A stretch of DNA of 64,000 bases from Coptis chinensis (lineage: Eukaryota; Streptophyta; Magnoliopsida; Ranunculales; Ranunculaceae). Positions 1 through 64,000 of the stretch are shown here, piece by piece. Below the pieces are notes generated by a model that was given only the letters and a program-made list of their open reading frames with translations, did not search any database and had not been told where the DNA came from. How positions within the stretch are numbered: position 1 is the stretch's first letter; each line of letters begins with the position of its first letter. Made by a program: the position numbers and the translations under genes. The stretch is taken from contig CM027378.1 in the NCBI GenBank assembly GCA_015680905.1, positions 45,573,501 through 45,637,500 on the forward strand. The letters run 5' to 3'.

Positions 1-600
1 CAGAAGTTAGTGGCGAAAATTATCAGCGGAAATTATTGGCGGAAATTATTGGTGGAAAGGCGGAAATTATTGGCGGAAGTTAGTGGCGAAAATAATGTCT
101 TAACTTAATTAATTGTGTGAGGTCGGCTAAAACGGTAAGAATAATAGAGCTGTAAAAGTAATAATATGGGTTTGGAACTTGTTTGGTTATAAGAAAAAAC
201 AAATGAAATAGGTAAAAGAGTAGTAAGACCGGCCTAGATGATTTGTTTTCTGTACTCTTGTTTGATTGATAAGTAAACGTGAGTAGAATAGGAATAGAAC
301 CGTTGAAAAAGTTGGAGTGCTAATAAAACAAAAAAGAATTGGTATTGGTATTGGTAGGACCGGCTTTATGACAAAATGTTTGTTGGAAGAGGAGTTATAT
401 TACGTAAGACCAACTTTAATTAGTAAGAAGGGCTAAAAGATTGCCCATGTGAAAAGAGCATGACCGGGACCCATGTGAAAAGTGAATGAAAAAAGCAATA
501 GCAATAGGACCCATGTGAAAGTGTAGGGCCCTCTTACCTTACGAATTTCTTGACTAAGTTGACGTAGAAATTGGTGTTGGCAAAATATTGAGATTGGCAA
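1..600. repeat. AT-rich flank with short imperfect tandem repeats
   Basis: The first ~95 bases are imperfect copies of a 13-16-base unit of the form GCGGAAATTATTG. Further on, GACCGGC and ACCCATGTGAAAAG motifs recur at irregular spacing. No open frame here resembles a known protein. The last nine bases before the next element (601-609) are the left copy of the MULE-1 target-site duplication, so this stretch was once continuous with the sequence starting at 6538. Confidence 0.5.
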
Positions 601-609
601 TAAAAACAA

Positions 610-946
610 GGTAAAAATACATAAATATGCAACGTACTTAGGTCCTATTAACATTTGTATCAACATAGAATTTTTTTTCACAAACGATACAATGTACTAT
701 GCCCGATTTCACAAAAATAGCAATATGTTAGGTTCCGTCAGTTAAGTGATGATGTGTCATTGTTTTTTCAATTTCGTTTTATTTGTATTTTCCATTAGGC
801 ATACCACAGCATTTCTACCACCTCAGCATTTCCACCTCAGCATTTTTGACCAACTCGGAATTTTTAACCACCTCAACTTCGCACCCTCTAAAACACGTGA
901 CCTCTAAAACACAAAACCTTCTCCAATTCGAAACAATTTAATCCCC
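610..946 (+). repeat. MULE-1 left terminal inverted repeat
   Basis: This pairs with 6189-6528. The outermost bases are GGTAAAAATAC on this side and GGCTTAAATAC read inward from the right side. The left copy lacks one unit of the short CCTCAGCATTTC-type repeat present in the right copy. Confidence 0.9.
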
Positions 947-1053
947 TACATTTGTGCATTTCCCACTCTTTCTCATTTCTCAAATTAGGGTTCAAAATCA
1001 AACTTGTGCATTTATTAATCAAAATCAAATTTGTGATTAGGGTTCAAAATCAA

Positions 1054-1454
1054 ATGTCTTCTTCAAAGTGTGCTTCAACTTCTTCTCCAAATTCTTCTCC
1101 AAATTCTTCATATTCAAGAACGTCATACACTTGTTTTGTGGACATCCTGCGATCATGAAAGTTTCTAGGAGTGTCAAAAATCTAGGGAGAAAATATATTG
1201 GTTGTCCCTATTTTCCTGGTCCCAATCATTGTGGTTATTTTAGTTGAGCTGACGAAATTGAAGAACATGAGTTGCGAAGGCTGAATAAATTGTTGAAAGA
1301 TGAGAACTTGGAACTGAAAATGAAATTGGGTGAGTTGAAGAAGAAGTTTAAGGAGTTGAAGAAGAACCATCAAAAGACTGATGCGAAGAAGAGCTTCTTT
1401 TTTACTGTTATTGTTGTGTATTTGTTACTTGTTGTGTTTCAAAATTTCTTATAA
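1054..1454 (+). pseudogene. GRF-type zinc finger / coiled-coil / C-terminal membrane-segment protein, broken
   Basis: Read across frames, this ~130-codon gene has a serine-rich start, then a GRF zinc finger (CxCG-like pair, KNLGRKYIGCP, CGYF, then an ADE stretch). A leucine/lysine-rich coiled coil follows (about 1270-1375), and a C-terminal hydrophobic segment ends at the TAA of 1452-1454. Two lesions are visible: a frame change just before the first zinc-binding pair (about 1133-1140) and an in-frame TGA at 1245-1247 where the family has the tryptophan of CGYFxW. GRF-zinc-finger proteins of this small size are common passengers of plant MULEs. Here the gene is inside MULE-1 and convergent with its transposase. 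Its function in the element is unknown. Confidence 0.75.
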
Positions 1455-1969
1455 GCTATTGAAGAATGCGTAATGTGAATTTGGAATGTTAATTAAATTT
1501 CTTGTAAGCTACTAAAGAATGTGTAATGTGAATTTGGTAATGTTAATTAAATTTCTTGTTGTGTATTTTGCTTGGTTGGATTTTTGTCTGAATTTGGGTT
1601 TTCTGATTGTGTGCATTATAGTTGCATTTAGAGTGCACGTTGATTTCAACTGAATTTTTTGTGCATTTAGAGTGCACCTGAATTCTTTTGCATTTGGACT
1701 ACAATGTTACCTACATTAGGACATAGCATACACAAGTGCAATAACAAACAATTTAAGTACAAGAAACAATAGCATTTGGATTGCAAGACATAGGATTTCT
1801 GACATGAACATGAACATTCATGCTTAGATTTTTGACATGAACATGAACAAAAAAACAATAGCATCTGACAGAAAAAACCAAAACAAAATTACATAAGACC
1901 GAAATCCTTCCAATCATTTCTGACTACCCCCATTATTATTGGTCTTAGACCTAGTCTAACTTGCCACTG

Positions 1970-2745
1970 GTGCACATGATGACCTAGTAGCAACTCTTCC
2001 TGCTGCCACTGGTTTAACTTCCAAATCCTTTGTTGCAGCTTCTATTTTTGTTGGGCTTCCCACTTTACGTGACCTAGTAGCAACTCTTCCCTCACATCAC
2101 CGGTTTAACTTCCAAATCCTTTGTTGCGGCTTCTATTTTTGTTGGGCTTCCCACTTTCTGTGACCTAGTAGCAACTCTTCCCTCTCGCCAATTGGTTTAA
2201 CTTCCAAATCCTTTGTTGCGGTAACCCGGTTCTTGTTGCGCGGCCTTTCAGTTCTTGTTACAATGAGCGATTCTTGTTGTGGTAGCCGGTTCTTGTTGCG
2301 TGCGGTTCTTGTTGCAAAGAACTTCGGTTCTTGTTGCAATGCTTGAGTTCTTGTTACTGGCGGCTTGTTCTTGTTGCAGCTTGAGTTCTTGTTGCGTAAG
2401 CAGTTCTTGTTGCGGCGGCTTTTAGTTTTGTTGGGCTTGAAACTTTACGTGACCTAGTAGTAACTCTTCCCTGCTGCCACCGGTGGTCTAACTCCCAAAT
2501 CCTTTGTTGCGGCGGCTTCTTCAGTTCTTGTTGCGGCTTTCAGTTTTGTTGGGCTTCCCACTTTCACGTGACCTAGTAGCAACTCTTCTTGTTCGGCCTT
2601 CAGTTCTTGTTTGCCTTCCCACTTTCAAATGACCTAGTAGCAACTCCCAAATTCTTTGTTGCAGCTTTAGTTCTTGTTGGGCTTCCCACTTTCTTTGAAG
2701 TTTCTGCAGATCCATCCTTCTTTGGTGGTACACCATAATCATTCA
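1970..2745 (-). repeat. Imperfect tandem repeats inside MULE-1 (possible transposase C-terminal coding region)
   Basis: A unit of about 100 bp recurs roughly six to seven times. It contains TTGGGCTTCCCACTTT, GACCTAGTAGCAACTC and CAAATCCTTTGTTGC, with shorter GTTCTTGTTGC repeats between copies. On the minus strand, stretches of the repeats are open and give recurrent ATRS/SGKPNK/ATKNLG-like peptides. Together with 3050-3300 (another repeat giving GEGVAANVGEG-like peptides), this may be a repeat-rich C-terminal tail or 3' exons of the transposase gene. That exon assignment is inference; the repetition is directly visible. Confidence 0.6.
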
Positions 2746-3333
2746 AACTAATAGGTTCACCTCTCTCAGAAATTTGTTTGAATATAACCAATTCAATTTA
2801 AAAATAAACTTAAATGGTAATCAATTCAATTGAAAGTTAGCAAAATAACTAACTAACCATGACATAAGATTCTCCATCGATAGGGGATACAAATACACCA
2901 AAACCTTGTGGTATTTTGTCTTTTTGGTGTGTTTCATCAATTGGGGCCCTCTCGAGCCTAAGAAATATTTATACAATCATACACAAAATGAATCAAACAC
3001 AACATACACAAAATGAATTTATACAATCATACACAAAAAATTACTTCACGATGGGGTGTTGTTTGATTGGTTATTTTTCTTTTCCTTTTGATTTCCTATT
3101 AGTCCTCCCTCCTCCCCATTGGCATTGGCATTGCTAGTAGCATTAGCCTCACCAGCATTGGCAGCAACACCCTCACCAACATTGGCAGCAACACCCTCAC
3201 CAACATTCTCAACTCTATTTCCATCCTCACCAAAGATTCTCAACTCCATTTCCATCCTCAAAGAACAATGTCTACTGAAAACAATGATGCAAAACAAAAT
3301 AACAATTTACCTTCATGCAGAAACAATGATGCA

Positions 3334-5518
3334 TTAACAAAATAACAACAGTTTATAATAATTCATGCAAAAACAACAGTTTGCCTTCTCTGGACATGTC
3401 CTCTTGTTATGCCCAGCTTTCTTGCATAGTGTACAATACATGATTCTTCCCTTTCTGCTTACTTGTGAGCCAACTCCTTCTACTTCATGTACCTCTTTCC
3501 TTCTTGCTTTCTTGGTCCTTCCAAGCATTCTTCTTAGTGCTGGAGGTAAGAACTTCTGACAATTTGTTTTAGGCCATAACATTTCCCCATTCAATGGCTG
3601 CAAGTAGAAGTCATATATTTTCAAGTTTGTTTCTTTCTTGAACCAATGAGCAACATACTTATCAGGGTTTTCATGAAGGTGATATATGGCTGAAACTGCA
3701 TGAGAGCAAGGTATTCCTAACAAGTTCCACCCCCTACATGAGCATGACTTCTCCTTCACATTTACTACAAACCCTTTACATGAATCAGGTACTGCACTAG
3801 TGTTACTACTCTTCACCTCATACTTGGAGTCACCAATATAATGTGCTCTCCAAAACCTTGAATGTACTTTGCTCTTCTCTAGTTTCTCTCTAGCTTTGGG
3901 ACAAAGATCATCACTCCACTTCTCCATTAATTCCCTCTTCTTCCGACACCTAAGTGCTTGATTGATTCTTATGTCTTCTAGCATATCAATGATGGACTTT
4001 CTTCTTGCATCAAGTATGACACCATTAAAAGTTTTACACATATTTTTTTCCACTGAATCACTTGAAGATCTAAAATCAAAAAGGCCCTACACCAATATCT
4101 TTGTGGGTCTTGCTTCATGAGTGTATCATATGCGGTGGTGAGGGCTTTCTTCAACTCATCGGTGACAATATCCCATTCTTGTGGAGTCCTACTCTTGGCC
4201 ATTCTCCGAACAAATTCTTCAACCGAGTTCCACTATGAAGCTTTCTAAAGTTGGCATAGATATGCCTATCACAACATCTGTGCTCAACCAATGGTAACAA
4301 CAATTCAATTGCTTGAATGAGTCCCTTCTGTTGATCAGTGATCAATGTCAACCCAATCCCATCACCAATTCCAAGATCTTCTATCAGCAGTTGTAAAAAC
4401 CAAATCCAATTTTCCTTGTTTTCCACACTAACAACAGCCTGAAGCTATTGGGAACATTTGATTGTTCCCATCTCTCCCAACAAAATTGTAAGAAGCTCCC
4501 TTTACAAAAGCTTTTCAAAAAGCTCCATCAACCCCTATTACATGCCTGCATCCTGCCTTCCACCCTCTTTTAAGTGCAGCAAAACAAACATAAAACCCTT
4601 TAAACCTACCTTCATCCACAACTATCTTGCAAGTAGTTCCCCGGGTTGGACTTGTACACTTCACTCCATAGTCCCGAGTTTTACCATAAAGGGTTTTAAA
4701 GATCCTTCAACTTCCCCATTGCTTTTCTCTTTGCCCTTAAGCCTTTGCATTTTTGTGACTTCAATACCAAACTTGTGCATCACCTCTCTTGGAACTCTCT
4801 CGGTGTCCATTTGGGGTTTGTAGTGATCCCAACAAAGTAATGCTTAGCTAACCATGCAACATTTATAGTCAGTAAGTTTCACGGACCTTGAACATTCATG
4901 CTTAGATTTCAAACTCTTAATTTGAAAACTTTTTTCACACTTGCATCCAAGTAGCCCACAATCTCCAATCACAACCCTTACACACACTTCCAATAACTTA
5001 GTACCACTCCTAGGGAACCTTATGTCATACCCATGAGTCACAAAGATAAGCTTTCAACAATTCCTTAAGCTCTTCTTTAGACCCAAACTTCATCCCAATA
5101 ACAGTTCAACTCGAAACAAATCACAACCAAGAGGCAAGCTAGGAAACCTAGAATTAACTCTTTTAATCCCACCTTCTTCATCATCAGTTATAGGGCTGTC
5201 ATAATCTGATTCACTAGCATAATCACTATCATTTTCTATAAAACCAGTAGTAACACCAAGCTCAGTTGGTTGGTTCCCATCAGTTTCTGCATTAGCCTCA
5301 ACATTATCTGCTTCTATATGATCATGCTCAGTTGGTTGGTTCCCATCAGTTTTTGCATTAGCCTCAACTTCAACTTCTATATCATCCCCAGTTGAACCTT
5401 TCTCCTTCTTCTTCTGTTGTCTTAACTGAATTCTCTTTTTCCTAAATTCAATTCTCTTTTTCCTAACCTCTATCAGTTCCACATCAGCATCATCATTATC
5501 ATCACTAATATGATCCAA
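3334..5518 (-). pseudogene. MULE-1 transposase (MuDR family), multiply frameshifted
   Basis: In gene order (descending coordinates) the domains are as follows. An acidic/lysine-rich N-terminus with a duplicated ~24-residue segment lies at 5518-5090. A MuDR N-terminal zinc-like region (FxIKSLxxxHxC type) lies near 4844-5041. The MULE DDE region lies around 4151-4700 (DGAFLKS, then LITDQQKGL, then the HRCCDRHIYANFRK stretch). A SWIM zinc finger CxCx12CxH lies at ~3700-3770, and a CCHC knuckle (CTLCKKAGHNKRTC) lies near 3390-3440. The frame changes at least near 5090, 5040, 4840, 4440, 4200 and 4050, so no full-length product can be made without several splices or recodings. Plant MULE transposases with SWIM and CCHC fingers are normally 600-900 aa, so the parts amount to a nearly complete but decayed gene. 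Confidence 0.85.
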
Positions 5519-6188
5519 GCTAGCAATATCAGAGTCTTCACTATCACTCTCCTTATCAATCCCCTCCTTTAATTTATCTTCCTGAGAATCCTCATCAATA
5601 GCATCTTCCTCGGAATCCTCATCAACAAAGATTTCTTGAATCCCTCATCAATAGCATCTAACACATAATTTCCACCCACAACATACTTGTATGACACCAT
5701 GTGTCTTTCCCTCCTGAAACATAGCATTGGTATCATTGTCAGACTCAATCAACCTAAGTTCCGACTCTAAAGTCTTCCATGGCATGCACTAATACATTTT
5801 AAAATAATTTATGTACCCCAAACTATTGACCACATTACAAAGCCCAGAAAATGTGTACAATTCCAATTTCAAATCATAACAATACTCCATTTTTCCATTT
5901 TTATAATGCATAATGGGGTATTACGAACTCCCCCATGGTGTATTTCTAACACATAATTAGTCAACGCGACAATAAAATGAATGCATTGAGTTAATAAAAT
6001 GAATGAAGAACTAATTTTAAAATGGACAATCGAGTTAAATCAACTTACTTGGTCAAGGAAAATGTGTTACTTCTTCACCCAAGTCTTCAATTTCGTTTGG
6101 TTATTAATCAAATTTACCAATTCCAACGAATATCACGTTTTTTAGGGCAAATTTTCAATTTAGGGTTTTCTTCATCAGATAGACATTG

Positions 6189-6528
6189 AGGGGATTAAAT
6201 TTTTTTGAATTGGAGAAGGTTTTGTGTTTTAGAGGTCACGTGTTTTAGAGGGTGCAAAGTTGAGGTGGTTTAAAATTCCGAGTTGGTCAAAAATGCTGAG
6301 GTGGAAATGCTGAGGTGGTAGAAATGCTGAGGTGGTATGCCTAGTGGAAAATACAAATAAAACGAAATTGAAAAAACAATGACACATCATCACTTAACTG
6401 ACGGATCCTAACAGATTGCTATTTTTGTGAAATCGGGCATAGTACATTGTATCGTTTGTAAAAAAAATTATATATTGATACAAATGTTAATAGGACCTAA
6501 GTATGTTGCATATTTCTGTATTTAAGCC
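6189..6528 (-). repeat. MULE-1 right terminal inverted repeat
   Basis: This is the inverted counterpart of 610-946. It contains three successive GCTGAGGTGG-type units. It is followed immediately by the right target-site duplication, 6529-6537. Confidence 0.9.
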
Positions 6529-6537
6529 TAAAAACAA

Positions 6538-6839
6538 AACAAAGAAGTGAATAAAAACAAAACAAGGAAGGGAATCAAGATAAGGCGGGCACGCTGAGGA
6601 GTCCTAATACACAAGAGAATAGTATTTAGAATTGTTGTTTAACTAAACTATCAGAACCCACTATAAATACAACCCACCAGGTGGGGTTGGAGAACCAAAC
6701 TAAATAGAAAGAAAGAGAGAAAAGAAAAAAAAAATTGAGAACAAAAACGGTAATAAAGATTATTATTATTATTTGTATATAGTGCGAAGTGGAAGCGAAA
6801 ATTTGAAACGGTAATGGCGAGAATTCAACTTCAACGAAG
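6538..6839 (+). promoter_or_regulatory. Promoter and 5' leader of the antisense retrotransposon gene
   Basis: A TATA box (TATAAATA, 6662-6669) lies ~170 bp before the ATG at 6840. The leader is purine-rich (GAAAGAAAGAGAGAAAAG) and contains ATT trinucleotide repeats. An upstream ATG at 6814 opens a short overlapping frame out of phase with the main ORF. MULE-1 ends ~130 bp upstream of the TATA box, so it separated this promoter from whatever lay further upstream. Confidence 0.45.
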
Positions 6840-8588
6840 ATGGACCAAAACAAAAGGTACTCTATACATACGAGGTCAACCAAGGAAGACTTCAATAACG
6901 GAGATGAAGAAACGGTTTGCATTACAAGACAAAAAGCCAAAGAAGATGAAGTAATAGCAACATGGCACCAATTATCATATGATTTGAAATTTCCCTTGGA
7001 TAATACTGTTGCAAGGATCTTAGAATGGTGGCATGTTACACCTACACAGATGTCAGTTCCATTTTGGTTAATAGTCTCAAGGATGCGAAGATTACAATTA
7101 CGATACAAACAAAGATTTGGGTGTCAAGAGCTTTACGCAATTGCAAGGCCTCGTGTCACTCCGAAAGACAATTTCATAATGCTCGGCGTGCACTTTAAAA
7201 AAAGAAGGGAGAGATTTAGTGGTCTTCCTGATAGCTACAAGCATTGGGAAGATTATCCGTATCGCATACGAGGGAAGTGGAACACAACAGGAAGGGACGT
7301 TCTAAACAATTTTACTGGTAAGAAACCGTATTGTGTTTACGCATAGGTCGATACTATATTTGTGTTAGGAAAGGAAGATTTTGTAATAACTTAATTACTA
7401 ATTGTGTTTTTGGTGGTGGTTGTATTTGTAGATGAAATTTCGCCGATTGACATGGTAGACATGGATAGCAAAACACAGGATAACTTAAAATTTTACTTCC
7501 ATAGGAAAATACCAGCTGAAGTATTTGACCTAAGTTTCCCAGATAATATAGTGGACTTCCTATGTGAGGTGGAGGAAGAGGCGGAAAAAGAGGATGAGAG
7601 TGAAGGGCAAGAGAGTGAAGAAGAAAGTGATGAGGGAGAAGAAGAACGAAGTTTTGAAGGAGAGGATGAAGATGAGAGTTGTAAAGTTGTAGGAAGGAAA
7701 AATAGTAAAAGAGGTGTGGAGGAAAAGCAAACTAAAGAATTTGAAGTGATGAGTGGACAATTAATTAGACAAAATAAGGTCAAAGATCAAAACAATATTA
7801 TTAGGAATAAGCGAATAATCGTAGAAGATGAAGATAGTAATAGTGATACAGAGGAAGGAGTGAATACTTCAAAAAAGAGGAGAACGTTAAGAAGAAAAGA
7901 TTATGAGTTACCGTTGAAGGACGACGGTGAAACTTATAAATTTTTAGAAGATGGTTATGGGAGAGAAGAGAGCGTAAAAGAAAAGGAAAAAACTGTGGCT
8001 AAAAATTTAGAGAAGAAAGACGATACTGTACAGGTTGGAGTTGGCATTTTAGCACTAAAGGAAAATCACAAAACGCAAGGTGAATCCAACAATTTAATCC
8101 ATGTGACAACTAGCATGCAACGGGAGAAAAGGAACGAGGTAAATTATGGTTACATTTGTTTATTATTTATCGGTAACATGCGTTTTAAGGTTACGTTAAT
8201 GTTTCAGGTAGTGAGAATAATGAAAGAATTAAATGAGATGGAAGAACAGGAGCAGAACGCCGCTGTAAGGACCGAAGAATTAGAAGATTTGAAAGCCCAG
8301 GTGAAAACGCAGGAAGAAGAAAATGAAAAGATGATTGCAAAAATGTTGGCGTTAGAAAAAGAATTAAGTGCTGCTAAGAAAGAGAATGTGGAAAACAAGA
8401 AATTGTTAACACAAGCTTCTTTAGAGATAGGAAATAAGGAGATGGAAAGGATGCAAACAATTATGCAAAAGGCAGATGTTCTGGAAGAGAATGAAGAGAG
8501 AAAGAAGACCTATAATAAATTATATCTAATGTATATGGAGATTGTTAAAGTTGCTCCAAAAGGTGTGCCTTTTCCAGAGGGAACTTAA
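6840..8588 (+). CDS. Three-exon gene with putative gypsy-type transposon domain and coiled coil (antisense ORF of a Tat-like element)
   Basis: The proposed exons are 6840-7317, 7432-8138 and 8208-8588. Introns are GT-AG with a GTAAGA donor at 7318 and acceptors ending TTTGTAG and TTTCAG. The joined frame is 521 aa with no stop. The second intron is 69 nt, so the frame is also open if it is retained. Residues ~40-155 resemble the plant 'putative gypsy-type transposon' domain (Transposase_28-like): a leucine/tryptophan-rich part followed by a SGLPDSYKHWEDYPYRIRGKW-type motif. The middle is very acidic (about 7560-7680), and the C-terminal third is a long coiled coil. Genes of this kind are known as antisense ORFs in plant Tat-lineage retrotransposons. 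A minus-strand LTR, PBS and gag start lie to the right (10843-11810), which fits that arrangement. Its role is unknown. Confidence 0.6.
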
Positions 8589-9620
8589 TAGACAGTTGAT
8601 TTTGAAATAAATGTAGTAAAAATACTACCAACCTTGAATGAACATGCATTGTCGGCTTTAACTTGAGAATAATATGTCATCTTGCTTTTGATCTTGCGTG
8701 TTGTGTTGTATGTTGATACGTAGTATGGATAGAAATATATGATAGCGATATAACGAGGGGAATGCAGACGCCCCCAATATAAAATCCATTGGAGAAAGTG
8801 TGATTGAAAGGCAAAGGGGCCGTGATCGTCCTCAATGAATGTAGCTATTCAGGCGTCAAAATAGTTATACCGAACGTGAGGCAAGGCCTGACAACTTTCA
8901 GAGTTTCCACAGGTGCAAGGCCGTTACCCTTGCACTGGGACCAAACTAAAACACAACGTCGTTGCCTTAATAGTGGAATTTGCACTGATATTGTAATTTG
9001 GGAGTATTGCAATAATTGTACCGAGCAAGAATAACCATCTTAATGACTCGGATTTCCTTCAAGTAGGCATGAATGCGACTGACTTGGACCGAAGAAGGCA
9101 TAATATGGATGACCTCTCTGGAATTAAAGTTAATGAATGACATTGTTGAAAGGAAGAGTACATAAAAATAGAGTAATGTAAAATGACAACGAAACATATG
9201 AGAATGGAAATTGAATGTCTTTATTGATGGATAAAATAAAACGAACTACATACATGGATAGATTTGTTATTGATGGAGTAAACGTAAAAATGCAAAAGAT
9301 TTCCTAACGGTAAAACTTGCGAAGGTGGTAAGCATTCCATGGTTTCTCTATCATTCTTCCAGAAACAGTACGGAGGAAATATGACCCCTTAGATGCTGGA
9401 CGATCTATGATGTAGGGTCCTTGCCAATTTTCTCTAAACTTTACCGATTCTATAAGCTTTGGGTTTAAACAAACAGATGCCCCCGGTTGAGCCTATGTGG
9501 AGGATGAAACTTGTCATTATCTCTTACAAGAGTTGGAAATTTTAGGCGATACACACATTCGGGTCTGCCTGGAGACTGTCTTTTTCTTTGCGTGTAACCA
9601 GCCTATCTAAGCCGGTAGCT
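8589..9620 (-). mobile_element. Non-coding interior of the Tat-like retrotransposon remnant
   Basis: No convincing coding region is present. Around 9300-9440 there is a stretch (GGTGGTAAGCATTCCATGG, then ...CCAGAAACAGTACGGAGG and a GGTCCTTGCCAATTTT-like end) of a kind I associate with internal regions of plant gypsy elements. A block at 9465-9610 recurs at 10260-10400. The retroelement assignment rests mainly on these and on the PBS and gag to the right. Confidence 0.4.
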
Positions 9621-10400
9621 TGTCTAGGATCGTGGTCTTCCCTCTAGTTGCTTCTGTGACACCTTCCTTCCCAATCGGATCAGACCTATTTAGGATGGCG
9701 ATTTTCCTCTAGTCAACGAGGTCAGCCTTCCCTGTCAAATCGGTCTCGTTTGGGATATTGTTCTTCCTTATATTTTCTTCCGTGACACCTTCTTTCCCTG
9801 TATGGGATGGCAATTTTTCTCAAATCTGCGAGGTCAGCCTGATGATGGTCTTCCTTATACTTTCTTCCGTGACACCTTCTTTCCCGGCCTGTCTGGTCGA
9901 ACCTGTCTAGAATGACGATTTTCCTCAAATCTGCAAGGTCGGCCTTCCCTGTCAGGTCCGTCCGGTCTAGGATGATGATCTTCCTTATACTTTTTTCTGT
10001 GATGATATTTTTTTTTTGTTAGGTCAGACCTGTCTGGGATGACGATTTTCCTCAAATCAGTGAGGTCGGCCTTCCCTGTCAGGTCGGACCTGTCTAGGAT
10101 ATCAGTCTTCCCTATCAGGTCAAACCTGTCTGGGATGACGTTTTTTCATAACTTATCAAGTACATTTCCTTGACCATCAAATTTTAAATTCTAACATCCC
10201 TTGACTCTATTGTTAAGTTCTTTTGCAATTAACTATTTCAATTGTTGTTCCGTCAGAGTTAAAGTATTTGCTCAAACAGATAGACGCCCCCGGTCGTGAT
10301 CATGTGGAGAAGGATACCTTCCATTGTCTCTTATTGGAGTTAGCCCACGATTAGCTCCGACCGGAGATTGTCTTATCTATCCCTGTAACCAGCCTGCCTA
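9465..10400. repeat. Direct repeat pair ~800 bp apart
   Basis: Block 9465-9610 (AAACAGATGCCCCCGGTTGAG, ATGTGGAGGATG, CTTGTCATTATCTCTTAC, then GGAGACTGTC and GTAACCAGCC) matches block 10260-10400 (AAACAGATAGACGCCCCCGG and the corresponding following words) in the same order. The tandem array at 9620-10140 lies between them, so the whole cassette looks like part of an old ~800-bp duplication. Confidence 0.6.
9620..10140. repeat. Tandem array with ~130-bp period
   Basis: Recurring words in fixed order are GAGGTCGGCCTTCCCTGTCA, GGTCGGACCTGTCTAGGATG, TGGTCTTCCTTATACTTTC, TTCCGTGACACCTTCTTTCC and GATTTTCCTCAAATCTGC. About four imperfect copies are present, and a partial continuation is visible at 10480-10600. 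Short minus-strand open frames in this region are repeat artefacts with basic low-complexity composition. Confidence 0.7.
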
Positions 10401-10842
10401 GGTCGGTAGTCACCCTTGGCAGGGCGGTCGGTATAATTATACCGCTCTTCCATGTTTGGTTGCTCTTGTCTGCGGTGCCTGCCTTCCCAGTCATGTCAGA
10501 CATATCTCGGATGGCGGTCTTTCCTGAAATTGATTCTCTGAGGTAAATCTTCCCTTTAAGATCGGACATGTCTAGGGTAGTAGTTATCCCTGTCAATCCG
10601 ATTCTCCCCATAAGTTCGGGTAATAGGGTCATTAATCTTAGAGCGTGCACTGTTTGACTGTGCTTGAGAAGTAACACGTTGCTAAGGACGATGAAGTGGA
10701 TCTTCAAGACGGTCCCATACACTAGAATGGCATGCGTCCCTGCGTGGTCGCATTGATGTAGTTGAATTGGCAACATCGTCCACCGTCCTTTGCCTCTTTG
10801 CCAACTTCCTTTTCAAGTTCCTATTTAAATTTTTAACTTGTT

Positions 10843-11226
10843 TTAACTCACGCTCAACCGTATTAGGGTGTATTGGCTGTTACTATCCCCTTTTTCGTTA
10901 GTTGGTGTGAGAGTAATGTCCACGTCTATATCCATATCAACTGAAGGATTGACACGGACGGACGGCGGACCATGTGAGGGATTACCGACTTGCAGGTTTT
11001 CTTGTTGCAAGACTGTTAGGGGTGGTGGAGGCGGCGTTTGTATTTTCGTTTGTGGTGGCGGTGGCGGCAGTGTTGCTGCAGTTGGATGTTGAGAATTGAT
11101 CCTACCACTAAGAGCAACTCGATTGTTCAACGGTTCTTGCATTGGCCGATTTGAATTTCGAGGATTGCGATTCCTATGAGTAGGAGGAATATGTTGACTA
11201 TTTGGTCTGCTTCTTGTGCTTACCAT
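10843..11226 (-). pseudogene. gag N-terminal fragment of a Tat-like LTR retrotransposon
   Basis: A 127-aa open frame begins at an ATG 36 bases beyond the PBS on the minus strand, the expected place for gag. It starts MVSTRSRPNSQH and is rich in Pro, Asn, Arg and Ser with a polyproline stretch, like the disordered N-termini of plant gypsy gag proteins. No capsid, zinc knuckle or pol follows: downstream on this strand is the repeat array. The element was therefore non-autonomous or has lost its pol genes. Confidence 0.55.
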
Positions 11227-11261
11227 CTTGATTGTTTCACGTGATAATGGATTCTAAATTC

Positions 11262-11278
11262 CCCACAGACGGCGCCAA
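11262..11278 (-). other. Primer-binding site
   Basis: On the minus strand this reads TTGGCGCCGTCTGTGGG, a PBS-type sequence frequent just inside the left LTR of plant Tat-lineage gypsy elements. It sits between an LTR-like end (...GAAACA at 11282-11287) and the gag start. The element at 54-61 kb has a very similar site (54856-54873). Confidence 0.7.
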
Positions 11279-11281
11279 TTA

Positions 11282-11810
11282 TGTTTCGGCAGTAAACTGC
11301 TTCAACACAACGAGAGCAATGGTAAATAACGCACTAAGAAACAGAGGAATTTGATGTTGGGGGAGATGAAACTGAACCAAATAATGGCTGCCTACGTACC
11401 CAAGATCTATTATCTAGGGATCAAGTTTCAACGTAGTTCACATTATTAGAATAAATAGTTTTTATATGAATGAAGAGATTGAATCCTACGAGGACTGTGT
11501 TTGTTTTTGTCAAAAGAATTCTTATCCCTTTGAACCTCTATCTTTATATTCTACAATAATGAACCTGGACATATTCTTACATAGACCAGTTGTTGGGTGT
11601 AGCTAGGATTAAGCCCTTGGGCGTGGGCTTAATGAGCCACAAAGTGGGTCTATACACAAGTTGTTGGGTATTAGTATATCGTAGATATGGAATCCGGATT
11701 GGTTGTGACTCACCACATATGGCATGGCTGAAGCGGGGAAGCACAATGCAAGTCTTTGTACAGGTTCTGTTTAGGGCAACGATTAATCATGTTTCACACC
11801 TGTCTGCAAA
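11282..11810 (-). repeat. LTR of the Tat-like element (outer boundary uncertain)
   Basis: The inner edge is fixed by the PBS: on the plus strand the LTR starts TGTTTCGGCAG at 11282. The outer edge could be a CA near 11807 or as far as ~11870; I see no second copy in the window to fix it. The expected opposite LTR, left of the antisense gene, was not found. Confidence 0.45.
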
Positions 11811-13600
11811 AAAACAAAAAAAAAGTAGAAAGACCAATGTTAGGTATTGAGTAGACCATGTAATGTAATGCATAATTAATCAAGAAGACGAAAAAGAGTA
11901 AGATGTGAATTTTTAATTTGGAAAGAATATGTTTAGAAACATTTTAATAGTAAGACATGAATACTACAAAGATAAATTATAGCAAATACACCATAGAATC
12001 CTTACATAATATAAAAAATGTGTAACTTTGCATTAAAACAATCATATCTATGCCTTGTATAAGCATACAATACACCAAAATCCATTATTTACATCGAAAT
12101 ATAACGCAATTCTTGAATGAGTGGGTTGACAGGGTATGGAAGGGTTTCCAGTCATGTCAAATAAGTCAGAGTAATAGCTCTTACTTCATGCACGATAAAA
12201 AAAGTGCATAAATATATAAATGTTCCACATAAAATCTACCATTCCCGGCCAGTTCATGTACTGTAAACAACAGTGATAGGATATGAGTTAATATCCCCAT
12301 TATAAAAAAAAACAAACATATATTCCACTCGAAGTTGATCAGAAAATCTAATAGACATTCCGCCACCACATTGAATTAGAACGACCTTCATCATTTTTTC
12401 TGACAGTCCAGTCATTGTAAAAAGAATTCCTCATATAGTCTAACTTTGTACCACCTACAAATATATATATTGCTAACTACATAACAATCCTCTTTAATTT
12501 AAAGCAAAACCAATAAATGGAATCAAAACGCTGAATCATCGGTACTTTAATTCGGCGTGTATATAATAGCATCATTCTTGCTCGTGTGTTCATATCCTCC
12601 TAGCTAGAGAAGAATAACTACAATCTCCGCTTCAGTTCGTTATCAAAACAATCCAGAACAACAACTATTACCCTACACAATCCATACATATGAACTGAAT
12701 ATGAATATATCATTGTCTCCTAAATAACAGTAAAAAACTCTTTCATAACATTGTCTTTTGATGATACAATAAAACTTTTCTAACGTGTCTTAAAGAAACA
12801 TGCTTGCGTAAATGTATAAGCCATCAATCCATGATTGTTTTCATTTAAGCATATGTTGCTAGTCTAACCTTCAAATTATGTTAAAAGATCTACCTTAGCA
12901 ATTCTAAAATGCCTAACCGAAATTGAATTTCTACTCCAAATAAGAAAAACAGAGATGGATAGATGTACTAACTGCTTTAAATAATCGCAACCTTAAAAAA
13001 TGCAATTCCAAAAATTTATGATGGATTGCACTACATTCATTTTGATTTTTCACAGTTTTAAAGTATACATCAATTGAAATAAGAAAAAGAAATCAAAACC
13101 TTGAAAGCTTTCAATCCAACAAGACGCTTGCAATAGCTCCTCCAAAAAAAATTCTCTTTTAATCCGGTTTTGTTTTTTTTTGGCTTCTTAGGTTAAGCTT
13201 AGCTACGTATTGTGACTTTAAGCTTCTTATTACATCCTTTCTACTCAGTAATCACACTAAGTTATTTCTGTACCATATTTTTCTCTTCTCCTCGTGTTTC
13301 GTTTTGGTGCTATTCATAGAGTGGGGTGAAACCACAAAGTTCAAATTTCTTTATAATAGTATTATGCATTAGTAATGTTCTCTAATCATCCATGAAATTC
13401 GCTAAAAACTTTGGTTTCATAGCATAATCAGTATCTTTGATCACTGCAAACATTTTTACAACCTATACTTAACAAAGCTTAACAACGTAGTGACCAGAAA
13501 CTGAGAGGTCAAATTTTTGAATGTATTAAGACCGTGTACTGAGCATTGGAGTAAACAGAAAAATTATTTTTCTCAATTAACAGACAGCATATATTATACT
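11811..13600. other. AT-rich DNA without recognisable genes
   Basis: Every frame is short and full of stops. There are A/T runs, but I see no protein similarity, RNA gene or clear repeat structure. A sequence rich in ACCACAAAG/GTGGGGTG near 13320 could form a small hairpin. Confidence 0.4.
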
Positions 13601-13604
13601 TTCC

Positions 13605-13740
13605 CTCACTTCCTCCTGTTCAGGATTCAAATCAAAAGGTTCTCCATTGTAAATCGTTTTCACTCCATGAGGTTTGTATGCTGGGGGAAAAAATAACACC
13701 ATTGTGCACTCAGGTAGGTAGTCCACTTATGCCCTTCGCC
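13605..13740 (-). pseudogene. DNA topoisomerase I (TOP1) fragment
   Basis: Read in descending direction with small frame changes, the peptides GHKWTT, then a VIF-P-type stretch, then AYKPHGVKTIYNGEP and FDLNPEQEEV match, in order, the start of the plant topoisomerase I DNA-binding core (KWTTLxHNGVIFPPPYKPHGVK...DLTPEQEEV in family members). Only ~40 codons are present, with at least two indels. The rest of the enzyme, including its catalytic tyrosine, is absent. This is a captured or decayed fragment. Confidence 0.6.
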
Positions 13741-13929
13741 AGAAACAGGTGTTTTTTTTGTAGATTGTTAAGTTTATATTAAGCAGAAAATATGAACAAT
13801 GAATGGTAATTGTTTTTATACTTTGGGTGGCAACGATCGAAAGCTATTGTCATCGCAAGCAAAATGGATAAGCAGGAAACCAAGAATGAAGTTAGTTGTT
13901 GCTTGAGGAGCGGTGGTACCTTCAAGGAA

Positions 13930-14037
13930 TAGCAGAATATGTCATCTCGATGGTGCCAAAGCAATTTCAAACCGAAGTCATGTGCGTCGCCGCTTTCGAC
14001 GTAAAACAGATCTGTGCCTACATGGTAACTGTGGAGC
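13930..14037 (-). pseudogene. Unidentified exon-like fragment
   Basis: On the minus strand an acceptor-like end (TTTGCTCCACAG) precedes ~110 bases that are open in one frame (YHVGTDLFYVESGDAHDFG, then LKLLWHHRDDIFCYSLK). A donor-like AAG/GTACC follows. I do not recognise the protein. The region lies between two other exon-like fragments on the same strand. Confidence 0.3.
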
Positions 14038-14444
14038 AAAAGAAAAATTGGTGTATTAGCAGTAAAAGTGGCAACTACATTTAATCACATAGCTCTAGCA
14101 GCTAAACCAAAAACACAATGATTACATGAAGAGTAGAACACGTAAGTTCACTTTATAGGATTTATGAGGATGTACTTAATTCCATATAAAGAAGAATGGT
14201 AGTGAAATCCTACATTGCAAGAGACTTCAAATATAAAGAAGCACGAGCAGTAAGAAAGTTTTGCATTGCTTTTATTCAACAATATAGCAATCCTATTGCA
14301 TTTACAATAAGAAATAAAAAAAAAACTAAGAATGTTACAACAATAAATTCTTTATGTGAACCAAGAGTAGATTACCTTAGATATATAGCTAAAGCATTTC
14401 TATAAACAAAATCCGGTGAGAACAGAGAAAGTGAAATGAATCAA

Positions 14445-14560
14445 ACCTTTGCAAGTAGACCTCTAAACTATTAATTCTATGGAGTCCTCTTTTGCATGCT
14501 GGTAATCCACATACACGTCTATTTACCTTTTCTATCAATATTTTGAGCTCGGGCCCCTTG
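14445..14560 (-). pseudogene. Unidentified exon-like fragment
   Basis: On the minus strand, an acceptor-like CTCTTTGCAAG precedes an open stretch (GPELKILIEKVNRRVCG, LPACKRGLHRINSLEVY) that ends with a donor-like CAAAG/GTTTGA. It looks coding in composition and splice context, but I cannot assign a family. Confidence 0.3.
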
Positions 14561-15299
14561 CAAAGAGATTAGAGACAAAAATGGTTAATAAAATGAGACG
14601 TAACATCAAACTCAAAAACATTGGAATGATATATGAGAAAAAACAAAGGTATGCTAAGAGATGAATTTACATGAACTATGCGCAATAAGATCAAAATTCT
14701 CAGTAGACAATCTTCATGGTATGTACTACATATCTAAAAGTTTGAGTTACCTAATCCCATTGAAACAACCATTGCTTTCACCGGTAAAAACATTCCAAAT
14801 CAATGCAACAATATAGAATGAAAATATACTAAAACCCATGAAATGAAACGAATACAATAAATCTTTGACAAACAACTCCTCAACTTCATTGCACTAAGCA
14901 ATGTACATAGAACTCTTAGCTCCTTGATTTGTACCCAAGTTCAGCATCGGTACTTGGAAGGATTAAAAGTCGCCAACTTTTTGTTTTTTCCACGGTAAAA
15001 ATTTCTATTCAAGCAAGACATAATGTGCTAACCTTGTAATACAGTGATGTGAAGGACGAAACTTGATACCTTAAGACGAACTTTTTTTGGCGTGAAGAAA
15101 AAGGTTGAACGAACTTGGGTATTAGCATAGATCACGACTTTTTTCTTTTTTTTTGGGTGGATTATTTAGTAGGAAAGTGTTTTTAGTAGTTTCTGATGTT
15201 GCAATTAGTATATGGTTGATCAATATGACTTCATCCTTGCTGAACAGAGTTCCAATCTTCAGCCAAATTTCTTAAAAAAATACATCACAAAGAACTGTT

Positions 15300-15480
15300 C
15301 ATATAATTAAATCGGAATTTGAAGAGAAAAAAAAAATACCTCTTGTTGCCGTGGTACAACAAAGACGTAATTGACCAATAGCTTCAAAGAACTAATTTCT
15401 TCTTTCAACTTGTTATATCTTCTTCACGCTCAATTGGGGTTCCGTAAAACACCAAGTCTTCTTCTTCGCCATTTTTTATT
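15300..15480 (-). pseudogene. TOUGH/GPATCH1-like first exon fragment
   Basis: On the minus strand the frame EEEDLVFYGTPIEREEDITS matches the highly conserved N-terminus of plant TOUGH (TGH), a G-patch RNA-processing protein. A stop follows, then KKK, and in a shifted frame VVPRQQE corresponds to the family's VPWKQE. A donor-like CAAGAG/GTATTT comes next, consistent with the end of exon 1. The usual ATG context is altered, and there are at least one stop and one frameshift. No later TGH exons are recognisable nearby. Confidence 0.6.
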
Positions 15481-16037
15481 AATTTTCAAATTGGGGTTTT
15501 TGGAAGCAGCAAATTTTGAGAGAAAGCACACAAAAAAAATTTATGGGAGTACGTTTGTTGTGTCTTGAACTCACAATAATTAGACCATGGGTGCAACCCA
15601 AATTAAGGGGAAGATGAAGAAGTGTGCTCTCTCTCCTATCTTTTCATTTTTTTTAACGTCAAATTAATTACCTAATTAAATGACATTTATGGTGCAAACA
15701 ATTCAAATGAGAGGCGTGGATTTGAATTTTTAATTCGCCACCAGATGAAATGACCAATTACTCCTAATTAAAGTACTAACCAATAGTTTCATTTAAGGAC
15801 AATATGGGTACCATATATTTACAAAAACATAAAAAGACCAAATTATCCTTGTAAATGGTATTTGGGTGTTTTGATTTAATTATTTATTCAGGAGTATTAT
15901 GCGTCAGAAAAAAGCCCGGATGAATTTAAGAGGCTAGGATCATGGTACTAGTAGAGATATAGAGGCTCTCTTTTAAGTTATTGATCGTGTAAGAGTTGGA
16001 CCACCTTTTAATTTGTTGGGCCACTTCTTACGTAATC
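15481..16037. other. Non-coding AT-rich stretch, possible Helitron 5' end on the minus strand
   Basis: There is no coding signal. On the minus strand the sequence starting near 15962 (TCTATATCTCTACTAGTACC) resembles plant Helitron 5' termini, which start TC and have a TCTCTACTA-like composition. I could not find a matching CTRR hairpin end on the left, so the Helitron idea is unproven. Confidence 0.2.
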
Positions 16038-16920
16038 ATCAAGTAAGCAGAGCGATCCGGGTGGGGATAAGTTGATAAAAAAGTGAATTGGTTGGTTTCT
16101 GTCTGCCTGTCCTCATCCTTGTACAAACTTTGATAATTTCTCCGCAATCTCTCGCGACATAAACTCCCTTCGCTCCCCTCTCCCAAAACTCTTGATTGCC
16201 GAAATCCATCACTCCCTACCACACACACACTCTCTATCTCTTCTTCATAGCACCCCACAATGTCTCGCTTTCTTGCTGGAAAATTGGTGGGGAATCAAAG
16301 TAAGTTCTAAAGTTCTACCTTTTCTATTTCATTTGTTTATCAAAGTTTTAAGTTTTCCTTTTGATTGTATCTCAGTTGTGCTTTGTGGTTTATACTTGAT
16401 TATGGGTTTTCTTTGAAATAAATCTTGCTTTTGGATTTTATTGAATATTTTTTTTGTTAGTTTATCACGAGAGATGAAAAATGATATCGAAACTAAGAAT
16501 GAAGGAAGCATAACTCATTTAATTGTGGGTTGATGGTTTTGGGTCGACACTGTTGTTTGTACTTCTGTTAAAGTTTTTTTCCTTCACTATCCATTGTTTT
16601 GAATGTTGTTTAGAAGAGTGTGTAGAGGAACTATTTTTTAGTGAATTACTTATATGCGCGAGTTAATCGGTAGAATCCTTTTGTGGGAGTAGTGCATTGG
16701 GTGCTCAATATAGGGGAGAGTATCAGTATTCTTACGTCCATCGGATGGCACCATAGTCTCCTTTGAGAGTGATGTTCTTTGAGGTGGTACATGGATAGAT
16801 AAGTTGGTTCTTTCTTCTTTTTGTTTAAAGATTTGTCCTTCTTCACCAATATCCATCTCTCCCTCTCTTCTCCACTCTTTCTCCACTCACGCCCTCACTG
16901 CAATACAGTATACTAGTAAC
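16038..16920 (+). repeat. Left arm of a ~0.9-kb inverted duplication, with promoter and first exon
   Basis: This is the inverted, roughly 90+% identical counterpart of 20858-21755 by eye. It includes an AC-rich stretch (ACACACACACTCTCTATCTC), then ATG at 16260 encoding MSRFLAGKLVGNQ and a GTAAGT donor at ~16298. Exon and donor are conserved in both arms, so the duplicated unit is the 5' end of a gene. I do not recognise the protein, and no second exon is evident. In this arm the base before the donor is A, in the other G. Confidence 0.75.
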
Positions 16921-18420
16921 AGGAAACCATCTCAGTTGGGATATTGACTCTGGCCCACAGAATGCCGAGAAAGTTGGATCTATGCATTTGCACGCTATAT
17001 ATCATATCTCTCGCCTACTCTTGAGGTCGAGGATTTAAACAGCCACTCTTGGGCTAACGGGCTATACCTATCAACCTTGGTGATCAGCCAAGGTATTTTT
17101 CGAACACCTACTATCTTGCAGGATGCATAACTCTTGCTACAATTATCCAAATGCAATGAAACTTAGTTCATTTGAAAACATAGATAGAGTGCTAACTTTT
17201 CTGCCTAGGTTATTATAGCTTAAATTTGACTCTTAACTATGCTAAAACGCAACTGGAAATCAGTCCAGTACACCAAAAATTCAGTTGGAACAGTCCACGT
17301 TTTGAAACCCATAACTTCCAGCTCCGTGATCCAAACACCATGACATTGGAACCATTAGAAAGTAGATACAGAGTACTAACTTTACTGCCTAGTTCACTAA
17401 ATCCCAAATCTAACACTAACTACTACAAAATAGAGCAAAGTCAGTCCAAATAGCAGTTTTCTGGCGGCTAGAATACCATCTTTGAACTTGCGTAACTCCC
17501 CGACTCGATATTTAAATACAGAAATACTATGAAACTGGAACTCTTAGAAAATAGATTCAGAGAACTAACTTTTCATCCAAGGTCACTATATCCCAAAACC
17601 CACTTTAAACCGACAAATTCTAGTGCAAAGTCGGACCAATGAAGTCCTGCTTCCGGAGACGAACATCGGGACAAGTGTTTCTCTAAATTTATCGACTATG
17701 TAGCAAGTGAACCACCAATATAAAACATTAGAGTGAATACTTACAATCTTACATGTCCCTTGCGAACTGATTCCCAGAGAGTAACAAAACAATGGAATCA
17801 ACCAAGCTTTCTAATGAACATAAACAAATAAGGCAAAAATCCAAATTCATCACAACGATACCACTGTGTCTGTGTTACATTTCAGGCTCCAAAGATGAAA
17901 CCCACACAAGGAACCTGTTTAGTTGACTATATCTAGTTTAAGGACATCCACAAAAACCGGCATAACTGGCTCGTTCAGAAATAATTACAGCTAGAAAACA
18001 AGCTCCTCAACAATCAACCAAAACCATAGTCATATCAAAACATTGTCGTGTTCTATTAGTGTTGTTAAATTCCTTGGTGTTCCATAGGTTACCAGCACAC
18101 CCAAAGGAGAAGAAAAATTGAACCTAAGGTAGTATCCATACAAATCTACTGAACAAAGTAGAAAATTACCATACAAGCAATAATTAAATAATGAGTAATA
18201 TGCTATTTGAAAGTAGGAAAACACTAGCACTTCTTTTCTTTATAGGCGTTTCCCCTTCCCCCCTAATTCATAATGTATTAGAAATTTATATAAAAAAAAA
18301 GAATAAATAATCAACACTCATTTCTAAAATAGAACCAACAAGATCAGGAATCTATATCCTGAACCTTCATTTTCGATTTCTCTCCCTCCAACTAAAATAT
18401 CCATCTTTTTTTTTTTTGAA
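16921..18420. repeat. Degenerate tandem repeats (~185-bp period) and non-coding DNA
   Basis: Between ~17105 and 17640 a pattern recurs three times: CATAACT..., CCAAATGCAATGAAACT, AACTCTTAGAAAATAGATTCAGAG, TGCTAACTTTTCTGCC, then a TCACTATATCCCAAA-like end. This gives an old tandem array of ~185-bp units, perhaps from a retrotransposon LTR or leader. The remainder to 18420 is AT-rich with no coding signal. Confidence 0.45.
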
Positions 18421-19950
18421 ATATTTAGAGGGTTAAAGCAAACCCACACCAGTTACACTGAAGGATCCTTGCCCGAAGGCTCACCAACCCCTAAGGGAAC
18501 CTAATCCAAAGGCTCTCGCCGATGCACCATCTTTAATTATAGGATGAGCATAACTTTCCAAAGTAAATAATAATAGGATGAGCATACCTTTCCAATGCAA
18601 ATAGTACCTGGACTGCATGTCTGGTGAGGTGGTGTCACTCTTCTTTTTCTCCCACAACTGACCTGACTACTTCCCTTGAAGAATTCCCCCTCCATCAAAG
18701 CATGAACTCCAATCGTGCCCAGAAGCAACACTTAACACCATGGAAGCTTCGCTTTACTCTTCCTTATGAACCCTTGGAAGAACTAAACAAGAAGAACTCA
18801 CTAGAAAGGAAGCCGAGAAGCCTTACTCAACTACCAGGCAAGGAAAGGGAGCTCATGCTTTGTCCTAACAATAAGGAAAGAAAATACATTCTAAGCCTTG
18901 CTTCCTCGAAACGGTTCAGCTGGTGGTTAGAGCCAGTGGACTCTTCATTGTCCCCATCATAGAGAGCAAGCAAGCTACCTCGGTGACTGGCGTCGTTGGC
19001 CATGATCTCCGGGTCTGATTCACCAAGGCGTTCTAGGTCCTCTATTTTGACTAACCTCCTGGACAGGCCTCTAGTAGTTCGCACCCACCTGCGGTTTGCA
19101 AACTGACGGCGAACCGAGTCTAAGAAAGATTCCTCTTGTGCCCAACCTATGGTTCAACACTCAAGATTAGGGATGAAAACCTAAAGGCTGGCACCAGCTT
19201 AATATAATAAGGTTTAGAAAGACCGCAAAGATGTGTGCTTGCTACTGTATGCTTCCCGATTAACGTCCGATGTTGCAATTCTTTATATCTTTGAATCAAA
19301 GCGGTCCCGGAAATAAGTGCGTCGAAAGTGTAGTGCAATTTCTTCGGTTCCTTAGCGGGCTATGCCTAGGTTCAAGATACATGCATGAGGCTCAACCAAG
19401 CCCCGAAATGAAGCTGAGTGCTTAGCACTGAATTAGTAGCACCACTTGTACCACTTGCATAGCATATCGTTAGTAGCTACAAGGCAAAGAGCTAACTCAA
19501 GAACGCAAGAGAAGTGCTTTTTCAAAGGTAAGAAAGCATCTACTGAGCTAACCATCTAATCTAAGCAGTAGCATCTCAACGTAGCTTTCCGCTTGGAGCT
19601 CTATAAGGTAACTTCCCCTGCCCTACATTCAAGCCAAGGAACGGGCTCTAGGGGAACAAGAGCAAAAAATATTATCTTATAAAGGATGTAGGTCAGGTTA
19701 AGAGCCATTCCTTGTGTAAGAGCGCAAAGGGCGGAATCTCTGCGTGATCTTGAGGACTAGTAGTAGCTAGAAGTCTCCATGAGCTCCCCCAATTCCTATT
19801 GAGATTGAGAAACATAGGCTTCTCTCTCAAGAAAGCATGTCTTAGTGGGTAGTATTTGCATGTGTTCCCAAAAGGCTATACCCAACGTCGAGTCCAGTAA
19901 CGGAACAAGACAATGGCCGAACTTCTCACTGTCTCTGCCAAACTTTAAAT
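18421..19950. other. Probable mitochondrial DNA insert (NUMT), no intact gene
   Basis: Composition changes abruptly to a higher-GC, low-homopolymer sequence typical of plant mitochondrial intergenic DNA: mixed purine-rich words such as GAAGTGCTTTTTCAAAGG, CCAAGGAACGGGCTCTAGG and AAGAAAGCATCTACTGAGC, with no codon bias. It sits between AT-rich nuclear stretches. I cannot name a mitochondrial gene in it, so the origin is judged from style only. Confidence 0.45.
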
Positions 19951-20270
19951 AACGATCCACTTAACAATTATTTCACCCTTCCCTCAATAGTTCAAATTAA
20001 CCTTTCCTAACTTAAGTGTAAGCAACCCAACCAAACTTCTCTTACTGAGCTCTTTCAAGCTTTAACAAGTCTTTAGGATCGGCAATACTACCATGTGTGC
20101 GCAACACAATTAACAACCTTCAACCCATCAATGAAACCCCCATTCAAAGTCTCTTCCTTCAATTGCTATAAAAAGTCAAAAATTTAATAAAAAAGGGAAG
20201 CAAGACACCAAGATTTCTTTTCATTTTTTCTTTTCTTTTTTCGGAACTTGAGAATAGAGATTAGAGATAA
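19951..20270. other. Non-coding spacer
   Basis: AT-rich, pyrimidine-rich DNA with no recognisable feature, ending at the left terminus of the MITE. Confidence 0.4.
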
Positions 20271-20749
20271 GAGCATCTCTAGGTGGTAGTATAACATGTC
20301 AAAATCTTCAAATTTGAAGAAATACTTCGAAATTTCCCAGAATTATAACTCTAGGTGGCCTCAAATTCAGTTACATCACCTGTTCGTTCGCATTCTTGTT
20401 CGTAAATTTGGCAATTTGGATGCAGAGCGACATTGGTAATGTCGCCGAATTTTTTTTTTCTTTACTTTGACCAACACCATGCGCCCGATGGTATGCTTGT
20501 CGTAGCGCCACTCTAATGTCGTGTGGGGTTTTTTTTTTGAATGGTTGCGCACCACTCTTAATGTCGCGTGGGTTGTTTTGGAATTGTACAGGCAACACTC
20601 CAACTGTCGTGCGACAGTGGTAATGTCACGTGGGTTATTTTTTGCTAATGGAATTTGCGACCACCTAGAGTTGGTCAAAATTTGTGACCAGATTCTCCAA
20701 ATTTTTTCTTCAAATTTGAAGAGTATACTACCACCACCTAAAGATGCTC
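20271..20749. mobile_element. MITE with terminal inverted repeats (PIF/Harbinger-like)
   Basis: The left end GAGCATCTCTAGGTGGTAGTAT and the right end, read inward, GAGCATCTTTAGGTGGTGGTAG form terminal inverted repeats. Just inside them, CTTCAAATTTGAAGA occurs near both ends. Flanking trinucleotides are TAA (left) and TAC (right), close to the TWA duplication expected for Tourist/Harbinger-type insertions. The interior has no transposase and carries several AATGTCG(C/T)GTGGGTT repeats. Confidence 0.65.
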
Positions 20750-20857
20750 TACGGACCAAGACTAAAAGAGGTGTTTGTTTGTTATTAGTTTTTTTTTCCC
20801 TCCTTATCAATTCCAATCCTTCTAAATATATACAGGCCCAATGTAATAAAACATGCA

Positions 20858-21755
20858 TAACTAGTATACTGCATTGCAATGAAGGCCTGAGCGGAGAAAG
20901 GGTGGAGAAGAGAGGGAGAGATGGATATTGGTGAAGAAGGACAAATCTTTAAACAAAAAGAAGAAAGAACCAACTTATCTATCCATGTACCACCTCAAAG
21001 AACGTCACTCTCAAAGAAGACTATGGTGTCATCCGATGGATGTAAGAATACTGATACTCTCCCCTATACTGAACACCCAACACACTACTCCCACAAAAGG
21101 ATTCTTTCGATTAACTCGCGCATATAAGTAATTCACTAAAAAATAGTTCCTCTACACACTCTTCTAAACAACATTCAAAACAATGGATATTGAAGGAAAA
21201 AGACTTTAACAGAGGTACAAACAACAGTGTCCACCCAAAACCACCAACCCACAATTAAATGAGTTATGCTTCCTTCATTCTTAGTTTCGATACCATTTTT
21301 CATCTCTTGTGATAAACTAACAAAAAAAAAATATTCAATAAAATCCAAAAGTGAGATTTATTTCAAAGAAAACCCATAATCAAGTATAACCCACAAAGCA
21401 CAACTGAGATACAATCAAAAGGAAAACTTAAAACTTTGATAAACAGATGAAATAGAAAAGGTAGAACTTTAGAACTTACCTTGATTCCCCACCAATTTTC
21501 CAGCGAGAAAGCGAGACATTGTGGGGTGTTATGAAGAAGAGATAGAGAGAGAGTGTGTGGCAGGGAGTGATGGATTTTGGCAATCGAGAGTTTTGGGAGA
21601 GGGGAGCGAAGGGAGTTTCTATCGCGAGAGATCGAGTGAGGAGAAATTAACAAAGTTTGTGGAAGGATGAGGACAGACAGACAGAAACCAACCAATTCAC
21701 TTTTTTGTCCACGTACCCCCCACCCGACCCAAGATCGTTCGCTCCGCTCACTTGA
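20858..21755 (-). repeat. Right arm of the inverted duplication, with promoter and first exon on the minus strand
   Basis: Inverted counterpart of 16038-16920. On the minus strand it holds the same 5' leader, ATG, MSRFLAGKLVGNQ and a good AAG/GTAAGT donor (near 21479-21521). Together with the left arm it forms a ~5.7-kb palindrome-like arrangement with ~3.9 kb between the arms. Confidence 0.75.
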
Positions 21756-23205
21756 CTAAGAGTAGGGACTGGTTATGCGAGAAGACACAAATGGATATAT
21801 GTGTCAGTCACAACAGTGTGTAGTCTGTAGATGGATATGTGTGGTCATGGCTAGGGATATTTGTGCGTTATATTATAATGATTTTAGACTATGTAGTTAA
21901 ATTTGAATTATTATATATGTTAGCTAGTTTTACTCGTTGAAAATATGCTTTGCAGGATGGTAAGTATACTAACCTTCTTACAGGGGTGGATTATCATATA
22001 ACGATTTTGTACAAGGTAAATTTATTTTATTTGTTGATTAACTTTGCGAAAATGACTCCTCACACTGTATAGAGGAACTAATAGTCCTGATGTAAATTAT
22101 ACAAGGTTTTTAGTAGATTTTAGACGCGTTAGAGAAACTAATGCCTTCCGAGGGAAGGAACTAAATTGTCTCGAGGCTTAAAGGTTACTCAGTAATTGCT
22201 TAACGACCAGTTACTTTACTGTTCTGGCATTGGTCAAGACGGTTAAGTAACTAGGTTGAGCAATGAGATGTATATTATTATGATTTTCAGGTTTTGACAG
22301 GATTTATGTTTATAAAATGTTGAAAATACAGAGGAGACTCTGTCGAATGTTTTTAAGAATGTGATGTTTATTTTTGGTTTTAGTTTATTAGATTATAGTC
22401 GGTATTTTAAGTTCTAGTTTGGACTCGTGTGAGTCAAACCCTCTCACGTCCTGGTTTATTAGATTGTTGAATATTCGGATCGAGCTCTTTTATCTTAATG
22501 TTATATTGTCTGAAAAATTGGGGCGTGACACAGTTATTATTATGTAAACGGGTGTCCAAATTTATGCCTCATTACATTGATGAAAAGTATAGAACTTTTA
22601 TTTACTTGTTAAAAAACCACCCTTTGTTGGTTTGTTGGTGTTAATTGGTGGTTGTGACTTGTGAGTGGTCACAACTTCTGTGAACCTTGCGCTCTGCTCT
22701 AACATGATGTGAAAGAGTTGTTCTGCCTTGTGTAGTAGTTACTGGATAATCTAGAATTATGGTTGTCTAGCTGTTAAATAGTCATGTGTGGCCTGGAAAT
22801 TGGGTTTAGTTTTAGACTCATGCTTTGTCACCGAGTAAGAAGGCGCAAGTGGGCAACAGTGTTTTCTACCTTTAAAAAAAACAATTATGTTAAAACCTAA
22901 GAAGTTACATTGACACGTGTATATGTGTCCTCATCCGACAGGGGAAATATAAAAGTTGAGGTATATAACATACAATACAATATGTGTCTGTGTTTGTCTA
23001 ACACAGACACATGGATATATGGATACGTACCCCCGACACAGAATGGAAAAATGGTGTGTCCATGTAACATAAATTAAAACTCATTTACGCATTTTGTACT
23101 AGTTTTGTAGATGATAAAGATGCATCTCTGCTCATGTCGTTGTTACCGAACAATGAAATGAAACGTTTTTTTTTTTTTGAATATATATGTCTATGTCTCA
23201 TGTAG
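21756..23205. other. Degenerate repeat DNA without genes
   Basis: No coding signal. A sequence near 22495-22530 (AAAAATTGGGGCGTGACACAG) looks like the end of a gypsy-type LTR or leader. A palindrome, GTGTCTGTGTTTGTCTAACACAGACAC, lies at ~22985-23011. A poly-T run (23166-23178) directly precedes the next exon's polypyrimidine/acceptor region. Confidence 0.4.
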
Positions 23206-23402
23206 GAACCAAGTTCTTTGTGGTCTCCAAGCCTGGTGCACAGCATATGGAGAGTCTTTTGAAATTAATTTATGAATTATACACGGATAATGTGTTGAAG
23301 AATCCCTTTTATGAGATGGAGATGCCTGTTCGGTGTGAGCTCTTCGATATCAACCTCTCACAGGCAATATAGAAGGATCGTGTTGCATTGCTTGGACGAT
23401 GA
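23206..23402 (+). pseudogene. TRAPPC4/TRS23-like terminal exon with premature stop
   Basis: After a polypyrimidine tract and TCATGTAG acceptor, the exon reads in phase as GTKFFVVSKPGAQHMESLL, KLIYELYTDNVLKNPFYEM and EMPVRCELFDINLSQAI, then TAG at 23370-23372, then KDRVALLGR and TGA at 23400-23402. This matches the C-terminus of TRAPPC4 (TRS23), a core subunit of the TRAPP tethering complex. The TAG replaces a conserved Gln codon and would remove the last ten residues. I find no upstream TRAPPC4 exon within the preceding kilobases. It is either an isolated exon copy or the 3' end of a gene with very distant exons; pseudogene is more likely. Confidence 0.75.
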
Positions 23403-23880
23403 GAACTACTGGAGCTTATGATGGACAGAATTTCTTGCTGTTTTTATACCTCATTTATTCTCAAGGGGTACGCAAGCCGTCAGCATATCACATGCAAATG
23501 CAGGATACGAGATATCTGTACTGACTCAGGCAGAGCCACAGTTTGATCTTCCTTCCTTATCTTTTGATGGGCTTGCAAAAATTCTACCATTTTGTGCATG
23601 CATATTGAATGTCATCCGACGTCCGATATTATTAGAATAAACCAGTGGTTGTGTACTTTGTAGCTGCTACTAGTGTGTCCCATTAGTAGTATGTATTCTT
23701 AATTCTGACATGAAAACATACTTATTCAGTTAATTTAATTTAAGATGCTGTTGTGGATATCTTAATAAGTACCAAGATAGTTGTATTTGTTTAAAGTACT
23801 GAATATTTGTGAAACTTTTTTTTTGTTCTTCTTTGAATTGTTGAGGGGTTAGGCGGACCTGATCGAAGTCCCCAACTTGC
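23403..23880. other. 3' flank of the TRAPPC4-like exon
   Basis: Non-coding sequence, partly resembling a 3' UTR (TTCTTGCTGTTTTTATACC). No further exon is seen. Confidence 0.35.
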
Positions 23881-24260
23881 ATTAAAATTCAATATCTTAC
23901 ATAAGATACATCAGTTGCATCCTCCTCTGATATACAAATCAGCTCAGGATTGAGAGGAGGGATGAAATGCGTAATAGAATTATCTACAGTATCTACGTTG
24001 AAGCAATGTTTGATGTTGCTTGCTTCAAGTCTCTCATTCTGTTGATAGAGTGCAGTGTTCTGACAGTACCATGGAGCCCAAGTTAATCCAGACACCACCC
24101 TACTGCTTGCAATGAATCCGAACAGATACGCACTCTAGGAATGCCAGTCTTGATAGATCCAGCAAGGCCAGCTTTAATAGCTAATAATAGTTCGAAATGT
24201 AATACTGAATCTACCTTGCAACTTCTTGTGTACAGAAAACCAGCTCTACTAGTGTGGTGA
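23881..24260 (-). pseudogene. RNase H-like (RVT_3 type) fragment
   Basis: On the minus strand, pieces in more than one frame resemble the plant RNase H domain used by LINE-derived proteins: SVLHFELLLAIKAGLAGSIK, then TGIPRVRICSDSLQAV with the conserved SDS aspartate. Stops and frameshifts interrupt it. It is probably a LINE remnant. Only ~100 codons are visible. Confidence 0.5.
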
Positions 24261-25899
24261 CTGCGCCTTCATATTCGCCTTTTACGAAGGTAAGAGATTC
24301 ATCAGTGTTCAATTTACTGGTTCCAATCTCAGGCTTCCTCCACTGGCATAGTGTAACTTGGTTTGCTTTGAAGAAACTTCAAGTCCTAGGCTTTGAAATG
24401 AGACTCACTGACAGACACAGCGTCAGGCAATCATACCTTATTTGTCATAAACAATCAGGCAAAGGTTAAACTATGCTAAAGTTTGCGTTAGAAGCACCAG
24501 TTGACCTTGAGTGTCACATCATCAATCAAACTACAGCTTTATGACAAAGTTATGACCATTATTGCTGTTATATACCATGGATTCCTGCTGCATGCTCACA
24601 TCATCTGAGTGGATGATGATACAACTCGCATTCAGGCAAAGCAACAATGGTCAAGATAACTCAAATCTGGACAGCAGAAAGTGTACGCCACTAACAAGCA
24701 GAATGATCTAATACTTACTCTCAAGTGAATGATCCTAGTTGCAAGTGACCAATATAGCTGCTGAAACTGGCCAGTTACTATCTGAGATCATAGTAACAAA
24801 TCTGCTTCTACTCTTCTCTTGGGTGGATGTAGATCCGTCACAATCTATCCCAGTAAAATTGGCTGTACAAATTAAGGATTCTCATCATTAAGTTGAGGTT
24901 AAAATTGACTAATTTAGAAGTTGAAGATCTTTGGCCAAATGCATATATGTGTCTCCATCATTTTTTTAGGCTGTGTTTGAATAACATATCCCAACTTCAG
25001 AAAGGTTGCTATTCAAATGAACGAAGGCAGAATTTCAATGCAGATACTGAAAGTTGGGAACCTTTGACTGAGTTTTACGTATCTTCTTTTTCTCATAGTT
25101 TGTCGAACATACCTTTCCAGTATATAGTCTACAAAATTGCCAAATGCTTACTTTGGTGAGAAGTGGAATATATACTTGAGCATGGTGAGAAGTGGAATAT
25201 ATAAGAAGTCATGATAGTTGCTGTTGGCGAAAAACATGTAACAGGAATTTAGAATCCAACAAGTGAGATCTAAAAATCCAATATAATATGGATGGTAATA
25301 CTTGCTCTTGTGATTGATACAATCCTGCACGAATTGTTCAAAAAAGTGTACCTGTTTCAAATAAGAGAGAACCTTCACCTCCTTGAACCAGCTCCCTTAC
25401 GAATTATGTATTTTGAGGCATCACTGTGTTTGTGTTTCAGGTGGACGCCACCAAAATGCGAGGTTCTATCTGCTTTTTCAAGCAAGTTGCTCAGTTTAAA
25501 GTACTGATGTAAAGGATCAATCAAACTACTCCAAAGGTAAAAATTATTAGGGTCTGCTTACAGAACATAACTAGGATATTTGGGTTGTAATTAAATCACG
25601 TCATGAAACATCATAACAAAAGCAACAATGGTTCTGAGCTATGTAGCTCTCTAACACAGTAGCAGACATCTTGTTACTTGACAATAACACCGCATCAGGA
25701 CCTCAGTCCTGACAAATTTTCTACATAATCATAGTGAAACACAAATTCGACTCAAAAGCTAAAACTGTCTGTAGCTTTCTGGATCATTCACGTACCATAC
25801 TCATATAATGTCTGGTATGGAATAAGTCAAGATACAAAATTCAACATAGGATGTGAAGCTGTATACTTTCAAAGGAGATTCGAAGAAACGACCCTGACT
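24261..25899. other. Intergenic DNA downstream of the HS1-like gene
   Basis: I see no coding exon. A short local duplication (GGTGAGAAGTGGAATATATA, twice at ~25158-25203) is present. The part near 25860 should contain the HS1-like 3' UTR. Confidence 0.4.
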
Positions 25900-27048
25900 T
25901 CAAAGATTGACAGTAGTCGGCCTGTAATCAATAACAAGGACTTTATCCAGTGCCGTCAGAAACTCATTTGCAAATTCAACATGAGCTGGATGAGAAATAT
26001 ACTCTGCAACACCTTCTAGACTCTCAAAAGTGGACTCAAATACGTGGGTGAAGCCCAGATGAAGGTTCTCGACGCTCACATCCTTCCCCCTGTTATATCA
26101 GAAACATTCAGCACAAGACATATATAGAACTAAATCAAATCTGCGTAACACGGAGAATATATATATATATATAGACAAATCAGGGGCACTTGGCCAGTAC
26201 GTTCTGCAGTCAACTAGAGGGAATATGAAGAACCTCAAAAGACTGCATTGCCCATCAACCTGACAGCAATTGCTGATATGATCCCCGAGATATGATGCAA
26301 ACATTAACTTCATGTTTTTTTCACGAAGAGATGTTACAATAAATATTTATATTAGCGACAAGGAGAGCTCCCCAAGTTATATTCCAATGCTGAATGGGTA
26401 TTTTGGGTGGTTGAACTTGGAAGCAATGCTAAGTCAGATGGCATTGCAATAGACTTGGTGAATGGCGCTTTGAGAATAGAATTTTAATTGGATCCCACTG
26501 CTTAAAACTGCTCCTATGAGCATTAGACAGAAGAACTACTCGAAAGCTCAAAAGAAACTTCGCCACTATGACTAAATCCCACGATTTGATTGACTGTTTG
26601 AAATTACAAAGTATTATTACTAAATCCCATGAACCATTCTTGTAAAAACCTTATAAAATTCTTATTGACTACTAATTCAATTTCACAAGATTAAGGTCGG
26701 TCAACAGAAACAAAACTCAAAACTACAATGAAAGATGAGACATGCCATGATTGGTAATTTCTGGTATGCACATGCAGGTCAGGGCATAACTTCATATTAA
26801 TCATCATAACAAATTAATCCAAAAGTTTTAAAACTGTAACACCCAAATTAAGCTTAACTACAAATACCCAGATCGCTAAATAAGTTGACTAAAGAAATGG
26901 AGATATACCAGTGGAAAGATTTCATGGGTTCAATGAGAGTAACGAGATTGGCATATCCCTTGATGAGTTGATCAATCTGGTCTTGGGTAATCTCGTCCTT
27001 AAACTTTGCCATCAATACGTGTTTCACCAATCCAGTCGTTTCCTCCAT
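25900..27048 (-). CDS. HS1: HS1-like stress-response A/B barrel domain protein
   Basis: Two exons: 27048-26909 and 26089-25900, joined TG/G GGG across a GT-AG intron (donor GTATAT, acceptor ATAACAG). The product is 109 aa, the same length as Arabidopsis HS1, and colinear with it. It starts MEETTGLVKHVLMAKFKDE, continues LIKGYANLVTLIEPMKSFHWG, ends YRPTTVNL, and includes FTHVFESTFESLEGVAEYIS and HPAHVEFANEFLTALDKVL. This is a dimeric alpha/beta-barrel (DABB) fold. HS1 is a small heat-stable protein with reported antimicrobial activity in Arabidopsis; the reaction, if any, is not established. No lesion is visible, so the gene is probably functional. It lies ~840 bp beyond the end of ECHIDNA on the same strand. 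Confidence 0.93.
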
Positions 27049-27889
27049 TTCTATCTCAAAGAAATGGCTCCATTTCTATCTCACTGTTATCTACTTATCT
27101 CCAAGAAATGGCTAGCTACCTCCTTTCACTGTTATCTCTCTCCTGGAAATGAGCAGTGATCTAGGAACTGACTTTTTTTGGATCTGGGCTTCTAAACTCA
27201 AAGCAGCCCACACAAAAAGTATTGAATGCTTATCTGCGTTTCAACCACTGCTGGGAGATTACACAGAGTACAGATGGTTAAATTCATACTGAACATTCAA
27301 AAGGAAAAAGGATAAAAACCTTCAGTATCAGACTTGCTTCTACAGATAGACTAGCATTGAACTGCTAACTACTGCTGGGAGATTACACAGAGTACAGATG
27401 ATCCGGTAAATATTATTTCAGATTGATAACAAAAGACATGATATCCATTGATCTGGCTCTCCTTGGGTTCCTAGAGAAACCCTGTAAGGAAAATAAATAG
27501 AAACTAAAAGTCGTGCAACTGAGGAGCTCTAGAACCATTTCCATAAACAAACATGAAAAACAATTCTCAGAAATAAGGAGCGCCATTACACAGAGGCTGA
27601 ACTGCGAGTACCATGTAATACAAATGCATCAAACTAAGCCAATACACTTTTTGGAACTTCAATTTCTATCAGCCTTTTCGTATTCTCATCTTACAAAGCA
27701 CTGAAAGTTTGGGCCTAGTGATCAAGAAATTAAACTGTGGCAGAACATATTGGCAGTCTGAAATAGCCTAGCAGGTATCAAAAAATACAGATATAAACAA
27801 AACCAGGTACGACCCTTCCTTTTTTTCGTTCTCTTGATTCAGTCACTCCAGTTTAATATGCAAACCAATAGTATTTCTCAACGAAAAAT
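27049..27889. promoter_or_regulatory. Intergenic region between ECHIDNA 3' end and HS1-like ATG
   Basis: This contains the HS1-like leader, with a duplicated GAGATAGAAATGGAG(CC/GA) block just before the ATG (the first copy carries an extra upstream ATG), and probably the ECHIDNA 3' UTR. The sequence ACTGCTGGGAGATTACACAG, followed by AGTACAGATG, occurs twice at ~27250 and ~27370. I cannot locate a TATA box with confidence. Confidence 0.35.
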
Positions 27890-30800
27890 TCAGACAACGC
27901 TGAAAGCTGACTGCAATGTAGATGAGAAACGGGATGCAATAGTCTGAGAGGCAAAAGCTTGAATCTGTTTCTTCGCATCTACAGGAAGAGAAGGCATAGT
28001 TGAGAACATCAAATCAAGGAATACAAAAATAACAACCCGAGAAGATGAGAAGTAAAATAACTAAAGATAGAATGGTTACATAGTTACATTCTAAGAAAAT
28101 AAAAAGGACGATAAGCTTATAAACCATTCAAATGTAAGTTAGTAAAAAAACGTACTTTACTGACACAATAACCAACAAAGTCTGTATTTTTCTTTTCATG
28201 ATATTGTGAATTTGTTACTTTTAAGAACACTTACCATCTGATCCCGCGACTGCCAGTCTTTTTAAATAGTCCATTTTTAAAAGAAATTAGAAAATAAGCT
28301 TAAAAGATGCGGAATTAGTACTCTAAAGAGATAGAACAATTTTTCTGAGCTAACGCATCGTGCTCGCACAGTAAATATTTACTGTCCCAAGACCAACTTA
28401 TCCCTGTTCTTTATCGATGTACACTAGTTACATACCTACTTCTATTTGTTTGCGTAAAACTAATCTCACCAATTGAGAGAGAGAGACCAAAAAACACCAC
28501 ATGTCTCGCACCTTAAAAATACAAGCTTCTTTATTTCCACCATGTGGTTTTAGTTTTAGTTTTAGTTTCAAAGATAATCAGTAATAGATGCATATTACAG
28601 CTCCTGAGTTCATAGAGGAAAAGACATACTTAGGCTAGATTAAACAATATATCCCAACTTACCTTTCGGGGTTTTAAAAGAAACTAAGATATCAAGTTTT
28701 GAAGGGAGTACGGGACCAAAATTCTTTTTAACAAATTGTAGTTTTTCTTGTCTATAGAAACTTACAGGACAGTTATCCTGGATAATGTCAGCCAGTAAGG
28801 TGAAAGTGTGTGTGCGCATCTACATACTTTTTATACATAAAGAACGATGACCCTATTGTTTTGCAAACATTTTTTTTCTTCCACTATTACCCTTTTTTAA
28901 GCACATAAAACAATATAAAGTGAAGGTTTAAACTTTTCATCGAAAAAAAGGGAAGGTTTAAACATAATTTCAGCTTTATTAAGTTTTAAGTGATTAAGAG
29001 TGTTTTATCGACTTGAAGTAGCTTTATGCAAAAGTGAGCAGAAATAATTGTCAAATGTCAACGTTAAACCACAACTAGAAACAGAAACATGTATTAAATT
29101 GAAACAAATCTAACCCAAATATTAGGGTATTCAATGAGTTATATAGTTAAGAGTGTTGTTTGGAGCATTTCAACTAAAATTTCTCCATCTCATTCTAAAT
29201 CTACAGAATGGAACTATTAAATGATATATTGGTAAGGGAAGAAAGAGAGAAACAATGGGATATGGCACAAAATTCATAACTTGTTTATCACCTCGGAGTC
29301 TAGCATAGAAGTGTAGTGGAAATCAAAGCCTACAAGTCTACAACATTTAATAAGTTGTTTCATTTTGTTAGAGTTCTCGTGGAGTTGGATTCTAATCCAA
29401 AACTAGCAAAAACTTCCAACTACGAAGAAAGACGGGAGCTTGAGTAGTTGTGAACTAAACATTTCCACTATATGGGACGTGGAGAATTAATCGGACCACT
29501 GATTGCGTTTGTCGCGACTTGTTCTGTTTTTAGTATTTACTAGATGTAGAAAGAAAATATGAAAGGCTACAAGGGGGCGAAAATCTCCCTCCCATAAAGT
29601 AACTATTTTCACTTTAACAAACTAACTTTGCCCTTTTTCTACAATTTTAGAGTTAAGTGATAACTTCCAGCCATATTCCTAAACGCATATCCTAAAACAT
29701 GTTCAAAGAAGAATGGCTTTACAACTCTCTCCCTCTTCTTCTTCTTTTTTTTTCTTTTTATTTTGTTAAAATCTCTCACTCTCTTCTCAAGAAAACTCAA
29801 ACAAAAAGGAATATATATTTTCGGTTCTTTGCAGTTGTGATTCAGAGGGGAATTGAGTGTCCGAGACTCCACCACCCAGAATGAAAGGGCAACATATTAA
29901 GAGTTAGAGGAGGCTGGCGAGAACAAACGACCATTATATTGTCTTCTACGCAGTTATCACCATACATTAGGCCCTTGATATTTAAGTTTGCATTGTAGCC
30001 ACTTTTTGTTAAGATGTAAACCTTGCCGTATCCGGGTCTATAAGAGTTGCAACTTACTATATGAGTTGTAGTTTTCTACAGTCCAATGTATATGTATCAG
30101 TTACTCTGTTCTTCAGACCAACCCAAATTTCATGAAAATTCAAGTTACTCTCTTCCTTATGTAAAGCATTTACATACAAGTATCGCCCTAAAGGTTCTCC
30201 AACTCTGCTGCATACACTCGCTCTGCTAAGGATCTCCACATGTTGAAACAGAGTGTTACTGTAAATTGATAACAAAAAGGGACTACCTATGACTTTTTTC
30301 ATACTTATAACACAAAAGACAGGACAGTTTTTGTAAAGTTGGAGAGGTTAGTTTTTGTAGCTTTAGATTTCTATTGTAAACTCTCCCAGTGCTAGAGTAT
30401 GTCCTCGACATTCATTTTAATTAAATACTATGAATATGTATAGTAATTTTAATGCAATGCTAATTGACTATTATTTCATTGCTTGGTTCCTCATGGCTAA
30501 CAGGTAAGGGTGGAATTCGAGCTAATCAAGCCGAACTTCACTATTCTCAAGCTTGGCTCGTTTATTAAGTGAGCTTTGAAAAAAGATGAAGCTTGGCTCA
30601 TATAATATACGAACGAGCCCAAGTAGTTTGCTTAATGAGCCGAGCTTCATCAAGCTCGTTTGTTACACGAGCTATAATATTGGCTCAAGCTTGGCTCATT
30701 TATTAAATGAACGAGTTTGAGCCGAGCTAAACGAGTCGAGCCTGAGCTGCTCGGCTCAAATTCCCGTGGCTTACTAACAGGGTTGTTTCATATCGATATC

Positions 30801-33800
30801 TACCTATCAAGGAACAAGTGGTCAACTTTACATTTCTAACAGAGTTACTTATGTATTATTTGCCTGTAAAATTTTCCATGAGAACTTGACCTTGAAAACA
30901 GTAGTTTTGAGATAAAACAGAGAGCTTCGCATGTAGTTATTAGGTGTCACACTACTAATAAAACTAATAAAAGGATAAAAATGAGTGAAAACCTTGCTGC
31001 CATTTTGACAATTAGATCTGTGCATGTATTTGCATCTTCTGGGAAGGAAGTTTGAGAATTAAGACTTATCAAACCACAGAAACATACCCATTCACATAAA
31101 AACCATCCCTATCCTAGCTTTAACTTATATAAAAAAAAATTACGGACAAACAAGCACAGCCAAAAAAAAAACCAATCTTCCAAACCCCTGGACGACCATA
31201 TCTTTGCTTAAAAAAATTCAAACTAGAAATGCAATGGAGTCTCTCCAAGAGAAAGAAGCCACCTACTGGACACAATACTCTAGAAGCATTCAGTTGGATG
31301 GAGATGACAAAACAATACAAAATACTTCCATCTGATCTCTTCTAAATTCCCAGATTGGTTCTCTTCTAAATTCCCAGATTGGTTCTCTTCCAAATTAATT
31401 TTACTCTGATCTCCCACTTTGGAACAGCTTAATACCAATTCTGAAGTTCTCTCTCTTTTTGACTCTGTTATTAGTGAGGTTGACAATGCTAAGATTGTAG
31501 CAATACCAATTGAAGAGGATATATATAAAAACGCTTTCTAAAATGGGAGTTTATAAAACTCCTGGCTCCGATGGTTTTCAAACTTCTCTAACCGATTTTG
31601 GTATATTGTTAAATCTGATGTTATTGCTACTGTTCAAACTCTCTTCTCTTATGCCCATTTTATTTTTCCCCTTTAAAATAATTTTTTATCTTTAATTCCA
31701 AAAATCTCAAACCCTTCCCATGTCATCCAACACAGACCGATAGGCTTATTTAATGTTACATATAAAACTATATCCATAATATTGGCTAATAGTCTCAAGC
31801 CCCTCCTATCGAAATTTATTTCCGCAGACCAAGAAGCATTTGTACCTAAAAGATCCATTGAAGAAAATGTGAAACTTGTGCATGCAACGATCCATATAAT
31901 TTAAGAGCAAGAAGAGGGAAAAGAAGGGGTGGTTTGCCTTGAAATTGAGCGTGGCAAAAGCCTAGGATCGAATCTAATGTAACTTCCTTTTTGAAATTCT
32001 ATGTAAACCTGGTTTCTCTAGTAAGTGGATCTCCTATATTGACTTTTTTCATAATACTGGCTCATATAGTATCCTTCTCAAATGGGAGCCCCCCTAATTG
32101 CTTAAACCCTTCAAGAGGTCTGATGTTACTGCTACTGTTCAACTTCCTTCTCTTATGGCTGTTTTAATCCTTCCTTGACAACATTTTTATTTCTTTGATT
32201 CCAAAAATCTCAAACTCTTCTCGTCATCCAACTTAGATCTTCATGTAACGTCGCATATACAATTATATCCAAAATATTGGCTAATAGACTCAAGCCCCTC
32301 CTATCTAAATTTATTTCCCCAAACCAAGGAACATTTGTACCTAAAAGATCAATTGGAGATAATGTGAGACTTGTTCATGACACAGTCCATATAATTTAAC
32401 AGCATGGAGAGGCAAAAGATGGGGTGGTTTGCCTTGAAATGGCAAAAGCCTAGGATCGAACTGAATGGAACTTCCTTCTTGAGATTCTAAGTAAACTTGG
32501 TTTCTCTAGTAAGTGGATCTCCTATACTGACTTTTGTCGATCATTTACTATTCATCTCAATGGTAGTCCCCGTAAATGGTTTCAAGCTTCACGGAGCAAG
32601 GAGACCCCTTATCTCCCTACTTGTTTTTCACTGTGAGACCTCTCTAAGATGTTGGCTAATGCTGGAAAAAAAAAAAAAAATCTTTCACAAAAATTGTTCG
32701 TAGATCACCTGGGATTATTTATTTATTTTAGGCCAATGATCTCATAATCTTAAGTCATACACTTAGGTAAATAAAGTGCACAATCTCCTTAGCACCTATT
32801 GTGACTGTTGTGGACAAAAGGCTAGTCCACAACGTTTTCAGCTCAAATACACATTCTATACACCAGAGACTCACTAAAACTTTATTGAAGGTCAACTCCT
32901 GAAAAGTATCTTGGCTTTTCTATTATTTTTTTCATGTAAAAAATCAGTGATTTATTTTTTGCTCGGTAAAAAGTGATATTCCATTAATAAAAGAAAAGTA
33001 GGCTGAGAAGGCCTATATTACAAGAGAACAACTGAAAAATAAATATTTACAAACGACGAAACAAAACATAAGAAGAAGAAAAACAAAAAACCCCCAAACA
33101 TGCACCGTCACCCCATGTCTAAAAACATAAGACGATCCCATCTAGCAACAAAAGACTCAAAGAAACATCCTCTAAACTCTTTGAAGACTTAAGACCACCG
33201 AAATAACAAAGTTTTTATCGAAAGAATTGTCTTCTTAAGCAAAATAGAGATGCCATCAAAGTGACGACGGTTTCGCTCTAGCCAAATGCCCCACATGATC
33301 GCAAAAGATAATAAGCTCCACATGCGATTTCCAGAAGAAGAGAAAGGGCCATGACCCAACCTTTAAGCAAATCCAATACCCGGCCAGGGCATACCCAACT
33401 CTAAAAGAAAAAAGCATACCATATTTTCCAAGAAAAAAGGCACCAAAGAAGTACATGATTCACAGATTCACCATCTTTATTTCTACATAACTGACAATAA
33501 TTGACCAAACACATTTTACGACGCCTAAGGTTATCAATGGTAAGGACGCGTTCCAAGGAAGCACACCATGCAAAGAAAGCAATCTTGGATGAAATTTTGG
33601 ATTTCCAAATTATAGTCCTAGGGAATTTAGGAATGGGGCTAGGACTATTAGAATTAGACAATCAAGAAATGAGCGAAAAAATAAAAAGACTTAACCGAGA
33701 AGATACCTTTATTGCTGGGACACCACACTCTTTTATCACCATTATGTACATTCGGGATAGTCACATCAAGCTTTTCCATCAGTGAAGCTAGGTCTCTAAT

Positions 33801-36800
33801 TTCCCAATCATTCAAAGCCCTGTGCAGTCCAAGATTCGCCTCCCTCGGATCTAACCATACAATCAAAAATGGGTTTCCCTTTGAAACTGGATAGACCAAA
33901 CAACAAAAGAAAATCAGAGGCTAAAGCCCCACCACCTGTCCAATGATCCTCCCAAAAAAGAATCTCATCTCCTGTTGCAAAACTGTATCGAATACCTCTT
34001 AAGAACTAAGGGAGCACCTTAAATATTGCCATCCTCACTCCACACCCATAAGGTATGGAAACCGGACCACTCTCCCACCCAAAATGTCGAGACACAACCA
34101 CCTTCCTCCAAAGACTATTTCTCTCTTCCCCAAAACGCCATAACCACTTACCCAAAAGCGCTTGGTTGAACGCTACCATACTACGCAAACCCAAACCGCC
34201 AACATTTTTAGCCAAACATAGAATCTCCCACCTCACCAAATGATACCTATGTTGCTCCTCGGAATCATCCCATAAAAAATTCCTAATGATGCTCTCAATC
34301 CTATTAGCAACTCTCTTTGGAATGACAAAAAGAGGCAAAGTATACTGGAAGAGAGGACAAAGTACTCTTAATCAAGTCCAAACGACCCCCTTTCGAGAGA
34401 TACCTACACCTCCACTCTACCAGCTTATGTTGGAATCTCTCAATAACGGGATCCCAAATATATTTAGAACGCACATCGGCCCCAAGAGGAAGACCCAGAT
34501 ACATACAAGGAAACGAATCCGCTTGACAATCTAACACCGACGCAAGACGGCACAAAAAGGGAACACTCCCCATACATCTTGCTCTTGGCAAGATTCACAC
34601 TAAGCCTAAAAACAACAAAGAATTCCCCTCAACCATCTAACTTGACCCACCTCCGCTCCAAAAAAAATCAAAGTATCATCAGCAAATTGGAGATGAGAGA
34701 TGCGGACCATGTCACTACCCACTCTAAAACCTTCTAAGATACCCCTCTAGTTGGCTCTCGAAATCATTCTACCAAAAACTTCCACCACCAAAATAAAGAG
34801 GAGGGGAGAGTGGATCACCTTGCCTAATACCTCTCGAACTCTTAAAGAAACCTGTTGGAAATCCATTTACTAGAATTGAAAAGGATACCGACGATATACA
34901 CTTCCACACCCATCTTCTCCATTTCACCCCAAACCCCATCCTCCCTAAGACATAGCCAAGGAACCTCCAACTAACATGATCATATGCCTTCGTTAAATCA
35001 ACTTTACAAACAATACCCGGCTCATCACTCCTCCGCTTATCATCAATAGTCTCATTAGCTATAAGGATTCCATCGAGAATTTGTCTATCGCTAATGAAAG
35101 CCCCTTGCTCTTGAGAAATAATAACTTTTTTCATCCTCAAAGACAAAACCTTAGATAAAATAGATAAAATCTTGTAAGCACTCCTGATCAAACTAATCGG
35201 TCTCAAGTTACTAATATCATCCGCGTCACTAACCTTAGGAATAAGAGCAATAAACGTGTTGTTCAAATGATGTGCAAGGAAACCCGTATCAAAGAAGTCT
35301 TTCACCATGCTCATAAAATCCACACGAACAATCTCCTAATACTTTTTGTAAAACTCAATCGGAAACCCATCTGGTCCTGGGGATCTATCTCCCCCCAAAC
35401 TAACAATAGCTGCCCACACCTCATCTTCCTCAATAGAACACTCCAAAGATCTTTTCTCCTCATCGGAAATGCTATCCAAACACAAATCATCCACCGTCGG
35501 TCTAAAGCGTCCAGGTGCAGTATACAAATTACTATAGTAACCCACAATACCTTCTCTGAGGTTATCCTCTCCTGTAACTTCACGGCTTTCTATTATCAAA
35601 TTCTCCAAAAAATTAACTCGGTTCCTAGCTTTGGCCAGTTAGTGGAAAATTTTAGTACATTGTTCATCCTCAATTGTCAACTTTACCTTTGCTTTTTGTT
35701 TCCAAAAGATTTCCTCTCTTCTTGCCGAGACTTGAAGCTCATCCCTCAAATTTCTCTCTTCATCGGAAAGAAAATCCCCCTCCTCTGTCAAGTCTAAATC
35801 CCTAATATCCTTGAGAAGCTCTTTTTTCCACCTATCCATTCTCCCAAAAACCTCTCTATTCCACACTTTAATCTTTTCTTTAAGCGCCTTCAACTTTTTT
35901 GAAAAAATAACACCAGGTCGCCCTTCCAAAGAGAACGAGTTCCACCAGTCCTTAACATTCTCCTTAAAATTAGGATCGTCAAACCACATGAGTTCCAACC
36001 TAAAAGGGGTAGGTCTTCGCGACCCACTTTCATTATCAAGGACAATGGGATGATGATCAGATGCCGAACTAGGAACAATATTCTGAGACAAACGAGGCCA
36101 ATCTTCCAATCAGCACTCACCAAAAAACGATCAAGTTTAGAGAGAGGGGTTATCTTGCCTACTAGACCACGTAAATTGACCACCCTTAAGAGGTAAATCT
36201 AAAAGCTCGCAACGAGTAATAAAATCATCAAAACTCACCATCATCGAATCAATATGACAACCGCCCCTCCTCTCGCTCGACAACCAAAAGACATTAAAAT
36301 CACCACCTATGCAAGGTAAGCGCTCCCAAAAGCAAAAGTACCATCCAATCCGGCCCAAAATTCTTGAATATTCAAACCATTGGATGGACCATACACACCG
36401 GTCACAACTTTACGCGTAATCTCGCCCCTAAAGAGGCAAATGACCGATACTGTAAAGGTGCCCACTGCAGTTTCAAACACCTCAACCTTCCCTTTGTCCC
36501 ATAAAATGCACACATCTCTAGTGTTGACTGCTGGAAGAAAATGCCCGCCCATATCAATAATACCCCAAATGTCATCTACCAGACTTTGGAACTCCTCTAG
36601 CTTGGTTTCCTAAAGGATCACCGTGATAGCTCTTGTTTTACGGAACAATCTTTAATTGACGGTCTCTTCAACACATTCCCTAAACCTCTTACATTCCACA
36701 AAAGGATCTTGTGATTCATTTAAACACATTAGATTTTCCTCTTCTAATACTACCTTCAACATCATCGCCATAATTAATAGACGACGTGAGTCTCTTCAAC

Positions 36801-39800
36801 TCCTTTTCAAGTTTATTTCCCCCCCCCCCCCCCCACCCTTAGTACTCGTCACCACACTAGACTTACAATCGTTCCCCGCTGCCCCGAAATCATACTTTCT
36901 ACTCATAATAGATCTTAGAAGTTTCATAACCTTACCTCTTCTACCAGAAAAATATAAGCCAACCACTTTTGCAATCTCTTCCATATTATTAAACAACCAC
37001 TCCACTGTCACTTGTTCACTATCTGGTGTCACAGAAGGTCCCCAAGCAATGGGAATAACACTCATTGGACTGCCTCATTCCATCTCTATAATATCTCCAC
37101 CTTGTATATCTAGGTTAATCAAATTGTTGGGATCAATTTCTCTGTTGTTGACTTCCCTATCCGGGCTGAAATGAGAGACCCCATTCTGATATGAAATCAC
37201 TAGAGCCAACGTCATATCTCTGCAATCTGATTTCTGTGCCAGGCCATGAGAAACAGGAGAGTTGGAAGATCTAGCTTCAGTTGATGGCTCGCTGAAATAG
37301 GAGACTCTGATGTATGCATAGCCTGGCGATTAAAGAGTGGATATTCCGGTAATAGAAGTGCTTCCAGCTTTGTTGGATACAGCCTCTCCCAGGAAACTAC
37401 GATGACGACTTAGAGTATCAGTAATATTCCATCTTCATTTGTCTTGCATCCCTAATCTGGCCACTTCCTTAAGTGACTTACAAAACCATTCCATGGTCAG
37501 CTCACTCATGATAATGATTTCTCTTCTACCAATCTTTTTCTCCCAACCTGAATCCTTTGTGAGCACCCACTCTCACTCCATCAACATAGAAAACTTTGGA
37601 CTCAATCTTCAAACCTTCCATGGTTTAAAAGACAAACGAAAACCAAAACTAAAGAGAAAAAAATGAAAACTCCATTTCAGCTCACAAGAATTGAATCAGG
37701 TTGGGCTTAGTTCTCCTGTTTAACTGTCATGTCGACTAAAACTTCCTTTAGAACTTCACATTTGAGAAAGTCTAGGAAGGAAAGGATTTGTGATTTATCG
37801 TATTTGAATTAGAGATTATATTCAAAAGTTGCGACTTGGAAAGCTAAGGTACTGTCACAGGCTGGAGCAGAACCCTACAAAGAGTGTGGCTGAAGCCTCT
37901 CCTCGTTATTCCATGGTGACCTTACACCTCCAATCTACTCTTACAAAAACTGATAACATATGTAGAAATTCTGCTGGAGAGACAACTGGTGAAGCCAAAG
38001 CCATCTACCTCACTACAATGAGAAACATCGCTAAGCCCAAGACTTCTGGAGGGTTAGGGTTTGGACTTAGTTGACACAACAATTTCGCTATGCTTGCCAA
38101 AAATTACTGGAAGGCATTGTCAGTCTCTGACTCTATTTGGGTAAAACCATAAAAGCTATGACAGCTAAGTATGGGAAAATTCTCCACCTTAATTCTTTTC
38201 TTCAACCATCCAGTAATGCTTCCTATACCCTTGAAAAACATGTGAAAAGCAAAGGATAGCATCAAAGAAGGAACACTTCGGAGTATTGGGAATGGGAAGA
38301 AAGTACTTTTTGGTTTGATCCTTATCCTTATGATTTATACTCACCTAATACTCCAAAAGAAGAACAAAAAGGACCTGATTTAGAAAAAACACTTGTCATT
38401 TGTATTTCTTAAGGTTCTAATTTTTCTGGCTTGAAGCCTCTTTGGTAAGGTCAGGTTTAGCCATTTCACTATATGATCGGATGATGAGAATCATCTCCAG
38501 AACTCAGCTGATTAAAACTATTAATTTCTAAGTTTTCTACGAGACAATCATGGGTGAAATCTTATTGTAATCAACAATTTGCCAAGTTAAATACTAAATA
38601 CCAATCAAGTCTCCAAACAGCTTAAATAAAAAAAAAATGCTCCCTTATAATTTATTTTTATTCTACATTATTCATTCTGAACATGACAAATATTGCACGT
38701 AAACTCAATGAATCATTATTATGGAGATATCAAAACTGTAATATAAAAGATCAACCTCATGCAAAGCACGTATATATATTAGCTGAGATGCACGTGCTTT
38801 GCATCATCAATAGATAACATATTTTGCAAATGACCCGCAATGTTGTTAATTCAGGCGAAGATATCATGGAATTGCAAAAATTCCCAATCCTGTCATCCGA
38901 ACTTACATGATATGTCAACCTATATCTGAATAAATAGAAGAAGAAAAAAAACATACCTTTGCGGCACTTGGTGAAACCAACAATGTTGGCTATGCTGAGG
39001 GTCAAACAAACCCCTACAACTAGAAGATAATCTGGTTGAAATCTAATGAGTGAGAATATTCCAAGAAAGATCCAAGCTACTGCCTGCACAATAAAAAATA
39101 TGTATATATGGCATACTTCCAAAGGAAACTAGTAAACAAACACAGCAATAAAGAAAACTCAACCATGTCTTGATAGACTAATTGCATTGACAAAATAAAT
39201 GATAAAGCAAATTTAACGAGGAGTTTTCTTACCGTAATGTAAAGAGTCCACCAGAACAGCCACGAGTCCTTCTTGTTCATCCGGGACAACGACTAAAATA
39301 AGAAACAGCAAAACATATATATAACATTAAATAAATACAGTTAATGTAAAACAACAAAAAAGACGAAATGTAAAAACAGTATTTATACCTCTTGATCAAG
39401 GCATTCATATTTCCAAACACTCTCACCCAAATCATTAATCTCATTCCACCATCTCAACCCAACTAAAATCCTCCCACTCACATTCTTAACCACCCAAAAA
39501 TCAAGAGCAGCAAGTAACACAGTAACCACGAAAATAATAACAAAGCTATTAAAAAACAAAGCCGACAGTATATAAAATGCCAACGCTCCAGCCTGTACAA
39601 AACACAATCCACAAAAATCAAATAATATTTATTAAATCGAAAATGAGTAAATAAATTTTCTAACCTTGAATAAAACATGAAAGAAACATGTCTTTGGGTT
39701 CGCGTAATTCTCTCCTACAGGCTGCAAATTAAATCATTTATTTATAAAGAAAACAAGATTTAATTGATTGTTTTGATATATATTTGTATGTACCTGAATT

Positions 39801-39808
39801 GGATCCAT
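27890..39808 (-). CDS. ECH: ECHIDNA (TVP23 family) Golgi/TGN membrane protein, six exons
   Basis: Exons in order: 39808-39794, 39721-39665, 39592-39389, 39292-39233, 39083-38957 and 27978-27890. All junctions are GT-AG and the 552-nt CDS stays in frame, giving 183 aa (Arabidopsis ECHIDNA is 186 aa). Recognisable blocks are MDPIQPVGENYANPKTC, LAFYILSALFFNSFVIIFVV, LDFWVVKNVSGRILVGLRWW, NEINDLGESVWK, DSWLFWWTLY, FQPDYLLVVGVCLTLSIANI and VGFTKCRK; the last exon gives DAKKQIQAFASQTIASRFS and SAFSVV. The protein has four hydrophobic segments. ECHIDNA acts at the trans-Golgi network in secretory trafficking and cell elongation. The striking feature is intron 5 (38956-27979, ~11 kb), filled with nested LINEs and a MITE. 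No coding lesion is seen; whether the long intron is spliced efficiently is not known. Confidence 0.92.
27979..30503. other. ECHIDNA intron 5, distal unique part
   Basis: AT-rich intronic sequence without recognisable genes. Features are a triplicated GTTTTAGTTTTAG block at ~28547 and a pyrimidine-rich CTTCTTCTTTTTTTTTC run at ~29735. The 3' end supplies the acceptor TCTTCCTGTAG at 27979. Confidence 0.5.
30504..30772. mobile_element. hAT-like MITE, GAGCTCG/GAGCCGAGC-rich, 8-bp TSD
   Basis: Imperfect terminal inverted repeats (GTAAGGGTGGAATTCGAGC, versus AAGCCACGGGAATTTGAGCC read from the other end) are flanked by GCTAACAG (30496-30503) and ACTAACAG (30773-30780), an 8-bp duplication with one mismatch. 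The interior is full of GAGCCGAGC / GCTTGGCTC inverted repeats and could fold extensively. There is no coding capacity. It lies within ECHIDNA intron 5. Confidence 0.65.
30773..31119. other. ECHIDNA intron 5, short unique part
   Basis: No feature was recognised between the MITE and the first LINE-like sequence. Confidence 0.4.
31120..32955 (+). mobile_element. LINE-A (L1-type), 5' portion with RT, interrupted by LINE-B
   Basis: Plus-strand remains of an L1-type ORF2. An endonuclease-RT linker (WTQYSRSIQLDGDDKT) is at ~31265-31310. RT blocks are PGSDGFQ (~31560), LIPKISN, then a RPIGL-type block, ILANSLKPLLSKFIS and QEAFVPKRSI, then FADDLIILS near 32725, where the first catalytic Asp codon reads AAT (Asn). 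YLGF is near 32915. Many stops are present. The RT section is duplicated in tandem. The frame is cut at 32955 and resumes exactly at 37799 after LINE-B. Confidence 0.82.
31605..32625 (+). repeat. Tandem duplication of the LINE-A RT segment
   Basis: Copy 1 (about 31605-32115) and copy 2 (about 32119-32625) both run from TCTGATGTTA(T/C)TGCTACTGTTCAA through ATTCCAAAAATCTCAAAC, CTCAAGCCCCTCCTATC, TTTGTACCTAAAAGATC and GGGGTGGTTTGCCTTGAAAT to AGTAAGTGGATCTCCTATA. Copy 1 ends ...ACCCTTCAAGAGG directly before the start of copy 2. The copies differ at many sites, so either the duplication is old or it arose by template switching between two LINE templates. Confidence 0.75.
32956..37789 (-). mobile_element. 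LINE-B (L1-type), inserted into LINE-A in opposite orientation
   Basis: Minus-strand element of ~4.8 kb flanked by the nonamer GTGATTTAT at 32947-32955 and 37790-37798. It ends in a short A-tail (T-run on the plus strand at 32956) with a 3' end ...CTTTTTACCGAGC. Joining the flanks at one copy of the nonamer restores LINE-A's ...FF, KISDLSY, then RLYSKVATWKAKVLSQAG frame, which independently confirms both boundaries. It contains the ORF2 pseudogene and, upstream of it (37650-36730), sequence expected to be ORF1 that I could not match to a domain. Confidence 0.88.
33256..36719 (-). pseudogene. LINE-B ORF2: endonuclease, reverse transcriptase, zf-RVT region
   Basis: In descending order: ATG at 36719 followed by KILLWNVRGLGN, the typical plant L1 endonuclease start; GDFNVFW (~36330); SKLDRFLVS; ASDHHPIVL (~36060); SPGPDGFPIEFYKKY (~35370); FIALIPKVSDADDISNLRPI (~35230); SQEQGAFISDRQILDGILIA; KVDLTKAYDHVSW; IRQGDPLSP (~34825); the catalytic FADDTLIFF (34664-34690); YLGLPLG (~34490); GGLGLRSMVAFNQALLGKWLWR (~34190); and a zf-RVT-like region (SSKIAFFAWCA...LCRNKDGESVNHVLLWC) at ~33600-33420. 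Frames change several times and a few stops are present (for example TAG at 35337), so it is inactive, but it is much better preserved than LINE-A. Confidence 0.85.
37799..38420 (+). mobile_element. LINE-A, 3' portion (post-RT region)
   Basis: This continues LINE-A after the LINE-B insertion: KVATWKAKVLSQAG near 37835, then RNIAKPKTSGGLGFGLS with LAKNYWKALS, and a WEWEESTFWFDPYPYD segment near 38290-38340. These correspond to the conserved C-terminal part of plant L1 ORF2 (K..GGLG..., ...LLAK..W). Stops and frameshifts are present. Confidence 0.75.
38421..38956. other. ECHIDNA intron 5, proximal unique part
   Basis: AT-rich, with an inverted repeat of GCAAAGCACGTG/CACGTGCTTTGC around 38761-38803. 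No exon is present; the expected sixth exon is absent here and was found instead at 27890-27978. Confidence 0.5.
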
Positions 39809-40100
39809 ATTGGGATTTCTCTCTCTGTTTGTGTTTGTGAGTTTTTTCAAGATCCCGATTTATTTATAAAATATTTAATAACTATTTGGGCCGAACCTGG
39901 ACCACAAGTCCAGTCATGTTCAAAAAGTTACGGTGGCCCTCTCGTGTCTTTAGTTATTGAAGCCAAAAACCTACAAAGGAATTAATAAGGATAAACTCAT
40001 TACTGCCGTAAATGTTTTGCAATGAAATACAACCTATTATAGGCTATAGTTATTGAACTTTTATTCGTTTTTGGATCCCAACAATCGGAGCAGTTAGTAG
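39809..40100 (-). promoter_or_regulatory. ECHIDNA promoter and 5' leader
   Basis: On the minus strand a TATAAATA box (39861-39869) lies ~55 bp before the ATG, and the leader is A/C- and GAGA-rich (AAACACAAACAGAGAGAGAAA). The retroelement described next begins only ~290 bp upstream of the ATG, so it has replaced or displaced most of the distal promoter. Confidence 0.5.
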
Positions 40101-40401
40101 TGTCCCAGGAATCAGGTTATGGGTGTCTTATTCTAGATGTACTAGGATAGTTTAGTATTTCAGCCATTTAGAATCAGGTAACCATTAGATGGTGCCACAT
40201 ATAACGCCTAGATATAATGTTATAGCAGCGAGAGAGAAAGCAAAGAGCTATATGTACTTAACAACAATATAGAGACAAAGGAGAGAATAAAGTAGACAAA
40301 AGAAAATAGGCTCTGATTAAATTGTTCTGGTTCATTTCCCATTTATCACTTGTTAAGTGAATCTCTTATCAAAATGTACAATATACTGAGGACAGTACAA
40401 T
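40101..40401 (+). repeat. 5' LTR of the gene-capturing element
   Basis: 301 bp, matching 42841-43138. Its inner boundary is set by the PBS that begins at 40402. Confidence 0.9.
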
Positions 40402-40566
40402 TGGTATCAGAGCATTCGAGATGATGGAGATGCAATATGGGGTTTCTCAACTAGCAGAAAGAGTGGAGAGAGAGGCTCAAACATGGGAGAGTTATGAGAA
40501 AAGGATGGATGAGCGATTTGACAAGCTATTTAAGCTGCTAAATGATATGGAGTATACAAACTGATT
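40402..40566 (+). pseudogene. gag-like N-terminal fragment after the PBS
   Basis: After the PBS, an open stretch reads MEMQYGVSQLAERVERE, then a WESYEKRMDERFDKLFKLL coiled-coil-like segment and a stop (near 40562). This resembles the beginnings of gag proteins in plant gypsy-type elements with this PBS. It is cut short where the captured GCP3 sequence begins. Confidence 0.5.
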
Positions 40567-40599
40567 TAGGACTTTCTTCAAACGCTGAGACACCATTAG

Positions 40600-41612
40600 A
40601 GACCTTCATTGAAGCTAAAGCCAACTTAGAAAATACACTCAAATGCTCAATGAAAATACCATCAACTTTAATAGACAAATCATCAATAGCATAATCAATT
40701 AAACAAAATCTAGGCCACAAAGGTAAATCGTCCGATGCTTTAACTTCTGCATATTTGAATGCCGACTTTTCATCAAAAAATGGTATTGGTAGTGCTGAAA
40801 ACAAATGGGGTTTACTTCATTTACTTAAAGTTGTTCCTAATGAACAAATAAATGAGAAGAAATCTGATTTCATGGTTTCTCCCAGTTTTTCTGTATCGAC
40901 AATTACCGATGGAATTCCGCTTTTATTTGACGATTCGAATAATGGGTATCGTAGAACAATAGAAAAGAGTAAACAAAGTAATGAGTTCTTGTTTGTTTTG
41001 GAGTATGGGGATTTACTGAAAGAAGAGAGTGAGGTTAATGAAGCAATTTTTTGTGGAGATGTTTTACATGCTTGTAAAGGAATTAATGGGAAGTGTGTTG
41101 TGGAATTTGATAACAGTTTAGATGGTTGTGTTGTTTTAGATTTAATTAAAGGGCTAAGAGCAACAAAAGTAATGGTTATGAAGTTTTGTGAATTAAGGCG
41201 ATTGTTTGATAGAGGAAAATGTTATGTTTATGGAAATGTGGATAAGTCACTAGTTGGAGATGTTGGAACAGTTCGACAAACTCTTCGTGCCGCATTGCAA
41301 GATGAGCTTTCTGTGTATTGTAAGTTATCGGCAGTGCTTAAAGTACAATTGTTGCATCAGGTGGTGATTTTGGCGAATTACTTTTCGTCGAGAAGGTTGT
41401 TGGTTTGGTTTGTGAAGCAAACAATTAAGATGAGATGGATGGCTATTTTGGTTGATAATTGTAAGGTTTTGAAAGGTGTTGCAATGGCTGGTGCAATTCA
41501 TTATCATGCTCAGTACGGTGATTCATTGGTGCAAGAGTTTATGTGGCGTCTACTTTTCTGAGCATGCTCTCCAATTTTTCAATTGGTGAGAAGTTGGGTT
41601 TTGGAAGGGGAG
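40600..41612 (+). pseudogene. Captured fragment: gamma-tubulin complex component 3 (GCP3/SPC98), N-terminal part
   Basis: A continuous frame with few stops (for example TGA at 41559-41561) contains, in order, GHKGKSSDAL, SSKNGIGSAENKWGLLHLLK, VLHACKGINGK, GLRATKVMV, DVGTVRQTLRAALQDELS, WFVKQTIKMRWMAILVDNCK, GVAMAGAIHYHAQYGDSLV and VRSWVLEGEL. These match the first half of plant GCP3, the gamma-tubulin ring complex subunit that nucleates microtubules, up to the VRSWVLEGEL block. The rest of GCP3 is missing and a different gene follows in frame. No introns are seen, which suggests an mRNA origin, although I cannot state the parental intron structure. Confidence 0.85.
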
Positions 41613-41855
41613 CTTGCAGAAGCAGCCAAAGCATCTATGGGACAATATTTTTCTATAAGTGACTTGACTAATATCGATCAATTTGTCGGGAGGCTCACGA
41701 TCGTTGCTGAGTACAGAAAGAGTTTACATGGATATTTGGAGAATAAAATAAATGACAACACACCTATTTTGGCTTCTCTTATTGGTGAAATTGTTGGGAT
41801 TCAACTGATTTCTCATACTAGTAGTCTCCCAAATTTGGTCAGGTGTCTTCCTTTT
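41613..41855 (+). pseudogene. Captured fragment: NOP56/NOP58-type nucleolar protein
   Basis: Directly fused in frame to the GCP3 piece, the peptide EAAKASMGQYFSISDLTNID, then AEYRKSLHGYL, ASLIGEIVGIQLISHTSSLP and NLVRCLP follows the Nop domain of plant NOP56 (EAAKASMGQDIS..., AEYRKxLxxYL, ASLIGExVGARLISHAGSLxNLAKCP). NOP56 is a core protein of box C/D snoRNPs. The similarity stops after the NLxKCP motif. Confidence 0.82.
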
Positions 41856-42100
41856 ACACCTTCAGTTCTACTTGCTCATAGTTTTAAGAAGCAGCTGAGT
41901 ATTGGCCCAACACTAACTTGTTTTCACATTGATGAAAATACGAGCACTAGTGAAGAAAATGAAAATTTGGAGGAGGTACTTAATTTACTAAATGAGGGAA
42001 TCAGGCCAAGGGTACTAGCTTATCTAATAGAAGACCACTTGTTGACTTGACTAACAACAAATTTTTTCCCTCTATTTCTGTTGCCAAGAATCGTGATAGA
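41856..42100 (+). pseudogene. Captured fragment of unknown origin
   Basis: The open frame continues from the NOP56 piece (FTPSVLLAHSFKKQLSIG, TLTCFHIDENTSTSEENENL, EEVLNLLNEGIRPRVLAYLI) to a stop at 42050. I do not recognise it. It may be one or two further captured pieces. Confidence 0.4.
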
Positions 42101-42720
42101 GGTAGCATTGAATCTGTGAACATGGGAGAAGTTGTTAGCAAGCTCTACTTGTGTGAAAACTTATCATTGGTCAATGACATGTGCTTTGCCATCACTTTTG
42201 ACCGTACAACTTGTGGTCCTCTTATACTTGCTTGTAGAAAGGGATGAACCGGCATCGAAGGCCAAGCAGAAAGTTTTCTTGACATAATTACTATGGTGCC
42301 TATTGGCGTTTTCAAAGGAATCACTGAAGATGCTGCTAAAGTCATTGGTGGTTTAGATCCTAAGGTAGCAGATAGAGATGCTTCCATGAAACAAGTGAAG
42401 AAGCTATATAAACCTTTTTGTGCATGTGATTGCACAATGCTCAAGATCAATTTGCCTGCTGAAACTTCTGATAATCTGTTGGTACCCGCTGATGTGAAGT
42501 TGCACTACGCTACTTGCTGCCAGAAAGAGATCTTCGCATTTCATTATTCATCCCAGGAGGACCCTGGTGTCGTTACTGCTGCTAAAAGATGATTTAAATC
42601 ATATTGGTCTGGCTAATACGCTTAGATGCATGATGAATGGTGCAAGATTAGTTATAGCTATGGCTACTATGGATGTCATCAAGTTGCATTGTGAAAATGA
42701 TACCTTGAAACTCTGGTGAT
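42101..42720 (+). pseudogene. Captured fragment: succinyl-CoA ligase (ADP-forming) beta subunit
   Basis: Across frameshifts and stops: GEVVSKLYLCENLSLVNDM, AITFDRTTCGPLILACRKG, VPIGVFKGITEDAAKVIGGL, PKVADRDASMKQVKKLYKPF, CDCTMLKINLPAETSDNLLV, then QKEIFAFHYSSQEDP and LNHIGL...MATMDVIKLH. This is the ATP-grasp region of the mitochondrial TCA-cycle enzyme's beta subunit (…VPIDVFKGIT, LYKLFCDCDCTLLEINPLAET). A stop replaces the Gly after ACRKG (42244-42246). There are several lesions and no introns. Confidence 0.85.
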
Positions 42721-42840
42721 TGAAGCTGCAAAAAGGATAGATAGGCATCGACTAAGGACTGGATATCATGTACAAGAAACAGAAGGTTCCCAAACTTTCA
42801 TCCTTGAGGACAAGGACGTTTGGAGGGGAAGGTATTGTCA

Positions 42841-43138
42841 TGTCCCATGACTCAGGTTATGGGTGTCTTATTCTAGATGTACTAGGGTAGTTTAGTATTT
42901 CAGCCTTTTCGAATAAGGTAACCATTAGATGGTGCCACATGTAAGGCCTAGATATCATGTTATAGCAGGGAGAGAGAAAGCAAAGTGCTATATGTACTGA
43001 ACAACAATAGAGACAAAGGAGAGAAGAAAGTAGACAAAAGAAAATAGGCTCTGATTAAACAGAGATTGTTCTGGTTCATTACCCATTTATCACTTGTTAA
43101 GTGAATCTCTTATCAAAATATACAGAGGACAGTACAAT
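42841..43138 (+). repeat. 3' LTR of the gene-capturing element
   Basis: 298 bp, matching 40101-40401. Preceded by the polypurine tract at 42811-42832. Confidence 0.9.
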
Positions 43139-44523
43139 GTAGCTGTTGGGAAATCTTCTTATCCAATGATAGAGACTGTGTTTGGGTGTTAAAGTTAGCA
43201 CTTTACTGATTTAGGTTTTTTAGATGAAGAATCATGATTTGTGCATTCTTGAGGAAGAGAATGAGTTAACTCGATTAACTCGGTGGAAAATGTGTGAAAC
43301 AAACTCACTAGTTTAGGGTAAGGGCAACTTAAAAAATCGGACCCCGAGTTAACAAACATACCAAAATCGGTACTCACATGTTTTATTCCACAATATGATG
43401 TCGGACGTCAGACCCACTTTTGGGGCCCACGTAGATTCTTAGATTTGGCCTTTACTGATCATATAAATTGTCTATATAGTCCCTTAAATTAAAAACCAAA
43501 AAATATTCAAAATTAAAGTGAAATCACCCATTTAACCTGTAGGAACTGGAATTCTCATTGTACCCCTACATGACACCTCATTTCCATGCATTAAATGCAT
43601 GAGAGAGATTATCTAGTTCTGACTTCAGATTGATCAACCTAGTATTCGAAAATTCAACCTAGTATCTGGTTTGTTCTTCTTCAATTCTTCTCAATTACTG
43701 TTTGCACGTGTCCCAAGGGCAACTTATCTTCTTCCTCAAAAGTTCACAAAGTTTTCCTCCAACCAGATCTTTTGGATTTGAAGCTTGTTCACAAGGTGTG
43801 CTTTAAATTCTAATTATATTATTCTTTATTCTTTGTGATTCATAGCCTCATTAATGAGGTATTGGGTCATTAATGTGGCTCATTAATCTCAAGTTATAAC
43901 TACCTGTCCTCTACTTTACTCATTCTCTCTCTATCATTATAAGCTTGTGTTAGTCATTCATGGCACGAACTTATACTCTGAAGACACTTTAGTGGTTCCT
44001 CTTCAGAGTAACCTATTGCTTATTTAATTTTTTGAGTATTTTAGAAGTAAAGATCCAAACTTTAACTCAAGTTTCCACATTGGAGTTGTTTTAACTTTAA
44101 AAGTTTGCATCAACTCTATATAACCCTCCGAAGACACTGTACTAGACTTAGAAAAACATTATGCTCTAGTTCTATACAGATGATGCTCTAGGGCTCAACA
44201 TTTTTCCTAATGTTGTGGTCGTCATGAGTATTGCACTTAATCAGCAATGGTAATGAACTAATACTGTGAATTTTCTAAATATCTATTTTAGTTCTGATAT
44301 TCTAACAAATAGTAGCATATGTTGCTAAGGATGGAGATTAGGTAGGAAGGCGCATTCAGTTTGGATACATTCATCTCAATGTATACCTAAGTAAATGGTT
44401 TATGTCCATGCCATTCCACACATCTCCGTTGATTTTTGCAGTTCTACTCAGACATACTATTAGGACTCGTCTCTATATAACAGTTAGACACCACTATGCT
44501 AGACTTCGAGAAACATTATCTCT
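43139..44523. other. AT-rich flank and presumed upstream region of MULE-2
   Basis: No coding signal. A block of the form CTATATAAC...AGACAC...ACTAGACTT(A/C)GA(A/G)AAACATTAT occurs at ~44112-44162 and ~44475-44519. The second copy lies just before the MULE-2 coding start. I looked for MULE terminal repeats here and in 52-54 kb and found none convincing. Confidence 0.35.
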
Positions 44524-45197
44524 GTGTTGAACAATAAGATAAATCATGTTTGCTTGGCTTTAGCAGTGACTAAAATGGGAGCAGACGAGAAAGGGCTTTT
44601 CATATGTAAGTTTGGGGGTAAAGTCAGAACTCTTGAAAGTGGGGTTGTGACTTACGTAGGTGGATTAACGAAGCTTAGGTGTTGCTGTATGAAGTTAAGT
44701 TTTGGAGAATTCATTGGTTTTCTAGAAAAAGTAATGAAGATAAAGCCACTACAATTTAGTTACCTACTCTCTGGACACGTTTGCACAATTGATGAGGAGG
44801 AAGATTACAAGGAGATGATGGATGCACACAGAATGAAAATCTGTGGAGAAGGTAGTGTCTTGATATTCAGAAAGGAGAATGAAGATTTGATGGAGGAGGA
44901 TGTCCCACTATCATGCTCATCACCTGTTTACGATAATAGGTTAAAAGAAGGTAAGCTTGCAATTTCATTGCGCCTTATTGAACTGATAATTTCCAAACTA
45001 ATATGTCAATTGAGTAAATCACTTTGCAGATATTTCCGAACCATCTGAATTGCCTGAAGTCCAATTGGGCAAACCATCTCAATTGTCGGACACTGATTTA
45101 GGTGAATCATCCCACTTCCCCGTTACGAAAAAAGTTGATGGTAAGTGGGCTTTGGTTGTTATTGGCACTGAAGTATATCCTAATGAGTTTACAGGCC

Positions 45198-45410
45198 TTC
45201 TTTTAAACGGATTATCCGTTAACAGACATGGTGTCTTGGACAGTTTATTTAGTGTCGTTAACAGCTTATATAATGTTTTGAATAACTTTTTCATTTATGC
45301 TTATTACATGGTCATGGGCAAGACACTAAATAAGCTGTTCAAGACAATAAATAGCTGCGTCAAGATACTATATAACAAGTCCGTAAATGGATAATCCGTT
45401 TAAGATAATT
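45198..45410. mobile_element. MITE copy 1 (TTAAACGGATTATCCGTT termini)
   Basis: Terminal inverted repeats TTAAACGGATTATCCGTTAA (45203) and, inverted, TTAAACGGATTATCCATTTA (to 45403), with internal inverted repeats of GTGTCTTGGACAG / CAAGACACTA. It could fold along almost its whole length. A second copy is at 48449-48659, and a decayed third appears to lie at ~52065-52230. Confidence 0.65.
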
Positions 45411-45659
45411 AACAAGTCCGTCAAGACACTAAATAGTTTGTGGTATACTATTGACACGTTTAGGAAACTAAGTTGTGAAATGACTAAGTTGTTGTGCACT
45501 AAGCCAGACTACATCAGATGCTTAGAAAATCCTCATAGAATCCATTACCGGTTTTAATTAGCTATGGTCATGTATCACCCTAAGTTTTAAGCTCTTATAT
45601 CTCCTATAACTATATTATTATATTAATAAAATATCCTTACTTGTGTGCAAAAAAAAAAA

Positions 45660-46640
45660 GTTGTTGTGCAGTTAGTATTGTGGGAGATGATAGGCTTCAA
45701 ACTCAGTTTAGAGAAGCGCCCCGTGTACCAGATACATATGGGGGTAAGTGCGTTATTGTGACTGTAAAAAAGTATGTAAAACGGCAATAAACTCGCTAAC
45801 TATGATGCTCCCAGATGTTACCGAAGTTTCTAGAGTGCCCGAAATCTTCCTTACAGAAGCCACACAGTACGTGCCTGACAATTGTACTGGAGTAGACATT
45901 GAACCTTCTCCGCACGTGGCCGAAACCTACAAATCTGAACTTCCCAGAAGATATCATACAACGACGTCGAGAAGTTATGGCTATGGTGGTAAGTGCGTTA
46001 TTCTGGTTTCTAGCAGTTTTTTTTACCTGTAGAAGAAGATACTAGAGAGGCACTTTAAAAGCATGGCAGGACAGTATCTTAGGTTTCCTAAATCAGTATA
46101 CATGTTTTGTCAGAAGTACAATATAAGCGTTACACGACACTATGTAAGAGTTATTAAACATTGTATGTATGTTTTGGACGATAGTTTACAATACACTATT
46201 GACACGTTTAGGAACTAACTTGTGCAATGAATAAATTGTTGTGCAGTTAGCATTGTTGGAGGTGAGAAGCTTCAAACTCAGTTTGGAGAAGCATCCTGTG
46301 TAGTAGATACTTATGGGGGTAAGTGAGTTATTGAGGACTGCGACATTGTTTTGACTGTAAAAGAGGTGTGTAAAACGACACTAAACTCGCTGATTGTGAT
46401 GCTTCTAAATGGTATTGAAGTTTCAAGAGTGCTCGAAACGTTCCTTGCATAGTCTACCTAGTACAGGCCTGACAATTGTAGTGGAGTAGATGTTGAACCT
46501 TCTTAGCACGTGCCTGAAACAAACTTATCTGAACTTCCCAAACAATGCCATACAACGACCTTCACACCTTACCAAGTTCCGAGTAGTCTGAGGGTAATTA
46601 TCCTTGATATCCCAACAGACAGAGTTACTATAACTGGTTT
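45660..46640 (+). repeat. Tandem duplication of an exon pair within MULE-2
   Basis: Block 45660-46010 and block 46235-46600 are ~560 bp apart and share, in order, TTGTTGTGCAGTTAG, CTTCAAACTCAGTTT, GATACATATGGGGGTAAGTG-like donors, GACTGTAAAA, ACTCGCT, CCTGACAATTGTA, GGAGTAGA and TGAACTTCCCA, ending ATACAACGAC. Each block contains two exon-like pieces bounded by TGCAG acceptors and GGTAAGTG donors. Confidence 0.65.
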
Positions 46641-46899
46641 CGGTAGCCAGTGTGCTCCCATAGAACTGCACAGTGAGTCTGAAGAGGAAGGTCATGTGTC
46701 GAGAGGTCTAGGAGAAAGGAGAACGACTTGTGTCAGCTTTACTTCCCTTTTGGAGGAAGTGTAGGGATAGAGATCTGGGTGGAAGTACATTGAATTGGAA
46801 CGATATAAATTAGGATGATATTATTGACACATCTAGTATGCGTGAAGACATTGCTCCTTTGTTTGGGGGTGATAGTCTAAGTGATGACCTAATTGATGA

Positions 46900-47780
46900 G
46901 TCTGGTGGGGCTGACCTTGAAAATTATGTTCACGTGACAGGTGGAGATAAAAATGGAGTTACTGGTGGCGCGGCGGGTGCACAAAATAGTAGTCATGGTG
47001 CTGCGAGATGTTTGTACAATTACAGTGGAATATTATACCAACACGACCTCGAAACTCCACACACTGGTCTTGGAATGTGCCCATCTAGTCCAATATTTTG
47101 TCCACTGTCAAGACAAAATTATAATAGTGGAGGTAATACTTACAATGGCATATCTGATAGATCAGGTGGTGTTTTACTAGCATCAAGAAGTGGTGGTGGT
47201 GGTGACAGGGAAGACAACAGGGGACATAGTCAGCAAGGCTCCCTCTTAAACGAAAGAAGAGAGAACTCCCAATGGTACAAAAAGCTTGCGGTCGAGGACG
47301 GGCACATTGGCGATGATGGTCCAAGTGATGATGAGTTCAAAGATAGTGATGATGAGTTTAGTGATAGTGATGACCCAATTGATGAGTCAGGTGGTTTTGC
47401 CCTTAATAATAGGTCTGTTGATAATAATGTTCAAATGGCAGGTGGTTTTGACCTTAATAATAGGTCTATTGATAATAATGTTCAAATGGCAGGTGGAGAT
47501 GGTAGCGGAGTAACTAGTGATGCGACGGGTGCATAAAATAGTGGTTATCGGGCAGCGAGATGTTCAACGAATTACGATACAATATTATACGAACATGACC
47601 TTGGAACTTCGCAAACCAGTCCAAGAATGTGCTCGTTTCTTCCAGTATTTCCTCCACTCCGTGGGCAGCATTATAATGTCGACCGAAATACTGAAAATCG
47701 CGTCCTTACGCTACGCACCCGGTGTGTTGCCAAAGATCCGGAAGTGCAGCTTTGGCGGCGGTAGGGATCCCAATTCACGT
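46900..47780 (+). repeat. Second duplicated segment within MULE-2 (Gly/Asn/Asp-rich coding repeats)
   Basis: Segment ~46905-47170 and segment ~47445-47740 encode the same string of motifs: N(V)HVTGG / NVQMAGG, then G(A)TGA.NS, AAR C...NY, ILY(Q/E)HDL and T...MC...P. Inside is a short direct repeat encoding DLNNRS(V/I)DNNVQMAGG twice, and DDEF(K/S)DSD repeats at ~47325-47375. The second copy carries stops. Confidence 0.6.
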
Positions 47781-48448
47781 AAGAGAACGGGAGTAGTACT
47801 AAACGACTATCCCTCTTAAAGGAAAGAAGAGAGAAATCCCAACACTACAAAAAGTCTGTGGTAGAGGATGGGCGTCTTGAAGATGCGATTCCAACAGAAT
47901 TGGAGGCTCCCGAAATAAATACACTCACTTTGGGGATGGTGTTTCCTAAAAGGTGGTTGTTTACATTTTACATGAAGACTTACGCCATTAAAAACAACTT
48001 TGAACTAGCAAAAATAAGGGTGGACTATGAAAGGGTACAATATGGATGCAAGGGGTATGAATTGAGGAGTTAGGGGTCCAATTGTCTATTTCACGAGTAT
48101 TGCAACATTGATGGTTCGTATATGTGGATTGTGAAAACTGTTTACAATGTTTACACATGTGGCTGCTGAACAGCTGGAGAGTTTAACCGTGAGGTGTCAA
48201 GTGGTTATATCGCCTTGTGCTGCAAACGAATTCTGCGGGACGACAAAACCTTGAAGGCAAGTCATCTGTTGGCGATGGTGAAAGAGTGGACTTCAGTAGA
48301 TATCAAGTACAAAACTGCATGGCGGGGAAAGGAAAAGGCTTTGGAAGAGGTTCGTTAATTTCTGGCTTTCACAAGACAACTTATGTAGTGTCGTGAACAA
48401 CTATTTAATTTAGGATTATATATCCAACTATATATCACACAACATGCC

Positions 48449-48659
48449 TTCTCTTAAACAGATTATCCGTTAACGAACATGGTATCTTGGACAGTTTCTG
48501 TATTGTCTTGAACAACTTATATAGTGTCTGGAATAACTTTTTCATTTTCGCTTATTACATGGTCGTCGGCAAGACACTTAATAAGCTATTCAAGACATTA
48601 AATAGCTGCCTCAAGACACTATATAACATGTCAGTAAATGGATAATCCATTTAAGAGAA
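48449..48659. mobile_element. MITE copy 2 (TTCTCTTAAA termini)
   Basis: The ends TTCTCTTAAA and TTTAAGAGAA are perfect inverted repeats, continuing as a variant of copy 1's terminal repeat. The interior is highly similar to copy 1 in the same orientation. No convincing target-site duplication is seen. Confidence 0.65.
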
Positions 48660-49794
48660 TTCCTGTCCAACTATATAAGCCGTGCAAGTTACTATGCAAG
48701 CTTAGGCCAACATGATATTACATGATCGTAAACGATAGTCGGTTTAAGAGAAAGCCTGCATTTTCCATACTTTTGTACAAAGACTGCACTGACGATTAAT
48801 ATTTGAACTAATATAGACCCACCCCATACGACATTATATAGACCTAATAGATCCTCATTAGTAGTGTAATTGAAGTTGACATGTTATGACATAGTCTAAT
48901 TTTACACGTGTCTGCAGATTCAAGGAAGTTTCGAACAGTCATACCAACTACTAAGCAGCTACAATTAACAACTGAGGAAGGTCGATCCCTTCAGTTTTAC
49001 TGAGTTGAGAAGAGTGCGAAATAGTGACCTCTTCAAGTGCTATTTCTAGAGCTATGGGATTACAATCAAGAGTTTCTGTAACACATGTAGGTCACACATA
49101 GAAATTGATGGAACACATTTGAAGGGTAGATTAAGCGGATGTCTTCTTTCAGCTATTGCTGTTGACTACGACAATCCCAGTTGTATTTGGTATTGTTAGC
49201 GGTGAGGACAACGAAAACTATGATTGGTTTCTGCATTGCCTTGGAGACCAAGTAGGCATGCTAGTCTGATTATCAAAGTGGCCGAGGTGTTTCCACGGGC
49301 GAAACATGTTTTCTGCATGAACCATATATGGAAGAACATGCACAATCCATCAGTTAGACTTATGGCGAAGATTAAGACCACAGCTAAGACTACTAAAGAA
49401 TGGTATTTCCGTTATGTTAAGAGAGATATAGAGAAAATGAGCTCAGCAGCCCACGCTTTGCTTACTGGTATTCATTTTTATCAATGGGCATGCCACGCAT
49501 CAGTAGTTAAGAGATACGACATTGCTTACACCAACCATGTTGAGTGTTGGAACAACATGATTAAGGACGATAGGTCTCTTTCGGTTGCTCCTTTGGTGGA
49601 AGCAATTAGGCAGAACATTAGTGACCACTACTTCAAGTACAGAAATATGGCGAATGAGTGGGATTCCAGGGGTGAGATGTTAACACCTCGTGCTACTGGG
49701 CTGCAGAGAACCAACATTGACAAGTCGATGAAATTTACAGAGTCACGAGCTGGGAAATGGGAATATATAGTCAAGACTGACCATTTACAAGCAT

Positions 49795-50283
49795 CAATAA
49801 TTCTACACTGACACAGAGAATTTGACACAGTTGACCGACATAGTGATGTGGCACTGCAACATTGATGTTGCAATATATAAAAAACCACCATTGCAACATC
49901 AATGTTGCATCGAGAAATACCACTGCAACATCAATGTTGTACCATGAAAATCGGTACAACGTCAATGTTGCACAAAGAAATATCACAGCAACATCAATGT
50001 TGCACCATGAAAATCACTGCAACGTCAATGTTGCACTATAAAAACCACTGCGACATCAATGTTGCACTATGAAAAATTAATGGAATGGATGGTTTGCTAT
50101 GAAAAAAAGATGAGAATGACAAAATAAGAATGGAAAGATGATAATGGAAAGAGAATAAGTGTTTTGAGTGAGAGAAAAAAGATTTTTGGCTATTATTTTC
50201 ATCACTGCAACATTGACGTTGCAACATGCCACGTCACTGTGTCTTGATTGTGTCATTTTTCCTGTGTCAGTGTAGTATTACAC
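49795..50283. mobile_element. 489-bp MITE inside MULE-2 transposase, 10-bp TSD
   Basis: TTACAAGCAT occurs at 49785-49794 and 50284-50293. Removing the insert with one copy joins the transposase as VKTDHLQAYCVNLAAKQ just before the SWIM finger, in frame. The ends share TAATNCTACACTGACACAG as inverted repeats. The 10-bp duplication suits a Mutator-type MITE better than a TA- or 8-bp-duplicating family. The interior carries a palindromic minisatellite. Confidence 0.85.
49850..50070. repeat. Palindromic minisatellite within the MITE
   Basis: Seven or so units of ~32-36 bp each contain the near-palindrome GCAACATCAATGTTGC (variants GCAACGTCAATGTTGC, GCGACATCAATGTTGC), separated by spacers such as ACCATGAAAATCACT. 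One more half-unit, GCAACATTGACGTTGC, lies near the other end (50206-50222). Confidence 0.85.
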
Positions 50284-50646
50284 TTACAAGCATACTGTGT
50301 AAATCTAGCCGCTAAGCAATGCTCGTGTGGGTATTTCCAACACATGGGAATCCCATGTGTGCATGCCTGTAAGGCAATTAGTGTCACCCAGCAAGGTAGT
50401 CATATGACCTGTTGATCCATACTACCTTACTGCTAATTGGCAATGGACGTACTATGAGGCATGGGTTGGAATTCCAAGTAAGGAGCAATAGGACATTGAT
50501 GAAACGGATGAGCGTGTTATGCCCCTGGAAGTGAGGTGTAGACCGGGCAAGCCACCAACCGAGAGAATACGGAGAAAACCAGAGTATAAGGGACCAAAGC
50601 AGAGAAGAAGTTGCACTTTAAGCAACATGGAACGGTACAACAGGCG

Positions 50647-51902
50647 TGTAGGAACCGTTATGGTTTCATGTAATGATTTACTACAAACTGCGAAAACCCA
50701 TGCGCAGCGGAATAAAGGGTGTTCATGATTTTGTTTAGAATCATACTTTTGATCAGCTGTAATAACTCTGAGAATCCAAGCTTTACGAATCAGCAACCTC
50801 TTGATCTTCTGTTGTATTCATATCCTTAGAATGGACGTTGTGTGGGCAACGATCTACCATCCCTTTCTTTCTCTCTTTGCCTCACTTACTCACAAAGTTG
50901 GAACCGAATTTGGAACTCACGTTTCTTGAGTAATCAATCAGTAGTTTCGGCCAAGAGAAATAGGGTTTCTTTATATAGGCTATAATAGGGACCACGAGGA
51001 GAAATTAGGGTTAGGTCTCCTGACGGGCTTGGGCTTCCCATGTTCGCCCAGAACACACGACCCAAGTCCATCAACAAATGGCTTATTCCACTAAAGGTCA
51101 TTGTTGCACTACCGCCCTAATCCTAAAATTACATTTATGGGCTCCATAATATATGTTCGTTGATCTCCCCGTGTTTAAGATATCAAATGCCCGTTGATTA
51201 AGTCAAGTTACTGACAACTACATTAATCAACTTCTTATGTCCTTGAGTAGTACCACTCAACCTCATTGTCATGTCGGATTAAATCAACCTGCAGGGGTTT
51301 ACATGACAATCTTTATGAGCTCCTCAAGGGGACATCATCAACCCGACTTCCTGCGGGTCACGGATTCCTTCTATAATCAACAGCACACCTTACATACAAT
51401 GTCATTACCCAATCCATCGAGTTTGTTGATTCACAAATGAATCTCACTCATTGATGATTTAAAGCAATGTACAATGCACGTAAGTGCCCGTTATTATATC
51501 CAGATTAAGAGGACAAGCATCCATAATAACAGAGGTGTTTGTTCTCTTGTATAGTCAGTATAAAGAGAAACAACCTCACTTGGTCCTATTCAATACACAC
51601 AAAGTATACTAGTGTAATCTTGTAGTCAAGATAGACTAATACCAGATTATACTACAACCGTACCAATGGTTTGTCCAAATCTATCTAAGTTGTGAACATT
51701 TACTTATACTTTATAAGGTACTGGTGATATGATCTTCTGTGTGTCACCACACACCATATCATCTACAACATAAAGTATTAGACGCATGCATACAACTAAT
51801 AACATATGTAATATGCATAACATTTGCCCATATGATTCTCATTCAAAATATAAAGAATTAGAGTTATTACAAAAGTAATGTTTTTAGTATATAACCCTAT
51901 CA
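50647..51902 (-). mobile_element. Solo LTR (copia-like) with 5-bp TSD, inside MULE-2 zinc knuckle
   Basis: On the minus strand the LTR begins TGATAGGGTTATATAC and ends ...CGGTTCCTACA. AGGCG flanks it on both sides (50642-50646 and 51903-51907). There is no internal region, so it is a solo LTR left by recombination. Joining the flanks restores RYNRRTCKNL, the final part of the MULE zinc knuckle. On its own strand a TATATAAAG-like motif is present near 50975. Confidence 0.85.
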
Positions 51903-52010
51903 AGGCGTACATGCAAAAATCTCGTTGATGATAAAGGAGTTGAGCACTGTCCTGTGAACCGCGAAGCTGTCGACAAACGACACCAACTCTGAGTGGTAGT
52001 AATGTGATAT

Positions 52011-52735
52011 TCTCGCCACTGAGGAGGGATATTTAATTTATTTTGCAATTTTGGTTGTTATATCATGCTTTCTCTTAAACGGACATGTTTGTTTGGCAGC
52101 TTAGATAGTGTCGTGAACAGGCTATATAGTGGGCTGCACAACTTGTTAATTTACGCTTTTTAACTTGTTCGAGTGAAGCTTTTATATGACACTATATAAG
52201 CTTTTCACGACACTACATATAACTTGTCTGTTTCCATTCTGTTGGTTGTTTTTTTATTTTGATGATAACCTTCCTCCTATTAGAATGGTTTTAAGGGAAT
52301 TACAAAGTCATAGGACCACTCAGGTGGAGGTCCTATGACAATGATGAAAAGAATGAGAAACCTAACAACATGTGCAAACTTTTGCCAAATTCTTTTCACA
52401 TGAATCATGAATGATGAATCTTGAGTTGTTGCTTCAAGGTAACAACAACATTTTGTATAATCTTGAGGGGAAAAGTACCCTCCATGCCAAAAATAAAATG
52501 GTGGATTCTGCCTTCCTCCTATTATAATAAAACCATTAAGGGAATTACAGAGTCATAGGAGCACTCAGGTAGAGGTCCTATGCCAGCATACTTAAGAGCC
52601 CATTTACATAATTCAGCAAAAAATAAACTTAGAGTTTGCGGAGTTAACAAAAGCAGATTTAAACAAAACACAGCTATTAAGAATTGAACCTTTAAACTGC
52701 CATCCAGCTTCAACTCCATCTACTGTTACCATATT
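52011..52735. repeat. Repeat-rich spacer downstream of MULE-2
   Basis: It includes the decayed third MITE copy (~52065-52230). The block CTTCCTCCTATTA, AAGGGAATTAC, AGTCATAGGA, then CACTCAGGT(G/A)GAGGTCCTATG occurs twice (52269-52339 and 52511-52581). Confidence 0.5.
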
Positions 52736-52739
52736 CATC

Positions 52740-53390
52740 AGATACTTGCTATCTCCTAAAACAAGAACTTGGTGTAGCTTGAGAAGCTTTCAGACACCTC
52801 CTCAGAACATCCATCAGATCCATCAAAGCTGTTACCAGCATCACTTGCAGTTTCTTCAGATTCAGTGCTAGGATTCCCATAGGAGAAGGCACTTGGGTTA
52901 CTAGACTCTCCATCATGTAGACTTCCACCACCACTTCCACTTGTATCAGATCTAGAGGCATATTCACTACTTAAATCACTATCAGCCTATACTGTTCGAC
53001 CCTTTTTGTTTGCCTTTGATTCATTTGCATCTTGGTATGAGACCCTCATCCTCTTCCCATTTCTCACCTCCTCTATCTCTTCATAGCCTTTAATTTTCCT
53101 CCTCTCTCTCTGCACCACAGTGTTAATCTTTGATTCCTCCTTCTTTTTATCTAATCCCTCTTCCCAGCGCCTCTTCCCTTTTCCCAGCGCTTCTGTCTCA
53201 GTAACTTTTTTCGTCTGTTTCTTTGGACTTGACAGCAAAGATTTCTTCCCCATCACCATTATTCTTTTTATCTCGCTTGATACTTTCTCTCAGTTCTTGC
53301 AACTCTGTTTGGTTTATAATTGGTCTCTTGAATACCTGACTCTTCACTTCCGATTTTCTCTTCTTCCCAAAAAATCTCCTTTTCTCTTTC
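52740..53390 (-). pseudogene. Unrecognised lysine-rich then serine-rich protein gene, frameshifted
   Basis: On the minus strand a basic stretch starting MKEKRRFFGKKRKSEV runs via a frame change into KGKRRWEEGLDKKKEESK, RRKIKGYEEIEEVRNGKRM and NKKGRTV, then a TAG. In phase after the stop is an acidic/serine-rich tail (DLSSEYASRSDTSGSGGGSL, SEETASDAGNSFDGSDGCSE). The basic-to-acidic pattern suggests a nuclear protein, but I recognise no family. It may belong to a transposon. Confidence 0.35.
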
Positions 53391-53751
53391 ATAGGGTATA
53401 GGGTGTAGATAGCGCATGTTGCATGGGAAATTAAAAAAGAAAATCTTAGCAGTAGACCGTTGGATGATAAAGGGATACACATTAAGTGATGTGGCAAACG
53501 TGGGCTTCCTTCATATCCAGGCCCAAACCGTTGATACAATGTCGTATGGGCTCAGGTTGGATTTTCGATGTTGATTTTTGAGGCATGCAGAAGAAGGTTG
53601 GGGTAGAAAGTCGAGACAAAGTTCATGTACATTGTGTCGAGATGAACGGTGGACATTAAGGACTTGAGATTGGTCGGCTCAGATGAGCCCCTTGAAAATG
53701 TTTGCTTTTAAGATATTGTAACCCCAAAATTATTGACTCTAGCCGTTCTCA

Positions 53752-54063
53752 ATGTCAAGTTCGTCACTGTCCTCTCATTCCCCAAATTCGTTGGTTGACT
53801 TACTGAAAGACATACTAACTACGATCAAAAGACTAAAGAAAGATGTGAATCCGTCAGTAAGGAAGGAGTTGGACATTCTCTATGGGAAGATGGATAATTT
53901 TATTACGGAAACTGATCTGCTGATGAAAAGGAGGGAAGCAAAATTAGAGAGGACAATTTCATCGTTGCGGGTCTCTAGCAGTAACAAGAAGCGTAAGTTG
54001 GAAGTCATCCAATCTGTTTTGTCGAATGTGTCCGATTTTGATTCATCATATAGCAGTTCTTGA
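53752..54063 (+). CDS. Hypothetical 103-aa coiled-coil protein
   Basis: An open frame starts at ATG 53752: serine-rich start (MSSSSLSSHSPNSLVDLL), an amphipathic helical middle (KDILTTIKRLKKDV, RKELDILYGKMDNFI), a KKRK cluster, and an SSYSSS end. It shows codon-like organisation and no stops, but I know no homologue. It lies between MULE-2/repeat DNA and a gypsy LTR, so it could be an orphan ORF of a repeat. No TATA box or intron signals were found. Confidence 0.35.
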   Translation: MSSSSLSSHSPNSLVDLLKDILTTIKRLKKDVNPSVRKELDILYGKMDNFITETDLLMKRREAKLERTISSLRVSSSNKKRKLEVIQSVLSNVSDFDSSYSSS

Positions 54064-54197
54064 GGGACTCCGATTTCATCAAAATCATTCTTGAGGGAGT
54101 TGCTTTAATTGCGTTGTAGTCATCTTGGCATGTATTACTTTGTTATGTTTCTATGAATTTGATGTGTGTAGAGGGGATTTCCCGTCATTGAACAGAT

Positions 54198-54850
54198 GAC
54201 ACGTGTATGGAAAATAACCTAAGACTATAGATGTCCAGAATGAGATGAGGACCATCGAATAAGTTCTGTGAATAAGTGATATCGTGCTTAGCACGAGTAT
54301 TTAGTAGACATGTGTCAGGCACATGACTGACCGCCTTCAAACATAACAGTTACCCCAGTCATTAGAAACTGATATAGACAGTTCCTGAACAGAAGGAAGT
54401 TGAAGATGGCGATCTTTGATGATAAGGAAGGAATCGTGATGACATATCTTAGAAGTTACCTTTTAGATATAATCTTCCCATACATGATGTGACATTATGA
54501 TCAACAAAGAAACTTACCTCTCATAAGATATGGTCTAGATTCAAACTTCCATAAGAAGAGGAATCTTAATATGAAGGTAGAGTCCAAAGATGGAAGGGAA
54601 CTCACAAGCAGTGAGGACAGCCCTAACCCTAGGACTCTCGTCGCCCTTCCTATATAAACCATAGGGATTCGCTCTTAGGAACTACACAAAATAGGGTTTG
54701 ATTCTCCAATAGAACAAAGGAGATCGTGAGGGTCGTCGTCGACGGTTCAACCCTAAACTCACCATCATCTCATCCCTTCTCTATTCAGCAAAGGATTCCA
54801 TATCACAAGGCACAGAGGAAGATTAGGGGATACTTAGAATTTCCCCTACA
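54198..54850 (+). repeat. Left LTR of the Tat element (left edge approximate)
   Basis: The inner edge (...CCCCTACA) is defined by the PBS at 54856. A TATA box at 54651 and transcribed leader follow the usual U3-R layout. Without a second LTR the left edge (TGACACGTGTATGG at 54198) is a guess. Confidence 0.45.
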
Positions 54851-54934
54851 TCTTTTGGCGCTGTCTGTGGGGACGAAAGCAGGTAAATATTTATTTCAAA
54901 CGATTGATTTATTCTAAAAACTCTTATTGTTGTG

Positions 54935-56653
54935 ATGGCAGGAGCAAAGAAAACAAAGGGTGGAGCTACCACGCGCAGCGTCGCCATCAGAGAAGAAGTG
55001 CACGAGATGCATGAAGGGGGTGAGAATGTCGGTTGCCAAGATGCGAATGATCCCCCCCAAGGACTTATGACAAGCACCGATGGACCAGTTGTTCCCGAAG
55101 CAGGTCCCAGGAATAACACTCAGGAGGAACGTCAAAATGGCTAGAATGCTGTCCTCACCAACCTAGAGTTTGTTCAGGCGGTGCAGGCTCTGGAACAGCA
55201 AAGGAGCAACCTTGAGCGAGAATTATAGCTGCTAAGGCACTTATATCAGTTTGACACGGGGAAAAAGTCACTCATCGATCTTGATGATGACGACCCTCCG
55301 AAAGGTGGTCGTGCTAGGAACCCAAGGCGTAGGGACCCGGTTAAGTAGCGAGCTATTTAAGTCGAGAATCTGACAACTTCGGATGAGGACTCGAGAAACG
55401 ACCTCGAGCGAGTCCAGCGACCGACGGGATCGTGATGTTGACCCTCGACACCGAAAAAGAACTTATAACAGGAAACTTTCTACCAAAGAAAGTGCATGGG
55501 AAATTGAGAAGAATGACTTGATCCGTCAGATACATTGGATGATAGGCAAGGGGAGAAAAATGCAAGACTCCCTTGTTCAATTCGCCATAATAGGAGCAGG
55601 CAGATCTCCTTTTGCATCACGAGTGATGAGGAAGCCATATCCCCATGGGTACAGACAACCGAAGTTCAGTGTCTTTAGTGGCAAGTCAGATCCGGTCGAT
55701 CACGTATTCAGGTATCGTGCCACTATGGGACAATATAAGAGATATGACCATGTCATGTGTCAAGAGTTCAAAGCCTCCCTGTCTGGATCTACGCTCCAGT
55801 GGTATCACAGATTACCTGAGCGGGAGGCCTCAGAAGAACTATTTAGGACCTTCATAGATAGGTACTCATGCAACAAGCATCAGCCAAAATGGATCGATGC
55901 ACTGTTCAACATCAAGAAAAAGGATGGAGAGGCGTTAAGATCCTACATGCAATGGTTCATGGAAATTTCAATCCAAATAGAGTCTTGTGATGAACAGACT
56001 GCTATAATAGCTTTCAAACAAGGATGAAAACAATGCCTTATTCAGATCTCTCTCTAGGAAACCACCCCGCGATTTAGAGGAACTCCTTGACAGGGTTGAA
56101 ACTCATGCGGGGTGGGAAGAAGATGTCCTGAACAGATGTCAGGAAGCGAAGAAGACTAGTCGGACAGTTCCTGGGCTTCCTCGAGAAGGGAATGGAAACT
56201 TTTTCCCCTAAAAAATCGAAGAAAGATCGTAATCGTAATCGCCAAAGGGCCGAATCTCCATCAAAGGGGCGAATGCCCAGAGAGCAATACCAAAATATAG
56301 CCAGTAGTGCAGATAGAAAACCACAGAAGAAGCCACGTGTGGAAGGAACTGAAGAAGCTCTTCCCTCGATGGACAGAAACTTCGCCCTTCTGAACAAAAT
56401 GCCAGATGAGGTTCTGGACTCGATAAAAAATCAGAACTACCTCAAATGGCTAGCTCTACTGAAGCCAGGCTCCTTAGGTACTAGAGACCAAAGGACCTAT
56501 TACAAGTTCCATAAGAGTAATGGCCACAGCACCAGAGCATGCAGGACCCTAAAAAATGAACTACAGGATCTGATTGAAAGGGGGTATCTGAAGCAATTTG
56601 TGGCACACCTAACGGTAACGGATACAACCCGAGGAGATCAACCGCCGGTTTAG
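54935..56653 (+). pseudogene. gag of the Tat element
   Basis: The N-terminal part (54935-55144) is followed by stops. The capsid-like Retrotrans_gag region lies at 55383-56027, including YRQPKFSVFSGKSDPVDHVF, KASLSGSTLQWYHRLPEREA, FIDRYSCNKHQPKWIDALFN and KKKDGEALRSYMQWF. After a frame change, the basic linker and a knuckle-like YYKFHKSNGHSTRACRTLKN follow, with ELQDLIERGYLKQFV (to 56653); the usual first Cys is a Tyr. This would be the nucleocapsid/virus-like-particle protein. It is broken by stops at 56028 and elsewhere. Confidence 0.8.
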
Positions 56654-56824
56654 AATCCCCATGTAATTGGACTGCTCAATGGCCGACTCCAGATAAATAT
56701 GATTTTCAGAAAAGCAAGTAAATGGAATGGATAGATCACTAAAAAGGGTGCGTGATATCAAATGCGTATCGCCAAGTAAATGAGGATCATGAACAGCGAG
56801 CTGACCACATGAGCTCAGGTTAAC

Positions 56825-57223
56825 GTGGTACCCCACAAAGATCCGTTCATCCTCTTCACTGAGGCTGACTGTTGCAGCATCCAGAGCCCCAATGAGGATG
56901 CGCTTGTTTTGACACTTCTTTTTGGAGATTATGATTTGCATCGCATATTGGTTGATCTAGGCAGCTCAGCAGATGTGCTATACTACGCCGCATTCAAAAA
57001 GCTGCAAATTCCTGACTCTGGAATGGTCGCCACCAACTCCAACCTACATGGATTCAGTGGGGACAAAGCTCTGACAGTTGGGGAGATCCAACTACCCGTA
57101 GCTACTGGTTCGGTAACTCTCATCATAAACTTTGTCGTAGTAAAAGCTAACACACTTTATCATATGATCTTGGGCAGGACCTGGCTGCACAGACTCCGAA
57201 CTGTTCCTAGCACCTATCACTAA
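56825..57223 (+). pseudogene. Aspartic protease domain
   Basis: VLTLLFGDYDLHRILVDLGS then SADVLYYAAFKKL corresponds to the retropepsin active-site block; the triad reads D-L-G rather than the usual D-T/S-G. HMILGRTWLHRL is the conserved C-terminal block. The domain ends with a stop at 57221-57223. Confidence 0.75.
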
Positions 57224-57434
57224 TGTCTGAAGTTCTCGCATAACGGGACAATTGAGGTGATCAGAGGGGATCAGGTGGCTGTCAAAGCATGTTACGCGCT
57301 GGCGACGAAGCATTCCCCACTCCCTTTTGAACTAATGGAGGCGAGGCGACCCGCCAAATAGCAATTACAGCTGGATCCACCTCTCCCGGACCTAGTCCTA
57401 CGAGAGAGGGAGGATCCCCCCCTCACTGGAGCCA

Positions 57435-58990
57435 TTAAAGGAAGTGGAAATTGTAGGTGGTAGCTCGCCAAAAACCACTTTCATCGGCACCTTGTTGAGT
57501 TTTGAAGAGCGCCAAACTTTGATACAGTTCCTCCGAGAGCACAGAGATGTGTTTGCTTTGCTCATTCGAAGAAATGCCAGGAATTAACCCCCACATGGCA
57601 TGCCACCAGCTCAATGTCCGCAGTGATGCAGTAGTAGTCAAGCAGAAGCCGAGAAGGATAGGTGTTGACAGATCCAACGCGGTAAAAGCTGAAGTTGAAA
57701 AACTAAAGGCAGCTAATTTTGTCAGAGAAATCAATTTCCCTACCTAGATTTCTAATATTGTTCCTGTAAGAAAGAAGAATGGGTCATGGAGAATCTGTAT
57801 TGACTTCACGGATCTGAACCGTGCATGTATGAAAGACAGCTACCCTCTGCCACAAATTGACAAGTTGGTGGATGCGACGGCTGGACATGAACTATTATCC
57901 TTCACAGATGGGTTGTCAGGTTACAACCAGATCCCCTTACATGAGGAAGACCACAAGCATGCCAGTTTCACAACCGAGGATGGTCTGTACTGCTATCAGG
58001 TTATGCCATTCAGATTGAAAAATGCAGGAGCCACATACTAGCGTTTGGTAAACAAGATGTTTGAAAGATTAATAGGCGACATTGTGGAGGTGTATGTAGA
58101 CGATCTCCTAATCAAGAGTCTGAAACGGGGAGATTATCTCTCCCACTTAAAATGTACATTTGATGTTCTTCGAGAATATCGCATGAAGCTTAACCCTGTG
58201 AAATATGCTTTCGCTATATCATTAGGAAAGTTTTTAAGGTACCTAGTTACTAAGAGAGGGATTGAGGCGAATCCAGATCAGATCCAAGCGCTCATAGAAA
58301 TACCCTCACCTAAAAACATGAAAAAGATTTAAAAAGTTACAGGCAAGTTAGCAGCTCTGAACAGGTTCATCTCCAAGAGTTCAGATAAGTGCAAACTCCT
58401 CTTTCAGTTACTGCGAAAGAACACCTCCTTCGCATGGACGAAAGAGTGTCAAAAGGCGTTTGATCAACTCAAAACATACCTGGGGGCACCACCAATCCTT
58501 TCAAAGCCTGTTGAGGGAGAAGTCCTGGGTCTTTATCTCTGTTCATCTAGCTACGACATCAGTTATGTACTGATATGCGTGGATGAAAAGAAGGTTGAAA
58601 AATCTGTCTATTTCTTGAGCCGGACGCTCCTACCAGCAGAAACAAGGTACCCTAAACTCGAAAGAGTCGCTTTAGCACTTGTTTTTGCCGCAGAGAAATT
58701 ATGACCGTACTTCCAGTCCCACACCATCAGAGTGATCACAGAGTACCAATTGCGATCAGTTCTGGAACAATCGAACAGGTCAAGAAGGCTTGCTAAATGG
58801 TTTGTGCAACTATTAGAATATGATATTATTTACGTCCCCAAAATCTCAGAGAAGGGTCAGGCACTAGTAGAATTCTTGGGAGATTTCCCAATAACCTACA
58901 TGGGGTACGATTCAACCACCCCCAATTCCGATGATGGCATCCTGCCTGAATCTCCAAACTCCTATCCAGACCCATGGAAGTCGAGCTCCT
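57435..58990 (+). pseudogene. Reverse transcriptase and RNase H domains
   Basis: Pieces in one frame are separated by TAG/TAA/TGA stops (57746, 58039, 58330, 58702): an N-terminal MPGINPHMACHQLNV block, FVREINFPT, RKKNGSWRICIDFTDLNRAC, SYPLPQIDKLVDATAGHELL, SFTDGLSGYNQIPLHEED, the catalytic YVDDLLIKS (~58096), and an RNase H-like region to FLGDFP. Catalytic residues of RT appear intact, but several stops prevent translation. Confidence 0.85.
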
Positions 58991-59400
58991 GATGGCGGCT
59001 GTTTGTGGATGGATCTTCAAATGATAGAGGTGCAAGAGTTGGAGCTGTGTTAGTTACTCCTGACAATATGCAGCTGGAGAAATCCATCTGATTAGGTTGG
59101 AACGCCTCTAACAATGAGGCAGAGTATGATGTAACACTTGCTGGCCTCATAATGGCCCTCGACCTGGGCCTAACACACCTCACAGTTTTTAGTGACTTAC
59201 AGCTGGTTGTGTTCCAAGTTGATGGAGGGTATAAGGACAGAGACGAACGAATGGCCAAATACCTGGAACTGTTAAGGGGTCTTTAAGGAAAGTTCGAGAA
59301 CATTCAGTTTTATCAGTTGCCTCGATCCGAAAATCGACACGTAGATGCTTCGGCAAATGCCTTGATGTTGGTCAACAATGAGTCACGTTCCATCCCTATA
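58990..59400 (+). pseudogene. Second (archaeal-type) RNase H domain
   Basis: WRLFVDGSSNDRGARVGAVL, NNEAEYDVTLAGLIMALDLG, TVFSDLQLVVFQVDGGYKD and LPRSENRHVDASANAL carry the D-E-D pattern of the extra RNase H characteristic of Tat retrotransposons. The SDSQ block reads SDLQ. Stops occur at 59089 and 59284. Confidence 0.8.
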
Positions 59401-60680
59401 CATTTCCAGGAGAAATCTAGCATTCAGATCCCAGTTACAACAGTCATTGTTCCAACCATTACTCCAAGTTGGATGGATCCATATAAGTCCTACCTCAAAG
59501 ACGGAACACTCCCTGAGGATAAGAATGTAGCAAGGCGTCTGCTTGCAAAGATACAAAGATTCACCCTCGTTGAAGACGATCTATACAAGAAGTCCTTTCT
59601 GGGACCTCATCTCAGATGTCTCTCCCCACACCTCGCTAAACAGGTTATTCGAGAAGTTCATGAAGGAATTTGTGGCAACCATGCTAGGGGTAGAACACTA
59701 GCTCTCAAGATCCTAAGGCAAGGGTACTTTTGGCCTTATATGCAAAATGATGCACAGGTTTTTGCCCGCAAATGTGAAAAATGTCAATGATATGCTCCCC
59801 TAATCCATGCTCCAGCAACAGAATTGCACCCATTGGCCAGTTCATGGCCATTTGCACAGTGGGGAACTGACATCGTAGGACCTTTACCACCTGCTCCTGG
59901 CAATGTCCGATTCCTACTAGTTGCGACGGATTACTTCACCAAGTGGATAGAAGCAATTCCCCTTATCTTCATTCGAGAACATGACATCAGAAAGTTCATT
60001 TGGAACAACATTGTCTGCAGGTTTGGCATACCCAAAGTTATCATCTCAGATTATGGGCAACAGTTCGCTGGAGGATTGGTCACTGAACTCTGTGAGGAGT
60101 TTCACATTACCCATCTGTTCTCAACTCTAAGGTGCACACAAGGCAATGGCCAGGTTGAAGCCTCTAACAGGGTCATCTTGGATAACATGAAGCGTAAATT
60201 AGACAATGCAAAAGGTTTATGGGTTAAGAAACTACTTAAGGTCCTATGGGCATACCGAAATACACCCAGACAGTCAACTAGTGAATCACCATTTTCACTG
60301 ACCTATGGAACGGAGGCTGTTATACCTCCAAAACTGGTAGCTCCCACTCAAAAGTCAGATGTTGTACACACTCTAGATAATGAGGAGTTGTTATGTAGCG
60401 AAACCTAGATGAAAAACGAGAAGGTGCCGCACTTCGCTTAGCTGCTAACCAGCAGATTCTGAAGAGATCATACAATAAGAGTCTGGACTCGATCTTTCAA
60501 ATCTGGAGATCTAATTTTGAGCGATATCCCAGAGCCCAACGACAAGCTTGGGCCCAATTGGGAAGGACCATACATCATCGACAAGGTTGGTCAAATGGGT
60601 TTTTATTATCTCCGCACTGTTGAAGGAGACGTTCTTGTCAAACCATGGAACACGCACCTTCACAAGTACTATCAGTAAAT
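59401..60680 (+). pseudogene. Integrase: HHCC, catalytic core and GPY/F module
   Basis: The zinc-binding module is REVHEGICGNHARGR, then YFWPYMQNDAQ and CEKCQ (59650-59790). The core runs from WGTDIVGPLPPAPGN (~59861) through ISDYGQQFAGG (~60043) and GNGQVEASNRVILDN (~60144), giving the D, D, E residues. The C-terminal GPY/F module is LGPNWEGPYIIDKV with WNTHLHKYYQ (60552-60678). Stops lie at 59788-59790 and 60406-60408, and the final module is in another frame. Confidence 0.85.
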
Positions 60681-61359
60681 TATTATTCTATACTTTTCTA
60701 TGCATTGTTCACTCCTCTCAAATTCATCAATAAAGTGCTCCACATTGCCATCGAATTTATTCCTTGCATTAGTTCTTTATTTATGATCCACAATGGACTT
60801 AGCCTTTAGGGAATCATAAAAGATCAAACCCTTTTCTTTTTCGAATACAAGGAGAATGATTAAAAATTTCCTAATCCATAGTGAACTGAAAAATTTTATG
60901 GGGCTCCACGAGTAAAAAGGCCCTCTTTTGGTATCTTTGTACAATCTTGTCTAAGTGAAAAGACAAAAGGATACATATTTTTTTACTTGTTTTGTTCCTA
61001 TTTTTATTTTAACCCAAACAGGTTTTGGGGCGTAATCCCAATGATGTAATTAAATTAGTACCAGACGAGAACTCCCTCCTGTTTAGAATTAAGCATCGAC
61101 CATAGACATAGAATTAGTACCGTGATCCTTTTTTCTTTTTCAATTATACATTGATCAATATTCCTATCCTACCGGATCACAAATGGATTCTGAATGTCAT
61201 CGATACTTTCGATTCGGTTTGTGAGAAAGAGAGTAAAAGATATAATTCTTTTATGAATCATTCGAAATTAGAAAGGAAACAAGGGGTTGTTAAACATTAG
61301 ATTCTTAAACAGATTTAATTTAAATAGAACAATCCTTATTCGATAAAATTGACTGACTC

Positions 61360-61429
61360 TGGGGGCGGAAGGATTGAACCTCCGAAGTCGCAGGACCAAA
61401 ACCCGTTGCCTTACCGCTTGCCCGCCCCA
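61360..61429 (-). pseudogene. trnQ-UUG: trnQ-UUG (plastid-derived), degenerate
   Basis: On the minus strand it reads TGGGGCGGGCAAGCGGTAAG, then GCAACGGGTTTTGGTCCTGC with a UUG anticodon, then GGAGGTTCAATCCTTCCGCC ending CCCA. It has lost two bases relative to the 72-nt plastid tRNA, one in the D-arm side and one in the T-loop (TTCAAT for TTCGAAT). Confidence 0.85.
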
Positions 61430-61754
61430 TTTATATTTCTATTCAACACTAATAAACACTAATATAGGTATTGGCTGTTTGTCAATTCCCTACCAAATAT
61501 CTATGGAATCCATTCGATTGTTGCAACGATTTGACACGTGTAGTTGTAAAATTAAACTTAATTTATTGATCATTACATATAATTCAATTAAGATATTGTA
61601 TGAAAGTATGATTCCTTCTATTTTGTTTGAGAATTGAAGGATTTTTTATTGGGTTAGTCAAAGAAAAAGAAGAATTTTTTTGCCTTTTTTCATTTTTAGC
61701 TTATATCGAAAACTCAATCAAAATACAATTATCTCCAAGAATGAAATATTTGTT

Positions 61755-61940
61755 ATGCTTAATATTTTTTGTTTGATTTGTATCTATCTTAATTCTATAC
61801 TTTATTCGAAAGTAATTTTTCTTTTGCCAAATTGCCCGAGGCTTACACTTTTTTCAATCCAATCATAGATGTTATGCCAGTCATACCTCTGTTCTTTTTC
61901 TCTTAGCCTTTGTTTGGCAAGTGCTGTAAGTTTTCGATGA
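61755..61940 (+). pseudogene. psbK: psbK (plastid-derived), frameshifted
   Basis: The reading frame starts [18 protein letters not shown], then shifts. The rest of photosystem II protein K is found in other frames (KLPE-like region, [14 protein letters not shown] and TGA at 61938-61940). Confidence 0.88.
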
Positions 61941-62220
61941 GATCTTTAATACTGTCTTACAAACATTTATGATTTATAAAAAAAAAAAAAAAAGATTCTA
62001 ACAATAAATTGATAAGATCGGACAAGTCTTACACCAATTTAAACAAGGAAATTCTTGGATAAGCCATTCTGGATCACCCCATTTCCTCATTCTGACCTTC
62101 TACTTCCAAGGAACAAGGACCCTATATAGGGTCCCCACAATAACTCATTGTGCTATGAAAGATAATTTTCATACCGAAAGAGTCTTTTTACAATTTCTGA
62201 AAATTCCTTTCTTTTCTAGA

Positions 62221-62230
62221 AACCTCTTCT

Positions 62231-62268
<38 letters not shown>
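62221..62268. repeat. Poly-T tract in the psbK-psbI spacer
   Basis: A run of about 38-40 T's (CTTCTTCTTTTTT...). Homopolymers occur in this plastid spacer, but this one is unusually long. Confidence 0.8.
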
Positions 62269-62359
62269 CTTGGTTTGGTGTAAAATGGAATATGCGGTAT
62301 AAAAATGGATAATCTATTCCCTTTTTTACCAAAAATGATCTTATCTTGGAGATTTTGTA

Positions 62360-62469
62360 ATGCTTACTCTCAAACTCTTCGTTTACACGATGGTGATATT
62401 CTTTGTTTCTCTCTTCATCTTCGATTCCTATCTAATGATACGGGACGTAATCCCGGGCGTGAGGAATAA
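62360..62469 (+). pseudogene. psbI: psbI (plastid-derived), frameshifted
   Basis: MLTLKLFVYTMVIFFVSLFI F is followed by a one-base deletion that changes the frame (TTCGATTCC for TTCGGATTCC). The expected SNDPGRNPGREE tail is replaced, and the final TAA of the original frame lies at 62467-62469. Its length is 110 instead of 111 nt. Confidence 0.9.
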
Positions 62470-62611
62470 AAAAATAAGGGATTTTTCGTTGCTTGATTTC
62501 TGAATTTTCTTATTATTTTATCTATTATGGATATTTAACTACGATAAAGGTAAAATAAAGTTCTCGAGATTTCTTTAGAATTTGAAATAAAATATCAAGT
62601 CATCGATGAAA

Positions 62612-62699
62612 CGAAAGAGAGGATTCAAACCCTGCATTTAATAACTTCGCATACAACGGATTAGCAATCCGATGCTTTAGTCCACTCAGCCATCTCTCC
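62612..62699 (-). pseudogene. trnS-GCU: trnS-GCU (plastid-derived), mutated
   Basis: On the minus strand GGAGAGATGGCTGAGTGGAC leads to TAAAGCATCGGATTGCTAAT (anticodon GCU), a variable arm with changes, and AGGGTTTGAATCCTCTCTTTC. It is 88 nt long as expected, with T-arm substitutions (TTTGAATCCTC for TTCGAATCCCT). Confidence 0.88.
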
Positions 62700-63283
62700 C
62701 AATTGAACAAAGGATAATTACTATGTTACGTTATACATGAAGTAAAGAAAAAGTCTTTCTTTATTCTATAGATCTGAGATACAAATTTTATCCGTTTTTC
62801 AGCAATTTAATTCAATTACATTTAGATAACGGGAATACCCACAATAGAAAAAAAAAAAAAAAAAAAGTAAAAATAAATGAAGGTAAAGAATACCTCTTTG
62901 ATTTCGCATTTAAAGCTTCTTTTATTCCCCTGCACAATCGGTCAAGACGGTCGATTACCTAGCCGGGCCGTTTATTGTTTTGTTACAATAAATCATACAT
63001 GAAATAATTTATCTGACTTTGAAAACAAAAATACATTGAATCAACAACCACAAATTTTTTTTATGTTCTTACTTCAGTGGTTCTTTCGGGCTGCACCTGT
63101 CACTAAACAACTCACCCAAGCAAGATAGAACTCGTTATTTCAATAGGCTTTCATTTGCCTATCCCCCACACCATAAAACGCGTCAACATTTGAATTTCAT
63201 TATTTTGTTCCAATCCTATCTTGATTACGTATGATGCTCTTGTTCGACAAATGACCCACTCATATACAATAATTACATTGTAG

Positions 63284-63306
63284 CGGGTATAGTTTAGTGG
63301 TAAAAG
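63284..63306 (+). pseudogene. trnG-UCC: trnG-UCC exon 1 (plastid-derived)
   Basis: GCGGGTATAGTTTAGTGGTA then AAA matches exon 1 of the intron-containing plastid tRNA-Gly. A GTGTGATTCG group II intron start follows directly. Exon 2 would lie beyond the window. Confidence 0.88.
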
Positions 63307-64000
63307 TGTGATTCGTTCTATTAACAACTTAAATAGTTAAGGGGTCTTTCGGTTTTATTCATATTCTGATTAAAAACTTTATTTCTTAGAAAGGATTTAA
63401 TCCTTTACCTCTCAATAAACAATTTGAGGAAGAATATACATTCTCGTGATTTATATCCAAGGTTCAATTATAAATTGAAAAAATTGGATTATGGAATTGC
63501 GAAGCATAATTTTTTTGAGTTGGATAAAGACTTCCAATTGAATGAGTATGAGTAAAGAATCCATGGAGGGAGATACAAAAGTATTTTTCTAATCGTAACT
63601 AGATCTTCAATTTTTTTTTTTTTTTTTTTGATTGAAGCGGAATAGCTATTAAAATTAAATGATGGCTTTGGTTTACTAAAGCCATCGATATATTGTTTTA
63701 GCTCGGGAAAACACAATTATTTTCCTCGGGGATTCGCGCGCAAGTAGAAATAAAGAACGAAGTAACTAGAAGGATTTTTAAAAATTCCACTCTTCTAGAA
63801 GGATCATCTAAAAAGCGAGTTGGTTGGGTGCATTCAGACAGAAAAGCTGACATAGATGTTATGGATCTAATTTTTTTCTTTTACTTTATTTATTTTATTG
63901 CGTTTACGACTTAAATCTGGGAATCCATCCATCTTCCATAAAGGAGCCGAATGAAACCAAAGTTTCATGTTCGGTTTTGAATTAGAGACGTTCCAATTTG
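63307..64000 (+). other. trnG-UCC group II intron (plastid-derived), incomplete
   Basis: The intron starts GTGTGATTCGTTC. The final bases of the window (GAGCCGAATGAAACCAAAGT, TTCATGTTCGGTTTTGAATT) are the domain V/VI-like hairpin region that precedes exon 2. A T/A run at ~63611-63629 interrupts it. Confidence 0.75.

What the first reader, a model, noticed from the sequence alone, without database searches (positions are those of the whole stretch)
40101..43138. LTR retrotransposon whose interior is a chimera of at least three unrelated host genes
Seen directly: two ~300-bp LTRs, a Met-tRNA-type PBS, a polypurine tract and a GTAG flank on both sides. Between them are a short gag-like start, then GCP3 (microtubule nucleation), NOP56 (snoRNP), an unidentified piece and succinyl-CoA ligase beta (TCA cycle), all in sense, intronless and partly fused in one reading frame (GCP3 to NOP56 to unknown). 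Gene capture by LTR elements is known (maize Bs1 is the classic case), but several genes in one small element is uncommon. This would be a transduplicating retroelement built by repeated template switching on packaged mRNAs.
Basis: partly seen in the sequence, partly recalled or inferred. Interest (0 to 1): 0.92.

Follow-up and report, generated by a model that had tools for sequence, protein, structure and literature searches.

The report
Jumping element assembled from host genes
In a plant genome, a small copy-and-paste jumping element has filled itself with spliced pieces of several unrelated plant genes, and its relatives carry other combinations, so the family seems to have gone on collecting and shuffling host genes while mostly keeping them readable as protein.

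Summary
Best-matching source loci lie on four contigs of the window's own 935.6-Mb genome (inferred Coptis chinensis); source introns are missing for NOP56 and the ligase. The GTAG flank is not a sound target-site duplication. Other copies carry different cargo: spliced BUD23, an ankyrin gene, a LINE-like piece. Seven of seven other copies that I delimited have perfect 5-bp duplications; one has identical LTRs. Over 13 copies the GCP3 frame holds 8 stops where 48-69 are expected without selection (0 of 500 simulations as low, six settings), and shared indels are mostly multiples of three, yet amino acids drift almost freely. Best reading: repeated template switching onto packaged mRNAs in an element mobilised in trans, with selection for an open frame more than for sequence. 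The kind is known (maize Bs1, soybean GmaRetroS15); changing cargo and frame-keeping make this a new variant.

The parts
40101..40399 (+). 5' LTR, first ~5 bases lost or mutated (other copies and the 3' LTR begin TGTCATGTCCC)
40402..40413 (+). primer binding site TGGTATCAGAGC (initiator Met-tRNA type; the assignment is recalled knowledge)
   Evidence: the same or a one-base variant at this place in sister copies
40421..40564 (+). remnant of gag start
   Evidence: 52% over 42 aa, E 1.3e-13, to the gag start of a gag-pol element L023
40629..41615 (+). GCP3 piece A (codons ~36-373 of Thalictrum GCP3; may begin near 40560)
   Evidence: source gene C7:~873.1 kb
40542..42050 (+). one frame running through GCP3, NOP56 and into the fourth sequence; stops at 40692 (TAA), 41559 (TGA) and 42048 (TGA)
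41609..41864 (+). NOP56 piece, two source exons joined, the 74-nt source intron absent
41860..42126 (+). piece of a fourth host sequence (unnamed; D-box-like RRPLVDLTN, motif recalled), source locus C9:5738.7-5739.0 kb
   Evidence: no Pfam or PDB match
42125..42698 (+). succinyl-CoA ligase beta piece, five source exon blocks (C5:94243.0-94245.5 kb) contiguous; one stop and at least one frameshift
42688..42785 (+). GCP3 piece B (codons from ~459 in Thalictrum numbering): the other cargo lies between two GCP3 pieces
42783..42835 (+). end of the internal region of a Ty3/Gypsy-type element with polypurine tract GGAGGGGAAGG (42822-42832)
   Evidence: 90% over 60 nt to L023
42836..43136 (+). 3' LTR

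Best explanation
A non-autonomous LTR retrotransposon that lost gag-pol and uses the enzymes of related Ty3/Gypsy-type elements in trans. A GCP3 mRNA segment first replaced the interior. In later cycles reverse transcriptase jumped, at short shared words, to other packaged mRNAs (NOP56, the fourth sequence, succinyl-CoA ligase beta; in other lineages BUD23, an ankyrin gene and a LINE-like RNA) and back into the element RNA. Copies also exchange segments with one another; the window copy looks like such a mosaic. Lineages that kept transposing are mostly those whose chimeric frame stayed open, so translation through the cargo seems to be favoured, while residue identity is hardly constrained. 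Shown: spliced multi-gene cargo, family, TSDs in sister copies, cargo variety, mosaic identity profile, deficit of stops and of shared frameshifts. Inferred: trans-mobilisation, template switching as the step, order of capture, reason for frame-keeping.
For: Spliced cargo: NOP56 source intron absent at the exact site; ligase source in five exon blocks contiguous in the element; in sister S4b most of a BUD23 cDNA matching nine exon blocks at C1:4997.8-5002.3 kb; in S2a an ankyrin gene matching four exon blocks at C3:119299.7-119300.3 kb, with similar blocks at three other loci. Four source contigs for the window copy. Seven of seven delimited sister copies with perfect 5-bp TSDs, LTR K2P 0 to 0.051. 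Different cargo on one GCP3 scaffold. Shared words AAGGAGA and CTTCA at two junctions. A gag-pol relative, L023, shares LTR, gag start and tail. Frame: 8 stops over 13 copies against 48-69 expected, 0 of 500 simulations as low in each of six settings; indels shared by two or more copies 15 of 20 multiples of three, single-copy 11 of 31, LTR control 8 of 119. Ks to source larger for GCP3 (0.47-0.66, 13 copies) than for NOP56 (0.19-0.37, 9 copies): GCP3 first.
Against: The window copy has no clear TSD. The youngest copy S6 (identical LTRs) has frameshifts in GCP3 and NOP56, so an open frame is not needed in every cycle. The ligase part is not kept in frame. Residue constraint is not wholly absent: 2 of 10 copy pairs differ less at conserved sites (p 0.007, 0.004), 8 do not; against the source gene 2 of 4 copies do (p 4e-4, 5e-4). 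Close pairs have Ka/Ks of 0.40-1.00 over 41226-42011. No transcript, protein or new insertion was seen. That the joins were made at RNA level can only be inferred.
Confidence: 0.81

Rival explanations
1. The cargo pieces were captured as described but drift neutrally; the open frame is chance or inherited from the source genes.
For: Ka/Ks between copies for GCP3 (0.62-1.30 in the pairs listed) lies around the stop-free neutral expectation, means 0.70-0.81. S6 and S2b carry frameshifts.
Against: 8 stops against 48-69 expected along the tree from an open start; 15 of 20 shared indels are multiples of three against 8 of 119 in LTRs; single-sequence simulation of the window GCP3 piece: 2 stops against means of 4.8-11.4, with P up to 0.14 in the mildest setting.
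Confidence: 0.12
2. A chimeric host transcript or retrogene arose first and was captured once, whole.
For: The GCP3/NOP56 junction is shared by several lineages, so that junction probably arose once.
Against: Cargo differs between copies on one scaffold (BUD23, ankyrin, LINE-like); GCP3 lies on both sides of the other genes; Ks to source differs between GCP3 and NOP56.
Confidence: 0.05
3. DNA-level assembly: nested insertions, gene conversion or segmental duplication inside an old element.
For: S7 spans 14 kb between its LTRs with unaligned stretches, probably nested inserts; the window copy is a mosaic.
Against: Spliced pieces, four source contigs, all in sense, chimeras between perfect TSDs in seven other copies.
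Confidence: 0.02

Closest known systems
Bs1 of maize
   Same: LTR element with exon-only pieces of three host genes forming a chimeric frame (passages in PMC13317346, PMC4717578; two primary papers asked for were not held)
   Different: Other genes; here cargo between two GCP3 pieces, different gene sets in sister copies, frame-keeping measured over 13 copies
GmaRetroS15 and other gene-carrying TRIMs (soybean)
   Same: Intronless fragments of three host genes in one small LTR element; copies with 5-bp TSDs (passages in PMC4717578)
   Different: The gene-carrying TRIMs there are 1,172-1,449 bp; here ~3 kb with 303-370-bp LTRs in the delimited sister copies, a gag remnant and changing cargo
Gene-capturing LTR retrotransposons of maize, rice and sorghum
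   Same: Host gene pieces between LTRs (PMC2774510, PMC3726574, passages)
   Different: In maize B73, 425 elements with gene fragments and none with more than one standard nuclear gene under the authors' conditions
LTR-mediated retroposition
   Same: Template switching at microsimilarities between element RNA and packaged mRNA, possibly several times (passage in review PMC5408686)
   Different: Here repeated over a family's history, the products being themselves mobile

Membership tests
LTR retrotransposon | paired LTRs with TG...CA ends, PBS, polypurine tract | tested here: met
   the start of the window copy's 5' LTR is degraded
LTR retrotransposon | target-site duplication | tested here: inconclusive
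   window copy: AGTAG against ATGTA, not met on its own; 7 of 7 delimited sister copies met
Non-autonomous Ty3/Gypsy derivative | shares termini and gag start with a gag-pol element but lacks pol | tested here: met
   L023 has gag and pol frames with LTR hits at both ends, one cut by the fetched end; Ty3/Gypsy naming by recalled domain order, no Pfam scan of L023
Non-autonomous Ty3/Gypsy derivative | mobilised in trans | not testable with these tools
   inferred
Bs1-type multi-gene transduplicating element | spliced pieces of two or more unrelated host genes between LTRs | tested here: met
Bs1-type multi-gene transduplicating element | chimeric frame transcribed and translated | not testable with these tools
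   no RNA or protein data; frame openness only
TRIM | small size as of the gene-carrying TRIMs in the cited survey (1,172-1,449 bp) | tested here: not met
   3.0 kb
L1-type retrogene | poly-A tail, no LTRs | tested here: not met
   cargo runs into LTR-element sequence at 42783

The most novel reading that the evidence does not exclude
A recently active retrotransposon lineage that keeps gathering and swapping spliced host genes and is selected for having a long translatable frame whatever it encodes: an open frame is itself a replication trait of a gag-less element (for instance by protecting its RNA from decay of prematurely stopped messages or by coupling translation to packaging). It would be a natural generator of in-frame multi-gene fusions.
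Probability: 0.45. Interest if true: 0.88.

Novelty: new variant of a known kind. Interest (0 to 1): 0.74.

Why it matters
It gives a datable family in which exon shuffling by reverse transcription can be followed step by step, with source loci in the same genome. It separates selection for an open frame from selection for a protein, which would make testable why gag-less retrotransposons keep reading frames, and how often multi-gene fusions arise this way outside grasses and legumes.

Tried and rejected
Rejected on the way: (a) my first reading that 41865-42011 is NOP56 after a 38-codon deletion; the DNA source showed a fourth sequence. The combined simulation and the NOP56 part hold about 49 codons misassigned in this way, so I rely for stops and for NOP56. 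(b) The GTAG duplication. (c) Strong purifying selection on the GCP3 residues, suggested (unchanged at 100 of 143 highly conserved sites against 58 of 119) and by two of four source comparisons; between copies only 2 of 10 pairs show it. (d) Host as Thalictrum from best protein hits; genome size and contig length point to Coptis chinensis.

Led nowhere: protein search with the fourth sequence, Pfam and PDB for it, one viral-contig protein scan and two LTR-word scans of viral and prokaryote contigs, an RT domain for the LINE-like insert (LINE naming is recalled resemblance only). Literature searches for other multi-gene LTR elements and on Bs1: of what I opened, Bs1 and the soybean TRIMs fit. 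Listed but not opened, among others: PMC3538342 (transduplication in a fungus), PMC6431247, PMC7693803.

Full report
Check of the finding. The two repeats of about 300 bp are real: 15 differences in 292 aligned sites and 3 indels, K2P 0.053. With recalled rates of 7e-9 to 1.3e-8 per site and year that is about 2-4 million years. In the window the element's blastn matches are itself and its LTR pair. GCP3, NOP56 and succinyl-CoA ligase beta were confirmed against solved structures and Pfam. A protein search found the GCP3 piece closest to Thalictrum, Ranunculus and Aquilegia (217 hits at E 0.001 or better, best 120 listed); a NOP56 search put Coptis chinensis first of 24.

Host. The window lies at C2:45573501-45637500 of a genome of 935.6 Mb. 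Contig C6 has the length given for the Coptis chinensis NOP56 protein's contig, and a published Coptis assembly is 936.6 Mb with nine chromosomes (passages of PMC8172641). I therefore infer Coptis chinensis. Passages of two Coptis genome papers found by my terms mention Gypsy elements but no gene capture; I did not read them whole.

Anatomy. In sense order: 5' LTR, PBS, a gag start 52% identical over 42 residues to that of L023, a related element with gag and pol frames, GCP3 piece A, NOP56, a fourth sequence, succinyl-CoA ligase beta, GCP3 piece B, 60 nt 90% identical to L023 with the polypurine tract, 3' LTR. The fourth sequence has a source locus on C9, 81% over 273 columns, whose open frame has no Pfam or PDB match and breaks inside the matched stretch; that it is an expressed gene is not shown.

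Source genes and introns. GCP3 is on C7 and shows no intron in codons 1-145 and 156-622, with a frame break between. NOP56 on C6 is split into exons; the 74-nt intron inside the captured part is absent in the element at the exact site. Succinyl-CoA ligase beta on C5 gives five exon blocks which are contiguous in the element. At the GCP3/NOP56 border both sources read AAGGAGA, at the NOP56/fourth-sequence border both read CTTCA. I did not test these words against chance.

Family. The LTR has 24 matches in the genome and GCP3 piece A 53, both lower bounds. Seven other copies were delimited; 7 of 7 have perfect 5-bp duplications; LTR K2P is 0 (S6), 0.0033, 0.0066, 0.0109, 0.0266, 0.0356 and 0.0509. 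S6, S5, S2b, S4 and L051 carry the window's gene set. S2a, S7 and L040 have GCP3, a LINE-like insert, GCP3 and NOP56. S2a also has an ankyrin gene (Pfam E 2e-6), and the matches of its DNA fall at the S7, L040 and L042 loci too. L042 has GCP3, NOP56 and the ankyrin gene. S4b has GCP3, most of BUD23 and succinyl-CoA ligase. BUD23 (nine exon blocks on C1, 86-98% identical, partial matches elsewhere) and the ankyrin gene (four blocks on C3, 90-95%, with similar blocks at three other loci) are spliced too. The family thus carries at least six host sequences. The ankyrin gene resembles plant XB3/XBAT proteins by recall only. I found no LTR in the fetched stretch of L042 and only parts in L027, L043 and L051.

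Mosaic. Against S6, S5, S2b and S4, in 150-column windows of a global alignment, the window copy is 40-69% identical in the LTRs (local blastn hits 75-79%), mostly 89-90% in the gag start, 72-77% in most GCP3 windows before 41225 and 81-96% from 41225 to 42871. This suggests exchange between element lineages.

Frame without sequence. For 13 copies with mapped GCP3 codons (268 columns present in at least 7) a tree was built and neutral evolution simulated from an open start: 8 stops observed, 48-69 expected, 0 of 500 simulations as low in each of six settings; 8 of 13 copies have none. L035 and L036, near-source copies without an LTR hit, were left out of the tree, as were S7, L037, L041, L044, L045 and all unfetched matches. 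Of 51 distinct indels against the source, those shared by copies are multiples of three in 15 of 20, single-copy ones in 11 of 31; indels between nine LTRs in 8 of 119 (p 1e-10 shared against LTR, 1.7e-4 against one third, 0.006 against single-copy). LTR indels were counted over all pairs and are not independent. Ka/Ks between copies is 0.62-1.30 for GCP3 and 1.23-2.19 for NOP56 in the pairs listed (Ks above 0.1); stop-free neutral simulation gives means of 0.70-0.81 and 0.77-0.86 with 95% ranges up to 1.13 and 1.63. Closer pairs over 41226-42011, partly fourth sequence, give 0.40-1.00. To the source, GCP3 gives 0.35-0.53 in these 13 copies, a value that includes the constrained host branch. 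Conserved GCP3 sites are spared in 2 of 10 copy pairs and 2 of 4 source comparisons. So the frame is kept better than the residues. Against this, S6, the youngest copy, has frameshifts, and the ligase part is broken in frame.

Order of capture. Ks to source is 0.47-0.66 for GCP3 (13 copies) and 0.19-0.37 for NOP56 (9 copies), and the other genes lie between two GCP3 pieces, so GCP3 probably came first; different synonymous rates of the two source genes are not excluded. BUD23 is among the pieces closest to its source, which fits a late capture.

Known or new. Bs1 of maize holds three host genes (passage in PMC13317346). Soybean TRIM GmaRetroS15 also holds three, intronless (passage in PMC4717578). 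In maize B73 none of 425 gene-bearing elements held more than one standard nuclear gene under the authors' conditions (passage in PMC2774510). Multi-gene LTR elements are therefore a known, seemingly rare kind. What I did not find described in the searches is a family with changing multi-gene cargo on one captured scaffold and a measured selection for an open frame; most listed papers were not opened, and the library lacks most subscription papers.

Noticed in passing
55374-60408: Remains of a larger Gypsy-type element: gag, integrase zinc finger and integrase core (Pfam).
   Followed up: no
34769-36109 minus: Reverse transcriptase frame of LINE type (RVT_1, E 7.5e-15 for 34769-35335; LINE naming recalled).
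   Followed up: no
3334-4086 minus: SWIM zinc-finger frame, probably from a MULE transposase (MULE naming recalled).
   Followed up: no
62610-62700 minus: tRNA-Ser (GCT) predicted.
   Followed up: no
C78, C3 (three places), C4, C1 of G000: A ~100-base piece of GCP3 (query 139-243 or 139-235) recurs at 85% identity at six places, perhaps in another repeat.
   Followed up: no
L048 1-2001: The source GCP3 gene shows a frame break between codons ~145 and 156; assembly error or real.
   Followed up: no
L011, L012, L013: S5, S2b and S4 carry the GCP3-B stretch twice, about 118 nt apart.
   Followed up: no
L052 ~640: The source frame of the fourth sequence breaks where the element copy reads on; pseudogene or assembly error.
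   Followed up: no
L035, L036, L037, L041, L045: Further GCP3 copies without LTR hits, some close to the source gene; origin not worked out.
   Followed up: partly
L020: A related LTR pair around gag and part of pol, seemingly with pol sequence missing.
   Followed up: no
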